64,000 nucleotides of DNA, taken from assembly GCF_029537235.1 (NCBI RefSeq), contig NZ_CP120638.1, positions 2,854,501 to 2,918,500 of the forward strand. Direction: 5' to 3'. Both the position numbers and the translations under genes were made by a program. The notes beneath the pieces were generated by a model. It had not been told where the DNA came from. It was given only the letters and a program-made list of their open reading frames with translations, and searched no databases. Shown here in pieces: positions 1 to 64,000 of this stretch; position 1 is the first letter of the stretch; each line of letters begins with the position of its first letter. This DNA comes from Rhizobium sp. 32-5/1. GTDB taxonomy: Bacteria; Pseudomonadota; Alphaproteobacteria; Rhizobiales; Rhizobiaceae.

Positions 1-141
1 CTGATGATGAATTGTTGCAAACTGAACAGCGGCCTTCAGTTACCCCGAGGAGGAGCAGCTGAAGGGGAGAGAGACGGGAGCCGATGGAGCAGCCTGGCTG
101 CTTCACTTGAAGTGCTCCTGTCGAGAACGACTGCGGCATGA
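1..141 (+). CDS. Possible 3' end of an upstream gene (partial)
   Basis: One forward frame is open from the left edge to a TGA at 139-141. It overlaps the ATG of the next gene (138) in an ATGA arrangement, the usual form of translational coupling in this genome. The readable residues end in LLSRTTAA and contain no recognisable domain. A second frame stops near 60 and could equally be the true tail. The call rests on the ATGA overlap alone and is weak. Confidence 0.25.
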   Translation: MMMNCCKLNSGLQLPRGGAAEGERDGSRWSSLAASLEVLLSRTTAA

Positions 142-1100
142 AGGCTGTCCGTAAATTCATCTGGCCGGTCATCGGTCTGGCTGCAATCCTGTTTTCGCTT
201 TATGGCCTTTTCCATGAGCTGCGCGATCTGTCATTGGAAGACTTCCTCGCCAGCATAGAGGCTGTTTCTCTTGAGGGATGGATTCTGGCCGGCTGTTCGA
301 CGCTGGTCGCTTATGCGGCGCTCGCCGCCTATGATCATCTCGCTCTGGAGCATCTGGGACACCGAATCTCGCTCTGGTTCATCACCGTCTGTTCATTCAC
401 GGCCTATGCCCTGTCGCACACCGTCGGCGCTTCGGTCTTCTCCGGGGCGGTGGTGCGATACAGAGCTTATGAATCCAAAGGGCTGACGGGAGGCGAGGTG
501 GGGGTGCTCGTTGCCTTCTGTTCATTCACTTTTCTGCTCGGTACGGCGATGCTGTTCGGCATCGTGCTTATCGTCGAACCGGAAATCGTCGCGCGTTTTG
601 CGTCGTTCCTGCCGATCGAGGCGGCCATCTCGACAGGCGTCATCATTCTGGGACTAATTGGCCTCTACCTGATTGGCAGCCTGGTGGGTTTCAGACCGGT
701 CGCGACGCGCTGGTTCCGATTGGAATATCCGAAACCTTCACTGGCCTTGCGGCAATTGCTGATCGCGCCGATCGAACTGATCGGTGCTGCCGGAATTATC
801 TATTTCGCCCTTCCGGAAGCCGGAAATCCCGGCTTCCTGGTGATACTCGGCGTGTTTCTCGCGTCCTTCTCCGCAGCACTTCTGTCGCATGCGCCCGGTG
901 GACTTGGCGTCCTGGAACTGGTCTTCATTGCGGCCCTACCGGAAATGGATCCTGTCGGCGTTCTGGCTGGACTGGCGATCTTCCGCCTGTTCTACCTCAT
1001 CATTCCCTTTTTCATGGCGCTCGGTGTTGTCGTGGTGTTCGAGCGGGCGCAATTCATCCGTGCGCGGGATATTGCCAGCGAAGACGAGCCGCAAGCCTGA
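138..1100 (+). CDS. LPG synthase/flippase-like integral membrane protein (UPF0104)
   Basis: A 320-residue protein with about eight hydrophobic segments spread over its whole length and no soluble catalytic domain. The HAPGGLGVLE segment near residue 255 is typical of the flippase half of MprF and of UPF0104/lysylphosphatidylglycerol synthase transmembrane proteins. Family members move lipids across the inner membrane, but the substrate cannot be read from the sequence. The aminoacyl-transferase half of full-length MprF is absent, so this is a flippase-only paralogue. The start at 138 gives an ATGA overlap with an open frame entering from the left edge, suggesting it is the distal gene of an operon. 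Family confidence is good; exact role is unknown. Confidence 0.8.
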   Translation: MKAVRKFIWPVIGLAAILFSLYGLFHELRDLSLEDFLASIEAVSLEGWILAGCSTLVAYAALAAYDHLALEHLGHRISLWFITVCSFTAYALSHTVGASVFSGAVVRYRAYESKGLTGGEVGVLVAFCSFTFLLGTAMLFGIVLIVEPEIVARFASFLPIEAAISTGVIILGLIGLYLIGSLVGFRPVATRWFRLEYPKPSLALRQLLIAPIELIGAAGIIYFALPEAGNPGFLVILGVFLASFSAALLSHAPGGLGVLELVFIAALPEMDPVGVLAGLAIFRLFYLIIPFFMALGVVVVFERAQFIRARDIASEDEPQA

Positions 1101-1148
1101 TCGACACGCCGTGGTGCCCAACGCACTTGTGGTTATAGGACGCGGACA

Positions 1149-1180
1149 ACAAAAAAGGCCGGGCTCGGCCCGACCTTTCC
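1149..1180 (-). terminator. Rho-independent terminator of the cold-shock gene
   Basis: On the minus strand an eight-base GC-rich stem (GGTCGGGC / GCCCGGCC, loop CGA) is followed directly by six T. It lies about 50 bases past the stop codon of the cold-shock gene and fits as its terminator. Confidence 0.8.
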
Positions 1181-1227
1181 AAACACCGAAAGCATTTGCA
1201 GGCGCGAACATGCGCGCCTGTTGAATA

Positions 1228-1437
1228 TTAGGCAGCCTGCAGGTTGTCGGCAGACATCTTGCCGGACTTGCGGTCCTTGACGAGCTCGAAGCTGATCTTC
1301 TGGCCGTCGTTGAGGCCGCGCATACCAGCGCGCTCAACAGCAGAAATGTGGACGAAAACGTCCTGGCTGCCGTCGTCAGGCTGAATGAAGCCGAAGCCCT
1401 TGGTGGAGTTAAACCATTTTACAGTGCCAGTGGCCAT
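1228..1437 (-). CDS. cspA: Cold-shock protein, CspA family
   Basis: A 69-residue single cold-shock domain. Both RNA-binding motifs are intact: RNP1 as KGFGFI near residues 13-18 and RNP2 as VFVHIS near 27-32. The protein opens with the family's usual [10 protein letters not shown]. Such proteins are cytosolic single-strand RNA/DNA-binding chaperones that melt mRNA structure under cold or other stress. Rhizobia carry several paralogues, so the symbol means the family, not a proven orthologue. The gene is monocistronic with its own terminator downstream. Confidence 0.95.
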
Positions 1438-1750
1438 AACGGATCCCTTTCTCTAGCAAATTGTGTTTCACCGTTCGTAAACGCTACGGAACGGCATTTG
1501 TTCGAATCTGAAGGAAAGTTCGTCCGATTGCGCACGATGTCGCAAAAACCAAAGTCATCTAACAAATATCGACAGCGCAGCACATAGGCGACGAGGGCGA
1601 GAACGTCAAGTTTATTTTGCGGAATTTCGCCTTGGCCATTGTAAACGTTGGTTTTTATTCAGCAAGCTGGATGGCCCTTATGAGGTGCTCTCGGCGTGAT
1701 TCAACCGAAAAATGCTGCCAACGGGCCAGACGGCATGACGTAGAAAGCCA
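1438..1750 (-). promoter_or_regulatory. Leader and promoter region of the cold-shock gene
   Basis: The 310 bases between the cold-shock start and the first small RNA hold no convincing gene. An inverted repeat (CCGTTC at 1471-1476, GAACGG at 1489-1494) lies about 35-55 bases upstream of the cold-shock start and would form a short hairpin in a long 5' leader. Structured leaders are usual for csp genes. No clear promoter hexamers were recognised. Confidence 0.35.
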
Positions 1751-1922
1751 CAATAAGAAAAGCCCGCGGCCGGGAGGAGGTGGCAGCGGGCTTCTCAAAT
1801 TAGAACCGATCAGCAACTGGGAGGAGGAGTGTTGCCGATCCAGTGGACTTCCCTGGGAGGAGGAGCGGGTTGTCCACATCATCGAAGCTCTGCGGGAGGA
1901 GGTGCGTTGCTTCGATGTTTGT
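1751..1922 (-). ncRNA. Cuckoo-type (alpha-r14/CcsR-like) small RNA with four anti-SD hairpins
   Basis: On the minus strand four hairpins follow one another, each showing CCTCCTCCC in its loop (motif at 1894-1902, 1855-1863, 1819-1827 and 1772-1780). The stems are 1881-1888 with 1909-1916, 1843-1848 with 1872-1877, 1808-1817 with 1831-1840, and 1760-1767 with 1786-1793. The last stem is followed on the minus strand by TTTTCTTATT and acts as the terminator, so the motif is in the terminator loop too. The alphaproteobacterial cuckoo/alpha-r14/CcsR RNAs are defined by this loop motif, complementary to Shine-Dalgarno sequences. A paralogue with the same plan lies at 28195-28360. The 5' end is placed just before the first hairpin; no promoter was recognised. 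Confidence 0.85.
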
Positions 1923-1989
1923 AGCATACGCCCAATCTGCCTAAATCATAGGCTCGATATTGCAATGCAGCAATGCGCGATACGCAAGG

Positions 1990-2309
1990 CTAGCGCCACC
2001 AGTAGCGGGATGGTTCGGGCTGCGACTGCGAGCCGAGAAGATAACCGACCAGCATGCCAGCGGCGGCGGCAAGAAACACCACGCTGCCTGCGGCTGCCGG
2101 ATGTTCGCGGGCGACGCCAGCGATGACGCGACCCTCGGCGCGAACTTGTGCAACTGCTTTTTGGCCTGCGGTGCGGCGGCGTCATAGGCATCGGACGCCT
2201 TGTCGCGCACGTCTGTATAGGCCTTGGCGCCTTGCGCCGAGACGATCTTCGTCAGCCGGGCCACTTCTTCGCGCAATGCCTTGATGTCGGGATTGATGAT
2301 TTCAGCCAT
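1990..2309 (-). CDS. DUF883 (YqjD/ElaB-like) membrane-anchored protein, frameshifted
   Basis: The amino-terminal half (starting MAEIINPDIKALREEVARL) is a charged coiled-coil-like region. After a one-base shift near 2138-2145 the other frame continues with VAREHPAAAGSVVFLAAAAG and a short tail ending RYWWR, the glycine/alanine-rich single membrane helix and arginine-rich end of DUF883 proteins. One added base gives 106 residues, normal for the family. E. coli YqjD binds ribosomes at the inner membrane in stationary phase; that role is family knowledge, not shown here. An EcfG/RpoE2-type promoter stands upstream at 2339-2363, in keeping with general-stress expression. The frameshift is probably a sequence error. 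Confidence 0.75.
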
Positions 2310-2338
2310 GGTGGTTCTCCACATTTCGATGCGCTGAC

Positions 2339-2363
2339 AACGGTTGAAGCGCCTTATTGTTCC
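2339..2363 (-). promoter_or_regulatory. EcfG/RpoE2-type general stress promoter
   Basis: Read on the minus strand this is GGAAC (2359-2363), 16 bases, then CGTT (2339-2342). It exactly matches the alphaproteobacterial general stress sigma-factor consensus GGAAC-N16/17-CGTT. It lies 30 bases upstream of the DUF883 gene start at 2309. Confidence 0.75.
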
Positions 2364-2484
2364 CTGACACGCGCCTGTGCTGTGCAAATCCCCGATCATG
2401 AATGAAATCGTGGCAAACCTTGTTGTCCCCGTCGCAGGGATAGTAGATGCTCCCGGAAAGGGCAGGAATAACGGGACGCCAGAG

Positions 2485-2754
2485 ATGAACGACAACGAGC
2501 CAAACTACGAGCACTCGGACTATGCCGGCGAGTTTACCGCCGATGGCATCACCGTGCTCGTCGATATCTTCCGCATTGCCGGCAGCAACGGGCCGTGGTC
2601 GCTGGAGGTGATCGATCAGGACGAAGGCCTGACCGTGTGGGAAGAGCCGTTTCCGACGGATAAGGACGCCTACGAGGAATTCCTTGCCACGGTCGAGCGC
2701 GACGGCATCGAATCGTTTCTGGAAGATCCGGAACCGGAACCCACGGTTCAGTAG
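2485..2754 (+). CDS. Hypothetical small acidic protein
   Basis: An 89-residue acidic protein with no signal peptide or membrane segment. The body (residues 15-75) looks like a compact alpha/beta fold with phrases such as GITVLVDIFR and GPWSLEVID; the tail is rich in Glu and Pro. I do not recognise the family. An in-frame start lies further upstream at 2377, but the ATG at 2485 gives the more protein-like sequence and leaves room for the divergent promoter of the DUF883 gene. Cytosolic, function unknown. Confidence 0.6.
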   Translation: MNDNEPNYEHSDYAGEFTADGITVLVDIFRIAGSNGPWSLEVIDQDEGLTVWEEPFPTDKDAYEEFLATVERDGIESFLEDPEPEPTVQ

Positions 2755-2793
2755 CTGGCTTGCGGGCGTGTCTCTTCGCCAGGAGGGATCGCC

Positions 2794-3339
2794 TTGCAGC
2801 GGGCAATCGTCAATACTCCGTCATCGTCATTCCACCCCCAGCATCAGGACGTTTCCGTGGTAGATCTTTTGTTGCGTGGCATTGTGATTGGTATCGGCGC
2901 GACTATCCTGATGGATGTCTGGGCCATCGTGCTCTGGAAGATTTTCGGGGAGTCACGACCAAACTGGGGGCCGGTCGGTCGCTGGTTTTGGCATCTTCCC
3001 CGCGGCACGGTCTTTCACGATACTATCGCGCAGGCCGAGCCTTATACGCACGAATCAGCTCTCGGCTGGATTGCACACTATGCCGTCGGAATTCTCTACG
3101 GCATTGTTCTGGCTTTCTGGGGCGGCGAAGCTTGGTTCGCGACACCGACATTCCTGCCGGCCTTCGTTCTTGGCATACTGACCGTCGGCGCCGGCTGGTT
3201 TCTCCTGCAGCCGGGTCTTGGCATCGGCTGGGCAGCCTCGAAGCTGCCAAATGCCAACAAGGTGCGGGCGCTCAATCTTCTGGCGCATACCGTATTCGCG
3301 ATCGGGCTCTATGGCACGGCGCTGTTGTTGCCGGCCTAA
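2794..3339 (+). CDS. DUF2938 family membrane protein
   Basis: A 181-residue protein with four hydrophobic segments. Family-typical phrases are GIGATILMDVWAIVLWKIFG near residues 32-51, then GPVGRWFWHLPRG, and QPGLGIGWAASKLPN near 140. I choose the TTG start at 2794 because AGGAGGG at 2781-2787 sits at ideal spacing; a shorter product from a later in-frame start is possible. DUF2938 proteins have no established function. The gene is 40 bases downstream of the acidic hypothetical gene and may share its transcript. Confidence 0.75.
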   Translation: MQRAIVNTPSSSFHPQHQDVSVVDLLLRGIVIGIGATILMDVWAIVLWKIFGESRPNWGPVGRWFWHLPRGTVFHDTIAQAEPYTHESALGWIAHYAVGILYGIVLAFWGGEAWFATPTFLPAFVLGILTVGAGWFLLQPGLGIGWAASKLPNANKVRALNLLAHTVFAIGLYGTALLLPA

Positions 3340-3399
3340 CCATCGGCTGGGATCGGCTCGTCTTTGGCTTGGTCGATCCAGCGGCAGAAGCGGTGTAGC

Positions 3400-3723
3400 T
3401 CAGCGACGAGACCGCCAATAAACCACGAGCGATAATGCAAAGAGCACGAGGGCGACAGGCCAGAAATCTGTCGCCTGATCCCAACTCCATCGCCAAATCA
3501 TGTAGCCATCGAGGTGGGGTGGCGGCATGTGGACGCTGATTTCATAGTCCCGCTTCTCGCGCCCATGAAAATGGCCGGCTGCGAAGGCGAGCCCGATGAG
3601 AATAGCTACTCGACGCTCGTAAAAGATCATCGCGGCCAGGGCAAAGACCATAGCGATGGCGATCGCCTCGACGATATGGCCGAGCCAGTCAAAGTTTTGC
3701 TGAAGATAGGTCCAGTCAATCAT
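3400..3723 (-). CDS. Hypothetical small membrane protein
   Basis: A 107-residue protein with a hydrophobic segment near residues 17-50, a polar histidine-containing middle (HFHGREKRDYE, MPPPHLDGY), and a second hydrophobic segment near 85-102 ending in arginines. It is convergent with the DUF2938 gene and separated from it by 60 bases. I do not recognise a family. The continuous reading frame and clean helix/loop/helix pattern support a real inner-membrane protein. Confidence 0.55.
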   Translation of the reverse strand: MIDWTYLQQNFDWLGHIVEAIAIAMVFALAAMIFYERRVAILIGLAFAAGHFHGREKRDYEISVHMPPPHLDGYMIWRWSWDQATDFWPVALVLFALSLVVYWRSRR

Positions 3724-4021
3724 TCAACCGGTATCGACTGTTTTTTTGTGCCAGGCAATTGCTTGACTGCCAGGAACGCTGACCAATAACGTTTACCGCC
3801 GATTGCAACGGACGTCTGGAAGAGAAAATACCAATATGGTCAAAAATTATGGCCAAACCCCGGCCAAGGTATTGAAGCCTTTGAGCATATTCGTGGCCGA
3901 TCTTTAACGACCCCTTAAATTGCCGCATTTACAGTTCATCGCACGTTCGAAGGTGGCCTGCGGGGTGCATCGGCGTCGGGTCGTTTTGGCGACCGGCAAT
4001 CAGTGACACGAAACCCAAAAG
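3724..4021. other. Intergenic region before the penicillin-binding protein gene
   Basis: About 300 bases, more AT-rich than the neighbours and without a protein-like frame. It must hold the divergent promoters of the small membrane protein and the penicillin-binding protein. I see no clear hexamers, repeat or RNA structure. Confidence 0.4.
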
Positions 4022-6329
4022 ATGGGGCAGCGCCGGTTCGGCATGGCAGGACAACGCAAATCAGGTCAGCGGATTGAACCGTCCTTCGAGGGCGGGCGTG
4101 GACGCAATGACGACGATCTCAGCATCTCGGCCGGCGAACGCATCAGTGGTGGCGGGAAGGCGGGTCGATCGCAGTCCGGCAAGTCGTCTAACGCCAAATC
4201 CTCCGCCAGCCGTCCATCCGTGAAAAAGGCAGGCCGCGGTCGTGGCGGCTCACGCCGAGGCGGTTCCGGCGGAGGTCTGGTCGGCCTGATCCGTTCGATC
4301 GTCTACTGGTGCTTCGTGCTCGGTCTCTGGGGTGGCATCGGCGTTGCTGGTCTCGTCCTCTATTATGGCGCGCGCATGCCGAATGCGACGAGCTGGACGA
4401 TCCCCGAGCGTCCGCCAAACGTCAAGATCCTGGCCGTCAGCGGCGACATCATCGCCAATCGCGGCGCGACCGGCGGCGAGGCTCTGTCGCTTGAAAACAT
4501 GTCACCCTATATCCCGCAGGCGGTCATCGCCATCGAGGACCGGAGGTTCTATTCGCATTTCGGCGTCGATCCGCTGGGTCTTGCCCGCGCCATGGTCACG
4601 AATATAACGACTGGCCGCATGGTCCAGGGCGGCTCGACCATTACCCAGCAGCTCGCAAAGAACCTGTTTCTCTCACCGGCGCGCACGCTGGAGCGCAAGG
4701 TGCAGGAAGTGCTGCTCTCCGTGTGGCTGGAGCAGAAATATACCAAGGACCAGATCCTTGCGATGTATCTCAACCGCGTCTTCTTCGGTTCCAACGCCTA
4801 TGGCGTCGAGGCGGCGTCGCGCCGCTATTTCAACAAGTCGGCGCGCGATGTGAACCTCGGCGAGGCAGCGCTTCTGGCCGGCCTGCTCAAGGCCCCGTCG
4901 CGGCTGTCGCCGGCGCGCGATCCGCAGGCGGCCGAAGCTCGCGCGCAGGTCGTTCTCGGCACGATGCGCGAGGAAGGCTTCATCACCGATTCGGAAATCA
5001 AGACGGCCATGTCGCAGACGCCGACCCGCTCGAAGAGCTTCTGGTCGGGGTCCGAGCACTACGTCGCCGATATGGTCATGGACCAGCTGCCGGCCATGGT
5101 TGGCGAAATTAAGGAAGACCTGATCGTCGATACGACGCTCGATCTCGATCTGGAGAAGAAGGCCGAAGCCGCGATTTCGGCAAGTCTCGTCGAGGATGGA
5201 CCGAAGCTGAATGCCTCCCAGGCTGCCCTCGTCTCGATCGACGGTACTGGCGCGATCCGCGCGCTGGTCGGCGGCAAGGATTATGCCGAAAGCCAGTTCG
5301 ACCGGGCCTCCAAGGCCAAGCGCCAGCCGGGTTCGGCCTTCAAGCCCTTCGTCTATGCCGCGGCGATGGAGATCGGCCGTACGCCGATGTCTGTACGCAA
5401 CGATGCTCCGGTGCGCATCGGCAAATGGACGCCCGAGAACTATGACCAGAAATATCGCGGAGAGGTGACGCTGACCAGCGCGCTGGCCGATCTCGCTGAA
5501 CACCATCGCCGCGCAACTGGTCATGGAGGTCGGCCCGCAGAATGTCGCCAAGCTCGCCCATCGCCTCGGCATCGAATCGGAGCTTCAGGCCAATGCCTCG
5601 ATCGCGCTTGGGACATCGGAAGTCAGTCTCGTGGAGCTGACGTCCGCTTACGCGCCCTTCATGAATGGCGGCTTCAAGGCCACGCCGCATGTCATCCGGC
5701 GCATATCGACCGCGGATGGCAAGGTGCTCTACGAAAACACCTATGACAATCCGCCCCGCGTTCTCGATCCGGCGATTGTCTCTGAGATGAACCAGATGAT
5801 GATCAAGGTCATCACGTCGGGCACCGGCAAGAATGCCCGGCTCAAGGGCTGGGAAGCGGCCGGCAAGACCGGCACCACCCAGTCGTTCCGCGATGCGCTC
5901 TTCGTCGGCTATACCAGCAATCTGACGACCGGTGTCTGGTTCGGCAATGACGACGGCAAGTCGATGAAGAAGGTCACCGGCGGCGGTCTTCCCGCCAAGG
6001 CGTGGAATGTCTTCATGACCGCCGCGCACGAAGGCCTGTCGCCATCGCCGCTGTTCGGCACGGTCGGCGTGCCGGTGTTCGAGGGCGGTCAGCCTGCGCC
6101 TGAAAAGGGCGGAGACGAACTCTTCGACATCATCTCCCGCACGCTTGATACAAACGAGAGCCCATCCCGCGACGGCCCGGCCGTCACCGCCGAACAGACC
6201 GGCGCCGTTCAGCTCGACGACGGCCTCGTTCCGCCCGCGGATGTCGGCCAGCAGCAGACCGGCACGCGCCGAACAACCCTCCTCGACATTCTTTGGGTGG
6301 GTAAGGGCAGTCCTCTGCCTAGCGATTGA
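4022..6329 (+). CDS. Class A penicillin-binding protein (PBP1A-type), frameshifted
   Basis: Bifunctional peptidoglycan synthase of the inner membrane. Residues 1-85 are a basic, Gly/Ser-rich cytosolic tail; one membrane helix follows near 90-115. The glycosyltransferase domain shows EDRRF (catalytic Glu about 172) and GGSTITQQLAKN. The transpeptidase domain has active-site SAFK (Ser about 438) and KTG in AGKTGTTQ. One extra base near 5491-5492 shifts the frame; removing it restores the SxN motif (DSLN) and a 768-residue protein. The break therefore falls exactly on the second catalytic motif, yet both sides are well conserved, which argues for a sequence error. An alternative start lies at 4043. 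Confidence 0.88.
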
Positions 6330-6592
6330 ACGGCGAGATCAAACGATGCTGAGGTGGCCGTCCAGCGGTCCGTTACATGACCCTTGAGACCGTCACCACG
6401 ATGAGCGATGATCCTCTCATCAACCTGCCAGCGTAAAGGTAGTGCGTTCCCGAGTCCGGTCGGAAGGCACGGCGGGTGCGAAAGCGATACCGCCCGGCGG
6501 TACACGATCGAAAAACGCGCGGTTGTGACCATATCAGATGATGGCTTCGACCAGCCCTTAACTGCTTCGGCAACTGGTTTGAAAGGCATATT

Positions 6593-8389
6593 GTGAAAAT
6601 ACTTGTGTTGAACTGCGGCAGTTCCAGCTTGAAGCTCGGCGTTTTCGAGATCGCAGAAAAGGCGACCGAGATATTCAAGGCGACCTACGAGAAATTTGAG
6701 GTCGGGAGCTGTTCCTACAAAATCACCAGGGACGGTCTGGCAGAAACTGGAGAAACGCCATTTGGCGACATTGCCGCTGTTCTGGCTGCCCTTCCGCAAA
6801 TTCTCGATAGCCACGGCGTAACCAAGCTGGAAGCGGTCGGTCACCGGATTGTGCACGGTGGCGAGAAATTCCAAACCACAGTGGTTCTTGATGAAACAGT
6901 CATTACAGAGCTCGAGGCGCTGACGCCGTTGGCGCCGCTCCACAATCCCGCAAATCTGCTTGCTGTGGGCATTGCGAGGCGAGTCTGGCCTGATATTCCT
7001 CAGGTCGCGGTCTTCGACACCGCATTCCATGCGACCAATCCGCCGCGCGCAACGACTTACGCCGTGCCCAAGGCCTGGCGTGATGCCGGTCTGCGACGCT
7101 TCGGGTTTCATGGCACCTCACACAAATATGTGGCTCTGCGCGCTGCGGAAGAGATTGGCGAACCGCTGCGTGATCTGCAGATCGTCAGCGTGCATCTTGG
7201 CAATGGCGCCAGTGTCTGCGCGGTCAACCGTGGAGAAAGTATAGACACCTCGATGGGCATGACACCGCTTGAGGGATTGGTCATGGGAACGCGCTCCGGC
7301 GATGTTGATCCGGGCCTGTTTGGCTTCCTGGCGCGGCAACTGGGCCTGTCCATAAAGGAGATAGAGGACGCTCTCTATTCAAAGAGCGGGCTTCTGGGAC
7401 TGACGGGCTCATCCGACATGCGTGATGTTGAAGATCGGGCCGGTAAAGGTGACACCGAAGCCCAGCTTGCGATAGAATTGTTCGCCTATCGTGCCCGGAA
7501 ATATATCGGCGCCTATGCGGCGGCGATGGGTGGCCTCGATGCTGTCGTTTTTACCGGAGGCATTGGCGAGAACTCTCCGTCCATGCGTCGGCGCATCTGC
7601 GATGGGCTGGAGTTCATGGGTCTTCGGCTCGACCACGACCGTAACCAATCTGTCGACCTCGCCAATCGCGCCGCCCCGCAGATCCAGGCCTACGGTGGCA
7701 AAGTGCGGGTCATCGTCACCGAGACAGCCGAACAATTGATGATCGCCCAGGAAACAGCAGGCGCATTGGTGCTAACGGCAATCGTGCCCGAGCCTATCCC
7801 CGTCGCGGTCTCGGCTCGTCATGTTCACCTTTCCCGAGTAGCGGTCGAGACGTTGTTTGGGGCCGGATATCAATTGACGCCTGCGGTTCCTTTGCGCCAG
7901 CCCGGACAATGGGCCGCGAGCGAGCGCATCACGCTGGAGGGACCAAAAGGTCGCCTGGAGCGTGTCGCCATCCTTGGTCCCGAGCGTTTGCGGACGCAGA
8001 TCGAAATTTCGAGAACGGATGGATTTGCGCTCGGCGTCGACGCCCCCGTTCGCGACAGCGGCAAACTGGATGGCACGCCAACGGTGCGCCTGATCGGGCC
8101 GGCCGGTAGCTTCAACACCGACGGACTGATCGTGGCCGCCCGGCACATTCATACCAACCCGGATGATGCTCGACGCCTGGGCCTTGTGGATGGCATGCTC
8201 GTGGACGTTCACATCGGTGACGAAGAGCGCGGGCTGGTGTTTGGCAAGACGCTCATTCGTATCAGCGCCAATGCCGTAACCGAGATGCATATCGATACAG
8301 ACGAGGCAAATGCTGCCGATATCCGCGTCAATGGTGAAGGATCACTCGTTCCTAATCTTCGCGCCATCGCGGTGACCAACAGAGACTAG
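6593..8389 (+). CDS. ackA: Acetate kinase - PduL phosphotransacylase fusion
   Basis: Residues 1-395 are a complete acetate kinase: NCGSSSLKLGVFE at the start, GHRIVHGG, FDTAFH, RFGFHGTSHKY, and TGGIGENS near 325. Residues about 400-590 are a PduL-type phosphotransacylase with the paired metal-binding histidine motifs RHVHLS (His410, His412) and RHIH (His518, His520), plus the closing EMHIDTDEANAA. PduL exchanges CoA and phosphate on acyl groups, so the fusion would link acetyl-CoA, acetyl phosphate, acetate and ATP in one cytosolic polypeptide. The start is GTG at 6593, with GAAAGG as ribosome site. The next genes encode KaiC and two-component proteins. Confidence 0.9.
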   Translation: MKILVLNCGSSSLKLGVFEIAEKATEIFKATYEKFEVGSCSYKITRDGLAETGETPFGDIAAVLAALPQILDSHGVTKLEAVGHRIVHGGEKFQTTVVLDETVITELEALTPLAPLHNPANLLAVGIARRVWPDIPQVAVFDTAFHATNPPRATTYAVPKAWRDAGLRRFGFHGTSHKYVALRAAEEIGEPLRDLQIVSVHLGNGASVCAVNRGESIDTSMGMTPLEGLVMGTRSGDVDPGLFGFLARQLGLSIKEIEDALYSKSGLLGLTGSSDMRDVEDRAGKGDTEAQLAIELFAYRARKYIGAYAAAMGGLDAVVFTGGIGENSPSMRRRICDGLEFMGLRLDHDRNQSVDLANRAAPQIQAYGGKVRVIVTETAEQLMIAQETAGALVLTAIVPEPIPVAVSARHVHLSRVAVETLFGAGYQLTPAVPLRQPGQWAASERITLEGPKGRLERVAILGPERLRTQIEISRTDGFALGVDAPVRDSGKLDGTPTVRLIGPAGSFNTDGLIVAARHIHTNPDDARRLGLVDGMLVDVHIGDEERGLVFGKTLIRISANAVTEMHIDTDEANAADIRVNGEGSLVPNLRAIAVTNRD

Positions 8390-8928
8390 CGGATCTATTT
8401 CAGGCATCTACGCCTTGCAGATGCGACAGGCGCGGGTGCTTGCGACCATCCTCATGTCCTTTTTGACCAATGGTCGTGTTGCGCAGCCCCCGGCTGGACC
8501 GGTCCCAAAGAAGTCGATGGCCTGAAGACTGAAGGGTTCTGGCGGTTGCATCAGGCGCCCTGGCAAGGACCGCAAAAGATCCGGAGCATCTGAAGCTGTT
8601 GGAGCAAGGGGTGCGAAGCAGCCGACTCGAAGAGCTGTTATTGTCATTCCAAAATCTTGGTTCTTGCTGCCACTGGCCGCGATTGTTCTGAGCGACTGGG
8701 CGTCACGGCATGTTTCAAATCCTACAGTTGTCACCGATCCGATTTCGGCTCAGGAAGCGTGGTGAGAGACAATTTCTACGACCGGATGATGCCCCACTTC
8801 ACGTCAAGAGCCGCATTGCATTTGATTGATATTTTTTGGCAAAGCCCAATATACCAGCCAGGCATCTTTCAACGACGATGCGCAGGTTCTCTTGAGAGAC
8901 GCGACAACAAATTTTTGAAAGAATAGCA
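8390..8928. other. Intergenic region between ackA-pduL and kaiC-like gene
   Basis: About 540 bases with no recognised gene. A 108-codon minus-strand frame at 8408-8734 has low-complexity, non-protein-like composition and I do not call it. The last 100 bases before the KaiC gene are AT-rich and probably hold its promoter; no clear hexamers were recognised. Confidence 0.4.
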
Positions 8929-10368
8929 ATGGCAAAACGAAAAAGCACGGTCGTCAGCACGGGGATTATGGGACTGAACGAGATCCTGCGCGGCGGCCTG
9001 CCAGCCTCCAATCTTTATATGCTGCAGGGAGCGCCGGGATCCGGCAAGACAACAGCGGCGCTGCAATTCCTTCGGGCAGGGGTGGAGGCTGGAGAAAGCT
9101 GTATATATGTCACGCTATCTCAGACAGCTGCGGAGCTTGAAGCGATCGCTGTTTCGCACGGTTGGTCCTTGGACGGCATTCGCGTCGAAGAGCTCACGAC
9201 TTCCGGTACAGTCAGCGAAGCCGACGACCAGAGTATATTCCTGACAGCCGACCTTCGGCTGGATGAGACCCGAAAAGCTATTGAGGCTGCGATCGAACAA
9301 CACAAGCCGCGTCGCCTGGTCTATGATTCCCTCCTGGAGATACGCCTGATCACTGGGGATTCGCCCCGATTCCGACGCGAATTGATCGGCTTCAAGTCCT
9401 TCCTTGCCCAGCGCAATGTGGTGGCACTTTTGCTCGACACCCAGATTGCCAGCTACGACCGCAGCGGCGAGGAGGTCGAAGGACTGGCCCATGGGGTCAT
9501 TCGCTTCGATAAAGCCTTGGAAGAGTATGGTGGCGTCCGTCGCCGGGTGGAAGTGTCTAAGATGCGCGGTGTACCGATCGCAGATGGTTATCATGACATG
9601 GCCATCCGAGAAGGAGAGGGCGTGGTCGTATTTCCTCGGATCATGCCGAATATGGCGTCGGAAAACACCAAGGCGGAACTGATCAAGTCCGGCGTTGCAG
9701 CGCTTGATGATATGTTTGGCGGCGGCCAGGAGGCTGGCACGACAACGCTGGTGATCGGACAATCTGGCACCGGCAAATCGACGATGTCATCGCTCTATGC
9801 AACGGCGGCGCTCGAACGCGGCGAAAGCGTCGCGCTATTTCTATTCGAAGAGCGACTGGAGACATTCTTCCGCCGCTCCGAAGGCTTGGGCATGCAATTG
9901 CGGCAGTTCCACAAGGATGGCAAGCTGATCTTGCGGGACTTCAATCCAAACGAAATTTCGCCAGGTGAATTTGGCCAGATCGTCCAGGACGCAGTCACGC
10001 ATAACAAGGTTCGCGTGGTCGTCATCGACAGTCTAACCGGCTATCTGAACTCGCTGCCGCATCGGGAAAAGGCTGTCCGGGATATCCAGTCGCTTCTGAA
10101 ATTCCTTGCCCGTTCCGGCGTGCTGACCATGCTGATCGTCGCCCAGCATGGCCTTATCGGCCAGAATGTCAGCATCGACGTTGATGTCAGCTTCCTCGGG
10201 GATACTGTGCTCCTCTTGCGGATCATGGAACATGAAGGCCGCCTGCGCCGCAACATTACCGTCGTGAAGAAGCGTCACGGTCCGCATGACCTGAATATCC
10301 AGGAACTGCTCATTGAAAGTGGCAGCGTGAGTGTTGTCTCCTACAATCCTCTTCCTGATCCAAAATGA
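8929..10368 (+). CDS. KaiC-like RecA-type ATPase with two domains
   Basis: A 479-residue cytosolic protein with two KaiC/RecA domains. Domain 1 (about 1-240) has Walker A GAPGSGKT at 34-41; domain 2 has GQSGTGKS at 277-284 and a Walker B-like VVVIDS. The catalytic Glu pair of KaiC is kept in domain 2 (LFEER) but replaced by LSQ in domain 1 (VTLSQT). In the stretch DVSFLGDTVLLL the first KaiC phosphosite position is Ser while the second (Thr) appears to be Phe; this is an eye alignment. No kaiA or kaiB is nearby. The downstream HWE kinase starts inside its stop codon, so this is a KaiC-kinase-receiver signalling cassette rather than a proven clock. Confidence 0.88.
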   Translation: MAKRKSTVVSTGIMGLNEILRGGLPASNLYMLQGAPGSGKTTAALQFLRAGVEAGESCIYVTLSQTAAELEAIAVSHGWSLDGIRVEELTTSGTVSEADDQSIFLTADLRLDETRKAIEAAIEQHKPRRLVYDSLLEIRLITGDSPRFRRELIGFKSFLAQRNVVALLLDTQIASYDRSGEEVEGLAHGVIRFDKALEEYGGVRRRVEVSKMRGVPIADGYHDMAIREGEGVVVFPRIMPNMASENTKAELIKSGVAALDDMFGGGQEAGTTTLVIGQSGTGKSTMSSLYATAALERGESVALFLFEERLETFFRRSEGLGMQLRQFHKDGKLILRDFNPNEISPGEFGQIVQDAVTHNKVRVVVIDSLTGYLNSLPHREKAVRDIQSLLKFLARSGVLTMLIVAQHGLIGQNVSIDVDVSFLGDTVLLLRIMEHEGRLRRNITVVKKRHGPHDLNIQELLIESGSVSVVSYNPLPDPK

Positions 10369-11405
10369 AAGAGGCGTCCACCGAAAGCGAGCTGGACTGG
10401 GTGCTCGTCCTTGCTCCTTTTCGCAAGGATGCGGACTATATTGCGGCGTTTCTGCGAGAGCAGAAAATTGCCGTTAAATACAGGACCGCTGACGAGGATC
10501 TCAGCCACCACCTGTCTCACTCGCCAGGCGTCATTGTTATTACCCATGAGGCTTTAAGCCCACCCGTTGTCTCCAAGATTGGTGGGCATCTCGCGACACA
10601 GCCCGATTGGTCGGAGGTGCCGATTCTGGTCTTGCTGGAGAGATCCGCCCCCTTTGCCCGTATTCGCAGCCAGCTCGAACGGTCATGGCCGGGCGCGCGA
10701 TTGCTGTTTCATATGCGGCCCATCGCGCAGTTGGAATTGGTCAATAGCATTCAGACAAACCTGCTGGTGCGTTTGCGCCAGAAACAGGTGCGTGATGCGT
10801 TTGAGCGAGAAGTGGAGCTACGGCTGGAGCTCAATCACCGCATCAAGAATATTCTCGCCAGTGTGACGTCGATCTTTCAGATGACACGACGCGGCGCTTC
10901 GACCATTGAGGGCTTGGCGATAGACTTTACCGGGCGGCTGCATGCGCTGGCCAATGTACACACTGCCGTTTTTGAGGCAGGTGGAGAGGGCGTGGTGTTG
11001 TCCTCCGTCGTCGATCTGACTGTATCGCCGTACAATAGCGTTGGATTGAGCCGCATCGACGTTCATGGGCCCCCTGTCGAAGTCAGTCGCAATTCCGCGA
11101 CGACGATTGTGCTGTGCCTCCACGAATTAATCACCAACGCCATAAAATATGGTGCGCTCTCTGTGGATAGCGGAAGGGTCGACATTGTCTGGACGATCTC
11201 CAAAGACCTGACGCCGATATTCGCCTTGAGTTGGGCCGAGCGAGGCGGTCCTGAGGTCGTTGAGCCGACACGGCAGGGTTATGGTACGCGATATGTACGT
11301 TCTGCACTCGCATCCCTGTTCGGATCAAAGCCCGATATTGTGTTTGATTCTAAAGGGTTCCGTTGCAGCGTTACCGGCCCCCTTAGCCAATTGCGTTTGA
11401 ACTGA
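10365..11405 (+). CDS. HWE-family sensor histidine kinase
   Basis: A 346-residue soluble kinase. Residues 1-130 resemble a receiver-like fold without an obvious phospho-acceptor. The HWE/HisKA_2 dimerisation segment is ELNHRIKN with phospho-acceptor His about 158. The ATPase domain shows LHELITNAIKYGAL (N box) and LSWAERGGP (the WxE signature). There is no membrane segment, so the input must be cytosolic, plausibly the KaiC-like protein. The ATG overlaps the kaiC stop as ATGA, implying coupled translation and matched amounts. The likely partner is the receiver gene 150 bases downstream. Confidence 0.88.
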   Translation: MKEASTESELDWVLVLAPFRKDADYIAAFLREQKIAVKYRTADEDLSHHLSHSPGVIVITHEALSPPVVSKIGGHLATQPDWSEVPILVLLERSAPFARIRSQLERSWPGARLLFHMRPIAQLELVNSIQTNLLVRLRQKQVRDAFEREVELRLELNHRIKNILASVTSIFQMTRRGASTIEGLAIDFTGRLHALANVHTAVFEAGGEGVVLSSVVDLTVSPYNSVGLSRIDVHGPPVEVSRNSATTIVLCLHELITNAIKYGALSVDSGRVDIVWTISKDLTPIFALSWAERGGPEVVEPTRQGYGTRYVRSALASLFGSKPDIVFDSKGFRCSVTGPLSQLRLN

Positions 11406-11556
11406 AACAAAAAGCTCCACGGTAAAAAATCTTGGTAGCCTTCTCGTAAATTATTGAAAACAAACAAAATTTCTTTTGGATCAATTCCGCATGCAGCGCG
11501 TTAACGATCGATTGCATGTCAAGAGGCACTATGAGCGTTACGATGGAGCGACGGTA

Positions 11557-11928
11557 ATGGGCTGCAACGGCATAACGGTTCTGGTGGTCGAAGATGAGGT
11601 GCTTATTCGCATAGACATCGCTCAGACGCTTGAAGACGAAGGTTTCACCGTGTTTGAAGCCTCGGACGCTGAAGAGGCGATTGACATCCTGAGCAAGCAT
11701 TCCGAAATCAATCTGATGTTCACGGATATCGATATGCCCGGCAGTATCGACGGGTTGAAGCTTGCAACGGCCGTTCGCGACAGGTGGCCGCCCATCAGCA
11801 TCATCGTAACGTCCGGCCACCGGCAGATGAGCGACGATACGTTGCCCATCACGGGGCGGTTCTTCGCTAAGCCCTATGATGCCGCGCGCGTTATTCGCAC
11901 GATGAGGGATATGGTCGCCTCAGCCTGA
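11557..11928 (+). CDS. Stand-alone response-regulator receiver
   Basis: About 123 residues forming a single receiver domain with no output domain: acidic pocket VVEDE near the start, phospho-acceptor Asp about 57 in MFTDIDMPG, conserved Thr/Ser in IIVTSGH, and Lys in FFAKPYD. In-frame starts further upstream (11476, 11506) exist, but the ATG at 11557 begins the domain directly and has a GGAG site upstream. In HWE systems such lone receivers often act as phosphate sinks or relays. The inverted repeat CATGCA/TGCATG at 11490-11518 lies just upstream. Confidence 0.85.
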   Translation: MGCNGITVLVVEDEVLIRIDIAQTLEDEGFTVFEASDAEEAIDILSKHSEINLMFTDIDMPGSIDGLKLATAVRDRWPPISIIVTSGHRQMSDDTLPITGRFFAKPYDAARVIRTMRDMVASA

Positions 11929-11969
11929 AGACCCTGGCGGAAAGCGCTCTGCTTATCGCACAATTTTCG

Positions 11970-12008
11970 TATAATTCCCACTTTCTACCGACAGACATCA
12001 TTGTCTGT
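11970..12008 (+). promoter_or_regulatory. Promoter -10 box and perfect inverted repeat before the ArsR-type regulator
   Basis: TATAAT at 11970-11975 is a consensus -10 box. Sixteen bases on is the inverted repeat ACAGACA (11991-11997) / TGTCTGT (12002-12008), close to the expected transcript start. The position suits an autoregulatory operator, or a small hairpin in the leader. Confidence 0.45.
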
Positions 12009-12090
12009 GCCCGATTTTGTGGCCAAGCCTGCGATTGCTTCTTTGCCCGAATTGCTGATACTTATGAGCAATTATTGGTATGGTTGGAAG

Positions 12091-13011
12091 ATGACTGGAA
12101 AAGTTCTCGTAATTGATCCCTTGGAGCGGCAGGACATCATCAAGGGACTGGCCAGCGAGGTTCGAGTCTCTATTTTGAAGATTCTTCGCTCAGGTGCCAA
12201 GAACGTCAATACGATCGCCCATGAACTGAACCTGCCGCAGTCCACTGTGTCGGCGAACCTTCAGATCCTGGAGGATGTCGGTCTTATTACCTCCCATGGC
12301 GAGAAGGCAAAAAAGGGTAGCCAGAAGGTTTGCCAGTCCGCGTTCAAGGAAATTCTCGTCGCATTTCGCGAGGACGTTGCGGCAGCCAGGGACGATTCTA
12401 TCGAGGTCTCGATGCCACTGGGGCTTTACGGCCAGTTCGATATTATGGGGCCGTGCGGCCTCTGTTCCCGCGAAGGCGTCATCGGCCTGCTCGACGTGCC
12501 GGATACCTTTTTGGATCCCGACCGAATGAAGGCAGGCCTGTTGTGGTTTACATGCGGCTTCGTCGAATACCAGTTCCCAAACAATACACTTCTCAGGAAA
12601 GCGAAGCCCAAGGCTCTCGAATTCTCCATGGAACTTAGTTCAGAAGTGCCCGGCACCGCCGCAGACTGGCCTTCTGACATCTTCATGGAGGTCAACGGGG
12701 TGGAAATAGGCCGTTGGACCTCTCCAGGGGACTTCGGTGACAAGCGCGGCGCCTATACGCCCGCCTGGTGGAAACTCGCAGGATCGCAATACGGCAAGCT
12801 GAAGAACTGGCGCATCAACCACGAGGGCAGCTACATCGACGGCGTCAAGATCTCCAATATCACTCTGGACGACCTCGCGATCGACAAGCATCGGTCGATC
12901 CGAATGCGGATCGGCGTGAAGGAGAATGCCGAGCATCCGGGTGGCATCAACATCTTTGGTCGCGGCTTCGGGAATTACGACCAGGATATCGTCCTGCGCA
13001 TTCTGGTGTGA
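12091..13011 (+). CDS. ArsR-type one-component regulator with large C-terminal domain
   Basis: About 306 residues. Residues 8-95 form an ArsR-like winged helix (LASEVRVSILKILRSG, then QSTVSANLQILEDVGLI). The remaining 200 residues are an unfamiliar domain with a CGLC pair, WPSDIFMEVNGVEIG and many Trp/Gly, resembling a carbohydrate-binding beta-sandwich more than a metal site. Canonical ArsR metal sensors are about 100 residues, so this is an extended type. It sits directly upstream of the GH51 arabinofuranosidase and its ABC transporter in the same direction, so sensing an arabinoside is the natural inference. The start is uncertain: TTG 12001 and ATG 12064 are also in frame. Confidence 0.75.
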   Translation: MTGKVLVIDPLERQDIIKGLASEVRVSILKILRSGAKNVNTIAHELNLPQSTVSANLQILEDVGLITSHGEKAKKGSQKVCQSAFKEILVAFREDVAAARDDSIEVSMPLGLYGQFDIMGPCGLCSREGVIGLLDVPDTFLDPDRMKAGLLWFTCGFVEYQFPNNTLLRKAKPKALEFSMELSSEVPGTAADWPSDIFMEVNGVEIGRWTSPGDFGDKRGAYTPAWWKLAGSQYGKLKNWRINHEGSYIDGVKISNITLDDLAIDKHRSIRMRIGVKENAEHPGGINIFGRGFGNYDQDIVLRILV

Positions 13012-13029
13012 CGAGCCTGCGATACCCTC

Positions 13030-13098
13030 TTGACGAACGCGACTCCTCGGAGCTTATTATACCGTATAGACGGATACAAACCGGATAATACGATATAA
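13030..13098 (+). promoter_or_regulatory. Promoter/operator candidate of the arabinofuranosidase operon
   Basis: TTGACG at 13030-13035 and TATTAT at 13055-13060 form a possible promoter with long (19) spacing. Overlapping and following it are the palindrome ATACCGTAT (13059-13067) and the related ATACGATAT (13088-13096), one about 29 bases after the other, plus a CGGATA direct repeat (13071 and 13082). This layout suits binding by the regulator encoded just upstream. Confidence 0.4.
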
Positions 13099-13117
13099 AT
13101 AGTCGATGGGGAGGAGC

Positions 13118-14626
13118 ATGGAGGCTCGGGTAACAGCGCACGCGCGCTATATAATCGCGGATATTGACAAACGGCTGTACGGATCCTTCCTCGAACATCT
13201 TGGAAGAGCGGTCTACACCGGCATTTACGAACCGGGCCATTCGACTGCCGATGAAAACGGTATGCGTCGCGACGTGCTGGACCTGGTTCGCGGGCTCGAC
13301 ACGCCGGTCTGCCGTTATCCCGGAGGCAATTTCGTCTCTGCCTATAACTGGGAAGACGGCATCGGCCCAAAGAACGAGCGTCCCACCCGTCTTGATCTCG
13401 CCTGGCGAACGGCCGAGTCCAATCAGGTCGGCATCCACGAATTTGCGGATTGGGCGAAGGCTGCGGGCACGGATATGATGCTTGCCGTTAATCTCGGGTC
13501 CCGTGGTTTGGATGATGCCCGGAATTTCGTCGAATATGTCAATCATCCAGGTGGAAGCTACTGGTCCGACCTTCGCCGCAAGAACGGTCAGGCAGATCCC
13601 TGGAACGTCAAGCTCTGGTGCCTCGGCAATGAAATGGACGGCCCCTGGCAGGTCGGTCACAAAACGGCGGTCGAGTATGGCCATCTGGCGAACGAAACCG
13701 CCAAGGCGCTGCGCGCTTTCGACGAAAGTCTCGAGCTTGTGGTCTGTGGCTCGTCACATTCCGAAATGCCCACCTATCCCCAATGGGAAGCGACGGTGCT
13801 GGAAGAAACCTACGATCAGGTCGACTACATCTCGCTGCATATGTATTTTGAAAACTACGAGAAGAAGACCTCGGAATTTTTGGCGTTGCCCGAAAAGCTC
13901 GACCGCTATATCGGCACGGTCGGGGGCGTCATCGGCTATGTAAAGGCAAAGAAGCGCTCGAAGAAGGACGTTCGTATTTCCTTTGATGAGTGGAACGTAT
14001 GGTACCACGAGCGCCGCAGCGATGCGAAACGCATGAAGGAGTGGGATTGGCCGCATGCTCCGGTTTTGCTGGAGGACGTCTATAATTTTGAAGACGTGCT
14101 TCAGGTCGGCTGCATCCTCAATACATTTATCCGCCGGGCGGATGTCGTGCGCATCGCCTGCATAGCCCAGTTGGTCAATGTTATCGCACCGATCATGACG
14201 GAACCGGGTGGTGCCGCCTGGCGCCAGACAATCTACTACCCCTTTCAGTTTGCTTCGAACCATGGACGCGGCACTGCACTGCGCCTTGATGTCGATTGCG
14301 CCCACTACGATGCCGATATCGCCGCTGATGTCTCGTATCTAGACATCGCAGGGGTACATGACGGGGATGCCGGCACCCTCACCTTCTTTGCGATCAACCG
14401 CCATGGTGAGGAGCCCATGACGATCAATCTCTCCGTCGAAGGTTTCGGCAAGGCACGTGGCGTCGAGCACACGCTCATCAAACACGACAATCTTGAAGCC
14501 CGCAACACCAAGGAAGCGCCGGCTACTGTCGCTCCCGCAAAGGTTGACGGCGCCAGGATCTCGGAAAAGGGCGTTGAAGTCACCGTACCTCCATATTCCT
14601 ACTCAATGATCAGGATCACACTTTGA
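13118..14626 (+). CDS. abfA: GH51 alpha-L-arabinofuranosidase
   Basis: A 502-residue intracellular glycosidase of family GH51 that releases arabinose from the ends of arabino-oligosaccharides. The fold starts with YGSFLEHLGRAVYTGIYEPG; the catalytic acid/base is Glu about 172 in GNEMDG and the nucleophile is Glu about 291 in FDEWNVWY. There is no signal peptide, so short oligomers must be imported first, which fits the ABC transporter encoded next. I choose ATG 13118, which has GGGGAGGAG at 13108-13115, over the ATG at 13106 that lies within that ribosome site. The site matches eight of nine bases of the cuckoo RNA loop complement. Confidence 0.92.
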   Translation: MEARVTAHARYIIADIDKRLYGSFLEHLGRAVYTGIYEPGHSTADENGMRRDVLDLVRGLDTPVCRYPGGNFVSAYNWEDGIGPKNERPTRLDLAWRTAESNQVGIHEFADWAKAAGTDMMLAVNLGSRGLDDARNFVEYVNHPGGSYWSDLRRKNGQADPWNVKLWCLGNEMDGPWQVGHKTAVEYGHLANETAKALRAFDESLELVVCGSSHSEMPTYPQWEATVLEETYDQVDYISLHMYFENYEKKTSEFLALPEKLDRYIGTVGGVIGYVKAKKRSKKDVRISFDEWNVWYHERRSDAKRMKEWDWPHAPVLLEDVYNFEDVLQVGCILNTFIRRADVVRIACIAQLVNVIAPIMTEPGGAAWRQTIYYPFQFASNHGRGTALRLDVDCAHYDADIAADVSYLDIAGVHDGDAGTLTFFAINRHGEEPMTINLSVEGFGKARGVEHTLIKHDNLEARNTKEAPATVAPAKVDGARISEKGVEVTVPPYSYSMIRITL

Positions 14627-14684
14627 TTTGAAAATGAAAACATGTGAGCGGCGGGAGGCCGTGAACAAAAGGGAGGAGAATAAG

Positions 14685-15959
14685 ATGTCGAGATTACGGA
14701 ACTTTGCAAAGTGCATGCTACTGGCAACAGGGCTTTTCGCGTCGGCGGCCCAGGCGCAAGAAACTGTCGCCTGGTGGGATTTCCTGAGTGGCGGTGATGG
14801 TGTCCGCATGAAGCAGATGATCACCGATTTCAATGCTGCCCATGAAGGCAAGATCAAGATCGACGCGACGACGCTGGAATGGGGCACGCCCTTCTACTCG
14901 AAGGTGCAAACCTCCGCTTCTGTCGGCGAGGCGCCGGATATCATGACCTACCACGCAAGCCGCATTCCACTCGCGGTCAAGCAGGGCATTCTTCAGGAAA
15001 TTACCGCCGATGATTGGTCCAAGATGGGCCTTTCGAAGGATGATTATGCCGATGCCACCTGGAGCGCTGTGTCCGTGGATGACAAGCAATATGCAGTGCC
15101 CTTCGATACCCACCCGATTGTCCTCTACTATAACAAGGATGCGCTCGCCAAAGCTGGTCTGCTGACAGAGGATGGCAAGCCGAAAGGACTCGACAGTCGT
15201 GAGAACTTCGAGGCTACACTGAAGGGACTGAAGGCCGCAGGCGTGAAGTACCCGCTTGGCTCAGTGACGGCCGATGGCAACTTCATGTTCCGGACCATCT
15301 ACTCCTTCATGGGCCAGCAGGATGGGGAGCTTCTGACCGACGGCGAGTTCCTCGCCGGTAACAACGGCGAAAAGCTGCAGAACGTGCTTGCTCTCCTCCA
15401 GGGATGGACCAAGGACGGATTGCAATCCACCTATACCGATTACCCTGCGACGGTCGCGCTGTTTACCTCCGGTGAAGCGGCCATGATGATCAACGGTGTC
15501 TGGGAGGTGCCGACCATGGTCGATCTTCAGAAGCAGGGTAAACTGTTCGAGTGGGGCGCCGTCGAACTGCCGGTCCTCTTCAACCATGCCTCGACCTATG
15601 CGGACAGCCATGCTTTTGCCATTCCTGCCAACAAGGGCAAGGAGATGACCGCCGAGAAAAGGGCGGCTGTGCTTGAAGTCATTTCTTGGCTTTCCAAGAA
15701 CTCGCTCCATTGGGCCAGTGCCGGTCACATTCCTGCCTATGGTCCGGTGACGGCTTCGGCGGAATATAAGGCAATGGAGCCGAATGCGACATATTCCCCG
15801 CTGACGGCCAATATGATCTTCGATCCCAAGACGCCACTTGCCGGCGTTGCCGGGCCGATCTTCGACGTCATGTCTACCTACTTCGTTCCAACACTCAACA
15901 ACGAGATGGAGCCGGCCAAAGCCGTCGAGGAGATCAAGGCGGAACTGAACGATCTGTAA
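14685..15959 (+). CDS. Sugar ABC transporter substrate-binding protein (CUT1)
   Basis: A 424-residue periplasmic solute-binding protein of family 1. A classical signal peptide (MSRLRNFAKCMLLATGLFAS, then AQA) precedes the mature start ETVAWWDFLSGGDG. Family features include DIMTYHASRIPLAV near 85 and AAMMINGVWEVPTM near 270. GGGAGGAG at 14671-14678 fixes the start at 14685. It lies 58 bases after the arabinofuranosidase gene and before two permease genes, so its ligand is probably an arabinose-containing oligosaccharide. That assignment is inference from context. Confidence 0.9.
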   Translation: MSRLRNFAKCMLLATGLFASAAQAQETVAWWDFLSGGDGVRMKQMITDFNAAHEGKIKIDATTLEWGTPFYSKVQTSASVGEAPDIMTYHASRIPLAVKQGILQEITADDWSKMGLSKDDYADATWSAVSVDDKQYAVPFDTHPIVLYYNKDALAKAGLLTEDGKPKGLDSRENFEATLKGLKAAGVKYPLGSVTADGNFMFRTIYSFMGQQDGELLTDGEFLAGNNGEKLQNVLALLQGWTKDGLQSTYTDYPATVALFTSGEAAMMINGVWEVPTMVDLQKQGKLFEWGAVELPVLFNHASTYADSHAFAIPANKGKEMTAEKRAAVLEVISWLSKNSLHWASAGHIPAYGPVTASAEYKAMEPNATYSPLTANMIFDPKTPLAGVAGPIFDVMSTYFVPTLNNEMEPAKAVEEIKAELNDL

Positions 15960-16049
15960 TCCTCCCACGCATGGCCGCAGCAAAGTGCTGCGGCCATGCG
16001 TGCCGCGCCATCGGGCCGCGTTATCGGAATGACGGGAGATTGCGACGCC

Positions 16050-16933
16050 ATGCTCAGGAACAAACGAAGTGAGACCTGGATCGCCGCTGCGCTGGTGGCG
16101 CCCTTCTTGGCGATCTACGGTCTCGTTTTCATCTATCCGACGATCAAGCTCTTCATGATTAGCTTTACCGATGCGCCGCTGATCGGCAGCGGCGCCTATG
16201 TCGGCTTTGAAAACTATACGCGTCTGTGGGGCGAACGACGCTTCAATGTCGCACTGTGGAACACCGCCTATTTTGTCATCCTGACAGTCGTGCCAGGTAC
16301 GTTCGCGGCTTTCGCCATTGCGCTCGGTATTAACCGCCTTGCCGGCCGACTGCAGACGTTCGTGCTGGCGCTGTTCTTCCTGCCCTACATCCTGCCCGTG
16401 TCGGTCGTTTACCTGGTCTGGGACTGGACGCTCAATTTTCAGTTCGGAATCGCGATGCATATCTTTGACATGCTGGGTATGAACCGGGTGCCGGTGTTCA
16501 AGTCAACGACCTGGTTCATGCCCGCCGTCGCCTTCATCACGATCTGGTGGACCGCAGGCTTCTCCATCCTTCTCTTTCTTGCGGGCCTGCGAGCGATTCC
16601 GGCCGAAATCTATGAGGCAGCTGCGCTCGACAATGCGCGGCGCTGGGCCACTTTCCGCCGGATCACTTGGCCATTGATGTGGCCGGTCACGGCTCTCGTA
16701 TTGACTATCCAGTTGATCCTGCAACTGAAAATCTTCGATCAGGTCTACCTTTTTCAACAGGTGGACGACCCAACGATAACCTTGTTCTCGTTTACTACGT
16801 CTTCCAGCGTGCATTTCAATCCGACCAGGGCGGCCGCGCGGCGGCGGCGGCAGTCGTGCTATTTCTGATCGTCATTGTCGTTTCGGTGATCAACTTTCAG
16901 CTCACACGGCTTTCAAAAGGAGGTGCGCGATGA
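16050..16933 (+). CDS. Sugar ABC transporter permease, MalF-type, frameshifted
   Basis: An inner-membrane permease with six predicted helices and the ATPase-docking EAA motif (IYEAAALDNARRWATF). The frame breaks in a five-T run at 16750-16754; one added T continues as FSTGGRPNDNLVLVYYVFQR, the conserved GGP-N region of CUT1 permeases, and gives 294 residues. The stop overlaps the next permease start as ATGA. I take ATG 16050, with GGGAG at 16034-16038; ATG 16029 is an alternative. Together with the following gene it forms the channel of the arabinoside importer. Confidence 0.88.
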
Positions 16934-17772
16934 CTCCAGCCACGGCCCAGCGGCTCAATATGGCCGGCCTTGCCATCACGCTCACCACGGTCCTGTTTGC
17001 AGTGCTCTGGGCATTTCCCCTTTACTGGGGCGTGGTCTCTTCGTTGAAGCCGGAAGACGAAGTGGTCCGTCCTTATATCGAGTTGTGGCCGGATACATTC
17101 ACGATCTCTCACTATGTCTTCGCCCTGACGCAGACGCAGATCGGTACATGGTATCTAAACTCGATCGCAACCGCACTGGCGATTACTGTACTCACCGTCT
17201 CCTCTTCGCTGCTGTGCGGCTACGCGATCTCGCAACTCGAATTCCGATTCCGGCGACCGCTCTGGTGGCTGATCCTGGCGAGCTTCATGGTCCCGATGCA
17301 AACCATGATCGTCAACCATTTCGAACTCGTCGCTAGTCTCGGGTTACTCAACACCTGGGCTGGTATAGTGCTGCCGCAACTGATCCATCCGGTCATCATT
17401 ATCGTCTACAAGCAATTCTTCGACGGGGTTCCGAAAGACTTTCGCGAAGCTGCCGTAATGGACAATGCCTCGGAATGGCGCATTCTCACGCGGGTTTACA
17501 TGCCGATGAACTGGGGAGTGACCACGGCGCTCGCGATCGTCACCTTTATTTGGTCCTGGAATGCCTTCCTCTGGCCGTTCTTGGCTGTGACGCAGACCGA
17601 CATGATGACGATCACTGTTGGCATTACGCAGGTCAACGACGCCTTCGGGGTCTACTATGCCCGTCAGCTTTCCGCAGCCGTGCTCGCCGGCTTGCCGGTC
17701 GCCATCGCCTATCTCGTGTTCCAACGACGCGTAACCGAAGCCATTACATTGTCTGCCGGTATCAAGGGATGA
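16930..17772 (+). CDS. Sugar ABC transporter permease, MalG-type
   Basis: A 280-residue CUT1 permease with six hydrophobic segments and an EAA loop (FREAAVMDNASEWRILTRVYMP near 173-194). The start overlaps the preceding permease stop (ATGA). It completes the membrane part of the arabinoside importer. No ATPase gene follows on this strand; the candidate ATPase gene is convergent, just downstream. Confidence 0.92.
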   Translation: MTPATAQRLNMAGLAITLTTVLFAVLWAFPLYWGVVSSLKPEDEVVRPYIELWPDTFTISHYVFALTQTQIGTWYLNSIATALAITVLTVSSSLLCGYAISQLEFRFRRPLWWLILASFMVPMQTMIVNHFELVASLGLLNTWAGIVLPQLIHPVIIIVYKQFFDGVPKDFREAAVMDNASEWRILTRVYMPMNWGVTTALAIVTFIWSWNAFLWPFLAVTQTDMMTITVGITQVNDAFGVYYARQLSAAVLAGLPVAIAYLVFQRRVTEAITLSAGIKG

Positions 17773-17776
17773 GGTA

Positions 17777-17806
17777 GAGGAGGGGATTGCGGCAGATCCC
17801 TCCTTG
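17777..17806. terminator. Bidirectional hairpin between permease and ATPase genes
   Basis: AGGAGGG-GAT and ATC-CCTCCT pair around a short loop between two convergent genes, giving a strong stem on both strands. There is no long T run, so termination strength is uncertain. Confidence 0.5.
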
Positions 17807-17817
17807 GCTTTAGCCCT

Positions 17818-18891
17818 TCACTGCATGTGATGGGCCTTCCCGTCCCGATCGAAAAGATGGACGGCACTTGTGTCGAAAGCAATGAACACGGTTTCGCCAG
17901 GCTGGACTGCGCAGCGTCCGCCATCCTGGGCGATCACCTCAGTGCCATCGTTCAAGGTGCAGTAGAGCAGCGTACGATCACCGAGCCGCTCGACCACCCC
18001 GACCTTGGCCGGACTGCCCTGCGCGCTGGCGTCTTCACCTTCCAAGACCCGCACGGCTTCCGGCCTGATCCCGAGCTCATAGCGACCTGGGGCGGACAGC
18101 GACGGGGCGACTTGTAATTCGGCCCCGTCTCCCAGCCGCAACTGTCCTCCGGGCAGAAGCTCCACGGGCAGAAAATTCATCGCCGGACTGCCGACGAAGC
18201 CCGCGACAAAACGGGAAGCTGGTTTGAGGTAAACCTCCATCGGCGTGCCGATCTGTTCTATCCGGCAGTTGTTGAGGACGACGATCCTGTCGGCGAGTGT
18301 CATAGCCTCGGTCTGGTCGTGGGTGACGTAAATCATCGTCGACTTCATACGCTGATGAAGCTGCGCCAGCTCGACGCGGGTGCGCACCCTTAGCGCCGCA
18401 TCAAGATTGGAAAGGGGTTCATCAAAAGAAACGCCTTGGGGTCTTTGACAATGGCCCGGCCGATCGCAACGCGCTGCCGCTGCCCACCCGAAAGTTGGGC
18501 AGGGCGTCGTGCAAGAAGCTCGTCCATCTCCAGCATCCTTGCCGCTTCGGCAACGCGCAAGTCGATGTCCTTTTCCGGCATGCCGACATTTCGCAAACCG
18601 AAAGCCATGTTCTCCTTGACTGTCATGTGCGGATAAAGAGCGTAGTTCTGGAAGACCATAGCCACACCGCGCTGGCCCGGTGCAAGCGTTTCACTGCGCA
18701 CCCCCGATACTCAGTGCGCCGCTGGTGATTGCCTCCAGCCCTGCAATCATCCGTAACAGGGTCGATTTGCCAGAACCCGAGGGACCAAGAAAGACCATGA
18801 ACTCCCCTGACCTGACGGTCAGCGATATGTCCTCGATGACTTTGACGCTGCCAAAGTATTTGGAAACATTCTCAAGTTTGATCTCTGCCAT
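17818..18891 (-). CDS. Sugar ABC transporter ATP-binding protein (UgpC/MsmX type), frameshifted twice
   Basis: Cytosolic ATPase of a CUT1 importer. The order is normal: Walker [10 protein letters not shown] near 37-45, Q-loop [14 protein letters not shown], signature [14 protein letters not shown], Walker B region, H-loop [10 protein letters not shown], then a C-terminal TOBE/MalK-like regulatory domain. Two shifts split it: in a C5 run at 18701-18705 and in an A4 run at 18424-18427, where one more base restores [12 protein letters not shown]. The corrected length is about 357 residues. It is transcribed toward the arabinoside permeases rather than with them. Its pairing with that transporter is likely but inferred; such ATPases can serve several importers. 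Confidence 0.85.
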
Positions 18892-19192
18892 GCATACCTC
18901 CCAGACTTTTAAACCATTCTTTCTGGTATGTACCGGAAGTCAAGATACCATCGCGGCTTGGTGTGGGGCGAGTGGTTCCACCGCCGCGTCGTGCGGGCGT
19001 ATCGGTATCGCCACTCTGGGCTGGTCGCCTTGCCGCCGAGGTGACGGGAAGCGAATGAATTGCCAACGCTGTCCATAGGGTGAAGGCCCGCAGGAAATCT
19101 GCGGCGCGGTCGATCCGGTCGATGGTTGAAGGGGTCCGTGAACGGCACCGCCCACTTTCGGAGCGACAGGTGATTGCGCACCAATTCTGACC
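18892..19192. other. Intergenic region between ATPase gene and esterase gene
   Basis: About 300 bases. Near the ATPase start is the imperfect palindrome GGTATGTACC (about 18927-18936), a possible operator. The rest contains no protein-like frame, and I see no terminator with a T run after the esterase. Confidence 0.35.
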
Positions 19193-20281
19193 TCATTTCT
19201 TAAGGCCTGCCGCCCTCAAGGCGTTGTCGATTGTCTGCTGGATGCTTCCATAGTTCTGCGTCGCGGACGCAGGCTGAACACTTGCGGACGACTGGTTCTG
19301 AGCGCCGAGATTCGGATCAACGCGTTTTTCGAAAGAGGCGATGAGGCCCCAGGAGCGGGCAATATGTTGGGTGGAGGAAAGGCGGACATCCAGCATATAG
19401 GGGCCCGCGCTGCCATAGCCGGACGCGACGTCGATCGGCGTGCCGTGACCCATGCCTGCGATTTCTACAAGTTCGATGGCGTCGCGGCCATGCACATCGG
19501 TCCAGACCTTGCGTTTATGGCCGTCGATCCATGTCGTTTCAGGCGCGTTTTGCACCTCGTGTACACCGCGCCATTGCTCGGTGATCGCCAGTGCATTCGC
19601 TGGTACAACAGTTTGATCCTTCATGCCTTGCCAGACGGAAATGGTCGGCCAAGGTCCACGGTGCGCGGACGCAGACCGAAGAGCAGCTTGGAGACTATCC
19701 GTTCCAGGTAGGCCATGCCCGCGCATGCGATCAAATGCCTCGGGAATTGTCCCTGCCGTTCCGTAGGGAAGCCCCGCAATAATGGCGCCCCCTGCAAACA
19801 CTTCCGGATAAGCTGCAAGCATGACATTGCTCATCGCTCCACCCGCAGAGAGCCCGGTGATAAAGACGCGGGCGGGGTCGATGTCGTGGCGTGACATAAC
19901 CGTCTGAATCGCCTGTAGAATGGAGAGGGCTTCTCCGTGATCTCGCTTGATGTCGCCGGGTTGGAACCAATTGAAGCAAGTATTTGCATTGTTGCTCCGC
20001 GTCTGCTGTGGAAACAGCACGGCAAAACCATAGTCATCCGCAAGGCGCCCCCAACCGGAGCCGAACGCATAGCCTGCAGCTGTCTGTGTGCATCCATGCA
20101 GGACCACGACCAGGGACGATCGAGGCGCAAGTCCCTCTGGTAGGTGTAGTTTCGCCTCAAGATCACCGGGATTGGACCCGAACGAAGTCAGGTTAACCAG
20201 CCTGTCTTCCCCGGAAAATGATAGTCCTTTGACTGTGTGCAGTTTGCTCAGCCGTTGGATCGTGTCGGAAATGGATCGCAT
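19193..20281 (-). CDS. PHB-depolymerase-type alpha/beta-hydrolase (LpqC/esterase family)
   Basis: A 362-residue hydrolase of the poly(3-hydroxybutyrate) depolymerase/feruloyl-esterase family. It shows VVVLHGCTQTAAGYA (oxyanion region near 58-72), the nucleophile elbow GLSAGGAM near 143-150, and a late His in AGMGHGTPID. There is no obvious signal peptide; the amino-terminal MRSISDTIQRLSKLH is amphipathic. The C-terminal 50 residues are Ser/Gln/Ala-rich and probably disordered. Substrate may be a short-chain polyester or an acyl ester on plant polysaccharide; the adjacent arabinoside genes make the second worth considering, but nothing in the sequence decides. Confidence 0.82.
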   Translation of the reverse strand: MRSISDTIQRLSKLHTVKGLSFSGEDRLVNLTSFGSNPGDLEAKLHLPEGLAPRSSLVVVLHGCTQTAAGYAFGSGWGRLADDYGFAVLFPQQTRSNNANTCFNWFQPGDIKRDHGEALSILQAIQTVMSRHDIDPARVFITGLSAGGAMSNVMLAAYPEVFAGGAIIAGLPYGTAGTIPEAFDRMRGHGLPGTDSLQAALRSASAHRGPWPTISVWQGMKDQTVVPANALAITEQWRGVHEVQNAPETTWIDGHKRKVWTDVHGRDAIELVEIAGMGHGTPIDVASGYGSAGPYMLDVRLSSTQHIARSWGLIASFEKRVDPNLGAQNQSSASVQPASATQNYGSIQQTIDNALRAAGLKK

Positions 20282-20813
20282 GATGCCTCCTAGCCAGATG
20301 CGAGCGGAAAGTGCTCGAGACCCAATGCGCGGCCTGCCATAAGGTTGCTGCGTTGCACAAATATAAAGGGCTCGGTCATGAACGCGAGGAATGCTGTCTT
20401 ATACGTCGCAGCTGATGACCGGAACTTGATTTATCGTAGTTGAGTTTCACGTCTCAACAGGAACATCTTAACGCGACGTCTATGAAACCAGCAGCAGGTA
20501 ACTCGTCCGCCTGTCCTCGGCGATGATCGGCAAGGGGATGGAGCCGGCTTTGCCCAAGCCAACGGAGCGCAGAAAACCATCCTCCAGTTTCCAACGCGGC
20601 CGGCTGTAAGGTGGCGCCGAATCTACTGTCCGGTGCGGGAGCACCATCGAGGATTCTGCACAACAAGATCTGTTTTGAAGAACCCCGAGCATAAACAGCC
20701 GCCTCCAATTCGGAGACAGTTAGTTCCATTTCAGCAGGCGGCAAGGATGGCCCATGCTTGACGGGGGCGATTGCATTCCGATTATCGTGACTCTGCCTGT
20801 TTTTTCTGGTTCG
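20282..20813. other. Intergenic region with possible gene remnant
   Basis: About 530 bases. Between about 20460 and 20740 the minus strand carries two short frames that each look partly protein-like, one starting MELTVSELEAAVYARG and one ending SIPLPIIAEDRRTSYLLLVS. They could be a decayed or frameshifted small gene, but I cannot name a family. On the plus strand, GGAAC at about 20424 with GTT 18 bases on resembles an EcfG promoter, but no gene follows it. Confidence 0.3.
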
Positions 20814-22568
20814 TTAAACAGCACCGCCTGCGCCAGCCTCTGGCTCGAAGCGGGCAATCTCTGCCCCGGCCTCCAGGTAGCTGCCGGCGTCCGCCTTGAA
20901 GCGGATCTTGCCGGCGCGCGCCGCGATGACCTGGGTTTCCATCTTCATTGCCTCCATGACGGCAATCAGGTCACCGGCGGCGACATCTGCCCCGTTCTCG
21001 ACCTTGAAGGCCTGCAGTGTGCCGGAGATGGGTGCCGTGATGCTGGCTGAATCATCGGTCTTTGTTGCCGACGCCGGAGGAGTTGTGCTGGACGAGAGAC
21101 CGCCCAGACCGGCGAGCAGGGCTGCAGGAATGCCGAGCGCATGGCGCTTGCCGTCGATCTCGACATGGGTGCGGATCAGGGACGTGTCGGACACAGGCTC
21201 CGGGCGGGCCTCTGCCTCAAGCCGGTCGGCGAAATCGGTCTCGATCCAGCGCGTATGCACCTTGAAACCGTCCTCGCCGGTGAAGTCGCGGCTTTCCATC
21301 GCAGCACGATGGAAGGGAAGGACAGTCGCTATGCCCTCGATCTTGAATTCGCGCAGAGCGCGGCGGGCGCGGCTCAAGGCCTGTTCGCGGGTGGCGCCGG
21401 TGACGATCAGCTTCGCCATCAGGGAATCGAAAGTGCCCGGCACGGTCGAGCCGGAAACGACGCCGCTGTCGAGTCGGATACCGGGGCCGGACGGTGCATC
21501 GAAGCGCGTGATCGTGCCCGGCGTCGGCAGGAAGCCGCGGCCGGGGTCTTCGGCATTGATACGGAACTCGATCGAATGCCCGCGTGGCGGGGGTGTCTCT
21601 GTGATGCGCAGCGGCAGGCCATCGGCAATGCGGAACTGCTCGATGACGAGATCGATGCCGGTTGTCTCTTCGGTCACGGGATGTTCGACCTGCAGGCGCG
21701 TGTTGACCTCAAGGAAGGAGATCGTGCCATCGACGCCAAGCAGGAATTCGACCGTGCCGGCGCCGGAATAGCCCGCCGCGGCACAGATCTCGCTTGGCGG
21801 CATCGTGGATTTCATGGCGTTGAGCGTCGGTAAGGAAGGGGCTGGGGCCTCCTCGACAAGTTTCTGATTGCGCCGCTGCAGCGAGCAGTCGCGGGTGCCT
21901 ACGACGAGCACATTGCCGTGTTTGTCGGCAATCACCTGCGCCTCGATGTGGCGCGGGCGATCGAGGAAGCGCTCAAGGAAACATTCACCGCGGCCGAAGG
22001 CAGCCTTGGCCTCGCGCACGGCGGATTCGTAAAGTTCGGCGATTTCCTCCATTTTCCAGGCGACCTTGAGGCCGCGGCCCCCGCCGCCATGAGCGGCCTT
22101 GATGGCAACGGGCAGGCCATGTTTTTCGGCGAAAGCGATGACTTCTTCCGCTGTCTCGACCGGACCGTCGCTGCCGGCAACCAGCGGCGCACCGACGCTT
22201 TTGGCAATCCGCCTGGCCTCTACCTTGTCGCCGAGTGCTTCGATGACATGCGGATCGGGGCCGATCCAGATGAGCCCGGCGTCCTGCACGGCACGGGCGA
22301 ATTCCGCCCGTTCGGAGAGGAAGCCATAGCCGGGATGGACAGCGTCCGCGCCGGAGCGTTTGGCGACGGCAATCAGCTTGTCGATGTCGAGATAGGTTTC
22401 CGCCGGACGGCTGCCATCCAGCCCATAAGCTTCGTCGGCGAGCTTGACGAAGACCGCATCCATATCCGGATCGGCATAAACCGCGACCGATTGCAGGCCA
22501 TGGTCGCGACAGGCGCGGATGATGCGGACGGCGATTTCGCCGCGGTTGGCGATCAGCACTTTTTTCAT
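20814..22568 (-). CDS. Biotin carboxylase with C-terminal biotin carrier domain
   Basis: A 584-residue cytosolic protein. Residues 1-450 are a biotin carboxylase: [16 protein letters not shown] at the start, [12 protein letters not shown], the glycine-rich ATP loop HGGGGRGLK, and [14 protein letters not shown]. The last 75 residues are a biotin carrier domain with the attachment lysine in VMEAMKMET. There is no carboxyltransferase of the acyl-CoA type. The gene is the last of an operon that encodes a fused PxpB-PxpC protein, and biotin carboxylase plus KipI/KipA domains are what urea carboxylase contains in one chain. I infer carboxylation-assisted opening of a cyclic amide such as 5-oxoproline. 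GAGGAG lies before the start at 22568. Confidence 0.88.
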
Positions 22569-22606
22569 GGATGTCTCCTCAACTGGTCTTTTCCGGGGCC
22601 GCGGTC

Positions 22607-24208
22607 TCAAGCCTTCGCGGGCTGGATATCGGCAAAGGTCGTCACGGGCCTGAACTGTATCTGGGCATTGACCGGGATCTGCCCGGCGAGATCGAGATGA
22701 TATTCGGCGACAGTGCCGATGACGGGATAGCCGCCAGTCAGCGGATGGTCGGCGAGGAAGAGAACTGGCTGGCCGCTATGGGGCACCTGGATGGCGCCGG
22801 TCGCGGTGCCCTCGCTCGGCAATTCCGCCTTGTCCCTGCGCTCCAGCGCGACCTCGCCGGAAAGGCGGATGCCGACGCGGTTCGACTGCGGTGTGACCTG
22901 CCAGACCTGTGATGACAGCGTGGCGATGCCGGTTTCGCTGAACCAGTCGCTGCGCGGTCCCATGACCACGTCGAGCGTAACGATCTCTCCGGCCGCAGGA
23001 TGTTCGAAAGCGGGCTCTTCGGTCAGCGAAACTGATGATAGTCCCGTCCGGTCTTTCTGAACGGTCAGGACGGCACCCGTCACAACCGGGTCCGGCCCGA
23101 CAACTGCGAGGGTATCCGTCGAGGCGCTGCCGAGCACGGGCTTCACATGGAAACCGCCGCGAACGGCGAGATAGCTGCGCATGCCGCGCGGTGCCTGCGA
23201 AAGCGTCACCACATCGCCGGGTTCAAGCGAGATCGGCCTGTAGGTTTCGCCGTTGGTCGTCCGGCCTGACGTATCGCGGATTGAAATGGGGCAGGGGGCT
23301 CCGGTGAGCGCAATGACCGTGCGTCCGGAGGCTTCAAACGAGAAACCGCCGAGGATGATTTCGAGGCAGGGCCTGCCGATCGGGTTGCCGACGATACGAT
23401 TGGCGGCTTTGTACGCGCCCTGATCGAGCGCGCCTGAGGAGGAGACGCCCTGGCCGGTCTGGCCGAAGCGGCCGAGGTCCTGGAACAAGGCCGGTACGGG
23501 GGCTGCGAGGATTTTCAGCGTCAGGGCATCGGCATCAACGACGCTCGATGCGATCACCGGCGCTTTTGCCGTCGCTGGTAATGCTGTGACCGAGCGTTTG
23601 GCAAGATCATAGAACCGCACCTGATAGCCGGGCTGGAAGAGCGCCGGCGGATCACGCGAGAGATCCCACATCTTCTCCGGCGTCGTGCCGATGATCTGCC
23701 AGCCGCCGGGGCTGTTTTGCGGATAGACGCCTGAGAAAGCACCGGCAAGGGCAACAGAGCCGGCGGGGATTTTTGTACGCGGGCTCTGGCGGCGGGGCAC
23801 CTGGAGGGCCGGGTCGCCACCGACGAGATAGCCGAAGCCGGGCGCAAAGCCGCAAAAGGCAACCGTGAAGGTGCTTCCGGTGTGGCGGCGGATAACGTCT
23901 TCGACCGAAAGGCCGGTGAGTTCTGCAACGTCGGCAAGATCCTCGCCGTTGTACTGTACGGGGATCTCGACGATCTGGTCGGAGGGCGCGATGCGGGCCG
24001 TCAGATCGCGGGTAGAGATTTCGCCTGCAAGCCTTTCCGGCGTCCATTTCTCGGCCTGGAAGCGGATCATCAGCGTCCGGGCGGCGGGGACCATGTCCAC
24101 GATGCCCTCCACCGGGTCGGCTTCGAGCGAGGCAAAGAGCGCCAGCGTCTCGTCGAGATCGGCGAGTTCGACCAGAAGAACAGTGAGGCTGATGGGGAGG
24201 AAACGCAT
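22607..24208 (-). CDS. pxpBC: Fused 5-oxoprolinase subunits PxpB-PxpC (KipI-KipA)
   Basis: A 533-residue protein. Residues 1-215 are KipI/PxpB ([16 protein letters not shown], then [11 protein letters not shown] and [12 protein letters not shown]); residues about 225-533 are KipA/PxpC ([35 protein letters not shown] near the end). In many bacteria these are two genes; here they form one chain. PxpABC cleaves 5-oxoproline to glutamate using ATP. The start at 24208 lies eight bases past the hydro-lyase stop. Because of a missing base in the upstream gene the two can be read as one 804-residue frame, but that fusion is an artefact. Confidence 0.88.
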
Positions 24209-24215
24209 GGGAACC

Positions 24216-25021
24216 TCAGGCGTGATAGGCGGAATCGGGAATATCGGTGACGAACATGTGCCCCGGTGCATGGGTGATGGCAAAGGGCACACCCGATGCC
24301 ATGACGGCCGCCTGCGGGGTAACGCCACAGGCCCAGAAGACAGGAACTTCCCCGGTTCGATGCGCACGGGATCGCCGAACTCCGGCTTGGCAAGATCCGT
24401 GATACCAATCTCCTCCGGTGATCCCACATGCACAGGCGCACCATGAACGGCAGGGAACCGGCCTGAGATGGTTGCGGCATCCGCAACGCGGGATGCTTTG
24501 ATCGGCCGCATGGAGACCACCATGTTGCCATGCAGCCGGCCCGCCGGGCGGCAGGGCTGGTTGGTCAGATACATCGGCACGTTGGACTTGTCGGTGATGT
24601 GGCGGACTTCGATGCCGGCCTCGATCATCGGGGTCTCGAAGGTGAAGCTGCAGCCGATCAGGAAGCTGACGAGGTCGGGATGCTCGGCCCAGGCGGCGCT
24701 GGCATCCGGCGTTTCCTCGACAAGCTTGCCATCCCGCCAGATGCGGTAAAGCGGCAGATCCGTGCGCAGGTCAGCTCCGGGCGCCAGCACGGTCGAATGC
24801 GAGCCCGGATCGGAGACGTCGAGAACCGGGCAGGCTTTCGGATTGCGCTGCGCATAAAGCAGGAAATCGAAGGCCCAGTCGCGTGGCAGCACGATCATGT
24901 TGGCCTGTGTGAAGCCCGGCGCAATCCCTGATGTCGGCTCGACGATGCTGGCACGGTAGCGCTCGCGCGCCGTGCGTGCAGGCTCGATATCGACGAGGCG
25001 AAGATGGTCTATGGCGATCAT
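24216..25021 (-). CDS. D-glutamate cyclase/putative hydro-lyase (DUF1445, YcsI-like), frameshifted
   Basis: The protein belongs to the YcsI/DUF1445 family: [20 protein letters not shown] near 32-51, [18 protein letters not shown], and [17 protein letters not shown]. The frame breaks in a C4 run at 24350-24353; one more base restores [18 protein letters not shown] and the family ending [14 protein letters not shown], for 268 residues. The mammalian relative D-glutamate cyclase interconverts D-glutamate and 5-oxo-D-proline. That links it to its PxpA, PxpB and PxpC neighbours. The order of genes parallels the ycsFGI-kipIA cluster of Bacillus. Confidence 0.85.
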
Positions 25022-25043
25022 GGCGTCCTCCTTGATCTTGCAT

Positions 25044-25808
25044 TTACCGGGACAGGAAAGAGCGGACGGTAATACCGTCAGCTTCGAAGGCCCTTCTGAT
25101 CTCCTGGGCTATGGCAACAGCGCCGGGACTGTCGCCATGGACGCAGATCGAATGCGCATCAATCCGGATGGTCGAGCCGTCTATGGCTTGTAGCGTGCCC
25201 TCGCGGGCAAGCTGCAGCATGCGTTTGGCGATCAGCTGCGTATCGTGCAGAACGGCACCGGGTTCCCGCCGCGAGACAAGCTGGCCATCCGGCATGTAGG
25301 CTCGGTCGGCAAAGGCTTCGGCGACGACGTTCAATCCAGACTTGCGCGCGAGATCCAGGATCGGCGCGCCAGCGAGACCCATGAGCACCAGCGACGGATC
25401 GATCGCTTTGATGCCGTCGATGACGGCTTGGCCCTGCTTCGGATCGTGGGCGATGCGGTTGTAGAGGGCGCCGTGCGGCTTGACATAGCCGACGGTGACG
25501 CCGGCTGCGGCCGCAACGCCTTTCAGCGCGCCGATCTGGTAGATGACGTCGGCGATCAGTTCCGCTGATGTGACGTCCATGTCGCGCCGGCCGAAGCCGA
25601 CGCGATCCGGGTAAGACACGTGCGCCCCGATCGAAACGTCTTTCTCGGCAGCAGCCCTGACGGTTTTCAGGATGCCGACAGGGTCGCCGGCATGGAAGCC
25701 GCAGGCGACATTGGCGCTGGAGACGACGGCAAGCATCGCCGCGTCGTCGCCCATGGGCCAGGCACCATAGCTTTCCCCGAGATCGCTGTTCAGATCGATG
25801 GCGGTCAT
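25044..25808 (-). CDS. pxpA: 5-oxoprolinase subunit PxpA (LamB/YcsF family)
   Basis: A 254-residue cytosolic protein that opens with [20 protein letters not shown] and contains [12 protein letters not shown] near 33-44, [18 protein letters not shown] and [11 protein letters not shown] near 223-233. These are the conserved blocks of the LamB/YcsF family. PxpA works with PxpB and PxpC in ATP-dependent hydrolysis of 5-oxoproline to L-glutamate. It is the second gene of the operon, 12 bases after the transporter gene and 22 bases before the D-glutamate-cyclase-like gene. Confidence 0.93.
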
Positions 25809-25819
25809 GTCGTTTCTCC

Positions 25820-27034
25820 TTAGGCAGCCGAAAGCAGGGCGAAGATCGGGCCGATCGACTTATAGCCCATGTACCAGGTGAGTGCGCAGGTGATCACCCC
25901 AAGCACCAGCAGCCAGCGCGGATAACGATAGCCGCCCATCAGGTCCGAGCGTGCCCAGGCCGCATAGATGAAGATCGACAGGCCGATCGGCAGGATCAGG
26001 CCGTTGAGGCCGCCGACGAAGACGAGCATCTGGGCCGGAGGCGTGGTGATGATCACGTAGAAGAACAGCGAAACGGCGATGAAGATCACGGTCGCTATGT
26101 TGCGGGCACGTTCGGTAATATCCTTCTTGAACACGGTGATGAAGGACACCGAGGTATAGGCAGCGCCAATCACGGAGGTGATCGCGGCAAACCAGAGAAC
26201 CGCGCCAAAGATGCGGAAGCCGACATCACCGGCTGCGGCCTGGAAGGCCTGGGCCGCCGGGTTTGCGCCCTTACCGGAGACGTCGATGACGACGCCGCTG
26301 GCGACCACACCGAGGATGGCAAGGAAAAGCACGTAGCGCATCAGGCCGGTGACCGCGATCCCGGTCAGGGCCGCACGGTTGACGGCGCCGAGGTTCTCGA
26401 TGCCGACGGTGCCCTTGTCGAGCAGGCGGTGCGCACCGGAATAGGTGATGTAGCCGCCGACCGTGCCGCCGACGATGGTGGTAATGGTGGCAAAGTCTAT
26501 CGTGCTTGGCAGGAAGGTCTGGAAGAGCGCATCGCCGACCGGAGGAGCCGAAACGATCGCGACATAAAGCGTCAGGACAATCATCAGTACACCGGCGATG
26601 ACGATGAGCCGGTCAATGGCGACTCCGGCGCGCTTCGACATGAAGATTGCGATGGCGATCAGCGCGCTGATTGCGCCGCCCCATTTCGGGTCGACACCGA
26701 GCATGGCGTTCAGACCGAGGCCCGAGCCGCCGATATTGCCGACATTGAAGAACAGGCCGCCGACGATGACGAGAATGGCCAGAACATAGCCGGTGCCAGG
26801 AATGGCAGCGTTGGCGATATCAGATGCGCGCATCTTCGTCAGCGTGACGATCCGCCAGATGTTCAACTGAACGACAAAGTCGATCAGGATCGAGGCAAGG
26901 ATCGCAAAGGCAAAGGCGGCACCGAGCTTGGTGGTGAAGGTCGCCGTCTGGGTGATGAAGCCCGGGCCGATGGCCGAAGTCGCCATCAGGAAAATGGCGG
27001 CTGTCAGCGCGGCGCGGCGTGACTTGACGGACAT
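25820..27034 (-). CDS. NRAMP-fold transporter lacking the metal site (YcsG-like)
   Basis: A 404-residue membrane protein with about eleven hydrophobic segments, of the NRAMP/APC fold. The first helix reads [15 protein letters not shown], so the metal-binding DPGN of true NRAMP carriers is missing, as is the MPH motif in the sixth helix. B. subtilis YcsG, encoded beside ycsF, is a comparable relative. Together with the operon context this suggests import of an organic substrate such as 5-oxoproline rather than manganese. It is the first gene of the operon, divergent from the GntR regulator. Confidence 0.82.
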
Positions 27035-27481
27035 GCCGCCAGGGGAGTGCTGCCTTGGGAGTTCGAATTCTGTTCCATGTTACCCTCTCTTTTGATCGCT
27101 TTGCCATTCGCAACGTCGTGCGAACTGACCGTCGATAAAGGCAGCGTCCTACTGTTTCACAATTCTGTCAATATTGTTCAACGATTTTATTCTTTCGTTC
27201 TTTCAAATTGTACAAATGTTGAGCGATTTGTTTCTGTTTTAGGCACGAAACACCCACGCTTTGAGCGGATTTCAGCCGCAGTATGGATCTTCTGCCCTAA
27301 TCTTGCGGTCGCAAAAGAGCAGCAAGACGCTCGCTCCTGTCGCCGTCGCTCTCCCAACCTGCAAACGTCACTGTCGAATAACTTGTTTTCACCGTCCCCG
27401 GCCGGTTTCGTTTGCCTGCGAACCACGCTAACGATGCCGCGAGGGCAGGCGCATCTTCGTCGGCGTGCCCAGGGAACATCT
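27035..27481. promoter_or_regulatory. Divergent promoter region with TTGTACAA operator candidate
   Basis: About 450 bases between the 5-oxoproline operon (minus) and its putative regulator (plus). The centre is AT-rich. It contains the perfect palindrome TTGTACAA at 27208-27215, and the related half-site ATTGTTCAA lies about 35 bases before it (near 27174-27182). FCD-type GntR regulators usually bind short palindromes with TTGT/ACAA arms, so this is the best operator candidate. No gene is seen within the region. Confidence 0.5.
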
Positions 27482-28144
27482 ATGGCTGAGCAGGACACGA
27501 CATCGGCGCTTGCGCCTCGGCTGGCGGAAGAGATCAGGGACAAGCTGATTGCGGGTGAATTGAAGCCCGGTCAGCGCCTGTCCGAAGCGGCGCTTAGCGT
27601 CGATCTCGATGTATCGCGCAATTCGTTGCGCGAGGCCTTTCGGTTGCTCACCAAGGAAGGCTTGTTGCGCCACGAGCCCAATCGCGGCGTGTTTGTCTCG
27701 ACGCCCAGCATGGCCTCGATCATCGACATCTACCGCGTGCGGCGCATGATCGAATGCCAGGCAATGGAAAAGGCCTATCCCAATCACCCGGCCGTTGCCC
27801 GCATGCGGGATGCTGTCGACGCCGCCCGCATTGCGCGCGATGCGAAGGACTGGAGTACAGTGGGCAGCAAGAACATGGTCTTCCACGCCGCGATCGTCGA
27901 TCTTGCCGACAGCCGCCGGCTGAATGCCTTCTATGCGCAGATCGCTGCAGAATTGCGCCTGAGCTTCGGCATGCTTGCCGACCCGGAGCTTCTGCATGCG
28001 CCCTATGTCGATCTGAATGCAGCGATCCTCGAAAAGCTCGAAGCGGGCATGACGTCAGAAGCGGCCACACTACTGGAAGCCTATCTCGCCCAATCGGAAC
28101 GAACGGTGCTGGCCGCCTTTTCGCGGATCGATGCGGGGAACTGA
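27482..28144 (+). CDS. GntR-family regulator, FCD subfamily
   Basis: A 220-residue DNA-binding regulator. Residues 10-75 form the GntR winged helix (LIAGELKPGQRLSEAALSVD, SRNSLREAFRLLTKEGLL, then PNRGVFVS). The rest is an all-helical FCD ligand domain with the usual histidine-containing metal site region (NMVFHAAIVDLA). It is transcribed away from the 5-oxoproline operon, the normal arrangement for a local repressor. ATG 27482 is chosen; longer in-frame starts exist but would add a non-protein-like leader. The effector is probably a pathway compound, by inference. Confidence 0.88.
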   Translation: MAEQDTTSALAPRLAEEIRDKLIAGELKPGQRLSEAALSVDLDVSRNSLREAFRLLTKEGLLRHEPNRGVFVSTPSMASIIDIYRVRRMIECQAMEKAYPNHPAVARMRDAVDAARIARDAKDWSTVGSKNMVFHAAIVDLADSRRLNAFYAQIAAELRLSFGMLADPELLHAPYVDLNAAILEKLEAGMTSEAATLLEAYLAQSERTVLAAFSRIDAGN

Positions 28145-28194
28145 ACTCTTGCGGGTGGCGTGCGCTAATCTCGGATGATTTAGCGGTCTTGCGC

Positions 28195-28360
28195 CAAACG
28201 AAAAAGCCTGCCGCGGGAGGAGGTGCGGCAGGCTTTTTCTAAACAACCGAACAGCGACCGGGAGGAGGAGTGTCGCTGTTCTCGCAGGCGGCCCCTTGGG
28301 AGGAGGAGCGGGGCGCCTGGTACACGAAGCTCTGCGGGAGGAGGTGCATCGCTTCGATGA
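28195..28360 (-). ncRNA. Cuckoo-type (alpha-r14/CcsR-like) small RNA, second copy
   Basis: On the minus strand four hairpins each present CCTCCTCCC in the loop (motif at 28335-28343, 28298-28306, 28260-28268 and 28215-28223). The third stem pairs AACAGCGAC with GTCGCTGTT around the motif. The last pairs AAAAAGCCTGCCGC with GCGGCAGGCTTTTT and ends in T residues: an intrinsic terminator with the motif in its loop. The first hairpin loop is nearly identical to that of the copy at 1751-1922, while stems differ with compensating changes, as expected of a conserved RNA. It is convergent with the GntR gene. Confidence 0.87.
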
Positions 28361-28531
28361 CTATGAAGATAATGGATTTCCCTGCTTATTAAAGATGCTT
28401 TCCTGCAGTGCAGCCATGCAAAAAGACGATGGCTCTTTCGGGTGGTGGTGATGGTCACCCTTGATCAAGGGGTCTTACGAATTGTCGCTCAGGCGCTATG
28501 CTGCGCGCTGCGAGGCAAGGAGAGTGTGTTC

Positions 28532-28801
28532 ATGATCGAACAAGAAGAGAGCCATCTGCGGGAGAAAATGATCATCCTGGGTGATCTCGAAGCTTCGTCC
28601 TTCCTTCCCTGGATTGGGCGCCATGCGGCCAAGCTCGGGCTCTCGCATACGATATCCCATGCCGATCCCATGCGGATCGAACTGGAGATTGATGGGCCGG
28701 AGGCGTTGATCGACATGATGGAAATGGGCTGCTCTTTGGGGCCTATTGATGTCTGGGTCGATAGGATTGAACGCACATCCACCCTGCGTGAAACGCGCTA
28801 G
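28532..28801 (+). CDS. Small acylphosphatase-like protein
   Basis: An 89-residue cytosolic protein whose pattern (SFLPWIGRHAAKLGLSHTIS, MRIELEIDGPEALIDMMEMG, LGPIDVWVDRIERT) resembles the acylphosphatase fold, including the GP-x-DVWVDRIE ending. The canonical active-site arginine loop (GxVQGVxFR) is not present, so enzyme activity is doubtful. The ATG at 28532 has AAGGAGA upstream; a longer frame from 28442 is possible. It stands between the second cuckoo RNA and the Rieske operon, in the operon's direction, 165 bases before it. Confidence 0.6.
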   Translation: MIEQEESHLREKMIILGDLEASSFLPWIGRHAAKLGLSHTISHADPMRIELEIDGPEALIDMMEMGCSLGPIDVWVDRIERTSTLRETR

Positions 28802-28966
28802 AATTGCGTTGACCGTTTCTCTGCATGCAGGCCTTGTGCATCATATTTAATCAATGTTGCCATTGCGAAATAATTATGCAAACCTGAAATTAATTGATGA
28901 GCGCCGTCGCTTCCGTCGAGGTGCAAGTCATTCTTAAATCTATGATTTCTCTTGGAAAGTCTGATC

Positions 28967-29608
28967 ATGCTCGCCGATACGACCGGCTCCTGGACGCCCG
29001 TCGCCCTTTCCGCGGATTTGCCGGCTGGAACCGTTAATCCTGCCCGTATTGCAACCGAATCGATCGCTCTTTGGCGCAGCGATTCCGGGCGTGTTGCAGC
29101 ATCCGCAGATCGCTGTCCGCATCGGGGCATGCGTTTGTCCCACGGGTTCGTGCGGGGTGAGGCGATCTCCTGTATTTATCACGGCTGGAGCTATGCGCAG
29201 GCTGGCAACTGTCTTCGCATCCCGGCCCATCCGGGACTGGTGCCGCCGGAAACGATCCGCGTGGTGACCCATGCTGTCGAGGAAGCAGATGGTGTGATCT
29301 GGGTGGCCTTCGGTACACCAGCTTCCATTCCGCCAAAGCTCGACGGTTTTGTTCCGCTGCGTTCCCTGACCATTCTCGCGATGACAGCACAGATAGAAGC
29401 GGCTGCTGGTGCGGTGGCAAATTCGGAGGGACTGATCGAGAGCGGTACCATTCGCCTGCTTTTGTCCACCCAGCACGAGGGCGAGACGTTGGTCCATGTC
29501 CTAGTAAAAGATGATGCCGATGTTGCAACCCGCATTACTGCATCGCGCACCGCGGAAAATCTGCGTCGGACGGCTGAAGATCTTCAAGGCAAGGGAAGCG
29601 TGCAATGA
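28967..29608 (+). CDS. Rieske [2Fe-2S] domain protein
   Basis: A 213-residue soluble protein. Residues 8-110 form a Rieske domain with complete cluster ligands: Cys50 and His52 in CPHRG, Cys69 and His72 in CIYHGW. This spacing is typical of ring-hydroxylating oxygenases. The remaining 100 residues lack the mononuclear-iron catalytic motif; they look like a truncated helix-grip remnant. The next gene, coupled by ATGA, encodes the catalytic half without a Rieske centre. The pair therefore looks like a Rieske oxygenase divided over two polypeptides. ATG 28967 has GGAAAG at good spacing; a longer form from 28952 is possible. Confidence 0.85.
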   Translation: MLADTTGSWTPVALSADLPAGTVNPARIATESIALWRSDSGRVAASADRCPHRGMRLSHGFVRGEAISCIYHGWSYAQAGNCLRIPAHPGLVPPETIRVVTHAVEEADGVIWVAFGTPASIPPKLDGFVPLRSLTILAMTAQIEAAAGAVANSEGLIESGTIRLLLSTQHEGETLVHVLVKDDADVATRITASRTAENLRRTAEDLQGKGSVQ

Positions 29609-30450
29609 CCATGCAGGCGATGATCGACGAATGGTACCCGGTCGGCCTCATCAGCCAGCTCGATGCTGGCGGCCGCAGGACGGCGCTGATGGGCGAGCCT
29701 ATCTTGGTGGCGAGCGACATTGACGGCAAAGCGAAAGTGACAGGCGGAAATGGCCGGATCCTGCCCGTGCGCCTGCGCTACGGCCATGTCTGGTCATCGC
29801 TGGGTGATCCCAAGAACGAGCTTTTCCCGATCCCGGAGGCAGATCAGCCGGGTCGCCGTTTTGTCGATGTCGGCGTCGTGCGCGTGCGCTGCTCGCCGCT
29901 TCGCGCGGTAGAGAACTTTCTCGACATCGCCCATTTCCCCTTTGTGCATACCGATATTCTCGGCGCCGAGCCGCATACGGAGGTCCAGAATTACAAGGTC
30001 GAGATTCGCGAGGACGTGGACGAGGTCTGGGCGACACAGGTGAAATTCTACCAGCCGCAGGCCGCAAAGTCCGCCAGCGGGGGCATTACGACCGAATACA
30101 TGTACCGCGTGCCGGCGCCGACCTGCTCGGTTCTCTACAAGACCTGCCCGCCGCGCCCGAGCGAATGGGATGTGATCACGCTGTTCGTACAGCCGCTTGC
30201 GGAGGATATCTGCGATGTCTGGCCATGGATGGCGCTGTTCGATGACGAGACCTCGCTGACCGACCTCATCCATTTCCAGCAGACGATCTTCCTCCAGGAC
30301 CGCTCGATCCTCGAAAACCAAATTCCGCGATTGCTTCCGCTCGATCCGGGCATGGAAATACCGACGCGGGCCGATCTGACGTCGATTGCCTATCGCCGCT
30401 GGCTGAAGCGCCACAACTATACCTATGGTGCACAATTGGTGGCGCAATGA
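29605..30450 (+). CDS. Rieske-oxygenase catalytic subunit lacking the Rieske centre (NdmC-like)
   Basis: A 281-residue protein. The catalytic domain has the mononuclear iron site D107-x2-H110-x4-H115 in ENFLDIAHFPFVH and a likely third ligand Asp near 233 in FLQDRSILENQ, as in the vanillate-demethylase group. The amino-terminal 90 residues occupy the place of a Rieske domain but contain neither CxH nor CxxH. In Pseudomonas putida CBB5 the caffeine-pathway subunit NdmC likewise lacks a Rieske cluster, gets electrons from an extra Rieske domain on NdmD, and needs the GST-like NdmE. Here both a Rieske protein and a GST-like protein are encoded on either side with ATGA overlaps. A purine-type substrate is inferred from context. 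Confidence 0.82.
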   Translation: MTMQAMIDEWYPVGLISQLDAGGRRTALMGEPILVASDIDGKAKVTGGNGRILPVRLRYGHVWSSLGDPKNELFPIPEADQPGRRFVDVGVVRVRCSPLRAVENFLDIAHFPFVHTDILGAEPHTEVQNYKVEIREDVDEVWATQVKFYQPQAAKSASGGITTEYMYRVPAPTCSVLYKTCPPRPSEWDVITLFVQPLAEDICDVWPWMALFDDETSLTDLIHFQQTIFLQDRSILENQIPRLLPLDPGMEIPTRADLTSIAYRRWLKRHNYTYGAQLVAQ

Positions 30451-31106
30451 AGCTTTACGACTACATCCTCTCGCCCAGCGGCTACAAGGTCCGCCTGATG
30501 GCCGCACTGATCGGCGTCAAGCTTGAACTCCGACCCGTCGATTTCCATCCGGGGCTCGAACATCGCAGCCCGGAACTTCTGTCTCTAAATCCCGCCGGCT
30601 CGATCCCGATCCTCGAGGACGGCGATCTGATCCTGACCGAATCCTCGGCCATTCTCGTCTATCTCGCAGCAAAGGCCGCCCCGAAATGGCTGGCTGGCGA
30701 AAAGCCTGAGGAAGCCGCCCGGGTGCAGCAATGGCTCTCCTTTTCCGGCCGCCTCACGGCCAGTCTCGGCGCCGCTCGATTGCATGAAATGCTGCTGCGT
30801 CCCGGCGATATCGCGGCGTTGCAGGCGCAAGGAATGGCCGCCCTTCGCGAGCTTGAAGCGGGCCTCGTCGAGCAGCGGCTGCGCGGCATGCGCTTTCTGG
30901 CCGCCGACCGGCCGACAGTGGCCGATATCGCCTGTTTTCCCTATGTGGCGCTGGCCCCTGATGGCGGCGTCTTGCTCGATGCCTATCCCACAATCCGGCT
31001 CTGGTCGCGGGCGCTTCGCAGCCTCGATGGTTTCATCGAAATGCCTGGCATCCACCGACTGCATGAATTGAAGCCCGAACCGCAAATCGAACCGGGCGAG
31101 GCCTAA
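30447..31106 (+). CDS. Glutathione S-transferase-like protein (possible NdmE-type scaffold)
   Basis: A 219-residue protein with an amino-terminal thioredoxin-like GST domain (MKLYDYILSPSGYKVRLMAA, cis-proline in NPAGSIPILEDGD, TESSAILVYLA) and an all-helical C-terminal half (FLAADRPTVADIACFPYV). The catalytic Ser/Cys position holds Ser in LSPSG. It overlaps the oxygenase gene by four bases and ends one base before the deaminase gene. In the NdmCDE demethylase a GST-like protein is a structural partner of the Rieske-less subunit; by analogy this may be a scaffold rather than a detoxifying transferase. Glutathione-dependent catalysis is not excluded. Confidence 0.85.
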   Translation: MKLYDYILSPSGYKVRLMAALIGVKLELRPVDFHPGLEHRSPELLSLNPAGSIPILEDGDLILTESSAILVYLAAKAAPKWLAGEKPEEAARVQQWLSFSGRLTASLGAARLHEMLLRPGDIAALQAQGMAALRELEAGLVEQRLRGMRFLAADRPTVADIACFPYVALAPDGGVLLDAYPTIRLWSRALRSLDGFIEMPGIHRLHELKPEPQIEPGEA

Positions 31107-31107
31107 G

Positions 31108-32487
31108 ATGACCGGTTATCTCCTGAAGAACTGCGCGGCTGTGATCACTGACGAGGGCAGGGGCCCGGTCGTGCATCGCAATGTCGATCTCCTGACCAGC
31201 GGCCCCGCGATCCAGGCCATCGGCGAACATCTCGATGCAGACGGCATGCCGGCCGGCACGACCGTGCAGGACGCAACCGGCTGGTTCGTCTATCCCGGCC
31301 TCGTCAACACCCACCATCACTTCTTCCAGTGCTTCGTGCGCAACCGCGCCGATCTCGACTGGACGAAGCTTTCGGTCATTGAATGGCTGGATCGAATCTA
31401 CCCGATCTTCTCGCAGCTCAATGAGGAATGTTTCTACCATTCCTCGGTCACGGCGATGGCAGAACTGATCAAGCATGGCTGTACCACGGCCTTCGACCAC
31501 CAGTATAATTTTCCCCGGCACGCCGGAAAGCGGCTGATCGACCGGCAGTTCGAGGCGGCCGAGCTTCTCGGCATGCGTTTCCATGCCGGTCGCGGCGGCA
31601 ACACACTGCCGAAGTCGGAGGGGTCCACAATCCCCGACGCGATGCTGGAGACGACGGACGAGTTCATCGGCGACTGCGCCCGCCTGATCGACACCTATCA
31701 CGACACCAGCCCTTTCAGCATGCGGCAGGTTGTGGTCGCACCGTGCCAGCCGGTGAATTGCTACCGCGAGACCTTCGTGGAATCCGTGGCGCTGGCGCGC
31801 GATCGCGGCGTCATGATGCACACCCATGTCGGCGAGGGCGAAAGCCCTGTCATTCTGGCGCGTCATGGCAAACGCACCGTCGATTATCTCGAGGAACTGG
31901 GCTTTGCCGGGCCCGATGCCTTCTACGCCCATTGCTGGGAACTGACCCATGACGAACTGCGGACGATGGCTAAGAGCGGTACCGGCGTATCGCATTGCCC
32001 GGAGCCGGTTTATCTCGTCGGCGCCGAGGTCACGGACATACCCGCGATGGCGGCCTTCGGGTTGCGCGTTGGCCTCGGCTGCGATGGCGCGGCATCCAAC
32101 GACAATTCAAACCTGATGCACTGCCTGCATTCGGCCTACATGCTGCAATGCCTCGTGTCCTCCACCCGCGCCCATCCGGTGCCGCCGCCTGTCGATTTCC
32201 TCGGCTATGGCACCACAGGCGGCGCGAGCCTGCTTGGCCGTTCCGACATCGGACGGCTTGCGCCCGGCATGGCGGCCGATCTGTTTGCGATCGATACGCG
32301 CCGCATGGATTATGTCGGCACGCGCCACGATCCGCTGAGCCTGATTGCGCGCGTCGGCATCGGCATGGCGACCGACATGACCATGATCAACGGGCGTATT
32401 GTCTGGCAGAAGGGCGAGTTCATCGGGCTCGACGAAGCCAAACTGTCTGCCGATGCCGAAGCTGCACTTGCCACCGTCGAATTCTAA
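31108..32487 (+). CDS. Amidohydrolase, 8-oxoguanine deaminase-like
   Basis: A 459-residue zinc amidohydrolase of the cytosine-deaminase/AtzA-TrzN group. Metal and catalytic blocks are complete: GLVNTHHHFFQ near 67-77, HTHVGEGE near 234-241, AHCWELT, and GCDGAASND near 323-331. These blocks, with LDWTKLSVIEWL, match 8-oxoguanine deaminases that yield urate; guanine or S-triazine derivatives are alternative substrates. It is translated right after the GST-like gene and before a BMP-type importer for purine/nucleoside-like compounds, which supports a purine-derivative pathway. The precise base cannot be read from the sequence. Confidence 0.85.
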   Translation: MTGYLLKNCAAVITDEGRGPVVHRNVDLLTSGPAIQAIGEHLDADGMPAGTTVQDATGWFVYPGLVNTHHHFFQCFVRNRADLDWTKLSVIEWLDRIYPIFSQLNEECFYHSSVTAMAELIKHGCTTAFDHQYNFPRHAGKRLIDRQFEAAELLGMRFHAGRGGNTLPKSEGSTIPDAMLETTDEFIGDCARLIDTYHDTSPFSMRQVVVAPCQPVNCYRETFVESVALARDRGVMMHTHVGEGESPVILARHGKRTVDYLEELGFAGPDAFYAHCWELTHDELRTMAKSGTGVSHCPEPVYLVGAEVTDIPAMAAFGLRVGLGCDGAASNDNSNLMHCLHSAYMLQCLVSSTRAHPVPPPVDFLGYGTTGGASLLGRSDIGRLAPGMAADLFAIDTRRMDYVGTRHDPLSLIARVGIGMATDMTMINGRIVWQKGEFIGLDEAKLSADAEAALATVEF

Positions 32488-32513
32488 AAACCAAAAAAGA
32501 GGGAACTGAGATC

Positions 32514-33611
32514 ATGACAAAACTAACTCGTAGAAACCTGATGAAAGCCGCTGCCGCCACCGGACTTGCCGGCGCGCTTAGCAGCCGCATGACGTTTGCC
32601 GCCGACGAGCCCTTGGGCATCACGCTGGTGATCCCGTCGCCGGTCGGCGATGTCGGCTGGGGGCATGCGCTTGCCGCTGGTCTCGAGCCGATCAAGGCCG
32701 CTTACGGCGACAAGGTGAAAATCACCATCCTCGAGAATATCGCGGAAGGTCCGGACGCTGATCGCATCATGACCAAGACGGTCGCCGACGGAAACAAGTT
32801 CCTCGTCGCCGGCTCCTTCGGCTACCAGAACGGCGCACTGCAGATTGCCCGCCGTGATCCGAGCGTCACCGTTCTGCATGCCTCCGGCTTCCAGGTTGCG
32901 CCGAATTTCTCGCCGTTTGCCGCCAAGTATTTCCAGGGCACCTATCTGCTCGGGATGGCTGCTGCGGCCCTGTCCAAGACCGGCAAGCTGGGTTCGGTCT
33001 CGGCCTTCGCCATCCCCGAACTGATCACCTCCATCAACGCGTTCACGCTTGGCGCCCAGACCGTCAATCCGGATATCGAAGTTTCCGTTGTCTGGGTGAA
33101 TTCCTGGTTCGATCCGGCCAAGGAGCAGGAAGCTGCCAAAGCGCTGATCGCCCAGAAATGCGACGTGATCTTCTCCAATGCACAGGATACGCCGTCTGTC
33201 ATCGCGGCTTGCGAGGAGGCGGGCGTCTACTCGTTCAACCTCAACTCTTCGATGAAGAAATATGCCGAGAAGACCTATCTCGGTTGCGTCGCAACCGACT
33301 GGTCGCCGTTCTTCAAGGCATCGGTCGATGCCCATCTCGCCGGAACGTTCAAGGGCGCTAACGCTTTCCTCGGCGTCGCGGAAAACGTGGTCGAAGTGGT
33401 CGACTGGAACCCGGCCGTCCCGGCTGACACCATGACCAAGATCAAGGAGATCGAGGCCAAGATCGCCGATGGCAGCTTCTCGCCGTTCACCGGGCCGATC
33501 ATGAAGGCTGATGGCAGCGAGGGCGTCGCATCCGGCGTGACCTTGGCTGATCCAGAGATCATCGCCATGGACTGGCACGTCAAGGGCGTCGCGACGCCGC
33601 TGCCGAAGTAA
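32514..33611 (+). CDS. BMP-family ABC transporter substrate-binding protein
   Basis: A 365-residue periplasmic binding protein of the BMP/PnrA-Med family. The amino terminus TRRNLMKAAAATGLAGALS followed by TFA resembles a Tat signal (twin arginine at 5-6). Mature features are VGDVGWGHALAAG, FGYQNGALQIAR, and a YLGCVATDWSPF block. Characterised BMP proteins bind nucleosides, purines or riboflavin. A simple GAGGGAACTG site precedes ATG 32514. With the three genes after it, this makes a complete importer feeding the oxygenase/deaminase enzymes upstream. Confidence 0.9.
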   Translation: MTKLTRRNLMKAAAATGLAGALSSRMTFAADEPLGITLVIPSPVGDVGWGHALAAGLEPIKAAYGDKVKITILENIAEGPDADRIMTKTVADGNKFLVAGSFGYQNGALQIARRDPSVTVLHASGFQVAPNFSPFAAKYFQGTYLLGMAAAALSKTGKLGSVSAFAIPELITSINAFTLGAQTVNPDIEVSVVWVNSWFDPAKEQEAAKALIAQKCDVIFSNAQDTPSVIAACEEAGVYSFNLNSSMKKYAEKTYLGCVATDWSPFFKASVDAHLAGTFKGANAFLGVAENVVEVVDWNPAVPADTMTKIKEIEAKIADGSFSPFTGPIMKADGSEGVASGVTLADPEIIAMDWHVKGVATPLPK

Positions 33612-33614
33612 GCC

Positions 33615-35137
33615 ATGAACACCCCGCTCCTGTCGCTGCGCGGCATTTCGAAGAGCTACGGCCAGATCCACGCCAACCAGGCGATCGATCTGGACGTGGC
33701 TGCGCAATCGATCCATGCGATCCTCGGCGAAAACGGGGCGGGAAAATCGACGCTGATGAAGCTGATCTATGGCGTCGAGCAACCGGATGACGGAACCGTC
33801 ATCTGGGAAGGACAAGACTTGCGCCTTGCTTCCCCGCGGAAGCCAGGCGCAAGGGTATCGGCATGGTCTTCCAGCATTTCTCGCTGTTCGAGACCCTGAC
33901 GGTGCTGGAAAACATCCGACTGGTCGTGCCGGGCCGGAAAGCTGATCTTGCGCAGCGCATCAAGACGTTGGGACAGGAGTTCGGCCTCGAAGTCGATCCG
34001 TTCGCCCATGTGCATGCTTTGTCTGTCGGTGAGCGACAGCGGGTGGAGATCATCCGGTGCCTGATGACCAACCCGAAGCTTCTGATCCTTGACGAGCCGA
34101 CCTCCGTCCTGCCCCCGCAACTGGTGGAGAAGCTGTTTGAGACCCTGCGCCGCCTGCGCGATGGGGGTGTTTCCATCCTTTTGATTTCCCATAAGCTGGA
34201 GGAAATCCGGGCGATCTGCGATCGGGCCACGATCCTGCGCAGCGGGCGCGTCACCGGCGATGTCGATCCGCGCGACCACGATACCCACGATCTCGCCCGC
34301 ATGATGATCGGTCGCGACATGCCGGCGCCGATCCCGGCGGTTCCCCTGTCCGGCGGCGAAAAATGCCTGGAGATCATCGGTCTGGATCACCAGCCGGACG
34401 ATCCCTTCGCCGTGTCGCTGTCCGGTATCACCCTTGAGGTTCGCGCCTGCGAAATACTGGGGATCGCAGGAATATCCGGAAATGGCCAGAGTGAGCTTGC
34501 GGCGCTGATTTCGGGCGAGACTTTGCTTGGGCGCGAGCAGCGCGACCGGATCTACATGATGGGGTCGGATGTCGGCAGGCTCGATGCCGCGGCGCGGCGA
34601 AAGCTCGGCTTTGCCTTCGTGCCGGAAGATCGACTTGGGCGAGGCGCTGTGCCCGAAATGTCGCTTGTCCTCAATAGCCTGCTGACGGCCCATCCGCTCG
34701 ATCTTCTGCGGCACGGCCTTGTCGACAGGAAACGCGCCATGGCGTTCACCGATGACTGTATCCGTCAATACGATGTCCGCACGCCCGGTCCCGATGCCGA
34801 AGCGGGAACCCTGTCCGGCGGAAATCTGCAGAAATTCATCGTCGGTCGGGAAATCATGCTGTCGCCGAAGCTTCTGTTCGTCGCGCAACCGACCTGGGGT
34901 GTCGATATAGGGGCCGCGACCGCGATCCGCAGCCGGCTGGTGGCCTTGCGCAACGAGGGCATGGCCATCCTCGTTATTTCCGAGGAACTGGAAGAACTGT
35001 TCGAACTGAGCGATTCCATCCAGGTGCTGCATCACGGGACGCTCAGCCAGCGGCTCGTCACACGCGATACTGAGCCGGAGGAAATTGGCCGCTACATGAT
35101 CGGGGCGCAACATTCGGCCGGGGACATTCACGCATGA
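33615..35137 (+). CDS. ABC transporter ATPase with two nucleotide-binding domains, frameshifted
   Basis: A fused double ATPase of the sugar/nucleoside type. The first domain has Walker A GENGAGKST near 39-47, a signature-like LSVGERQRVEIIRC and Walker B LLILDEPTSVL. The second has a degenerate Walker A (GISGNGQSELA) and signature LSGGNLQKFIVGRE, normal for this class. One G is missing near 33836; replacing it gives SPAEARRKGIGMVFQHFSL and a 507-residue protein. In the second domain the Walker B region reads LLFVAQPTWGVD, with Gln-Pro in place of Glu-Pro, as often seen in BMP-type systems. The stop overlaps the permease start (ATGA). Confidence 0.87.
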
Positions 35138-36246
35138 GCGGCGGATTTGTGGCTTCCTTTCCCTCTCTGGTCCGCCGGGAGCGCGCCTCGCTCGTAGCGA
35201 CCTTCATTGCGCCGGCCGTTGCGCTTGTGGTCGCCCTCGTCCTCAATCTCAGTCTCTATCTGCTGATGGGCCGAGATCCCGTTGCTGTCCTCTATGCGAT
35301 GCTGCTGGAACCCTTCCTCTCCTGGGCATCGTTTTCTGAAGTGCTCTTAAAGGCAGGGCCGCTACTCCTCATCGCGCAGGGGCTTGCGATCGGCTTTCGC
35401 GCCAAGGTCTTCAACATCGGCGCCGAGGGCCAGTTCATTCTCGGGGCGATCTTCGCCTCGGCCATTCCGGTCTGGTTTCCGCAGGCGACGGGCCAGTGGA
35501 TCTGGCCGGCCATGCTCCTGCTCGGCGCGATCGGCGGCGCGCTCTGGGCGTCGCTGACGGCATTCTGGCGGGTGCGGCTCAATGCCAACGAGATCCTGGT
35601 TTCGCTGATGCTCAGTCTCGTTGCGGCTCAACTCCTGAACTACCTGCTGCTCGGTCCGTGGAAGGACCCGAACGGTTTCAATTTTCCGCAATCGGTGATG
35701 TTTCAGTACGACGCCATGGTGCCGACCCTGATTGCCGGAACCCGCCTCAACGTCTCGTTCCTGATCACGCTCGTCCTTTCGCTTGCGGCCTTCGTCTTCA
35801 TGCAGAAGAGCTTCAGTGGCTACAAGCTGCAGGTCGGTGGTCTGGCACCCCGGGCGGCAGGTTATGCGGGCTTCAAAGAAGGTTGGACGATTTGGCTTTC
35901 GCTTCTGATCGGCGGCTTTGCGGCCGGTCTTGCCGGGGCGGCGGAAGTTGCCGGGCCGCTTGGGCAATTGCAGCGCTCTATCTCCAGCGGCTATGGCTAT
36001 GCTGCCATCATCGTTGCGTATCTCGGTGGTCTGCATCCGATCGGCATCGTCGTCTCGGCGCTGGTCATGGCGGTCATCTATATCGGTGGCGACAATGCGA
36101 TGGTTTCGGCCAACCTGCCCATCGCCGCGGTTCGCGTCTTTCAGGGCAGCCTGCTGCTCAGCTATCTCATCGCCGTGGCCTTCGTCCGCTATCGCCTAGA
36201 ATGGCCGAAAACCGCCAGAAGAGCCGCCTCCCGGAGCCCGTCATGA
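35134..36246 (+). CDS. ABC transporter permease, BMP system (first)
   Basis: A 370-residue inner-membrane permease of the BPD_transp_2 (RbsC/LivH-like) superfamily, with about nine hydrophobic segments. Family phrases are FRAKVFNIGAEGQFILGAI near 87-105 and NEILVSLMLSLVAAQLLNY near 151-169. It is coupled to the ATPase gene by ATGA and to the next permease by a four-base overlap. The pair forms the heterodimeric channel of the importer for a nucleoside or purine-like substrate. Confidence 0.9.
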   Translation: MSGGFVASFPSLVRRERASLVATFIAPAVALVVALVLNLSLYLLMGRDPVAVLYAMLLEPFLSWASFSEVLLKAGPLLLIAQGLAIGFRAKVFNIGAEGQFILGAIFASAIPVWFPQATGQWIWPAMLLLGAIGGALWASLTAFWRVRLNANEILVSLMLSLVAAQLLNYLLLGPWKDPNGFNFPQSVMFQYDAMVPTLIAGTRLNVSFLITLVLSLAAFVFMQKSFSGYKLQVGGLAPRAAGYAGFKEGWTIWLSLLIGGFAAGLAGAAEVAGPLGQLQRSISSGYGYAAIIVAYLGGLHPIGIVVSALVMAVIYIGGDNAMVSANLPIAAVRVFQGSLLLSYLIAVAFVRYRLEWPKTARRAASRSPS

Positions 36247-37154
36247 ACGCAATCGAGTTCATCATCGCCGGCATGCTGGCTGCTGCAACACCGTTTCTCC
36301 TTGCTGCTCTCGGCGAACTGGTGGTGGAGCGCGCCGGTGTCCTCAATCTCGGGGTCGAGGGGCTGATGGCGCTTGGCGCCGTCCTCGCTTTCATCGTCGT
36401 CTATCAAGGCGGCGGGCATTTTCTCGGTTTTGTAGCGGCCGGCCTGGGCAGCGCCGCCCTGTCGTTGATCTTTGCCTTCGTTACGCTCGGGTTCCGGGCA
36501 AACCAGGTGGCGGCGGGTCTTGCTATCGGCATTCTGGGGCAGGGGCTTTCAGCACTTTTCGGCAAGACCTACGAAAGCCTGACGGTCAAGGCACTTCCCC
36601 GGCTTTCCGTGCCGGGTCTTTCAGAGATCCCTGTTGTCGGCGGTCTTTTCGTTCAGGATATCGTGGTGTGGATCTCGCTTGTAGCGACCTTCGCCATCTG
36701 GGCGATGTTTGCCTATTCGAAACTCGGCCTCGTGATCCGCGCCGTCGGCGAAAACCCGAAGGCTGCGCACGCCATCGGCTATTCGGTCATCACTGTCCGT
36801 GTGCTTGCCATTGCCTTTGGCGGCGCCATGGCCGGCTTTGCCGGCGCCTATGCGGCCGTCATCTATACGCCGCTCTGGGCCGATGGGATGATTGCTGGGC
36901 GTGGCTGGATCGCCATCGCCCTCGTCGTCTTCGGCACATGGCTGACCGGTCGCATCTTCCTCGGCGCCTGCCTTTTCGGCGCGGTATCGCTGATGGGGCT
37001 GGCCGCCCAGGCGACCGGCCTGGACGTGCCCTCGCAATTGCTGTCAAGCCTGCCCTATCTCGTGACGATCATCGTGCTTGGTATTATTTCTGCAGACCGT
37101 CGCCTTTTGAAACTCAACGGCGTTGCCTCCCTCGGCGAACCATTCGAGCGATAA
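36243..37154 (+). CDS. ABC transporter permease, BMP system (second)
   Basis: A 303-residue permease of the same superfamily: ALGELVVERAGVLNLGVEGLMALGA near 21-45, FRANQVAAGLAIG near 83, then VGENPKAAHAIGYSV near 163. About eight membrane helices. ATG 36243 overlaps the first permease's stop. It is the last gene of the operon that begins with the Rieske protein gene. No terminator with a T run was recognised in the 198 bases before the convergent AraC-type gene. Confidence 0.9.
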   Translation: MNAIEFIIAGMLAAATPFLLAALGELVVERAGVLNLGVEGLMALGAVLAFIVVYQGGGHFLGFVAAGLGSAALSLIFAFVTLGFRANQVAAGLAIGILGQGLSALFGKTYESLTVKALPRLSVPGLSEIPVVGGLFVQDIVVWISLVATFAIWAMFAYSKLGLVIRAVGENPKAAHAIGYSVITVRVLAIAFGGAMAGFAGAYAAVIYTPLWADGMIAGRGWIAIALVVFGTWLTGRIFLGACLFGAVSLMGLAAQATGLDVPSQLLSSLPYLVTIIVLGIISADRRLLKLNGVASLGEPFER

Positions 37155-37352
37155 TTGCGCTGCCAGACTATCGACGAACGCCCGCCAACCGCCAATTCTG
37201 CGGAAGAGGGGCCGTTTACTGTTCCCAGCCGGTCGCACCGTGGTCCGCGCGAGCGGCGCGGCCTATGTGCATGTCGCCACCGCCCGCGATACCAGCATCG
37301 TTTGCGCGCGATATCAAGCCGATTTTGTAATCGAGCACGGCGGCGGCGCTTG

Positions 37353-38369
37353 CTACTTAGCATCGGATAAGGTCGTTTCGCGCCGGTAGGCACTAGGGCT
37401 TTTCGCGGTCCACTTGCGGAAAGCCCGATGAAAGGCGCTCGGTTCGGAATAGCCGAGTTGCATGGCGATATCTGCGACGCTGCTCTTGCTGTTCAGCAGC
37501 AGCTGGACGGCAAGATCGCGGCGGATTTCATCCTTGATCCCGGCGTAAGTCTGGCCCTCTCCATGCAGGCGATGGCGAAGCGTCGATGGCGACATCCGCA
37601 TCTGCGCGGCGAGATCACTGAAACTGGCCCAGGCCGGCGGCGGCGTCTGGCGCAAGCGTCGGCGGAGGCTTGCAGCCACACCGGCATCATATCGATAGCG
37701 CACGAGAATATTGGCCGGCGCACCCCGCAGAAATTGCTTCAGGGCCTGTTCGGTCCGGGCGATCGGCAGCTTCAGCACCGTGCGATCGAAGGCGAGACGG
37801 CTGATGGCCTGCGAGAACTGGACCGGGGCGCCGAAGAACAGACGGTAATCTGCGCCCTGTTCCGGCTCTGCACAGCGAAAATCCACCCGGCGGATTGGAA
37901 TGCGACGGCCAACCAGCCAGCAGGTGATGCCGTGCAGCAGGATCCAGTAGGTTCTGTAGGCAAAGGCGGACCGGGCCTTACCCCTGTCCGTGAGTACGAT
38001 TTCGGCCAGCCCGTCTCGCACAACGAGTTCGCCGCTTGGATCCTCCAGCATGACATTGAGAAAGCGCAGCGCGCGGCGAAGCGCCTGTTCCAGTGTCTTT
38101 GCATGCAGCACGCAGTGGCAGAGCAGCGTGAAACTGCCGCTTCGCATGGGGCGTCCTCCCATGCCGAAGAATTCGTCATCCACTGCGGCCGCGACGGCAA
38201 GCCAGAGTGCGCCGTAAGTCTCTGTGGAAATCGGTCTGTCGACGACCGGCGGTAGGCCCAGCGACGCCAGCAACGGTTCGGTCGCCTTGCCGTCCCGGCG
38301 CAGGCAATCGAGTGCCTCTTCCACGAAGGACGGTGAGATCATTCGCCGGTCGATCTCGGTCATGGTCAA
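37353..38369 (-). CDS. AraC-family regulator (arabinose-binding-like N-terminal domain type)
   Basis: A 338-residue regulator. Residues 15-210 are the N-terminal domain of the OruR/ArgR-like AraC subgroup (Arabinose_bd), and the last 100 residues are the AraC DNA-binding domain with two helix-turn-helix units ([19 protein letters not shown] and [20 protein letters not shown]). It is divergent from the acyl-CoA degradation operon with 190 bases between, so it is the probable local activator. Pseudomonas MmsR, which activates valine catabolism, is also AraC-type; the parallel is positional only. Confidence 0.87.
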
Positions 38370-38561
38370 TGGCTCAACATGGCAAAACTAGCCGAAAAGA
38401 GAAGGACATTTCTGTCATCGCTTGCAATACCGCGCCGGCGTAGTCTTCGGCAAGACGGTAGGGCTGAAAAGCCCGGATATTCGATGAAGCGCGGCACGGG
38501 AGGGCGGCAGGATGGATCGAAAATCAAACCATGTACGCCTTGCGAACCGGAGGATTGCGTG

Positions 38562-39329
38562 ATGCGGATCCCTGGCAAGGTTTTCGTGGTCACCGGCGCA
38601 GGCTCGGGCCTGGGCGCCGCTGTTGCGCGCTTGCTGGTCGAAGCCGACGCCCGGGTCATTGTCGCCGATATCAACGCTGAGGCAGGCGGACAGGTCGCCG
38701 CCGAACTGGGAGCGAGTGCCCGTTTCGTCCGCACTGACGTGACCAGCGAAGTCGATGGCCTTACCGCGGTCAACGCGGCAATCGATGCCTTCGGTCATTT
38801 GCATGGACTGGTGAACTGCGCCGGCATTGCGCCCGGCGAAAAGGTTGTGGGGCGTGATGGCCCGCATCGTCTTGAAAATTTTGCACGCGCCGTCGGCATC
38901 AATCTCATCGGCACCTTCAACATGATCCGCCTTGCCGCATCGCTTGTCCAGAAGGAAGAATCTGACAGCGAAGGCGAACGCGGGGTCATCATCAACACCG
39001 CCTCGGTCGCGGCTTTCGACGGCCAGATCGGTCAGGCCGCCTATTCAGCATCCAAGGGTGGCGTCGTCGGCATGACCCTGCCGATTGCCCGCGAGCTGGC
39101 GCGCTACGGCATCCGCGTCGTCTCGATCGCGCCCGGCATCTTCGAAACCCCGATGATGGCAGGCATGCCGCCCGAGACGCAGGAAGCGCTCGGTAGAAGC
39201 GTGCCCTTTCCGCCGCGTCTTGGCCGCCCTGATGAATTCGCCGCATTGGTCCGCCATATCTGTGAGAACACCATGCTGAACGGCGAGGTGATCCGTCTTG
39301 ATGGTGCCCTGCGCATGGGACCGCGATGA
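38562..39329 (+). CDS. SDR dehydrogenase, 3-hydroxyacyl-CoA dehydrogenase type 2-like
   Basis: A 255-residue short-chain dehydrogenase. NAD-binding TGAGSGLG at 11-18 with Asp after strand two (VADIN) favouring NAD. The catalytic motif is YSASK preceded by Ser in [21 protein letters not shown]. The insert around [21 protein letters not shown] and the ending [13 protein letters not shown] are as in human HSD17B10 and bacterial relatives. This type oxidises 2-methyl-3-hydroxybutyryl-CoA in isoleucine breakdown, in keeping with the thiolase next to it. CGGAGG precedes ATG 38562. Confidence 0.88.
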
Positions 39330-39350
39330 GATTGGGCCCGGGAGGTTTGA

Positions 39351-40538
39351 ATGACACTGCATGATCCCATCGTCATTGTCGGTTCCGCCCGCACCGCCAT
39401 TGGCGGATTTCAGGGCGACCTGAAGGATATGACCGCGCCCGAGCTTGGAGCTGCCGCCATCCGCGGCGCCCTTGAGCGGAGTAGCGTCACCTCTGATATG
39501 GTCGAGGAAGTCGTGTTCGGCTGCGTGCTGCCGGCCGGACAAGGGCAGGCACCGGCGCGTCAGGCGGCTATCGGCGCAGGTCTGCCGTTCTCAACGGGGG
39601 CCAGCACCGTCAACAAGATGTGCGGCTCCGGCATGAAAGCGGTGATGGTGGCGCATGACCTGATTCTGGCCGGCAGCGCGAACATTGCCGTCGCTGGCGG
39701 CATGGAAAGCATGAGCAACGCTCCCTATCTGCTCGATCGGGCCCGTGGCGGTTACCGGCTCGGCCATGGCAGGATCATCGACCACATGTTCCTCGACGGG
39801 CTGGAGGATGCCTATGACAAGGGGCGGCTGATGGGAACATTCGCCGAGGATTGCGCCGAAGCCTATCAATTCACCCGCCCCGCCCAGGACGATTTCGCGG
39901 TGACATCGCTGAACCGCGCGCAGAAGGCGATCCGTGAGGGCTTTTTCGATACCGAGATTACGCCCGTCACGGTGAAAACGGACAAGACCGAACACGTCGT
40001 CAGTCGCGACGAACAGCCGGGCAAGGCAAGGCTTGAAAAGATTCCGACCTTGAAACCGGCCTTCCGCGAAAACGGTACGGTGACCGCCGCCAATGCCAGC
40101 TCAATTTCCGACGGTGCGGCAGCCCTGGTTCTGATGCGTCGCTCCGAAGCCGAGCGTCGCGGCCTTGCGCCGCTTGCCACCATCGTTGGCCACTCGACTC
40201 ATGCGCAGGCACCCAATCTCTTCGCGACCGCGCCGATCGGTGCGCTGAAAAAGCTCAGCGCGCGAACAGGGTGGGCGCTGCAAGATGTCGATCTGTTCGA
40301 AATCAATGAGGCTTTCGCCGTCGTCGCCATGGCGGCGATGCGCGATCTCGACCTGCCGCATGACGCCGTGAACGTGCATGGCGGCGCCTGTGCGCTCGGT
40401 CACCCGATCGGCGCATCCGGCGCCCGCGTCATCGTCACATTGTTGGCAGCCCTTGAGCGTTACGATCTAAAGCGCGGCATGGCAACGCTGTGCATCGGTG
40501 GCGGCGAGGCGACGGCCATCGCGGTCGAACGGCACTAA
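39351..40538 (+). CDS. Acetyl-CoA C-acyltransferase (thiolase)
   Basis: A 395-residue thiolase. The acylated cysteine is in VNKMCGSGMKAV near 88; the C-terminal catalytic residues are in NEAFAVVAM, NVHGGACALGHPIGASGAR (His) and TLCIGGGEA (Cys is replaced by the usual C-x-G arrangement). The family includes acetoacetyl-CoA thiolase; in this operon cleavage of 2-methylacetoacetyl-CoA to propionyl-CoA and acetyl-CoA is the expected step. GGGAGG lies before the ATG, 22 bases after the SDR gene. Confidence 0.92.
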   Translation: MTLHDPIVIVGSARTAIGGFQGDLKDMTAPELGAAAIRGALERSSVTSDMVEEVVFGCVLPAGQGQAPARQAAIGAGLPFSTGASTVNKMCGSGMKAVMVAHDLILAGSANIAVAGGMESMSNAPYLLDRARGGYRLGHGRIIDHMFLDGLEDAYDKGRLMGTFAEDCAEAYQFTRPAQDDFAVTSLNRAQKAIREGFFDTEITPVTVKTDKTEHVVSRDEQPGKARLEKIPTLKPAFRENGTVTAANASSISDGAAALVLMRRSEAERRGLAPLATIVGHSTHAQAPNLFATAPIGALKKLSARTGWALQDVDLFEINEAFAVVAMAAMRDLDLPHDAVNVHGGACALGHPIGASGARVIVTLLAALERYDLKRGMATLCIGGGEATAIAVERH

Positions 40539-40561
40539 CGGCTTTTGGGAGGAGGCCGCCT

Positions 40562-41687
40562 ATGATCCTGAGTGAACAGCAGATCCAGATCCGCGACATG
40601 GCCCGCGATTTCGCCCGGGAGCGCCTAGCGCTGGGTGCTGCCGAGCGTGACATCTCGCATGCGTTCCCGAAAGACGAACTGAGGGAAATGGGCGAACTCG
40701 GCTTTCTCGGCATGCTGGTGCCGGAGGCCTATGGTGGTTCGGAGACGGGCACCGTTGCCTATGCCGTGGCGCTCGAGGAAATTGCCGCCGGCGACGGTTC
40801 GTGCTCGACCATCATGAGCGTGCACAGTTCGGTCGGCTGCGTGCCCATCCTGAAATTCGGCACCGAGGAGCAGAAGCAGCGCTTCCTGCCCAAACTGGCC
40901 TCCGGCGAGTGGATCGGCGGTTTCGCGCTGACGGAGCCGCAAGCCGGTTCCGATGCGTCCAACCTGCGCACCCGCGCCCGGCGCGACGGCAGCGACTATG
41001 TGCTTGATGGCGCAAAGCAGTTCATCACCTCCGGCAAGAACGGCAATGTCATCATCGTCTTCGCCGTCACCGATCCGGATGCCGGCAAAAGGGTATTTCC
41101 GCGTTCATCGTGCCGACGGATACCCCCGGTTACGAGGTTGTTCGCGTGGAAAAGAAGCTCGGCCTGCATTCCTCCGATACCTGCCAGATCGCCTTTACCA
41201 ATATGCGTATTCCGGCCGATCTGCGGCTGGGAGGGAAGGCGAGGGCTACAGGATCGCGCTCGCCAATCTCGAAGGCGGGCGCATCGGCATTGCCGCGCAG
41301 TCGGTCGGCATGGCCCGGGCGGCTTTCGAGGCGGCACGCGACTATGCCCGAGAACGCATTGCTTTCGGCAAGCCGATCATCGAGCATCAGGCCGTGGCTT
41401 TTCGCCTTGCCGATATGGCAACGCAGATCGAGGTGGCACGGCAGATGGTGCTGCATGCCGCCGAACTGAAGGAGGTTGGCCAGCCTTGCCTGACGGAAGC
41501 TTCGATGGCCAAGCTATTTGCTTCGGAAATGGCGGAAAAAGTCTGCTCCGATGCGATCCAGATCCATGGCGGATATGGCTATATGTCGGATTACCCGGTC
41601 GAGCGCATCTATCGCGACGTTCGCATCTGCCAGATTTACGAGGGAACAAGCGACGTGCAACGCATCGTCATTGCACGTAGTCTGTAG
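40562..41687 (+). CDS. Acyl-CoA dehydrogenase (short/branched-chain type), frameshifted twice
   Basis: Flavoprotein that introduces the alpha-beta double bond into acyl-CoA. Features are [15 protein letters not shown] near 120-134, [32 protein letters not shown], and a C-terminal [19 protein letters not shown] with YEGTSDVQ, which carries the catalytic Glu. Two one-base losses, in an A4 run at 41087-41090 and a G3 run at 41233-41235, split it; restoring both gives 375 residues, the family norm. The ribosome site at 40547-40555 is GGGAGGAGG, the exact complement of the cuckoo RNA loop. Isobutyryl-CoA or 2-methylbutyryl-CoA is the likely substrate from context. Confidence 0.87.
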
Positions 41688-42985
<1,298 letters not shown>

Positions 42986-42986
42986 C

Positions 42987-44000
42987 ATGGCCAGAATGAC
43001 GATGATCGAGGCCGTGCGTAGCGCGATGGACGTCTCGATGGAACGCGACGACGACGTCGTGGTGTTCGGCGAGGACGTCGGCTATTTCGGCGGCGTCTTC
43101 CGCTGCACCCAGGGACTTCAGGCGAAATACGGCAAGACCCGCTGCTTCGATGCGCCGATCAGCGAGAGCGGTATTGTCGGCACGGCGATCGGCATGGCCG
43201 CCTATGGCCTGAAGCCCTGCGTCGAGATCCAGTTCGCCGACTACATGTACCCGGCCTATGACCAGATCACCCAGGAAGCAGCACGTATCCGCTATCGCTC
43301 GAACGGTGATTTTACCTGCCCGATCGTGCTGCGTATGCCAACTGGCGGCGGCATTTTCGGCGGACAGACACATAGCCAGAGCCCGGAAGCGCTGTTCACC
43401 CATGTCTGCGGCCTGAAAGTCGTCGTGCCCTCCAATCCCTATGATGCCAAGGGCCTGCTGATTGCCTCGATCGAGGACCCGGACCCGGTGATGTTCCTGG
43501 AGCCGAAGCGGCTCTACAACGGCCCCTTCGACGGCCATCACGACAGGCCGGTGACGCCATGGTCAAAGCATGAGCTGGGCGAGGTACCGGAAGGCCATTA
43601 CAGCATCCCGATCGGCAAGGCCGAAATCCGCCGGCAGGGCTCTGCGGTCACCGTTGTCGCCTATGGCACGATGGTGCATGTTGCGCTGGCGGCCGCGGAA
43701 GAAATGGGCATCGACGCCGAAGTGATCGACCTGCGCAGCCTGCTGCCGCTCGATCTCGACACGATCGTGCAGTCTGTGACGAAGACCGGCCGCTGCGTCG
43801 TCATACATGAGGCGACGCTGACCTCGGGCTACGGCGCCGAACTGACAGCGCTGGTGCAGGAACACTGCTTCTATCATCTGGAAGCGCCGGTCGTTCGCGT
43901 CACGGGCTGGGACACGCCCTATCCGCATGCGCAGGAATGGGATTATTTCCCCGGACCCGGCCGCGTCGGCCGCGCGCTTGCCGAAGTGATGGAGGCATGA
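42987..44000 (+). CDS. bkdA2: Branched-chain 2-oxoacid dehydrogenase E1 beta subunit
   Basis: A 337-residue transketolase-type subunit. Conserved segments are VVVFGEDVGYFGGVFRCTQG near 25-44, FDAPISESGIVGTAIGMAAY, QTHSQSPEALFTH (with the His pair) and VVIHEATLTSGYGAELTA. It completes the E1 heterotetramer. ATG 42987 follows the E1 alpha stop immediately. The product acts with the E2 and E3 components encoded next, all in one operon. Confidence 0.94.
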   Translation: MARMTMIEAVRSAMDVSMERDDDVVVFGEDVGYFGGVFRCTQGLQAKYGKTRCFDAPISESGIVGTAIGMAAYGLKPCVEIQFADYMYPAYDQITQEAARIRYRSNGDFTCPIVLRMPTGGGIFGGQTHSQSPEALFTHVCGLKVVVPSNPYDAKGLLIASIEDPDPVMFLEPKRLYNGPFDGHHDRPVTPWSKHELGEVPEGHYSIPIGKAEIRRQGSAVTVVAYGTMVHVALAAAEEMGIDAEVIDLRSLLPLDLDTIVQSVTKTGRCVVIHEATLTSGYGAELTALVQEHCFYHLEAPVVRVTGWDTPYPHAQEWDYFPGPGRVGRALAEVMEA

Positions 44001-44002
44001 CC

Positions 44003-45274
44003 ATGGGTGAATTCATCATCAAGATGCCTGATGTCGGCGAAGGCGTGGCGGAGGCCGAACTCGTCGAATGGCATTGCAAGGTCGGCGATCCCGTCCGCGA
44101 GGACATGGTGCTTGCCGCCGTCATGACCGACAAGGCGACGGTCGAAATCCCGTCTCCGGTCACCGGCACAGTTCTCTGGCTGGGCGCCGAGATCGGTGAC
44201 ACTGTGGCCGTCAAGGCGCCGCTGGTGCGCATTCAGGTCGCGGGCGAGGGCGGCGAGGCGGACGCGGTCCCAATGGCGGAAACCGTGACGGTCGAAACTG
44301 CCGAGCAACCCGTCGAAAAGGTGGCAAGTCCACCGCCGGTCGAGATCAAGAAACCCATCCAGTCCACGCCAGTTGCCAAGGCCCCGGTCCAGACCATTGC
44401 GGACAAGCCACTCGCTTCGCCCGCTGTCCGCCTGCGGGCGCAGGATGGCGGCATCGACCTGCGGCAGGTGAGCGGCACCGGCCCGGCCGGGCGCATCACC
44501 CATGATGATCTCGACCAGTTTCTTGCCCGTGGCGCGCAGCCGCAACCGGCGTCCACCGGCCTTGCCCGCAGAACCGCCGTCGAGGAGATCAAGGTCACCG
44601 GCCTGCGCCGCCGCATTTCCGAGAAGATGGTGCTGGCGACATCGCGCATTCCCCATATCACCTATGTCGAGGAAATCGACGTCACCGATCTGGAAGACCT
44701 GCGCGCGACGATGAATGCCGGCCGCAAACCGGACCAGACAAAGCTGACGATCCTGCCCTTCCTGATGCGGGCGATGGTCAGGACCATTGACGAGCAGCCC
44801 GTTGTCAATGCCACCTTCGATGACGACGCCGGCATCATCAGCCGCCACGCAGCCGTGCATATCGGCATCGCAACCCAGACACCGGCGGGCCTGACCGTCC
44901 CGGTCGTGCGCCATGCGGAAGCGCGCGGCATCTGGGATTGCGCGGCGGAAGTCGTACGGCTGGCCGAGGCCGCCCGCACCGGCTCGGCGCTGCGCGAAGA
45001 ACTGTCCGGCTCAACCATCACCATCACCTCGCTTGGCGCGATGGGCGGTATCGCGACCACGCCGATCATCAACCATCCGGAAGTGGCGATCGTCGGCGTC
45101 AACAAGATCATGACGCGGCCGGTCTGGGACGGCAGCCAGTTCATCCCGCGCAAGATGATGAACCTGTCATCCAGTTTCGATCACCGGGTCGTGGACGGCT
45201 GGGATGCGGCGACCTTCGTCCAGCGGATCAAGGCCCTGCTCGAAACCCCCGCGCTGATTTTCATTGAAAGCTGA
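44003..45274 (+). CDS. bkdB: Branched-chain 2-oxoacid dehydrogenase E2 (dihydrolipoamide acyltransferase)
   Basis: A 423-residue protein with one lipoyl domain (residues 1-80; lipoyl lysine in [13 protein letters not shown]), a Pro/Ala-rich linker, a peripheral-subunit-binding domain ([28 protein letters not shown] near 135-162) and a catalytic domain ending in [13 protein letters not shown] with the active-site His-Asp. It transfers the branched acyl group to CoA. I choose ATG 44003, with GGAGG at 43991-43995; ATG 43997 overlaps the E1 beta stop and is an alternative. Confidence 0.93.
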
Positions 45275-45278
45275 GCCC

Positions 45279-46676
45279 ATGAAAGAGATCGTCTGCAAAC
45301 TTCTCGTCATCGGCGCCGGACCCGGCGGCTATATCTGCGCCATCCGGGCGGGCCAATTGGGCGTGGACACAGTCATCGTCGAAGCCGTCAAGGCCGGCGG
45401 TACCTGCCTCAACATCGGCTGCATCCCTTCCAAGGCGCTGATCCATGCGGCCGAGGAGTTCGAGAAAGTCTGCCATATGGCGGGTACCAAAAGCCCGCTC
45501 GGCATCTCCGTCGAAGCGCCGAAACTGGACCTCGCCAAGACCATCGCCTGGAAGGACGGTATCGTCGGCCGGCTGAATAGCGGCGTGCTTGGTCTGTTGC
45601 GCAAGGCCAAGGTCAAGATCGTCCATGGCCGCGCAAAATTCCGTGATGGCAAGACCGTCGAGGTCGAGACAGAGACCGGAATGCAGGTTATCCGTGCCGA
45701 AACGGTTGTCATCGCCACCGGCTCCGAGCCGGTGGAACTGCCGTTCCTGCCTTTCGGCGGACCTGTCATATCCTCGACGGAGGCCCTGTCGCTGAAGACG
45801 GTGCCGAAGAATCTGGTCGTTGTCGGCGGCGGCTATATCGGTCTTGAACTCGGAACCGCCTTCGCCAAGATGGGCTCCGAGGTCACGGTGGTCGAAGCGA
45901 CCCCGCAGATCCTGCCACAATATGATGCCGAACTGGTGAAGCCGGTGGCCAAGCGGCTCGCCGATTTGGGCATCCGCGTCCTGACCGGCGCCAAGGCCAA
46001 GGGCCTTTCGGAGGAAGGGCTGGCGCTCCTGATCGAAAACGCCAAAGGCGAGGAGCAGCGGCTTCCAGCCGACAAGATCCTCGTAACCGTCGGCCGCAGG
46101 CCGCGCACGGAGGGATGGGGGCTGGACGAGCTCGACCTCGATCGCGCCGGCAGGTTCCTGCGCATCGACGACCGGTGCCGGACATCGATGCGCGGCATCC
46201 ATGCCATCGGCGATATCACCGGCGAGCCGATGCTGGCCCATCGCGCCATGGCCCAGGGTGAAATGGCTGCCGAGATCGTCGCGGGGAAGAAGCGGACATG
46301 GGACAAGCGCTGCATTCCAGCCGTCTGCTTCACCGACCCGGAAATCGTCACCGCAGGCCTATCGCCGGAGGAGGCGCGGGCGCAGGGGTACGAAATTCGA
46401 GTTGGGCAGTTTCCGTTCAACGCCAACGGTCGCGCCATGACCATGCTCTCGGAGGAAGGGTTCGTGCGGATTGTTGCCCGCGCGGACAATAACCTCGTCG
46501 TCGGCATCCAGGCAGTTGGCACCGGTGTTTCCGAACTGTCGAGCGCCTTTGCTTTGGCGATTGAAATGGGCGCCCGTCTGGAAGACATCGCCGCTACCAT
46601 TCACGCGCACCCCACCCGCAGCGAAGGCTTCCAGGAAGCCGCCATGAAAGCCCTTGGCCATGCCCTTCATATCTGA
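45279..46676 (+). CDS. lpdV: Dihydrolipoyl dehydrogenase (E3)
   Basis: A 465-residue flavoprotein disulfide reductase. FAD-binding [17 protein letters not shown] near 12-28, the redox disulfide [15 protein letters not shown] near 40-54, the NAD-binding [20 protein letters not shown] near 178-197, and the C-terminal [13 protein letters not shown] with catalytic His-Glu. As the E3 of an operon-encoded branched-chain complex it reoxidises lipoyl groups. The start at 45279 is four bases after the E2 stop, and the end overlaps the next gene. Confidence 0.94.
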
Positions 46677-47763
46677 AACCGATGCCCCAGAAGCCGAAAC
46701 GCTGGTCGAGAGGCAGGGCGTGCTCGGTCGTATCCGGCTCAACCGACCGAAGGCGCTCAACAGCCTGACGCTGCAGATGGTGCGCGACATCGAGGCAGCA
46801 CTCGACGATTTCGAACAGGATCGGGCCATCGCGGCCGTGCTTGTCACGGGTGAAGGCGAGCGCGGCCTGTGCGCCGGCGGTGATATCCGCGCCATCTATG
46901 ACGGCGGAAAAGCCGGATCGGATGTGCCGACCACGTTCTGGCGCGAGGAGTATACACTCAACGCCCGCATCGGTCGTTACTCGAAACCCTATGTCGTCGT
47001 CATGGATGGCATCGTCATGGGCGGCGGTGTCGGTATTTCCGTCTATGGCAGCCACCGTATCGTCACCGAGCGTACCCGTTTTGCCATGCCGGAAACCGGA
47101 ATCGGCTTTTTCCCGGATGTCGGCGCATCCTGGTTCCTGACACGACAGGGCAATGAGCTTGGCACCTATATCGCGCTGACGGGCGAACCACTCGGCGCCG
47201 CAGACGCCATCCTCTTAGGTCTTGCCGATGTTTTTGTCCGGTCCGAACGGCTTTCAGAAATAAGCGATGCTTTGGCATCGCTGCCGGCGGGGCATTCGCG
47301 CGAGGCAATATCAACCACGATGGCAGGCTTTTCGGAAAAGCCGCCAGCCGGCGTTCTGGAAGCGCATCAGACGGCTATCGATCGCCTCTTTGCCCTCGAC
47401 ACGATCGAAGGCATCCTCGAAGCTTTGCGTCGCGACAAAAGCGATTTCGCCAAAAAGCTTCTCTCCGTTCTTTCGACCAAATCGCCGCTCAGTCTCAACG
47501 TGACGCTCCGGCTGCTGCGGCTTGGCCGCGAAACCAAGAGGCTTGAAGACTGCCTCGAACGGGAATTTGCGGCCACCCACGCGGTCCTGCGCAGCCACGA
47601 TTTCTACGAGGGCGTGCGGGCAGTCGTGATCGACAAGGATCGCAATCCGCAATGGCAGCCGGCGCGGCTCGAAGATGTCACCGCAGCGGATGTGAAGGCC
47701 TATTTCCAACCCTCTGCCCATCCGCTCTTTGCGGGCAAGACCAAGGAAGGATCAGCAACATGA
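46660..47763 (+). CDS. 3-hydroxyisobutyryl-CoA hydrolase
   Basis: A 367-residue crotonase-superfamily protein. [14 protein letters not shown] near 67-80 and [20 protein letters not shown] near 107-126 form the oxyanion site; the catalytic Glu is in [20 protein letters not shown]. The long C-terminal part (FSPPP-like [21 protein letters not shown]) is typical of 3-hydroxyisobutyryl-CoA hydrolases and absent from simple enoyl-CoA hydratases. It releases 3-hydroxyisobutyrate in valine breakdown, the substrate of the next gene product. It begins inside the E3 gene. Confidence 0.9.
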
Positions 47764-48650
47764 CGATCGGATTTATCGGTCTTGGTCACATGGGCGGCCC
47801 AATGGCCGCCAATCTCGTCAAGGCAGGTTATGTGGTTAAAGGCTTCGACCTGTCACTGTCCTTGCTCGAAGAAGCGAACAGCAAGGGTGTGACGGCCTGC
47901 GCGTCGCTTGCCGAAGCGGTCGCCGGCGTCGACACGGTCATCACCATGCTTCCAGCCGGTAAACACGTCCTGGCAGTCTGGCAGGAGCTGGTCGCGACGG
48001 TCCCCACCGGCACCTTGCTGATAGACTGCTCGACCATCGATATCGACAGCGCCCGCAAGGCGCATGAGATGGCTGCCGAAAAGGGCTGCGTGTCGCTCGA
48101 TGCGCCGGTGTCCGGCGGAACGGGTGGTGCCGCCGCCGGCACGCTGACCTTCATGATTGGTGGCAAGCAGGATGTATTCTCGAAATCCCAGCCGATCTTC
48201 GAGGCGATGGGCAAACGCATCATCCATTGCGGCGGACCAGCGGCAGGGCAGGCGGCCAAGATCTGCAACAACATGATCCTCGGCATCAGTATGATTGCTG
48301 TCGGCGAGGCCTTCGTACTCGGCGAAAAACTCGGTCTGTCACATCAGGCGCTGTTCGATGTCGCCTCGGTCTCGTCCGGCCAGTGCTGGTCGCTGACCAC
48401 TTACTGCCCGGTGCCGGGACCTGTCCCGACATCCCCTGCCAACAATGACTACAGGCCTGGTTTTGCCGGCGCATTGATGCTCAAGGACCTGAAGCTTTCG
48501 CAGGAAGCGGCGCAGTCTGCCGGTGCCGCAACGCCGCTTGGTGCTAAGGCAGCCGAGCTCTATGCGCTGTTCAACGAACTTGGAAACGCCGACAGGGACT
48601 TTTCCGGCATCATAGAGATGCTGCGGAAACAGTCCGGCGGAACTGCCTGA
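47760..48650 (+). CDS. mmsB: 3-hydroxyisobutyrate dehydrogenase
   Basis: A 296-residue NAD-dependent dehydrogenase. Amino-terminal [20 protein letters not shown] is the dinucleotide motif; [22 protein letters not shown] near 118-139 is the substrate-binding block, and catalytic Lys is in [10 protein letters not shown]. It oxidises 3-hydroxyisobutyrate to methylmalonate semialdehyde in valine catabolism. The start overlaps the hydrolase stop (ATGA). The next enzyme, methylmalonate-semialdehyde dehydrogenase (mmsA), is not in the window. Confidence 0.94.
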
Positions 48651-48684
48651 CACATCCCGACCCGCCCGCGAGAGGATCACGCCT

Positions 48685-49455
48685 ATGGAAAAACCAATCA
48701 TCGTCGAACAGCATGACCGGGTCGTCATCGTCACGCTGAACCGCCCGGCCGCCCGCAATGCGCTCAATTCCGAGATCATGAACGCGCTGGCGACCGAGCT
48801 TGCGCCGCTTGACCGCGATCCCGGCGTTGGCTGTTTCCTTCTCAGAGGCTCGGACAAGGCCTTCGCTGCCGGCGCCGATATCAAGGAGATGGCCGACAAG
48901 TCGTTCACTGACATGTTTGGCGAGGACTTCTTTGCCGCCTGGGACCGGTTCGCATCCTTCCGAACGCCGAAGATCGCCGCTGTCTCGGGCTATGCGCTCG
49001 GCGGCGGCTGCGAGCTGGCGATGATGTGCGACATGATTTTTGCGTCCGACACCGCCATGTTCGGCCAGCCGGAAATCAAGCTTGGCGTCATTCCCGGAAT
49101 GGGTGGTTCGCAGCGGCTGACCAAACTCGTCGGCAAGGCAAAGGCGATGGACATGATCCTGACCGGGAGGATGATGGATGCGACGGAGGCCGAGCGCTGC
49201 GGCCTCGTCGCACGGGTTATAGCGGCCAACCGGCTGATGGAGGAGACGCTTGCCGCTGCGCAGACCATTGCCGGTTATAGCAAGCTCGCGACGATGGCGG
49301 CACGCGAGGCGGTCGACAGGGCGCTGGAAGGTGGTCTCAGGGAAGGCATCCTTTTCGAACGCCGCATTTTCCACGGACTCTTTGCAACGGCCGACCAGAA
49401 GGAAGGCATGGCCGCCTTCGTCGAAAAACGGCCGCCGCAATTCACCGGCAGGTAA
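48685..49455 (+). CDS. Enoyl-CoA hydratase
   Basis: A 256-residue crotonase-family enzyme: [15 protein letters not shown] near 57-71, [20 protein letters not shown] near 98-117, and the catalytic Glu pair region [19 protein letters not shown]. Length and motifs match short-chain enoyl-CoA hydratases. In this operon it would hydrate methacrylyl-CoA or tiglyl-CoA, between the acyl-CoA dehydrogenase and the hydrolase or SDR steps. It is the last gene of the branched-chain operon, 34 bases after mmsB. Confidence 0.93.
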
Positions 49456-49576
49456 GCCGCGGTCGAATTGAGGAGTAAGCGCTTAAGCCGCTTCTGCGTT
49501 GCCGTCGGCATTCGATTTCGGAGTTCTAATATACAGATTTTGCTACGATTTTATCTCCTGGCTGTGCATCGCCGTC

Positions 49577-49601
49577 GGAACTTTTAGAGTCATGACGGGT
49601 T
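49577..49601 (+). promoter_or_regulatory. EcfG/RpoE2-type general stress promoter
   Basis: GGAAC at 49577-49581, 16 bases, then GGTT at 49598-49601. It matches the alphaproteobacterial general stress consensus GGAAC-N16/17-CGTT at all but one base. It lies 42 bases before the PepSY-like gene, which is followed by a general-stress-protein gene, so it probably drives both. Confidence 0.65.
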
Positions 49602-49643
49602 CACTGGCCGAGGATCAATGACCGATCCTGTAAGGAGAATTCC

Positions 49644-49964
49644 ATGAAGAAAACGCTCATCACAATGGCGCTTATCGCCATGTCCGCAACCTCGATTTTT
49701 GCACAGACGGCGACGCCGAATGCAACACCTGAAGGTGATACGCCTGCTGTCGCTACGCCGTCGGATCAGAACGCCACAGCACCGGTCGAAGGTGCCAATA
49801 GCTTCACCGAAGCGCAGGCTACCGACCGCATCGTAGAGGCCGGTTACACCGATGTTTCCGAGTTGAAGCTCGATGATAAGGGCGTGTGGCAGGCGAAAGC
49901 CAACAAGGACGGCAAGCCGATGATGGTATCGCTCGATTACCAGGGCAACATCGTCGCCAAGTAA
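49644..49964 (+). CDS. Small periplasmic PepSY-like protein
   Basis: A 106-residue secreted protein. A signal peptide (MKKTLITMALIAMSATSIFA) is followed by a Thr/Pro/Ala-rich spacer, and then a PepSY-type domain (residues 55-106) with FTEAQATDRIVEAGYTDVSE, a D-x-G-x-W strand and the closing SLDYQGNIVAK. PepSY domains often inhibit proteases or sense envelope state; the specific role here is unknown. AAGGAG precedes the ATG. The upstream EcfG-type promoter suggests induction in stationary phase or general stress. Confidence 0.78.
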   Translation: MKKTLITMALIAMSATSIFAQTATPNATPEGDTPAVATPSDQNATAPVEGANSFTEAQATDRIVEAGYTDVSELKLDDKGVWQAKANKDGKPMMVSLDYQGNIVAK

Positions 49965-49999
49965 GTTCAGCCACAAGATAAATAATCAGGAGAAATACC

Positions 50000-50605
50000 A
50001 TGACAAAGACCGTTACAGGACTGTTTGACCATTATTCCGATGCGAGCGCCGCTGTTGAAGAGCTGAAGTCGGCAGGTATCCCGGACCGCGACATCAGCCT
50101 CGTATCCAACAATTCGGACGGCCGTCATTCCGACGACAACAATGCCGCTGAAGGTGCGGGTGCCGGGGCCGGTATCGGCGCAGCCGTTGGTGGTGCCGGT
50201 GGGCTTTTGACCGGCCTTGGCATCATGGCAATTCCGGGCGTTGGTCCGGTGGTTGCCGCTGGCTGGCTTGCCGCAACGGCAGCCGGTGCAATTGCCGGCG
50301 CTGTCGTCGGTGGTGCAGCCGGTGGGCTGATCGGCGCGCTGACGGACTCAGGCGTTGATGAAAATGACGCGCATGTCTATGCGGAAGGCGTTCGCCGCGG
50401 CGGCACGCTCGTGACCGCCAAGGTCGATGAGCCTCTCGTGTTTGAAGCGGAAGCTATTCTGAAGCGTTCGAACTGGGTTGATCTGCCAACCCGCCGCTCG
50501 GAATACGAAGGTCAGGGTTGGACCCGCTTCGATGAATCCGCGGAACCATATTCGAAGACTGAGGTCGTTGAAGACCGGGCGCGCTACGCCGGGCGCGCTT
50601 TGTAA
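50000..50605 (+). CDS. General stress protein (DUF1269/YflT-like, glycine-zipper)
   Basis: A 201-residue protein. Residues 1-40 are the GSP17M/YflT domain (VTGLFDHYSDASAAVEELKSAG and RDISLVSNN). The middle, about 50-115, is a long Gly/Ala-rich hydrophobic stretch with glycine-zipper spacing that could insert in the membrane. The end contains YAEGVRRGGTLVTAKV, typical of the family, then a charged tail. Function is not established; homologues are stress-induced. It lies 35 bases after the PepSY-like gene, probably in the same EcfG-dependent transcript, and has a strong terminator. Confidence 0.85.
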   Translation: MTKTVTGLFDHYSDASAAVEELKSAGIPDRDISLVSNNSDGRHSDDNNAAEGAGAGAGIGAAVGGAGGLLTGLGIMAIPGVGPVVAAGWLAATAAGAIAGAVVGGAAGGLIGALTDSGVDENDAHVYAEGVRRGGTLVTAKVDEPLVFEAEAILKRSNWVDLPTRRSEYEGQGWTRFDESAEPYSKTEVVEDRARYAGRAL

Positions 50606-50624
50606 CATTCGGGTATGTTTTTCA

Positions 50625-50647
50625 GGGCCGCGATTGTCGCGGCCCTG
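50625..50647 (+). terminator. Terminator hairpin of the general stress protein gene
   Basis: AGGGCCGCGA pairs perfectly with TCGCGGCCCT over a three-base loop, 20 bases past the stop codon. Only a modest T content follows (GATTGTATT). It separates this gene from the convergent chemoreceptor gene. Confidence 0.7.
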
Positions 50648-50693
50648 ATTGTATTCGCGTCCTTGAGGCGGCAACTTTATTGCACAAGGAGCG

Positions 50694-52448
50694 TCAAAAT
50701 TCCTGCCACTCGTCCGCTTTCAGCGCTGCCGATCCGACCGACTGAAGGCGTGGTGTGGCCCGGTTCAGGCTTGGGGCTCGTTGTGCAGCAGACGGTCGCG
50801 CCGCCGTCGCGGAGGGCCGGTTTGAGAGTTGAAACTGTGACAGTTGGGTGAGAAGTCCAGCGAGTTCGGTCGACAGGGCGTGGTTGGCGGCGTTCGATTC
50901 CTCGACAAAAGCTGCATTCTGCTGTGTGCCTTGATCCAGCTGATTGACGGCTGTGTTGATTTCCTTCAGGCCAGCAGCCTGTTCGCGTGCCGCTTCGACA
51001 ATGGCCGCGACGTTGCCGTCGATATCGGTTACCTGAGTGACGATCTGGGTGAGCGCGCCGCCGGTTTCATGCACCAATGACACGCCGAGATTGACTTGGC
51101 TGGATGAGGTGTTGATCAGCGCCTTGATTTCCTTGGCGGCCTTCGCCGAACGCTGGGCCAGTTCTCGCACTTCCTGGGCAACCACGGCAAAGCCCCGGCC
51201 TGCTTCGCCGGCACGCGCGGCCTCGACCCCTGCATTCAGAGCCAGGAGATTGGTCTGGAATGCGATCTCGTCGATCACCCCGATAATGCCCATGATCTCT
51301 TTGGAGGACTGCTCTATACCGGCCATTGCTGAGATGGCTTTCTGGACGACAGCGCCGGAATGCTGGGCACCGGAGCGCGTGGCGCTGACCAAGTGACCGG
51401 CATCATCGGCCCGCTTCGCGGAGGCCTGGCCGGTGAGCGTTACCTCTTCCAGCGCTGCAGCCGTTTCTTCGACTGACGCGGCAGATTGCTCCATCCGCTT
51501 GGCAAAATCATTGGATGCTTCCTGGAGCTGCTTTGCATTCGTGGAAATGCCTTCGGCGCTCGAATAGATTTCCCGAACGATCGTGCTCACTTTGGTAATC
51601 GCAGCGTTGAAGTCGGCCCGGGTTTTTTCCATGCTAGGCGAAAAAGCTCGATCAAGGGACACCGTAAGATTGCCCTGTGCCAATTCCCCAATCGCTGCGC
51701 CCAGTTCATCGACGGATGTCATGCGCTGCGTCACATCGGTCGCGAATTTGACGACCTTGTAGACATTGCCCTTGCTGTCGATCAACGGGTTATAGGCGGC
51801 CTGTATCCACACGGCTTTGCCGCCCTTGCCGTAACGGACAAACTCGTCGGATGCAAACTTTCCAGCCGCCAGATTGCGCCAGAAGTTTTTGTAGGCCTCG
51901 GTCTGCGTATAAGCAGGCTCGCAGAACATTGCGTGATGTCGGCCACGTATTTCTTCCAGCGAATATCCCAGCGTCGTGCAGAAATTTTCGTTGGCGTGGA
52001 GAATCTCTCCATCAGGGGTAAATTCAATAACGGCCTGCGAGCGGGAAATCGCAGCCAACTTGCCGTCGTCCTCCAGGGCCTTGATCTTGTTTTGTGTGAT
52101 GTCGGTTGCGGTTTTGATGATCTTGATGACCTTTCCTGCACGGATGACCGGATTGTAGGAAGCTTCGATCCAGATCTCGCGACCACCTTTGGCGCGACGG
52201 CTATATTGGCGTCGATCAAATTGACCCGCTCTCAGCTTTGCCCAAAAATCCTTGTACTCTTGGCTATTGGCATGGTCCGGCAAAACGAAGATCGAATGAT
52301 GCTTGCCGACGATTTCGGGAAGGGCGTAACCGATTGCTTCGCAGAAATTCTGGTTTGCATCGAGGATCGTCCCATCGGGTTTAAACTTGATCACAGCCTG
52401 GGATTTGCAGATCGCTGCCATTTCTTCTTTTGTGTCGCGCCCGAACAT
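50694..52448 (-). CDS. Soluble methyl-accepting chemotaxis protein with two PAS domains
   Basis: About 584 residues and no membrane helix, so a cytosolic chemoreceptor. Two PAS/PAC units (about 10-120 and 130-245; each has the paired FKPDG/FTPDG and NPxID/NPVI blocks) are followed by a short HAMP-like linker and a signalling domain whose hairpin tip is IDEIAFQTNLLALNAGVEAARAG. The protein ends in EWQEF, a CheR/CheB-tethering pentapeptide. PAS-type receptors in rhizobia often sense redox or energy state. I choose the ATG at 52448 because GGGGAT stands eight bases before it; the ATG at 52463 is also in frame. Confidence 0.92.
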   Translation of the reverse strand: MFGRDTKEEMAAICKSQAVIKFKPDGTILDANQNFCEAIGYALPEIVGKHHSIFVLPDHANSQEYKDFWAKLRAGQFDRRQYSRRAKGGREIWIEASYNPVIRAGKVIKIIKTATDITQNKIKALEDDGKLAAISRSQAVIEFTPDGEILHANENFCTTLGYSLEEIRGRHHAMFCEPAYTQTEAYKNFWRNLAAGKFASDEFVRYGKGGKAVWIQAAYNPLIDSKGNVYKVVKFATDVTQRMTSVDELGAAIGELAQGNLTVSLDRAFSPSMEKTRADFNAAITKVSTIVREIYSSAEGISTNAKQLQEASNDFAKRMEQSAASVEETAAALEEVTLTGQASAKRADDAGHLVSATRSGAQHSGAVVQKAISAMAGIEQSSKEIMGIIGVIDEIAFQTNLLALNAGVEAARAGEAGRGFAVVAQEVRELAQRSAKAAKEIKALINTSSSQVNLGVSLVHETGGALTQIVTQVTDIDGNVAAIVEAAREQAAGLKEINTAVNQLDQGTQQNAAFVEESNAANHALSTELAGLLTQLSQFQLSNRPSATAARPSAAQRAPSLNRATPRLQSVGSAALKADEWQEF

Positions 52449-52463
52449 CGTTATCATCCCCAT

Positions 52464-52862
52464 TCAATATCACTTCAGGATGACAACCCTTGGTTAAGGT
52501 GGAATTAAGCCTGTACTACCAAGATTTCACGGGAGATTTACTGGGGCTTTACTCAAAATGCGTGCTGACTTGACCATGTTTGGTCCCCTTGAGTTGCAAA
52601 CATTGTGGAGATGGAAGCGTAAACAATGGCATTTATTCAATTTTTCTAATAAATTTGTGTGCATCCTGAGGATTTTAACAGTTATGAAATACTAATTTTC
52701 AATACTGCTGCCAGCACCACGCCATTGTGTGTGAGGATCATGATGATCTCTGGCCTGAGCGCAGGTCCTCCAAGGTGTCGATGTTTTCGCAATTTCTAAG
52801 GGCTCTTCCGGGTAGGGAAGCTGAACCCTTGTGCCGGTATCACCGGCGGCAGAGGACATTTT
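52464..52862. other. Divergent promoter region between two chemoreceptor genes
   Basis: About 400 bases, AT-rich between 52600 and 52720, without a protein-like frame. It must hold promoters for both chemoreceptor genes. I could not recognise hexamers, an operator or a stable hairpin. Confidence 0.4.
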
Positions 52863-54752
52863 ATGCTGTTTGGTATCTCCACACGTCTTTCTCTCACTGC
52901 CAAGATTGCAACCATAATCGTTCTGGCCAATCTCACAGGACTCGCGGTAACATCCTATTTTTCCTGGACATCTGAAACGAAGGCAGCGCTTGAGACAGCC
53001 TATGTCAACTGGCAGCGCAATACCCGGCAGATTGGTGAAATCGCCGAAGGTGGCGTCAAATGGAAAAAGGCGCCGGCCATTCGCGAGGCCTATTCGCTCT
53101 ATCGATCGTCACCGGCCGAAGGCATGATCCATTTCGAAGCTGTTACCGGCAAGGGTGAAACTGCGGACGTCTGGTCGGCGGATGGCATCGATGCAGGTGT
53201 CCTGACCGCATCGGCGGCAGAGGCTATCAAGTCCGTCGGTGACGAGCCGGTCTGGAATAAAACCGGTGACGGCTTCGTCACGCTCGCCTTGCCGCTTGGC
53301 AAGGACAAGAGTGGCCAGCGCATCGGCTATATCGCAACGGTCTGGTCGACTGAACTCATCTACGCTGAAAGCAATATGAAATCTTTGGCCTTTGCCGGCA
53401 AACAGGCATTGGTCATTGCGCTCGTTATAGGTGTCTTCCTGCTGGCGATGCGCCGCAACGTTGGCAAACCGCTGGCAAAGCTGACCAATCGCATCGACGC
53501 CTTTCAAAAGGGCGATCTCGACAGTCCCGTGGCATTTCTGGAGAAACGTGACGAAATCGGTGTCATCGCGCGGGCGCTTGACGCTTCGTTGAAGGAGGCA
53601 AGCGCCAAGCTGGAGCAGGAGAGGATCGCCACCATACAGCGCGATGAACTCGATGCAGAACGTGTCCGATTCTCGGAACAGGTTGGTGCAGCGGCCCGCA
53701 ACCAGGCTGAAGTCGTCGGCCGTATTGGCAGGGCGTTGGAGCAATTGGCGGAGGGCGACTTTTCGATCCGTCTTCCCGATCTCGGGCCGGACTTCGAGAA
53801 ATTGCGCACCGATTTTCACAAGATGATTGATGCCGTATCCGAAACCGTTCGCGAAATCAGCGGAGCCACGACAGCGGTCGATTCCGGCACATCCGAGCTC
53901 GCCCGGGCGGCCGACGATCTGGCCAAGCGTACCGAAACACAGGCCAGTTCGCTCGGTGAAACCGCCAACGCGCTCGATCAGATCACGACAACGGTACGCT
54001 CGTCCTCGGCGCGTGCCGAAGAGGCTGGCCGCATGGTCGCCGAGGCCAAGACCGGCGCCCACAACTCCGCCGTTGTGGTCAGGGACGCTATCGGCGCCAT
54101 GAACAAGATCCAAGGCTCATCGAACCAGATTGGGCAGATCATCGGCGTGATCGATGAGATCGCGTTCCAAACCAATCTCCTGGCGCTCAATGCAGGTGTG
54201 GAGGCCGCGCGTGCAGGTGATGCAGGCAAGGGATTTGCCGTCGTTGCCCAGGAAGTGCGCGAACTGGCGCAACGTTCGGCCGGTGCGGCAAAGGAGATCA
54301 AGAACCTGATTTCCGCATCCAGCGCGGAAGTGGCCGCCGGTGTCTCGCTCGTCAACCGGACCGGTGACGCTCTTGGCGTCATCGAGGATCAGATCAGTCG
54401 CATCAATGACAGCATTACCTCGATCGTCCAGTCTTCGCGCGACCAGGCGACAGGCCTCCTGGAAGTCAATAATTCGATCGGCCAGATGGACCAGGTAACC
54501 CAACAGAATGCCGCCATGGTCGAGCAAACCAATGCGGCCTGCCACGAACTGACCAACCAGAGCAGGCTTTTGAAGCGTGCCGTCGGCAATCTGCGCATCG
54601 ACGGAGGTCTCGCCGAACAACGTCATGCGCCTCAAGCTCGTGTTTCGGCCACACGTCCCGAGCCGCGCGTCAACGTGGCCCGCCAGCCTGTGCATCGCAG
54701 TGCGGGCGCAACCGCCCTCGCTCCTGCCCAGGACTCATGGGAAGAATTCTAA
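52863..54752 (+). CDS. Transmembrane methyl-accepting chemotaxis protein
   Basis: A 629-residue chemoreceptor. Membrane helices near 12-35 and 177-197 flank a periplasmic sensor of about 140 residues with a PDC/Cache-like look (GDEPVWNKTGDGFVTLALPLG, SGQRIGYIATVW). A HAMP domain follows (RRNVGKPLAKLTNRIDAFQKGDL), then a second HAMP-like unit and the signalling domain with tip IDEIAFQTNLLALNAGVEAARAGD. The last residues DSWEEF form a CheR/CheB-binding pentapeptide. A periplasmic PDC-like protein gene follows in the same direction and may be a co-sensor. Confidence 0.92.
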   Translation: MLFGISTRLSLTAKIATIIVLANLTGLAVTSYFSWTSETKAALETAYVNWQRNTRQIGEIAEGGVKWKKAPAIREAYSLYRSSPAEGMIHFEAVTGKGETADVWSADGIDAGVLTASAAEAIKSVGDEPVWNKTGDGFVTLALPLGKDKSGQRIGYIATVWSTELIYAESNMKSLAFAGKQALVIALVIGVFLLAMRRNVGKPLAKLTNRIDAFQKGDLDSPVAFLEKRDEIGVIARALDASLKEASAKLEQERIATIQRDELDAERVRFSEQVGAAARNQAEVVGRIGRALEQLAEGDFSIRLPDLGPDFEKLRTDFHKMIDAVSETVREISGATTAVDSGTSELARAADDLAKRTETQASSLGETANALDQITTTVRSSSARAEEAGRMVAEAKTGAHNSAVVVRDAIGAMNKIQGSSNQIGQIIGVIDEIAFQTNLLALNAGVEAARAGDAGKGFAVVAQEVRELAQRSAGAAKEIKNLISASSAEVAAGVSLVNRTGDALGVIEDQISRINDSITSIVQSSRDQATGLLEVNNSIGQMDQVTQQNAAMVEQTNAACHELTNQSRLLKRAVGNLRIDGGLAEQRHAPQARVSATRPEPRVNVARQPVHRSAGATALAPAQDSWEEF

Positions 54753-54755
54753 GAC

Positions 54756-54775
54756 ATCGGGGCAAAAGCCCCGAT
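54756..54775 (+). terminator. Short perfect hairpin after the chemoreceptor gene
   Basis: ATCGGGGC and GCCCCGAT pair perfectly around AAAA, seven bases past the stop codon. There is no T run after it, so it may protect the 3' end or attenuate rather than end transcription before the next gene. Confidence 0.5.
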
Positions 54776-54817
54776 CCCACATCGTGAAGAATAACAAATC
54801 TCAAAAAGGAAGCACCA

Positions 54818-55399
54818 ATGACAAGCAGGAAATTTGCAGTTCTCGTCGCCTCTGCCTCGTTTCTTTTTTCCGCCGGACTGACCTCCGCGGAAGAAGCCTA
54901 TGTCGCTCCGGTCAAGGACTACATTGAAAGCAATGTGAAGTCGTGGATCAGCGATCCGGTCATCATCGAGGCTATCAAGGCGCAGAACGCGAAAAATGCA
55001 GCCCTCTCCCAGGCCGATATCGACGCATTGGATCAGAAATGGCGGGCAGAAGTCGAGGGTTCCGATCGCGCTATGATCGACGGTGTCCTCGCCAACCCGG
55101 TCTCAGCACTTCTGAAGGCCAAGCAGGAAGCCTCGGACGGCACGATCACGGAAGTCTTCGTCATGGATGCCAAAGGTCTCAATGTCGGCCAGAACGACGT
55201 GACGTCAGACTATTGGCAAGGCGACGAGGACAAGTTCCAGAAATCCTTCGGCGCCGGCGCCGGCGCGATCTTCGTCGATGAAGCTGAAAAGGACGAATCG
55301 ACTCAGATCCTGCAATCCCAGGCCAGCACCACCATTGTCGATGAAACTGGTGCGCCGATCGGTGCTGTGACCATCGGTATCAACCTGGATTCGCTGTAA
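54818..55399 (+). CDS. Periplasmic PDC/Cache-like sensor-domain protein
   Basis: A 193-residue protein with a signal peptide (MTSRKFAVLVASASFLFSAG, cleavage probably after SAE or LTS-AEE). The mature part resembles one membrane-distal PDC/Cache module: long amino-terminal helix (YVAPVKDYIESNVKSWISDP), then ITEVFVMDAKGLNVGQNDVTSDYWQGDE, and a closing strand TTIVDETGAPIGAVTIGINL. These are the usual PDC blocks of chemoreceptors and kinases, but there is no membrane helix or output domain. It lies 65 bases after a chemoreceptor gene, with a terminator after it, so a role as ligand-binding partner of that receptor is a fair inference. Confidence 0.8.
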   Translation: MTSRKFAVLVASASFLFSAGLTSAEEAYVAPVKDYIESNVKSWISDPVIIEAIKAQNAKNAALSQADIDALDQKWRAEVEGSDRAMIDGVLANPVSALLKAKQEASDGTITEVFVMDAKGLNVGQNDVTSDYWQGDEDKFQKSFGAGAGAIFVDEAEKDESTQILQSQASTTIVDETGAPIGAVTIGINLDSL

Positions 55400-55407
55400 T
55401 CCAATCG

Positions 55408-55442
55408 CTGCGAACGCCGCCAACTTTGGCTGGTGGCGTTCG
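55408..55442 (+). terminator. Strong hairpin after the PDC-like protein gene
   Basis: CTGCGAACGCC and GGCGTTCGCGG pair around a loop of about 13 bases, just past the stop codon at 55399. No T run follows directly. A second, more typical terminator lies 30 bases further on. Confidence 0.55.
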
Positions 55443-55470
55443 CGGGGATCATCCATATTGGCGACTTCGC

Positions 55471-55507
55471 CAGCATAGCCGCCCGACCGGGCGGCTCTTG
55501 CGTTTTT
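55471..55507 (+). terminator. Terminator between the PDC-like gene and the convergent oxidoreductase gene
   Basis: GCCGCCCG pairs with CGGGCGGC around ACC, followed by TCTTGCGTTTTT on the plus strand. It ends at the stop codon of the convergent fused oxidoreductase gene. Confidence 0.65.
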
Positions 55508-57512
55508 AGGCCTCGATCCACCGGACCTCGTCGGCCGTCAGCCGGATGTCGAGCGCCGAAAGACTGTCTTCGAGTTCTGCAACCGTGCGCGGGCCGATCA
55601 GCGGGATGACAGGGAAGGGCTGGGCAAGTACATAGGCCAGCGCAATATGGATTGGCTTTCGGCCAAGCCGGTTAGCAAGTTCGATTGCCCTTTCGCGGCG
55701 CTCAAAGTTGCGGTCGCTGTACCAGCAGCGGACCAGTTCCTCGTCCTCGGTTTTTTCGCGACCTGCACGCTCCGTGAAGAAGCCGCGGCCCTGGCTCGAC
55801 CAGGCAAAGTTCGGGATCTGTCGTTCGGAAAGCCAGATTTTCCATTCATCATCCGAAGCAGCGACGCAGCCTGCCCAGATCGGGTCAAGCATCTCTGCCA
55901 ACGAGAAATTATTCGAAAGCGCGGCCGGTGCCGTCTTGCCGTTCGCGTGGGCATAGTCGATCGCCTCCTGAAGGCGGGCACGGCTCCAGTTGGATCCGCC
56001 GAAAATCCCGCGGATACGGCCGGCCCGAACCTCGGCATCCATGGCATCGACAAACTCGCCTACGGGAATCTCGGGATTGTCGCGGTGCATGAAATAGGCA
56101 TCGACATAGTCGGTTTTCAGCCGCTCCAGCGACTGCGACAACTGCTTGCCGATGCGGTCCGGATACACGAGCGGAGAGTGCGCGCCCTTGCCGATCAGCA
56201 CCACGTCTTCGCGAGGCACCTTGCGGCTTGTCAGCCACTCGCCGAAAATTCGTTCGGTTATGCCGTTATTGTAGATCCAGGCGGTGTCGAAGACGTTGCC
56301 GCCCGCCTCGTAAAAGGCGTCGAGCGTTAGCGAGGCCGCCGCGAAATTAGGGAAAAATTCAAAGCCGAGCGCCACGACGGAGGCCGGCTTGTCTATGCCC
56401 GGGATCTGCCGGCGCGGCACGCCGGTGCCGGGCCTGACGGTTTCGCCGCGGATGTTGAAGGGGCGCTGGTCGGGTTTCTCGATCCCGTATTCGAGGTTGA
56501 TCGAGGACCGCCAGCGGTCGAGTACCCTCAGATTGCCAATGGAATCGGCCCAGCTCATGCCAGGGGCGTCAAATTCCTGCCTGCCCGCACGGATGGCATC
56601 GCCAGCCGCGTCCACCTCAAAGGAATAAAGCCACCGGTCTTCAACGACCTCGACGGTATTCCTGCTGCCATCCTTGTGGATGATCTCGATCCGTCCCGTG
56701 CCACCCTCATGACCCGAGGCAAACCAGAAGTCGGCGACCTCGATGCGACCTTTGGATCCGATGATGCGCAACACATTGTCCTGTTGCGCCATGATCGAAC
56801 AGGAGACCTCGGCAACGATGCCGTTCTCGAACTGAAGCACCGCCGAGGCCCATTCGTCGACCCCGGTTTCACCAAGACGACCGGCGCCGACCACCTTAAC
56901 CGGGTCGAGGAAAGGCTTGTTTTCAACGGCCCCAGCGATCAATCTGGCCATGGAGACGGGATAGCCACCAACATCGAGAATACCGCCACCGGCGAGCGCG
57001 TTGGAAAACAGCCGGTGATCCGGCCTGACCGTTCCCATGTCGAAGCCGAAGCTCGACTTGATCAGATGCACCGCGCCGATCGCACCGCTCTGCACGAGAT
57101 CGACGATTTTTTCGGTTTGCGGGTGCAGCCTGTACATGAAGGCTTCACCGGCGAAAACGCCGGCCTTGCGGGCCTCGTGGTAGATGGCATCGGCCTCATA
57201 GGCCGAAAGCGCGATCGGCTTTTCGACCAGTACATGCTTGCCGGCGCGGATCGCCTTGATTGCCCATTCGGCGTGCGACGGATGGGGCGTGGCGATATAG
57301 ACCGCGTCGATTTCGGGGTCGGCAAGCAGCGCTTCGTAACCGTCGACGATGCGGGCGCCGGGAAAGCCATCCCCAAGGCCTGGCCTTGACGGGTTTCGGC
57401 TGGCGATTGCAACCAGTTTCCCCGTCCGGGAATGGGCGATGCCGGCCGCAAATGTCTTGGCGATGCTTCCGGGGCCGATTATGCTCCAGCCGATGGTCTT
57501 CATGTTGGTCAT
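55506..57512 (-). CDS. Gfo/Idh/MocA oxidoreductase - aldo/keto reductase fusion
   Basis: A 668-residue cytosolic protein. Residues 1-330 are a Gfo/Idh/MocA oxidoreductase: IIGPGSIAKTFAAGI at the start, VYIATPHPSHAEWAIKAIRAGKHVLVEKP with the catalytic EKP Lys, and GGGILDVGGYPV. Residues about 355-668 are an aldo/keto reductase of the AKR barrel type with NVFDTAWIYNNG (Asp and Tyr), the Lys in VVLIGKGAH, YFMHRDNP (His) and IPLIGPRT near the end. Both halves use NAD(P)H, so the pair could carry out linked oxidation and reduction on a sugar. It is the last gene of the lac operon direction. I choose the ATG at 57512, with GGGAAA upstream. Confidence 0.87.
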   Translation of the reverse strand: MTNMKTIGWSIIGPGSIAKTFAAGIAHSRTGKLVAIASRNPSRPGLGDGFPGARIVDGYEALLADPEIDAVYIATPHPSHAEWAIKAIRAGKHVLVEKPIALSAYEADAIYHEARKAGVFAGEAFMYRLHPQTEKIVDLVQSGAIGAVHLIKSSFGFDMGTVRPDHRLFSNALAGGGILDVGGYPVSMARLIAGAVENKPFLDPVKVVGAGRLGETGVDEWASAVLQFENGIVAEVSCSIMAQQDNVLRIIGSKGRIEVADFWFASGHEGGTGRIEIIHKDGSRNTVEVVEDRWLYSFEVDAAGDAIRAGRQEFDAPGMSWADSIGNLRVLDRWRSSINLEYGIEKPDQRPFNIRGETVRPGTGVPRRQIPGIDKPASVVALGFEFFPNFAAASLTLDAFYEAGGNVFDTAWIYNNGITERIFGEWLTSRKVPREDVVLIGKGAHSPLVYPDRIGKQLSQSLERLKTDYVDAYFMHRDNPEIPVGEFVDAMDAEVRAGRIRGIFGGSNWSRARLQEAIDYAHANGKTAPAALSNNFSLAEMLDPIWAGCVAASDDEWKIWLSERQIPNFAWSSQGRGFFTERAGREKTEDEELVRCWYSDRNFERRERAIELANRLGRKPIHIALAYVLAQPFPVIPLIGPRTVAELEDSLSALDIRLTADEVRWIEA

Positions 57513-57544
57513 TGTGGTTTTCCCGATTTGTACGGACGCGATCG

Positions 57545-58632
57545 TTATCTGATACGCGCGCCGGCGCTGTCGAAAAGGAAGGAACTGGCTGCAGAAAGTC
57601 CGACGGTCAGTTTTTCGCGATTGGTTGCCGAGCGAGCCTGCGCCCATTCGATGATGATCCGTTCATCCGCGGAGACATGGACATAGAGATAGCTGGTATT
57701 GCCGAGGTGTTCCGCGACATCGATCGCGACGACGAGATCGGCATCGCCTTCGCCTGCCGCCTTGAAATGCTCAGGCCGGACACCGATGCTGACGTCATCT
57801 CCGACCTTTACGGCAGGGGATGTCGCCGGAAGTGTCAGTTTTGCATCGGGTTGGTTTGCAACGGCGACCGTGATGGAGCCGAGTGTGACGGCCGAAACCT
57901 GCGCTTTGAGGAAATTCATGCGCGGCGAGCCGATGAAGCCGGCGACGAAGGTATTGTTCGGGTCGTCGTAGAGGTCCAGTGGCGCACCGACCTGTTCGAC
58001 AACGCCGGCTCGCAGCACCACGATCTTGTCGGCGAGCGTCATCGCCTCCACCTGGTCGTGGGTCACGTATATGATCAGGACTTGAGCGTCTTGTGCAGTT
58101 TGGCGATCTCGACGCGCATGTGCACGCGCAGTTCCGCGTCGAGGTTGGAAAGCGGTTCGTCGAACAGGAAGACATCCGGGTTGCGCACGATAGCGCGGCC
58201 GATGGCGACACGCTGCCGCTGCCCGCCGGACAGCGCCTTGGGTTTGCGGTCCATCAAGGGGCCGAGTTCGAGAATGTTTGCTGCATCCGTGACGCGGCGT
58301 TCGATCTCCTCCTTCGCCATGCCGGCAAAGCGCAGGGCAAAACCCATGTTTTCGCGCACCGTCATATGCGGATAGAGCGCATAGGACTGGAAGACCATTG
58401 CGATCCCGCGCTTCGATGGATCGACGTCATTCATGACGTTGCCGCCAATCGTCAGTTCGCCCGATGTTATGTCCTCAAGGCCGGCGATCATCCGCAACAG
58501 CGTCGATTTTCCGCAGCCGGACGGTCCGACGAAGACGACGAATTCGCCGGTTTTGATCGAAAGATCGACGCCCTTGATGATCTCCAGTGCGCCGAAGCTC
58601 TTGCGTATCTCTGTGAGGCGGACATCGGCCAT
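57545..58632 (-). CDS. lacK: Lactose-type ABC transporter ATP-binding protein, frameshifted
   Basis: CUT1 ATPase with Walker [10 protein letters not shown] near 37-45, Q-loop [17 protein letters not shown], signature [14 protein letters not shown], Walker [12 protein letters not shown] and H-loop [10 protein letters not shown], followed by a C-terminal MalK-like regulatory domain. A one-base loss near 58077-58082, just before IIYVTHDQ, splits it; restoring it gives 362 residues, the family norm. It follows lacZ by ten bases. The order lacE-F-G-Z-K is that of the Agrobacterium radiobacter and Sinorhizobium lac operons. Confidence 0.88.
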
Positions 58633-58642
58633 GGCTGGTCTC

Positions 58643-60888
58643 TCAGTTGATGGTAAAGGTTGTGGTGCTTGTGGCGAAGCGTCGGCTCTTGATGGTCAAG
58701 GTCAGCGTCCCGTGCTCATCGCCAGCCTCGATCCAGAAACCGGTGGCGCCGCCCTTCAGCGTATGGTCGGCTGGGCCGATGATGCGGCCCGGGCCTTCCA
58801 GCGCCAGCGAAACGGGTTCTTCGAAGAATGGCAGGAGATTGCCGCACTGGTCGAGGACCCTGATAACGACGCGCACTGCGTCCTTTTCACCGGCACGAAG
58901 TGCCGTGTCATCCGGCGTGACTTCCAGCGTGGTCGGGACGGGATCGGCCGGCAGGGTGAGAGACTTCACCGGTTTGCCATCGACATAGCCAGTGAAGGTG
59001 CCTTCGCGCCAGACGCGGCCCCAGGTGCCGAATTCTTCGGGCGTCACGCTCCGGAGGTCAAGAACGACAGGAGGGTGGGGAAGATGCGGGTAATTCTCCC
59101 GGTCCGGATAGACGCGCTTGGCCGGCCACTCGCCGAATTTCACCTCGATATAATCGCAGTTGGTGAGGATGATCAGCGGCAGCACGCCGCCGACATTGCG
59201 CTCGCCGCGCGCCCAAAAGGTGACCGGCTGGAGTACGACACCGTCCTTCGGGTCTCCCTGCGAGGCATAGGCATAAGCTGCCAGCTTCGGGATGCGGTAC
59301 ATGTCCAGCACGCCGTGATAGCAGATGCGGTCGCCGGCTCCGAAATCCTTGTGGGTGTTGTAGTCGAACATGCACCACCCGGTGGAGCCTGAAATATTGC
59401 TGTCGCCCGCGACCGCATCGAGGATCAGCAGGTGCCGCGTGACGTGTTCGGCCTGGCGCTGTTCCTGGTCGAAGCGTTTTGTCGGATACATGTGACCGTT
59501 GTATTCCGTGATCATGTAGGGGATCGGCCGGGTAATGCCCGTCGTCTCCACCCGGTCGCGCAGAACGACGCGGCCGCGATTGTTGCCCGGCATCTCCTCC
59601 TGGCCGAGGATGAAGTCGTTCATCGTGTAGACGTCTTCGAGCAGTTCCGAATTGGTGATGAACCGGACGCCACCGGTTTGTCGCGTCGCATCCAGTTCGC
59701 GGGCGAGCCGGTTTGTCTCGGCATAAAAGTCGTGATTGTCCTGGCTTTCGTTGATGCGCACGCCCCAGATGATGATCGACGGGTGGTTCCAGTCGCGTTC
59801 GATCATGCAGCGAACGTTTTCGACGGATTCCTTCTGCCATTCCGTGCCGCCGATATGCTGCCAGCCGGGAATCTCTTCAAAGCAGAGCAGGCCGATCTCG
59901 TCGCAGCGCTCAATGAACCATTTCGACTGCGGATAATGCGAGGTGCGGACGATGTTGCAGGCCAGTTCATACTTGAGGATGTCGGCATCCTTCTCCTGTG
60001 CCCGACGGCCCATGGCATAGCCGGTATGCGGCCAGCTCTGGTGACGATTGAGGCCGCGCAGCTTCAGCGGCCTGCCGTTGAACAGGAAACCGTCCGGCGT
60101 GAACTGGGCGGTTCTGAAACCAAAACGATGCGTCAGTACGTCTTCGCCATGCTCCGTCTCAAGTTTTAGCGAGAGGGCATAAAGCACCGGATTGTCGATG
60201 TCCCAGAGTTCGATCCCGGTCAGGTTTTCGAATGTCAGGAAGGCTTCGTTGGCACTGACATTAACGGACGCCGTCGCCACATCGCCGCCGCCGCGACGGC
60301 TGATCTGTGCGGAGATCGTCCCAGCAAAGGCGCGGCCCTCCGGATTGGCGAGAAAGACGCGGGCGGTGACAGACTTGGTGTCGGCCAGCGCATCCGGCGT
60401 CTCGATCTTGACGTTGGCGATCGATACCGGGCTTGCGACCTTCAGCCAGACGTCGCGATAGATGCCGGCAAAGCAGAGATAATCGATCTGTCCGCCGAAG
60501 GGCGGGATTTCCGGGTTCTCGGACCCGTCGATCTTAACGGTCAGGAGGTTCTCGCCCCGTTTCAGATGCGGTGTCAGGCGCGCCTCGAAGGGTGTGTAGC
60601 CGTCCTTGTGCGCGATGATCCTGTGGCCGTTGAGATAGACCTCGCTGTCGGCCATGGCGGCGTCGAAGACCAGCGAGACTTCGCGGCCCTCGAAGCCGTC
60701 TTCCCAGGTGAGCACCTTCTGGTAGGTGAAGGCCTTCTGGTAGATGGTTTCATCGAAATAGTTATAGGAAGCTCCACCGCCGTGTGCGGCAGGCGGATTG
60801 TCTCGCCCGTCAGCGGCCGGTCCGTCGCGGTCGGGTCGAAGCCCTCCGCAAAGATCCAGTTGCCGTTGAAGCTTTCATATCTGCGCAT
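58643..60888 (-). CDS. lacZ: GH2 beta-galactosidase, frameshifted near the start
   Basis: An intracellular GH2 glycosidase. The amino-terminal jelly-roll domain begins [17 protein letters not shown]; the immunoglobulin-like and TIM-barrel domains follow, with the acid/base Glu in [13 protein letters not shown] and the nucleophile Glu in [13 protein letters not shown]. The C-terminal 200 residues are beta-rich accessory domains. One base is missing at 60767-60768 (CC for CCC on the minus strand); restoring it gives [20 protein letters not shown] and 748 residues. It lies between the lacG-type permease and the ATPase gene, as in known lacEFGZK operons. Substrates other than lactose, such as plant beta-galactosides, are possible. 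Confidence 0.87.
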
Positions 60889-60898
60889 TGACGAAATC

Positions 60899-61738
60899 CT
60901 ATTTCACGGAACCAAGCATGCCCTGTACGAACTGGCGCTGCATGATGAAGAAGACGAGGAGGGTGGGAAGTGTCGCAAGGATCGTACCGATCATGACGAC
61001 GCCGAAATCGGGGTAGTAGGCCGAGGCGAGCGAAGAGACGACAAGCGTGATCGTCTTGGTCTCGTTGGACTGCAGCACGATCAGCGGCCAGAGGTAGTTG
61101 TTCCAGCTTGTCATGAACACGATCACGAATGCCGCCGCAAAGGTCGAGCGCATCACCGGCACGTAGATGTAGAGGAATATCTGCCATTCCTTCAGCCCGT
61201 CGACCTTGGCCGCGTCGCGCAGTTCGGTCGGAAAAGCCTTGGTCGACTGGCGGAAGTAGAAAATGATGAAGGCGGAGGCGATGGTCGGCAAGAGAATGGC
61301 GATATGGGTGTTGATCAGCCCTGCCTTGCCCATCATCATGAAGAGCGGGATCATCAAGGCGGCAAACGGTACCATCAGGGTCAACAGCACCAGCGAGTAG
61401 ATGCGGTCGCGCATCTTCGAGCGGAACATCTCAAAGCCGTAGCCGGCCAGCGACGAGACCGCGATGGTCAGCAGCGTGGTCAGAATGGCGACCTTCGCCG
61501 AATTCCAGAATACCAGCGGCACATCAACAAGGGTGAAGAAATTCGCGACATTGGTCGAGAATGCGTCGCCGAAGCTTGTCTTGCCCTTGATGATGTCGAT
61601 CGACGTGTTGGTCGAGCTGATCAGCATCCAGATGAAGGGAAAGACCGAGACGAAGGCTGCGATGGACAGCGCGATATAGGTCGCTGCGCCGGGCAGGATG
61701 CGCCATGCGCGCGCGGAGGGGGCGGGTGTCGGTCTCAC
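60899..61738 (-). CDS. lacG: Lactose-type ABC transporter permease
   Basis: A 279-residue CUT1 permease (MalG type) with six hydrophobic segments and the EAA loop ELRDAAKVDGLKEWQIFLYIYVP near 172-194. The amino terminus is Pro/Arg/Ala-rich. It overlaps the stop of lacF by four bases and is followed by lacZ after ten bases. The assignment to lacG rests on operon order. Confidence 0.9.
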   Translation of the reverse strand: MRPTPAPSARAWRILPGAATYIALSIAAFVSVFPFIWMLISSTNTSIDIIKGKTSFGDAFSTNVANFFTLVDVPLVFWNSAKVAILTTLLTIAVSSLAGYGFEMFRSKMRDRIYSLVLLTLMVPFAALMIPLFMMMGKAGLINTHIAILLPTIASAFIIFYFRQSTKAFPTELRDAAKVDGLKEWQIFLYIYVPVMRSTFAAAFVIVFMTSWNNYLWPLIVLQSNETKTITLVVSSLASAYYPDFGVVMIGTILATLPTLLVFFIMQRQFVQGMLGSVK

Positions 61739-62631
61739 GAGCGGTCCCTCGCAGCGTAGAATTGAAGGAAGGACAGGACGGCGACCATCAGGACGATGAC
61801 ATAGGAGATCGTCGCGGCATAACCGAAGCTCGGCATGAAGCGGAAGGTGAGGTTGTAGATGTAGAGCGACAGGGTGATTGTCGCATCCGCCGGCCCGCCC
61901 TTACCCTCGGTCAGGTTATAGACTTCATCGAAAAGCTGGATCGTCCCGATCGTCGAAATGATGGTGGTAAAGAGAATGACCGGCTTCAGCATCGGGATGG
62001 TGAGGTGCACGAACCGCGCCCAGGCAGGAACGCCGTCGATGCGGGCGGCCTCGTAGATCGACTTGTCGATATTCTGCAGTGCCGCCAGATAGAAGATCAT
62101 GTTGTAGCCGGTCCAGCGCCAGGTAATCGCCAGAATGACCAGCACCTTTGCCCAGAAGGGCTCCGTCAGCCAGCCGATCGGCGTGCCGATGAGGCCGACG
62201 GCCATCAGCGCCTGGTTGATCACGCCATCGACGGAGAACATGCTCTTGAACAGCACGGAATAGGCGACCAGCGAGGCGACGCAAGGCAGGAAGATTGCGG
62301 TGCGGAAAAAGCCGGCGAACTTCAGCTTGTCGGTATTGAGCAGCGACGCCAGCATCAGCGCCAGCACGATCATGATCGGCACCTGGATGACGAAGAACGT
62401 CGTGGTGTTGATCAGCGCCTTCAGGAAGACCGGATCATTTGACAGGCGGGTGATGTTCCCGAAGCCTGCGAACTTCAGCATCATGCCCTTGCCCGAGTAG
62501 AAGGACAGAAACAGCGAGCGGAAGATCGGATAGATCAGGAAGATGCCGATGAGCGCGAGTGCCGGGGCGATGAACAGCCAGCCGTTCACATCGTAATAGC
62601 GCTTCAACCCGCCTGGTTTTGCAAGAGCCAT
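61735..62631 (-). CDS. lacF: Lactose-type ABC transporter permease
   Basis: A 298-residue CUT1 permease (MalF type) with six hydrophobic segments. Family blocks are YDVNGWLFIAPALALIGIFL near 13-32 and the EAA loop IYEAARIDGVPAWARFVHLTIP near 191-212, followed by GTIQLFDEVYNLTEGKGGP. It pairs with the lacG product. It lies 138 bases after lacE, and that spacer holds strong hairpins that may lower its expression relative to the binding protein. Confidence 0.9.
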   Translation of the reverse strand: MALAKPGGLKRYYDVNGWLFIAPALALIGIFLIYPIFRSLFLSFYSGKGMMLKFAGFGNITRLSNDPVFLKALINTTTFFVIQVPIMIVLALMLASLLNTDKLKFAGFFRTAIFLPCVASLVAYSVLFKSMFSVDGVINQALMAVGLIGTPIGWLTEPFWAKVLVILAITWRWTGYNMIFYLAALQNIDKSIYEAARIDGVPAWARFVHLTIPMLKPVILFTTIISTIGTIQLFDEVYNLTEGKGGPADATITLSLYIYNLTFRFMPSFGYAATISYVIVLMVAVLSFLQFYAARDRS

Positions 62632-62769
62632 GATCGTCGTTCCGCTTCTGGGTGGATCGGTCTTTTCGGTGCCCGGCAGTGCCCGCGAATGATCAGGCGG
62701 CCTTCGACAAGGCCGCCCGTTTTGGCGGATGACGGGCGTAGGGGCGCCCGTCGCTGGGAGGAGGACTGC
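62632..62769 (-). promoter_or_regulatory. lacE-lacF spacer with hairpins and a CCTCCTCCC motif
   Basis: In the direction of transcription, CCTCCTCCC (62756-62764) lies six bases past the lacE stop. Two strong hairpins follow: GACGGGCG/CGCCCGTC (about 62730-62752) and GGCGGCCTT/AAGGCCGCC (about 62698-62719). Hairpins between a binding-protein gene and its permease genes commonly stabilise the upstream mRNA. The 9-base motif is the exact loop sequence of the cuckoo RNAs and appears unpaired here. Confidence 0.6.
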
Positions 62770-64000
62770 TTACTGGATCTGGCCTTCGGCCTGGCTCTGG
62801 ATTTGCTTCAGGACCTCATCGATCTTCGCACCCTGAGCGAGCGACGGAAGATGCGCGGTGACGGCGGTGTCAACTTCATTGGTGAAGATGCCGTAGTTGA
62901 CCGGAGGAACCTTCGACAGCCAGTCGGAGAAGTTCTGCCAGACAGTTTCGCCACCGAAGAAGTCATCCGCCTTCATGTAGGCGTCACCGGTGCGGGCTGC
63001 GAGCAGCGAGCCGACTGCGCCGCGCTCCGTGAGAATCTTCTGGTAGAAGTCGATGTCCTTGGCGTAGGTCTCGTTCAGGAAGGCGATCGCATCGGCTTTT
63101 TCCGCCGAGCTTTCCAGGACATACCAGCTCGATCCGCCGAGGTTGGACGCGTGTCCGGCACCTTCGATGCCAAGGCTCGGGATCGGGGCCACGCCCCATT
63201 TGCCTGCCTGATCGGCCTGCGCCTTGACGGTACCGGTGATCCAGACGCCTGTCGTGACCGATGCGACATCGCCGGAGGTGAAGCTGCCGACCCACTCCGT
63301 CCAGCCGGAAGACGGCTTGTAGATGCCGGCCTGCAGGATTTTCTGTTGTGTTTCGAGCGCTGCCTTGAGTGCGGTGTTGTTCTCGATATTCAGATTGCCG
63401 TCAGCATCGAAATACCACTGACCGGCGGACTGCATCAGGATGCGGGTGAAACCGGCATCGGTGATGTCGAGGCCCATCATCTTCTTGCCGGTCTTTTCCT
63501 CGACCTGCTTACCGATCTCGATGAACCGATCCCACGTGATGTCCTGAACGTCGGTGGGCTTGAAGCCGGCCTGCTCGAGATAGTCCTTGCGGTAGTAGAA
63601 GCCCGTGACGCCGCTGTCGAACGGCATGCCGTAGACCTTGCCATCCACTGTCATCAGTTGCACCTTGTAGGGTGCAAAGCCGGAGTAATCGACCGTGCCG
63701 CTCAACTCGGCAAAGGCGCCGGGGAAGGACTGAAGGTATTTCTGCGCGCCGTAGTCCTCGATCAGGACGATATCCGGCAGCGCGTCCGTCGTGCCGGACG
63801 ACAGGGCTGTCTGCAGCTTCTGCTCGACATCGGCTTTCGCGAAGTCAACGATGTTGAACGTCGTTTCCGGATGCTTGGCGGTATATCGCTCGCCGGCTTC
63901 CTTCATGATCGCGACGTTGAAATTGGGGTCCCAGCACCAGATGGTGACCTCACCGGCAAAAGCGGCGGTGGATGCAAAGAGGCTTGCGCCTGCGAAAGCT
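62770..64000 (-). CDS. lacE: Lactose-type ABC transporter substrate-binding protein (5' end outside window)
   Basis: A family 1 solute-binding protein that continues past the right edge. The first visible residues, FAGASLFASTAAFA, are the end of a signal peptide, followed by mature EVTIWCWDPNFNVAIMKEAG. Later blocks are LPDIVLIEDYGAQKYLQSFP and the GVWITGTVKAQADQAGKWGV ligand-cleft region, ending GQIQ. About 410 codons are visible, so only part of the signal peptide is missing. It is the first gene of the lac-type operon; the promoter is outside the window. An internal ATG at 63906 is not the start. Confidence 0.92.
   Translation of the reverse strand, partial: AFAGASLFASTAAFAGEVTIWCWDPNFNVAIMKEAGERYTAKHPETTFNIVDFAKADVEQKLQTALSSGTTDALPDIVLIEDYGAQKYLQSFPGAFAELSGTVDYSGFAPYKVQLMTVDGKVYGMPFDSGVTGFYYRKDYLEQAGFKPTDVQDITWDRFIEIGKQVEEKTGKKMMGLDITDAGFTRILMQSAGQWYFDADGNLNIENNTALKAALETQQKILQAGIYKPSSGWTEWVGSFTSGDVASVTTGVWITGTVKAQADQAGKWGVAPIPSLGIEGAGHASNLGGSSWYVLESSAEKADAIAFLNETYAKDIDFYQKILTERGAVGSLLAARTGDAYMKADDFFGGETVWQNFSDWLSKVPPVNYGIFTNEVDTAVTAHLPSLAQGAKIDEVLKQIQSQAEGQIQ

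Follow-up and report, generated by a model that had tools for sequence, protein, structure and literature searches.

The window, a stretch of 64,000 nucleotides from Rhizobium sp. 32-5/1, carries three consecutive genes that encode a free-standing Rieske protein (A), a Rieske-less oxygenase subunit (B) and a GST-like protein (C), preceded by a short acylphosphatase-like gene (y) and followed by genes for an amidohydrolase and an ABC importer (Table 1). A preliminary description of this DNA had reported A, B and C as coupled through ATGA overlaps, and both overlaps are present, at the A/B and B/C junctions; all three genes start with ATG, A and B end in TGA and C in TAA. The same description missed y as well as the genomes in which one A occurs with two B genes.

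Table 1. Features of the locus, with positions in the window
Feature	Position	Strand	Basis or remark
y: acylphosphatase-fold protein, 89 aa, catalytic Arg/Asn positions unconserved	28532..28801	+	Profile A4 against solved acylphosphatases
A: free-standing Rieske donor, 213 aa	28967..29608	+	Rieske domain and ~90 residues resembling a reduced catalytic domain
A, codons 50-72: [2Fe-2S] ligands C50, H52, C69, H72	29114..29182	+	Alignment and motif counts
B: NdmC-like mononuclear-iron oxygenase subunit, 281 aa	29605..30450	+	Rieske cluster segment gone
B: iron ligands H110 and H115, with D107 as bridging Asp under the family rule	29923..29949	+	67/67 and 80/80 rows
B: D232, taken from the family rule as third iron ligand	30298..30300	+	67/67 and 80/80 rows
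C/E: NdmE-like GST-fold protein, 219 aa	30447..31106	+	GST_N match
Amidohydrolase nearest 8-oxoguanine deaminase	31108..32487	+	NCBIfam PRK08203; PDB 7ww2
BMP-family substrate-binding protein of ABC importer	32514..33611	+	Orthologue in R. johnstonii pRL10; start as read by us, translation began at 32502
ABC ATPase	33615..35137	+	Reading frame interrupted here at ~33863-33899; uninterrupted in relatives
ABC permease 1	35134..36246	+	Translation and mapped loci
ABC permease 2	36243..37154	+	91% to R. johnstonii permease

A scan of named genomes returned at least 545 relatives, the best 80 of which were analysed and thus form a sample of close relatives of the window type; their record titles are mostly those of Rhizobiales or Rhodobacterales. 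All 80 carry A, B and the GST gene in that order (the B frame of L156 is broken), so the linkage is widespread and not confined to the window genome. Within this best 80 of at least 545, a 4-base overlap joins A to B in 68 of 79 loci and B to the GST gene in 70 of 79, A measures 195-252 aa in 80/80 loci, and B is a single frame in 79/80. The split into two genes could in principle result from a frameshift or assembly error in one ordinary Rieske oxygenase gene, and broken frames do occur nearby, in the ABC ATPase (~33863) and in an acyl-CoA dehydrogenase (~40950), but the relatives keep two genes of similar length, and each of A and B spans the scaffold of the Rieske domain, which indicates two genes rather than the halves of one frame. 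Since the two frames and their overlaps are conserved, chance and artefact are excluded, and we reject this origin as having practically no probability.

Cofactor sites of proteins A and B

Protein A matches the Pfam Rieske domain over residues 8-89 (E 5e-21) and no other domain above cut-off. Its four cluster ligands, C50, H52, C69 and H72, are invariant in 48/48 rows of an alignment of free A proteins and NdmD N-termini; across the best 80 of at least 545 relatives the Rieske motif is found in A at all 80 loci and the D-x2-H-x4-H motif in A at none. The proposals that A holds a full set of Rieske ligands without a catalytic iron site, and that the Rieske donor is encoded as a separate protein, ending at 213 aa, are thus both borne out. 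In a multiple alignment A is colinear with NdmD-type reductases up to about residue 230, past the Rieske domain, and positions 4-211 of the A profile match the fused protein of one genome (G164), while positions 6-124 align to residues 10-130 of SxtT. The structure model of A (pLDDT 94.9) fits SxtT and GxtA chains with TM scores of 0.72-0.80, normalised to A, of which the Rieske part makes up ~54% of the length. As these scores are higher than expected from the Rieske part alone, the ~90 residues after it are probably a reduced catalytic domain. We considered A as a mere Rieske ferredoxin and set this candidate aside, since the ~90 extra residues align with NdmD and fit an oxygenase fold.

Protein B matches the Pfam domain VanA_C (E 2.6e-18), and no Pfam match to a Rieske domain was found in it. 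Residues D107, H110, H115 and D232 are invariant in 67/67 rows of a first B-family alignment, from which L064 was left out as its reading frame continues into the GST gene, and in 80/80 rows of a second, made up of the window and 79 relatives (best 80 of at least 545; the broken B of L156 left out); the first and second sets of B and A sequences partly overlap, some genomes being in both. A regular expression for the third iron ligand was too strict (63/79), and the alignment gives Asp in 80/80. The CxH...CxxH Rieske motif occurs in 0/67 B rows of the first alignment and in 0/79 of the second set (best 80 of at least 545 relatives), in agreement with the earlier statement that B has lost all Rieske ligands; a Rieske cluster on B would have spoken against the split reading, and none of its ligands is present. 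Rieske oxygenases use the Asp of their D-x2-H-x4-H motif to bridge between subunits. This rule points to H110, H115 and D232 as the iron ligands, and we take D107 to be the bridging Asp and not an iron ligand. The motif D107/H110/H115, named earlier as the iron site, therefore stands as a set of invariant residues, and the rule removes D107 from among the ligands.

Compared with SxtT and GxtA, the B profile aligns weakly over residues 3-46 and strongly over 102-333, and skips 47-101, a segment of 55 residues that in the Rieske oxygenase SxtT is the cluster segment. B is thus an oxygenase minus its cluster-binding segment, with part of the Rieske scaffold kept. The structure model of B has low confidence (pLDDT <50) only at residues 112-124, which lie at the iron site, and 152-157, and its best fits are again SxtT and GxtA chains (TM 0.78-0.85). 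These intact alpha3 enzymes (PDB 6WN3, 6WNC) are the closest solved relatives of A and B by both profile and fold; unlike the window proteins they carry both cofactors on one polypeptide, and neither A nor B has the two ligand sets on one chain that define a canonical Rieske oxygenase alpha subunit. B could be read as a pseudo-enzyme or regulatory protein in an operon without oxygenase chemistry, given that one of the family's two cofactors has been lost. We consider this very improbable, as all four active-site residues are invariant in both alignments (67/67 and 80/80 rows) and as NdmC of Pseudomonas putida CBB5 belongs to an active N7-demethylase, according to a 2015 review (PMC4408171).

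The third protein, C, had been described as GST-like, which its match to GST_N (E 2e-16) supports.

Relation to NdmCDE and gene arrangements

In P. putida CBB5, NdmC works together with NdmD and NdmE, and the same review lists ndmCDE homologues of unknown function in 18 further organisms, mainly Sinorhizobium and Mesorhizobium (PMC4408171). We found NdmCDE-type clusters, in which a Rieske-less subunit is accompanied by a GST and by a fusion of Rieske domain and reductase, on plasmids of P. putida, Klebsiella pneumoniae and Mesorhizobium and on pSymA of S. meliloti. Relative to the P. putida plasmid cluster, used here in place of the CBB5 sequences, B is 44% identical to the NdmC-type protein over 271 residues, A is 43% identical to the NdmD-type protein over 105 residues of its Rieske part, and C is 41% identical to the GST over 205 residues. 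The likeness to NdmCDE drawn in the preliminary description is right in kind: the window and the CBB5 system share a Rieske-less catalytic subunit with an iron site, a Rieske domain supplied by another protein and an NdmE-type GST encoded alongside. They differ in that the Rieske domain of the window lies in a free protein of 213 aa rather than being fused to a reductase, in that no NdmD-like reductase is linked to it, and in that the window operon includes y, a BMP-type ABC importer and an amidohydrolase resembling 8-oxoguanine deaminase. The four plasmid clusters likewise share the B and GST families with the window, and the S. meliloti cluster has, in addition to two Rieske-less B genes and a GntR regulator, a BMP-type importer as in the window; unlike the window, all four encode Rieske domain and reductase as one fused protein (585-588 aa), and no y match was found in these stretches. 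The trees show three separate groups, namely all Rieske-less B proteins, free A and fused NdmD N-termini, with several very long outgroup branches. The colinearity of A with NdmD, together with the identities of B and C, thus marks the window system at the level of sequence as a relative of NdmCDE whose Rieske module stands alone as a protein. New here are the free Rieske donor, a conserved pseudo-acylphosphatase and, in some genomes, two catalytic partners; we found no description of the free-donor form in the open-licence literature, which is a weak absence.

Among 199 genomes of the same family, the A profile separates free A in 31 genomes (at least 187 bits) from fused NdmD-type N-termini in 13 (at most 138 bits), with one genome (G160) having both. 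B matches occur in 53 of the 199 at E<=0.001, the weakest being partial and resembling ordinary Rieske oxygenases. Ten of the 31 free-A genomes combine two B genes with one A. Outside the family, the B profile matched 7 of 384 other genomes of a class sample at E<=1e-60, with six candidates scored per genome, and 306 of 72,556 plasmid records at E<=1e-5, of which 123 show at least 80% identity and 181 lie below 60%, other oxygenases being included among the latter. The split system looks like a widespread new variant, in soil and root bacteria, of one from caffeine-eating bacteria.

The 49 mapped loci (the window and L031-L078) fall into several arrangements. The window type, A-B-GST-amidohydrolase-importer, accounts for 17/49, some of them cut by contig ends, with y adjoining A in all but L040 and L048, and the fused NdmD type for 14/49. 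A further 14/49 have y, A and GST together and B in another transcription unit less than 20 kb away, while two (L069 and L075) are of a bridge type, described below, in which the importer genes have y at their far end. L065 has A-B-GST with a divergent y, and L036 has B without A. The 14 loci with A and B in different transcription units within 20 kb would fit a reading of A as an independent Rieske ferredoxin or decayed oxygenase serving another enzyme, with B receiving its electrons from some other protein. Against this, A and B share a 4-base overlap in 68 of 79 loci, A is homologous to the module that elsewhere, next to NdmC-like genes, forms one protein with the reductase, and each of the 31 free-A genomes has a B match. 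We therefore regard independent roles for A and B as improbable.

The acylphosphatase-like gene y

The profile of the y family aligns with solved (PDB) acylphosphatases over nearly its full length (E 1e-6); the window y alone scores 15.3 bits, below the Pfam cut-off of 22.5. The catalytic Arg and Asn positions of acylphosphatases were placed in y through alignments of the profile with PDB sequences. In 110 rows, the Arg column has R in 4, and N is outside the eight commonest residues of the Asn column. The y proteins are thus like the acylphosphatase family PF00708 in sequence and unlike it in not conserving the catalytic Arg and Asn.

A strong y (at least 68 bits; next best 44) is present in 30 of the 31 free-A genomes and in 0 of the 168 others, an association (Fisher p 9e-35) that is not corrected for relatedness and in which absence is not absolute, the best 25 candidates for y and 15 for A having been scored per genome. 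The y scores are also partly in-sample, as some of the loci used to build the profile come from these genomes or near-identical ones, and it is the gap from 68 to 44 bits that carries the co-occurrence. Free A is spread over 20 genera and y over 19. The one free-A genome without a strong y is G011, and among the 13 genomes with fused NdmD a strong y occurs solely in G160, the genome that also has free A. The presence of strong y in free-A genomes and its absence from those with the fused form alone indicate that y accompanies the free donor rather than the fused form.

The pairing of y with A is not strict at every locus. In the best 80 of at least 545 relatives y is upstream of A in 78/80 loci, at a distance of 100-200 bases in most, and is not near A in L096 and L127; in G113 it lies on another contig among unrelated genes. 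This spacing and these unlinked cases would suit a hitchhiking gene unrelated to the oxygenase, for example a relative of metabolic acylphosphatases. We consider such an origin less likely than not, since y overlaps A by 4 bases in 7/32 loci and follows free A through 30 of 31 genomes and 19 genera with no strong match in the 168 others; the lack of conservation of the catalytic residues further argues against a metabolic acylphosphatase. We found no Rieske oxygenase tied to an acylphosphatase in the open-licence literature, again a weak absence.

Electron supply, substrate and proposed mechanism

No reductase of the NdmD or L069 type, the two types used as queries, was found in the window operon or in the A-B-GST block of the best 80 of at least 545 relatives, some of whose loci are cut short; a partial reductase-like match in L166 is on the other strand, and a weak match in L139 lies outside the block. 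For these queries, the earlier observation that no reductase gene is nearby is upheld. The accompanying suggestion of a new electron route is not, as L069 and L075 carry the NdmD reductase half as an operon gene: the gene that follows A-B-GST in both matches NdmD from residue 291 or 303 to 588. The L069 protein (320 aa) scores above the Pfam cut-off for NAD-binding and [2Fe-2S] ferredoxin domains, and below it for a flavin domain. Bridge-type operons thus hold the two halves of NdmD as separate genes, which suggests reduction of A by such a reductase. The usual route from NADH through a reductase to the Rieske protein, with the reductase unlinked, is thus the simpler reading, and the path of electrons beyond A need not be new in kind.

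A match to the reductase half of NdmD (E<=1e-40) was found in 18 of the 31 free-A genomes and not in the other 13, so the presence of this reductase does not track free A. In the window genome the best reductase is 35-36% identical to the reductase half of NdmD and lies ~0.9 Mb from the operon, in a cluster that we take, from its translations, to be dimethylamine-monooxygenase-like; we rejected it as a dedicated partner because it is not specific to the split system. Terminal oxygenases of two-component systems can often accept non-native reductases, as stated in a review (PMC12445004).

The genes downstream bear on the substrate. The amidohydrolase scores 366.7 bits against PRK08203, under the equivalog cut-off of 532, and is thus not assigned as an 8-oxoguanine deaminase; its nearest solved relative is PDB 7ww2 (E 3.2e-83). 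Related clusters contain guanine-deaminase-like genes, and a gene in L053 that we read as adenine-deaminase-like, mostly together with a BMP-type importer. A BMP-family protein is mentioned in PMC4993760, but we could not tie it to the window locus. Our best guess from these neighbouring genes is that the substrate is a modified purine.

Taken together, we posit that A, B and C form a hetero-oligomeric Rieske oxygenase of the NdmCDE kind with the Rieske module as a separate subunit, a reading to which we assign a probability of roughly 75%. It is based on the complementary loss of sites in A and B, homology to NdmC, the N-terminal part of NdmD and NdmE, the conserved block and the co-occurrence of y with free A; from these we infer complex formation, the electron path, the role of y and the substrate. 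An NADH-dependent reductase encoded elsewhere would reduce the [2Fe-2S] cluster of A, which would occupy the place that the Rieske half of the neighbouring subunit takes in an ordinary trimer, so that a cluster histidine of A would meet the bridging Asp107 of B. Electrons would then pass to Fe(II) held by H110, H115 and D232 of B, and O2 would be activated on the substrate. The GST-like C may assist assembly without taking part in catalysis, a role also proposed for NdmE, and y, with its dead acylphosphatase fold, is probably an assembly or docking subunit where A is not fused to a reductase. A modified purine would most likely be imported by the BMP-type ABC importer, oxidised by N-demethylation or hydroxylation, and then deaminated by the amidohydrolase.

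More tentatively, the Rieske domain may be an exchangeable plug-in, one A, kept in place by a GST-fold partner and by y with its dead acylphosphatase fold, and fed by a general reductase, powering at least two different B proteins. We found no description of a four-protein assembly of A, B, GST and y as a plug-in Rieske system in the open-licence literature. If it holds, the alpha subunit of a Rieske oxygenase would have been turned into a modular system.

In Rieske oxygenases the cluster and the iron are normally on one chain and their matching across subunits is central to the enzyme. With the cluster and the iron on two small proteins, the electron step between subunits becomes testable by mixing purified parts, and one donor could be paired with two different catalytic subunits. 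The shorter stand-alone parts may also be easier structural targets than the NdmCDE complex, the structure of which is called unsolved in a 2026 source (PMC13237722). The family may handle modified purines, as its neighbouring genes suggest. In the records examined, annotation of its members in rhizobia and Rhodobacterales goes no further than generic Rieske, GST and acylphosphatase labels.

Neighbourhoods of related loci

In one locus of the donor-apart arrangement (L053), the operon of the acylphosphatase-fold gene y, the free-standing Rieske donor (A) and the GST-fold gene extends into further genes and then a second gene for the Rieske-less iron subunit (B). Judging from their translations, the genes after y-A-GST probably encode an adenine deaminase and a LysR regulator, then a pair resembling sulfopyruvate/phosphonopyruvate decarboxylase, then a GMC oxidoreductase and an amidohydrolase. 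On a Pseudomonas putida plasmid typed as conjugative, the NdmCDE-type cluster adjoins hpxO, another Rieske oxygenase, a TIM-barrel protein and 2-oxoglutarate oxygenase-domain proteins. One same-family genome (G113) carries an orphan y whose surrounding genes have no match to the A-B-GST block; in this genome that block lies on a different contig.

Intact oxygenase and reductase matches

A Leptolyngbya boryana plasmid encodes an intact Rieske oxygenase, directly after a BMP-type ABC importer; it shares 36% identity with B over 80% of B and is possibly an unsplit cyanobacterial counterpart. In the window's own genome, the protein that best matches NdmD's reductase half is encoded in a cluster, located on C1 at about 3.79 Mb, that we interpret as dimethylamine-monooxygenase-like.

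Coordinates of the features discussed
Feature	Record	Position	Detail
y-A-GST operon to second B	L053	8870-18389	
NdmCDE-type cluster and neighbours	L031	2551-13374	P. putida plasmid
Orphan y	L180	9940-10203	G113, C24
Intact Rieske oxygenase	L177	3701-4675	L. boryana plasmid
Cluster with NdmD reductase-half match	L084	7271-12590	
ABC ATPase	window	33615-35137	frame interrupted; two overlapping frames near 33863-33899
Acyl-CoA dehydrogenase	window	40490-41687	apparently split, two frames, near 40953
GST residues 9-13	window	30447-30500	SPSGY

Broken frames and the GST motif in the window

The ABC ATPase of relatives is a single gene of about 505-507 aa, whereas the window's frame is interrupted, probably through assembly error or gene decay. 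The apparent split of the acyl-CoA dehydrogenase gene suggests, like the ATPase frame, indels in this genome's assembly. SPSGY is absent from the twelve variants listed for 128 GST rows, compared by position rather than by alignment; on the same positional comparison, 63 of the 128 rows read SPSCY.
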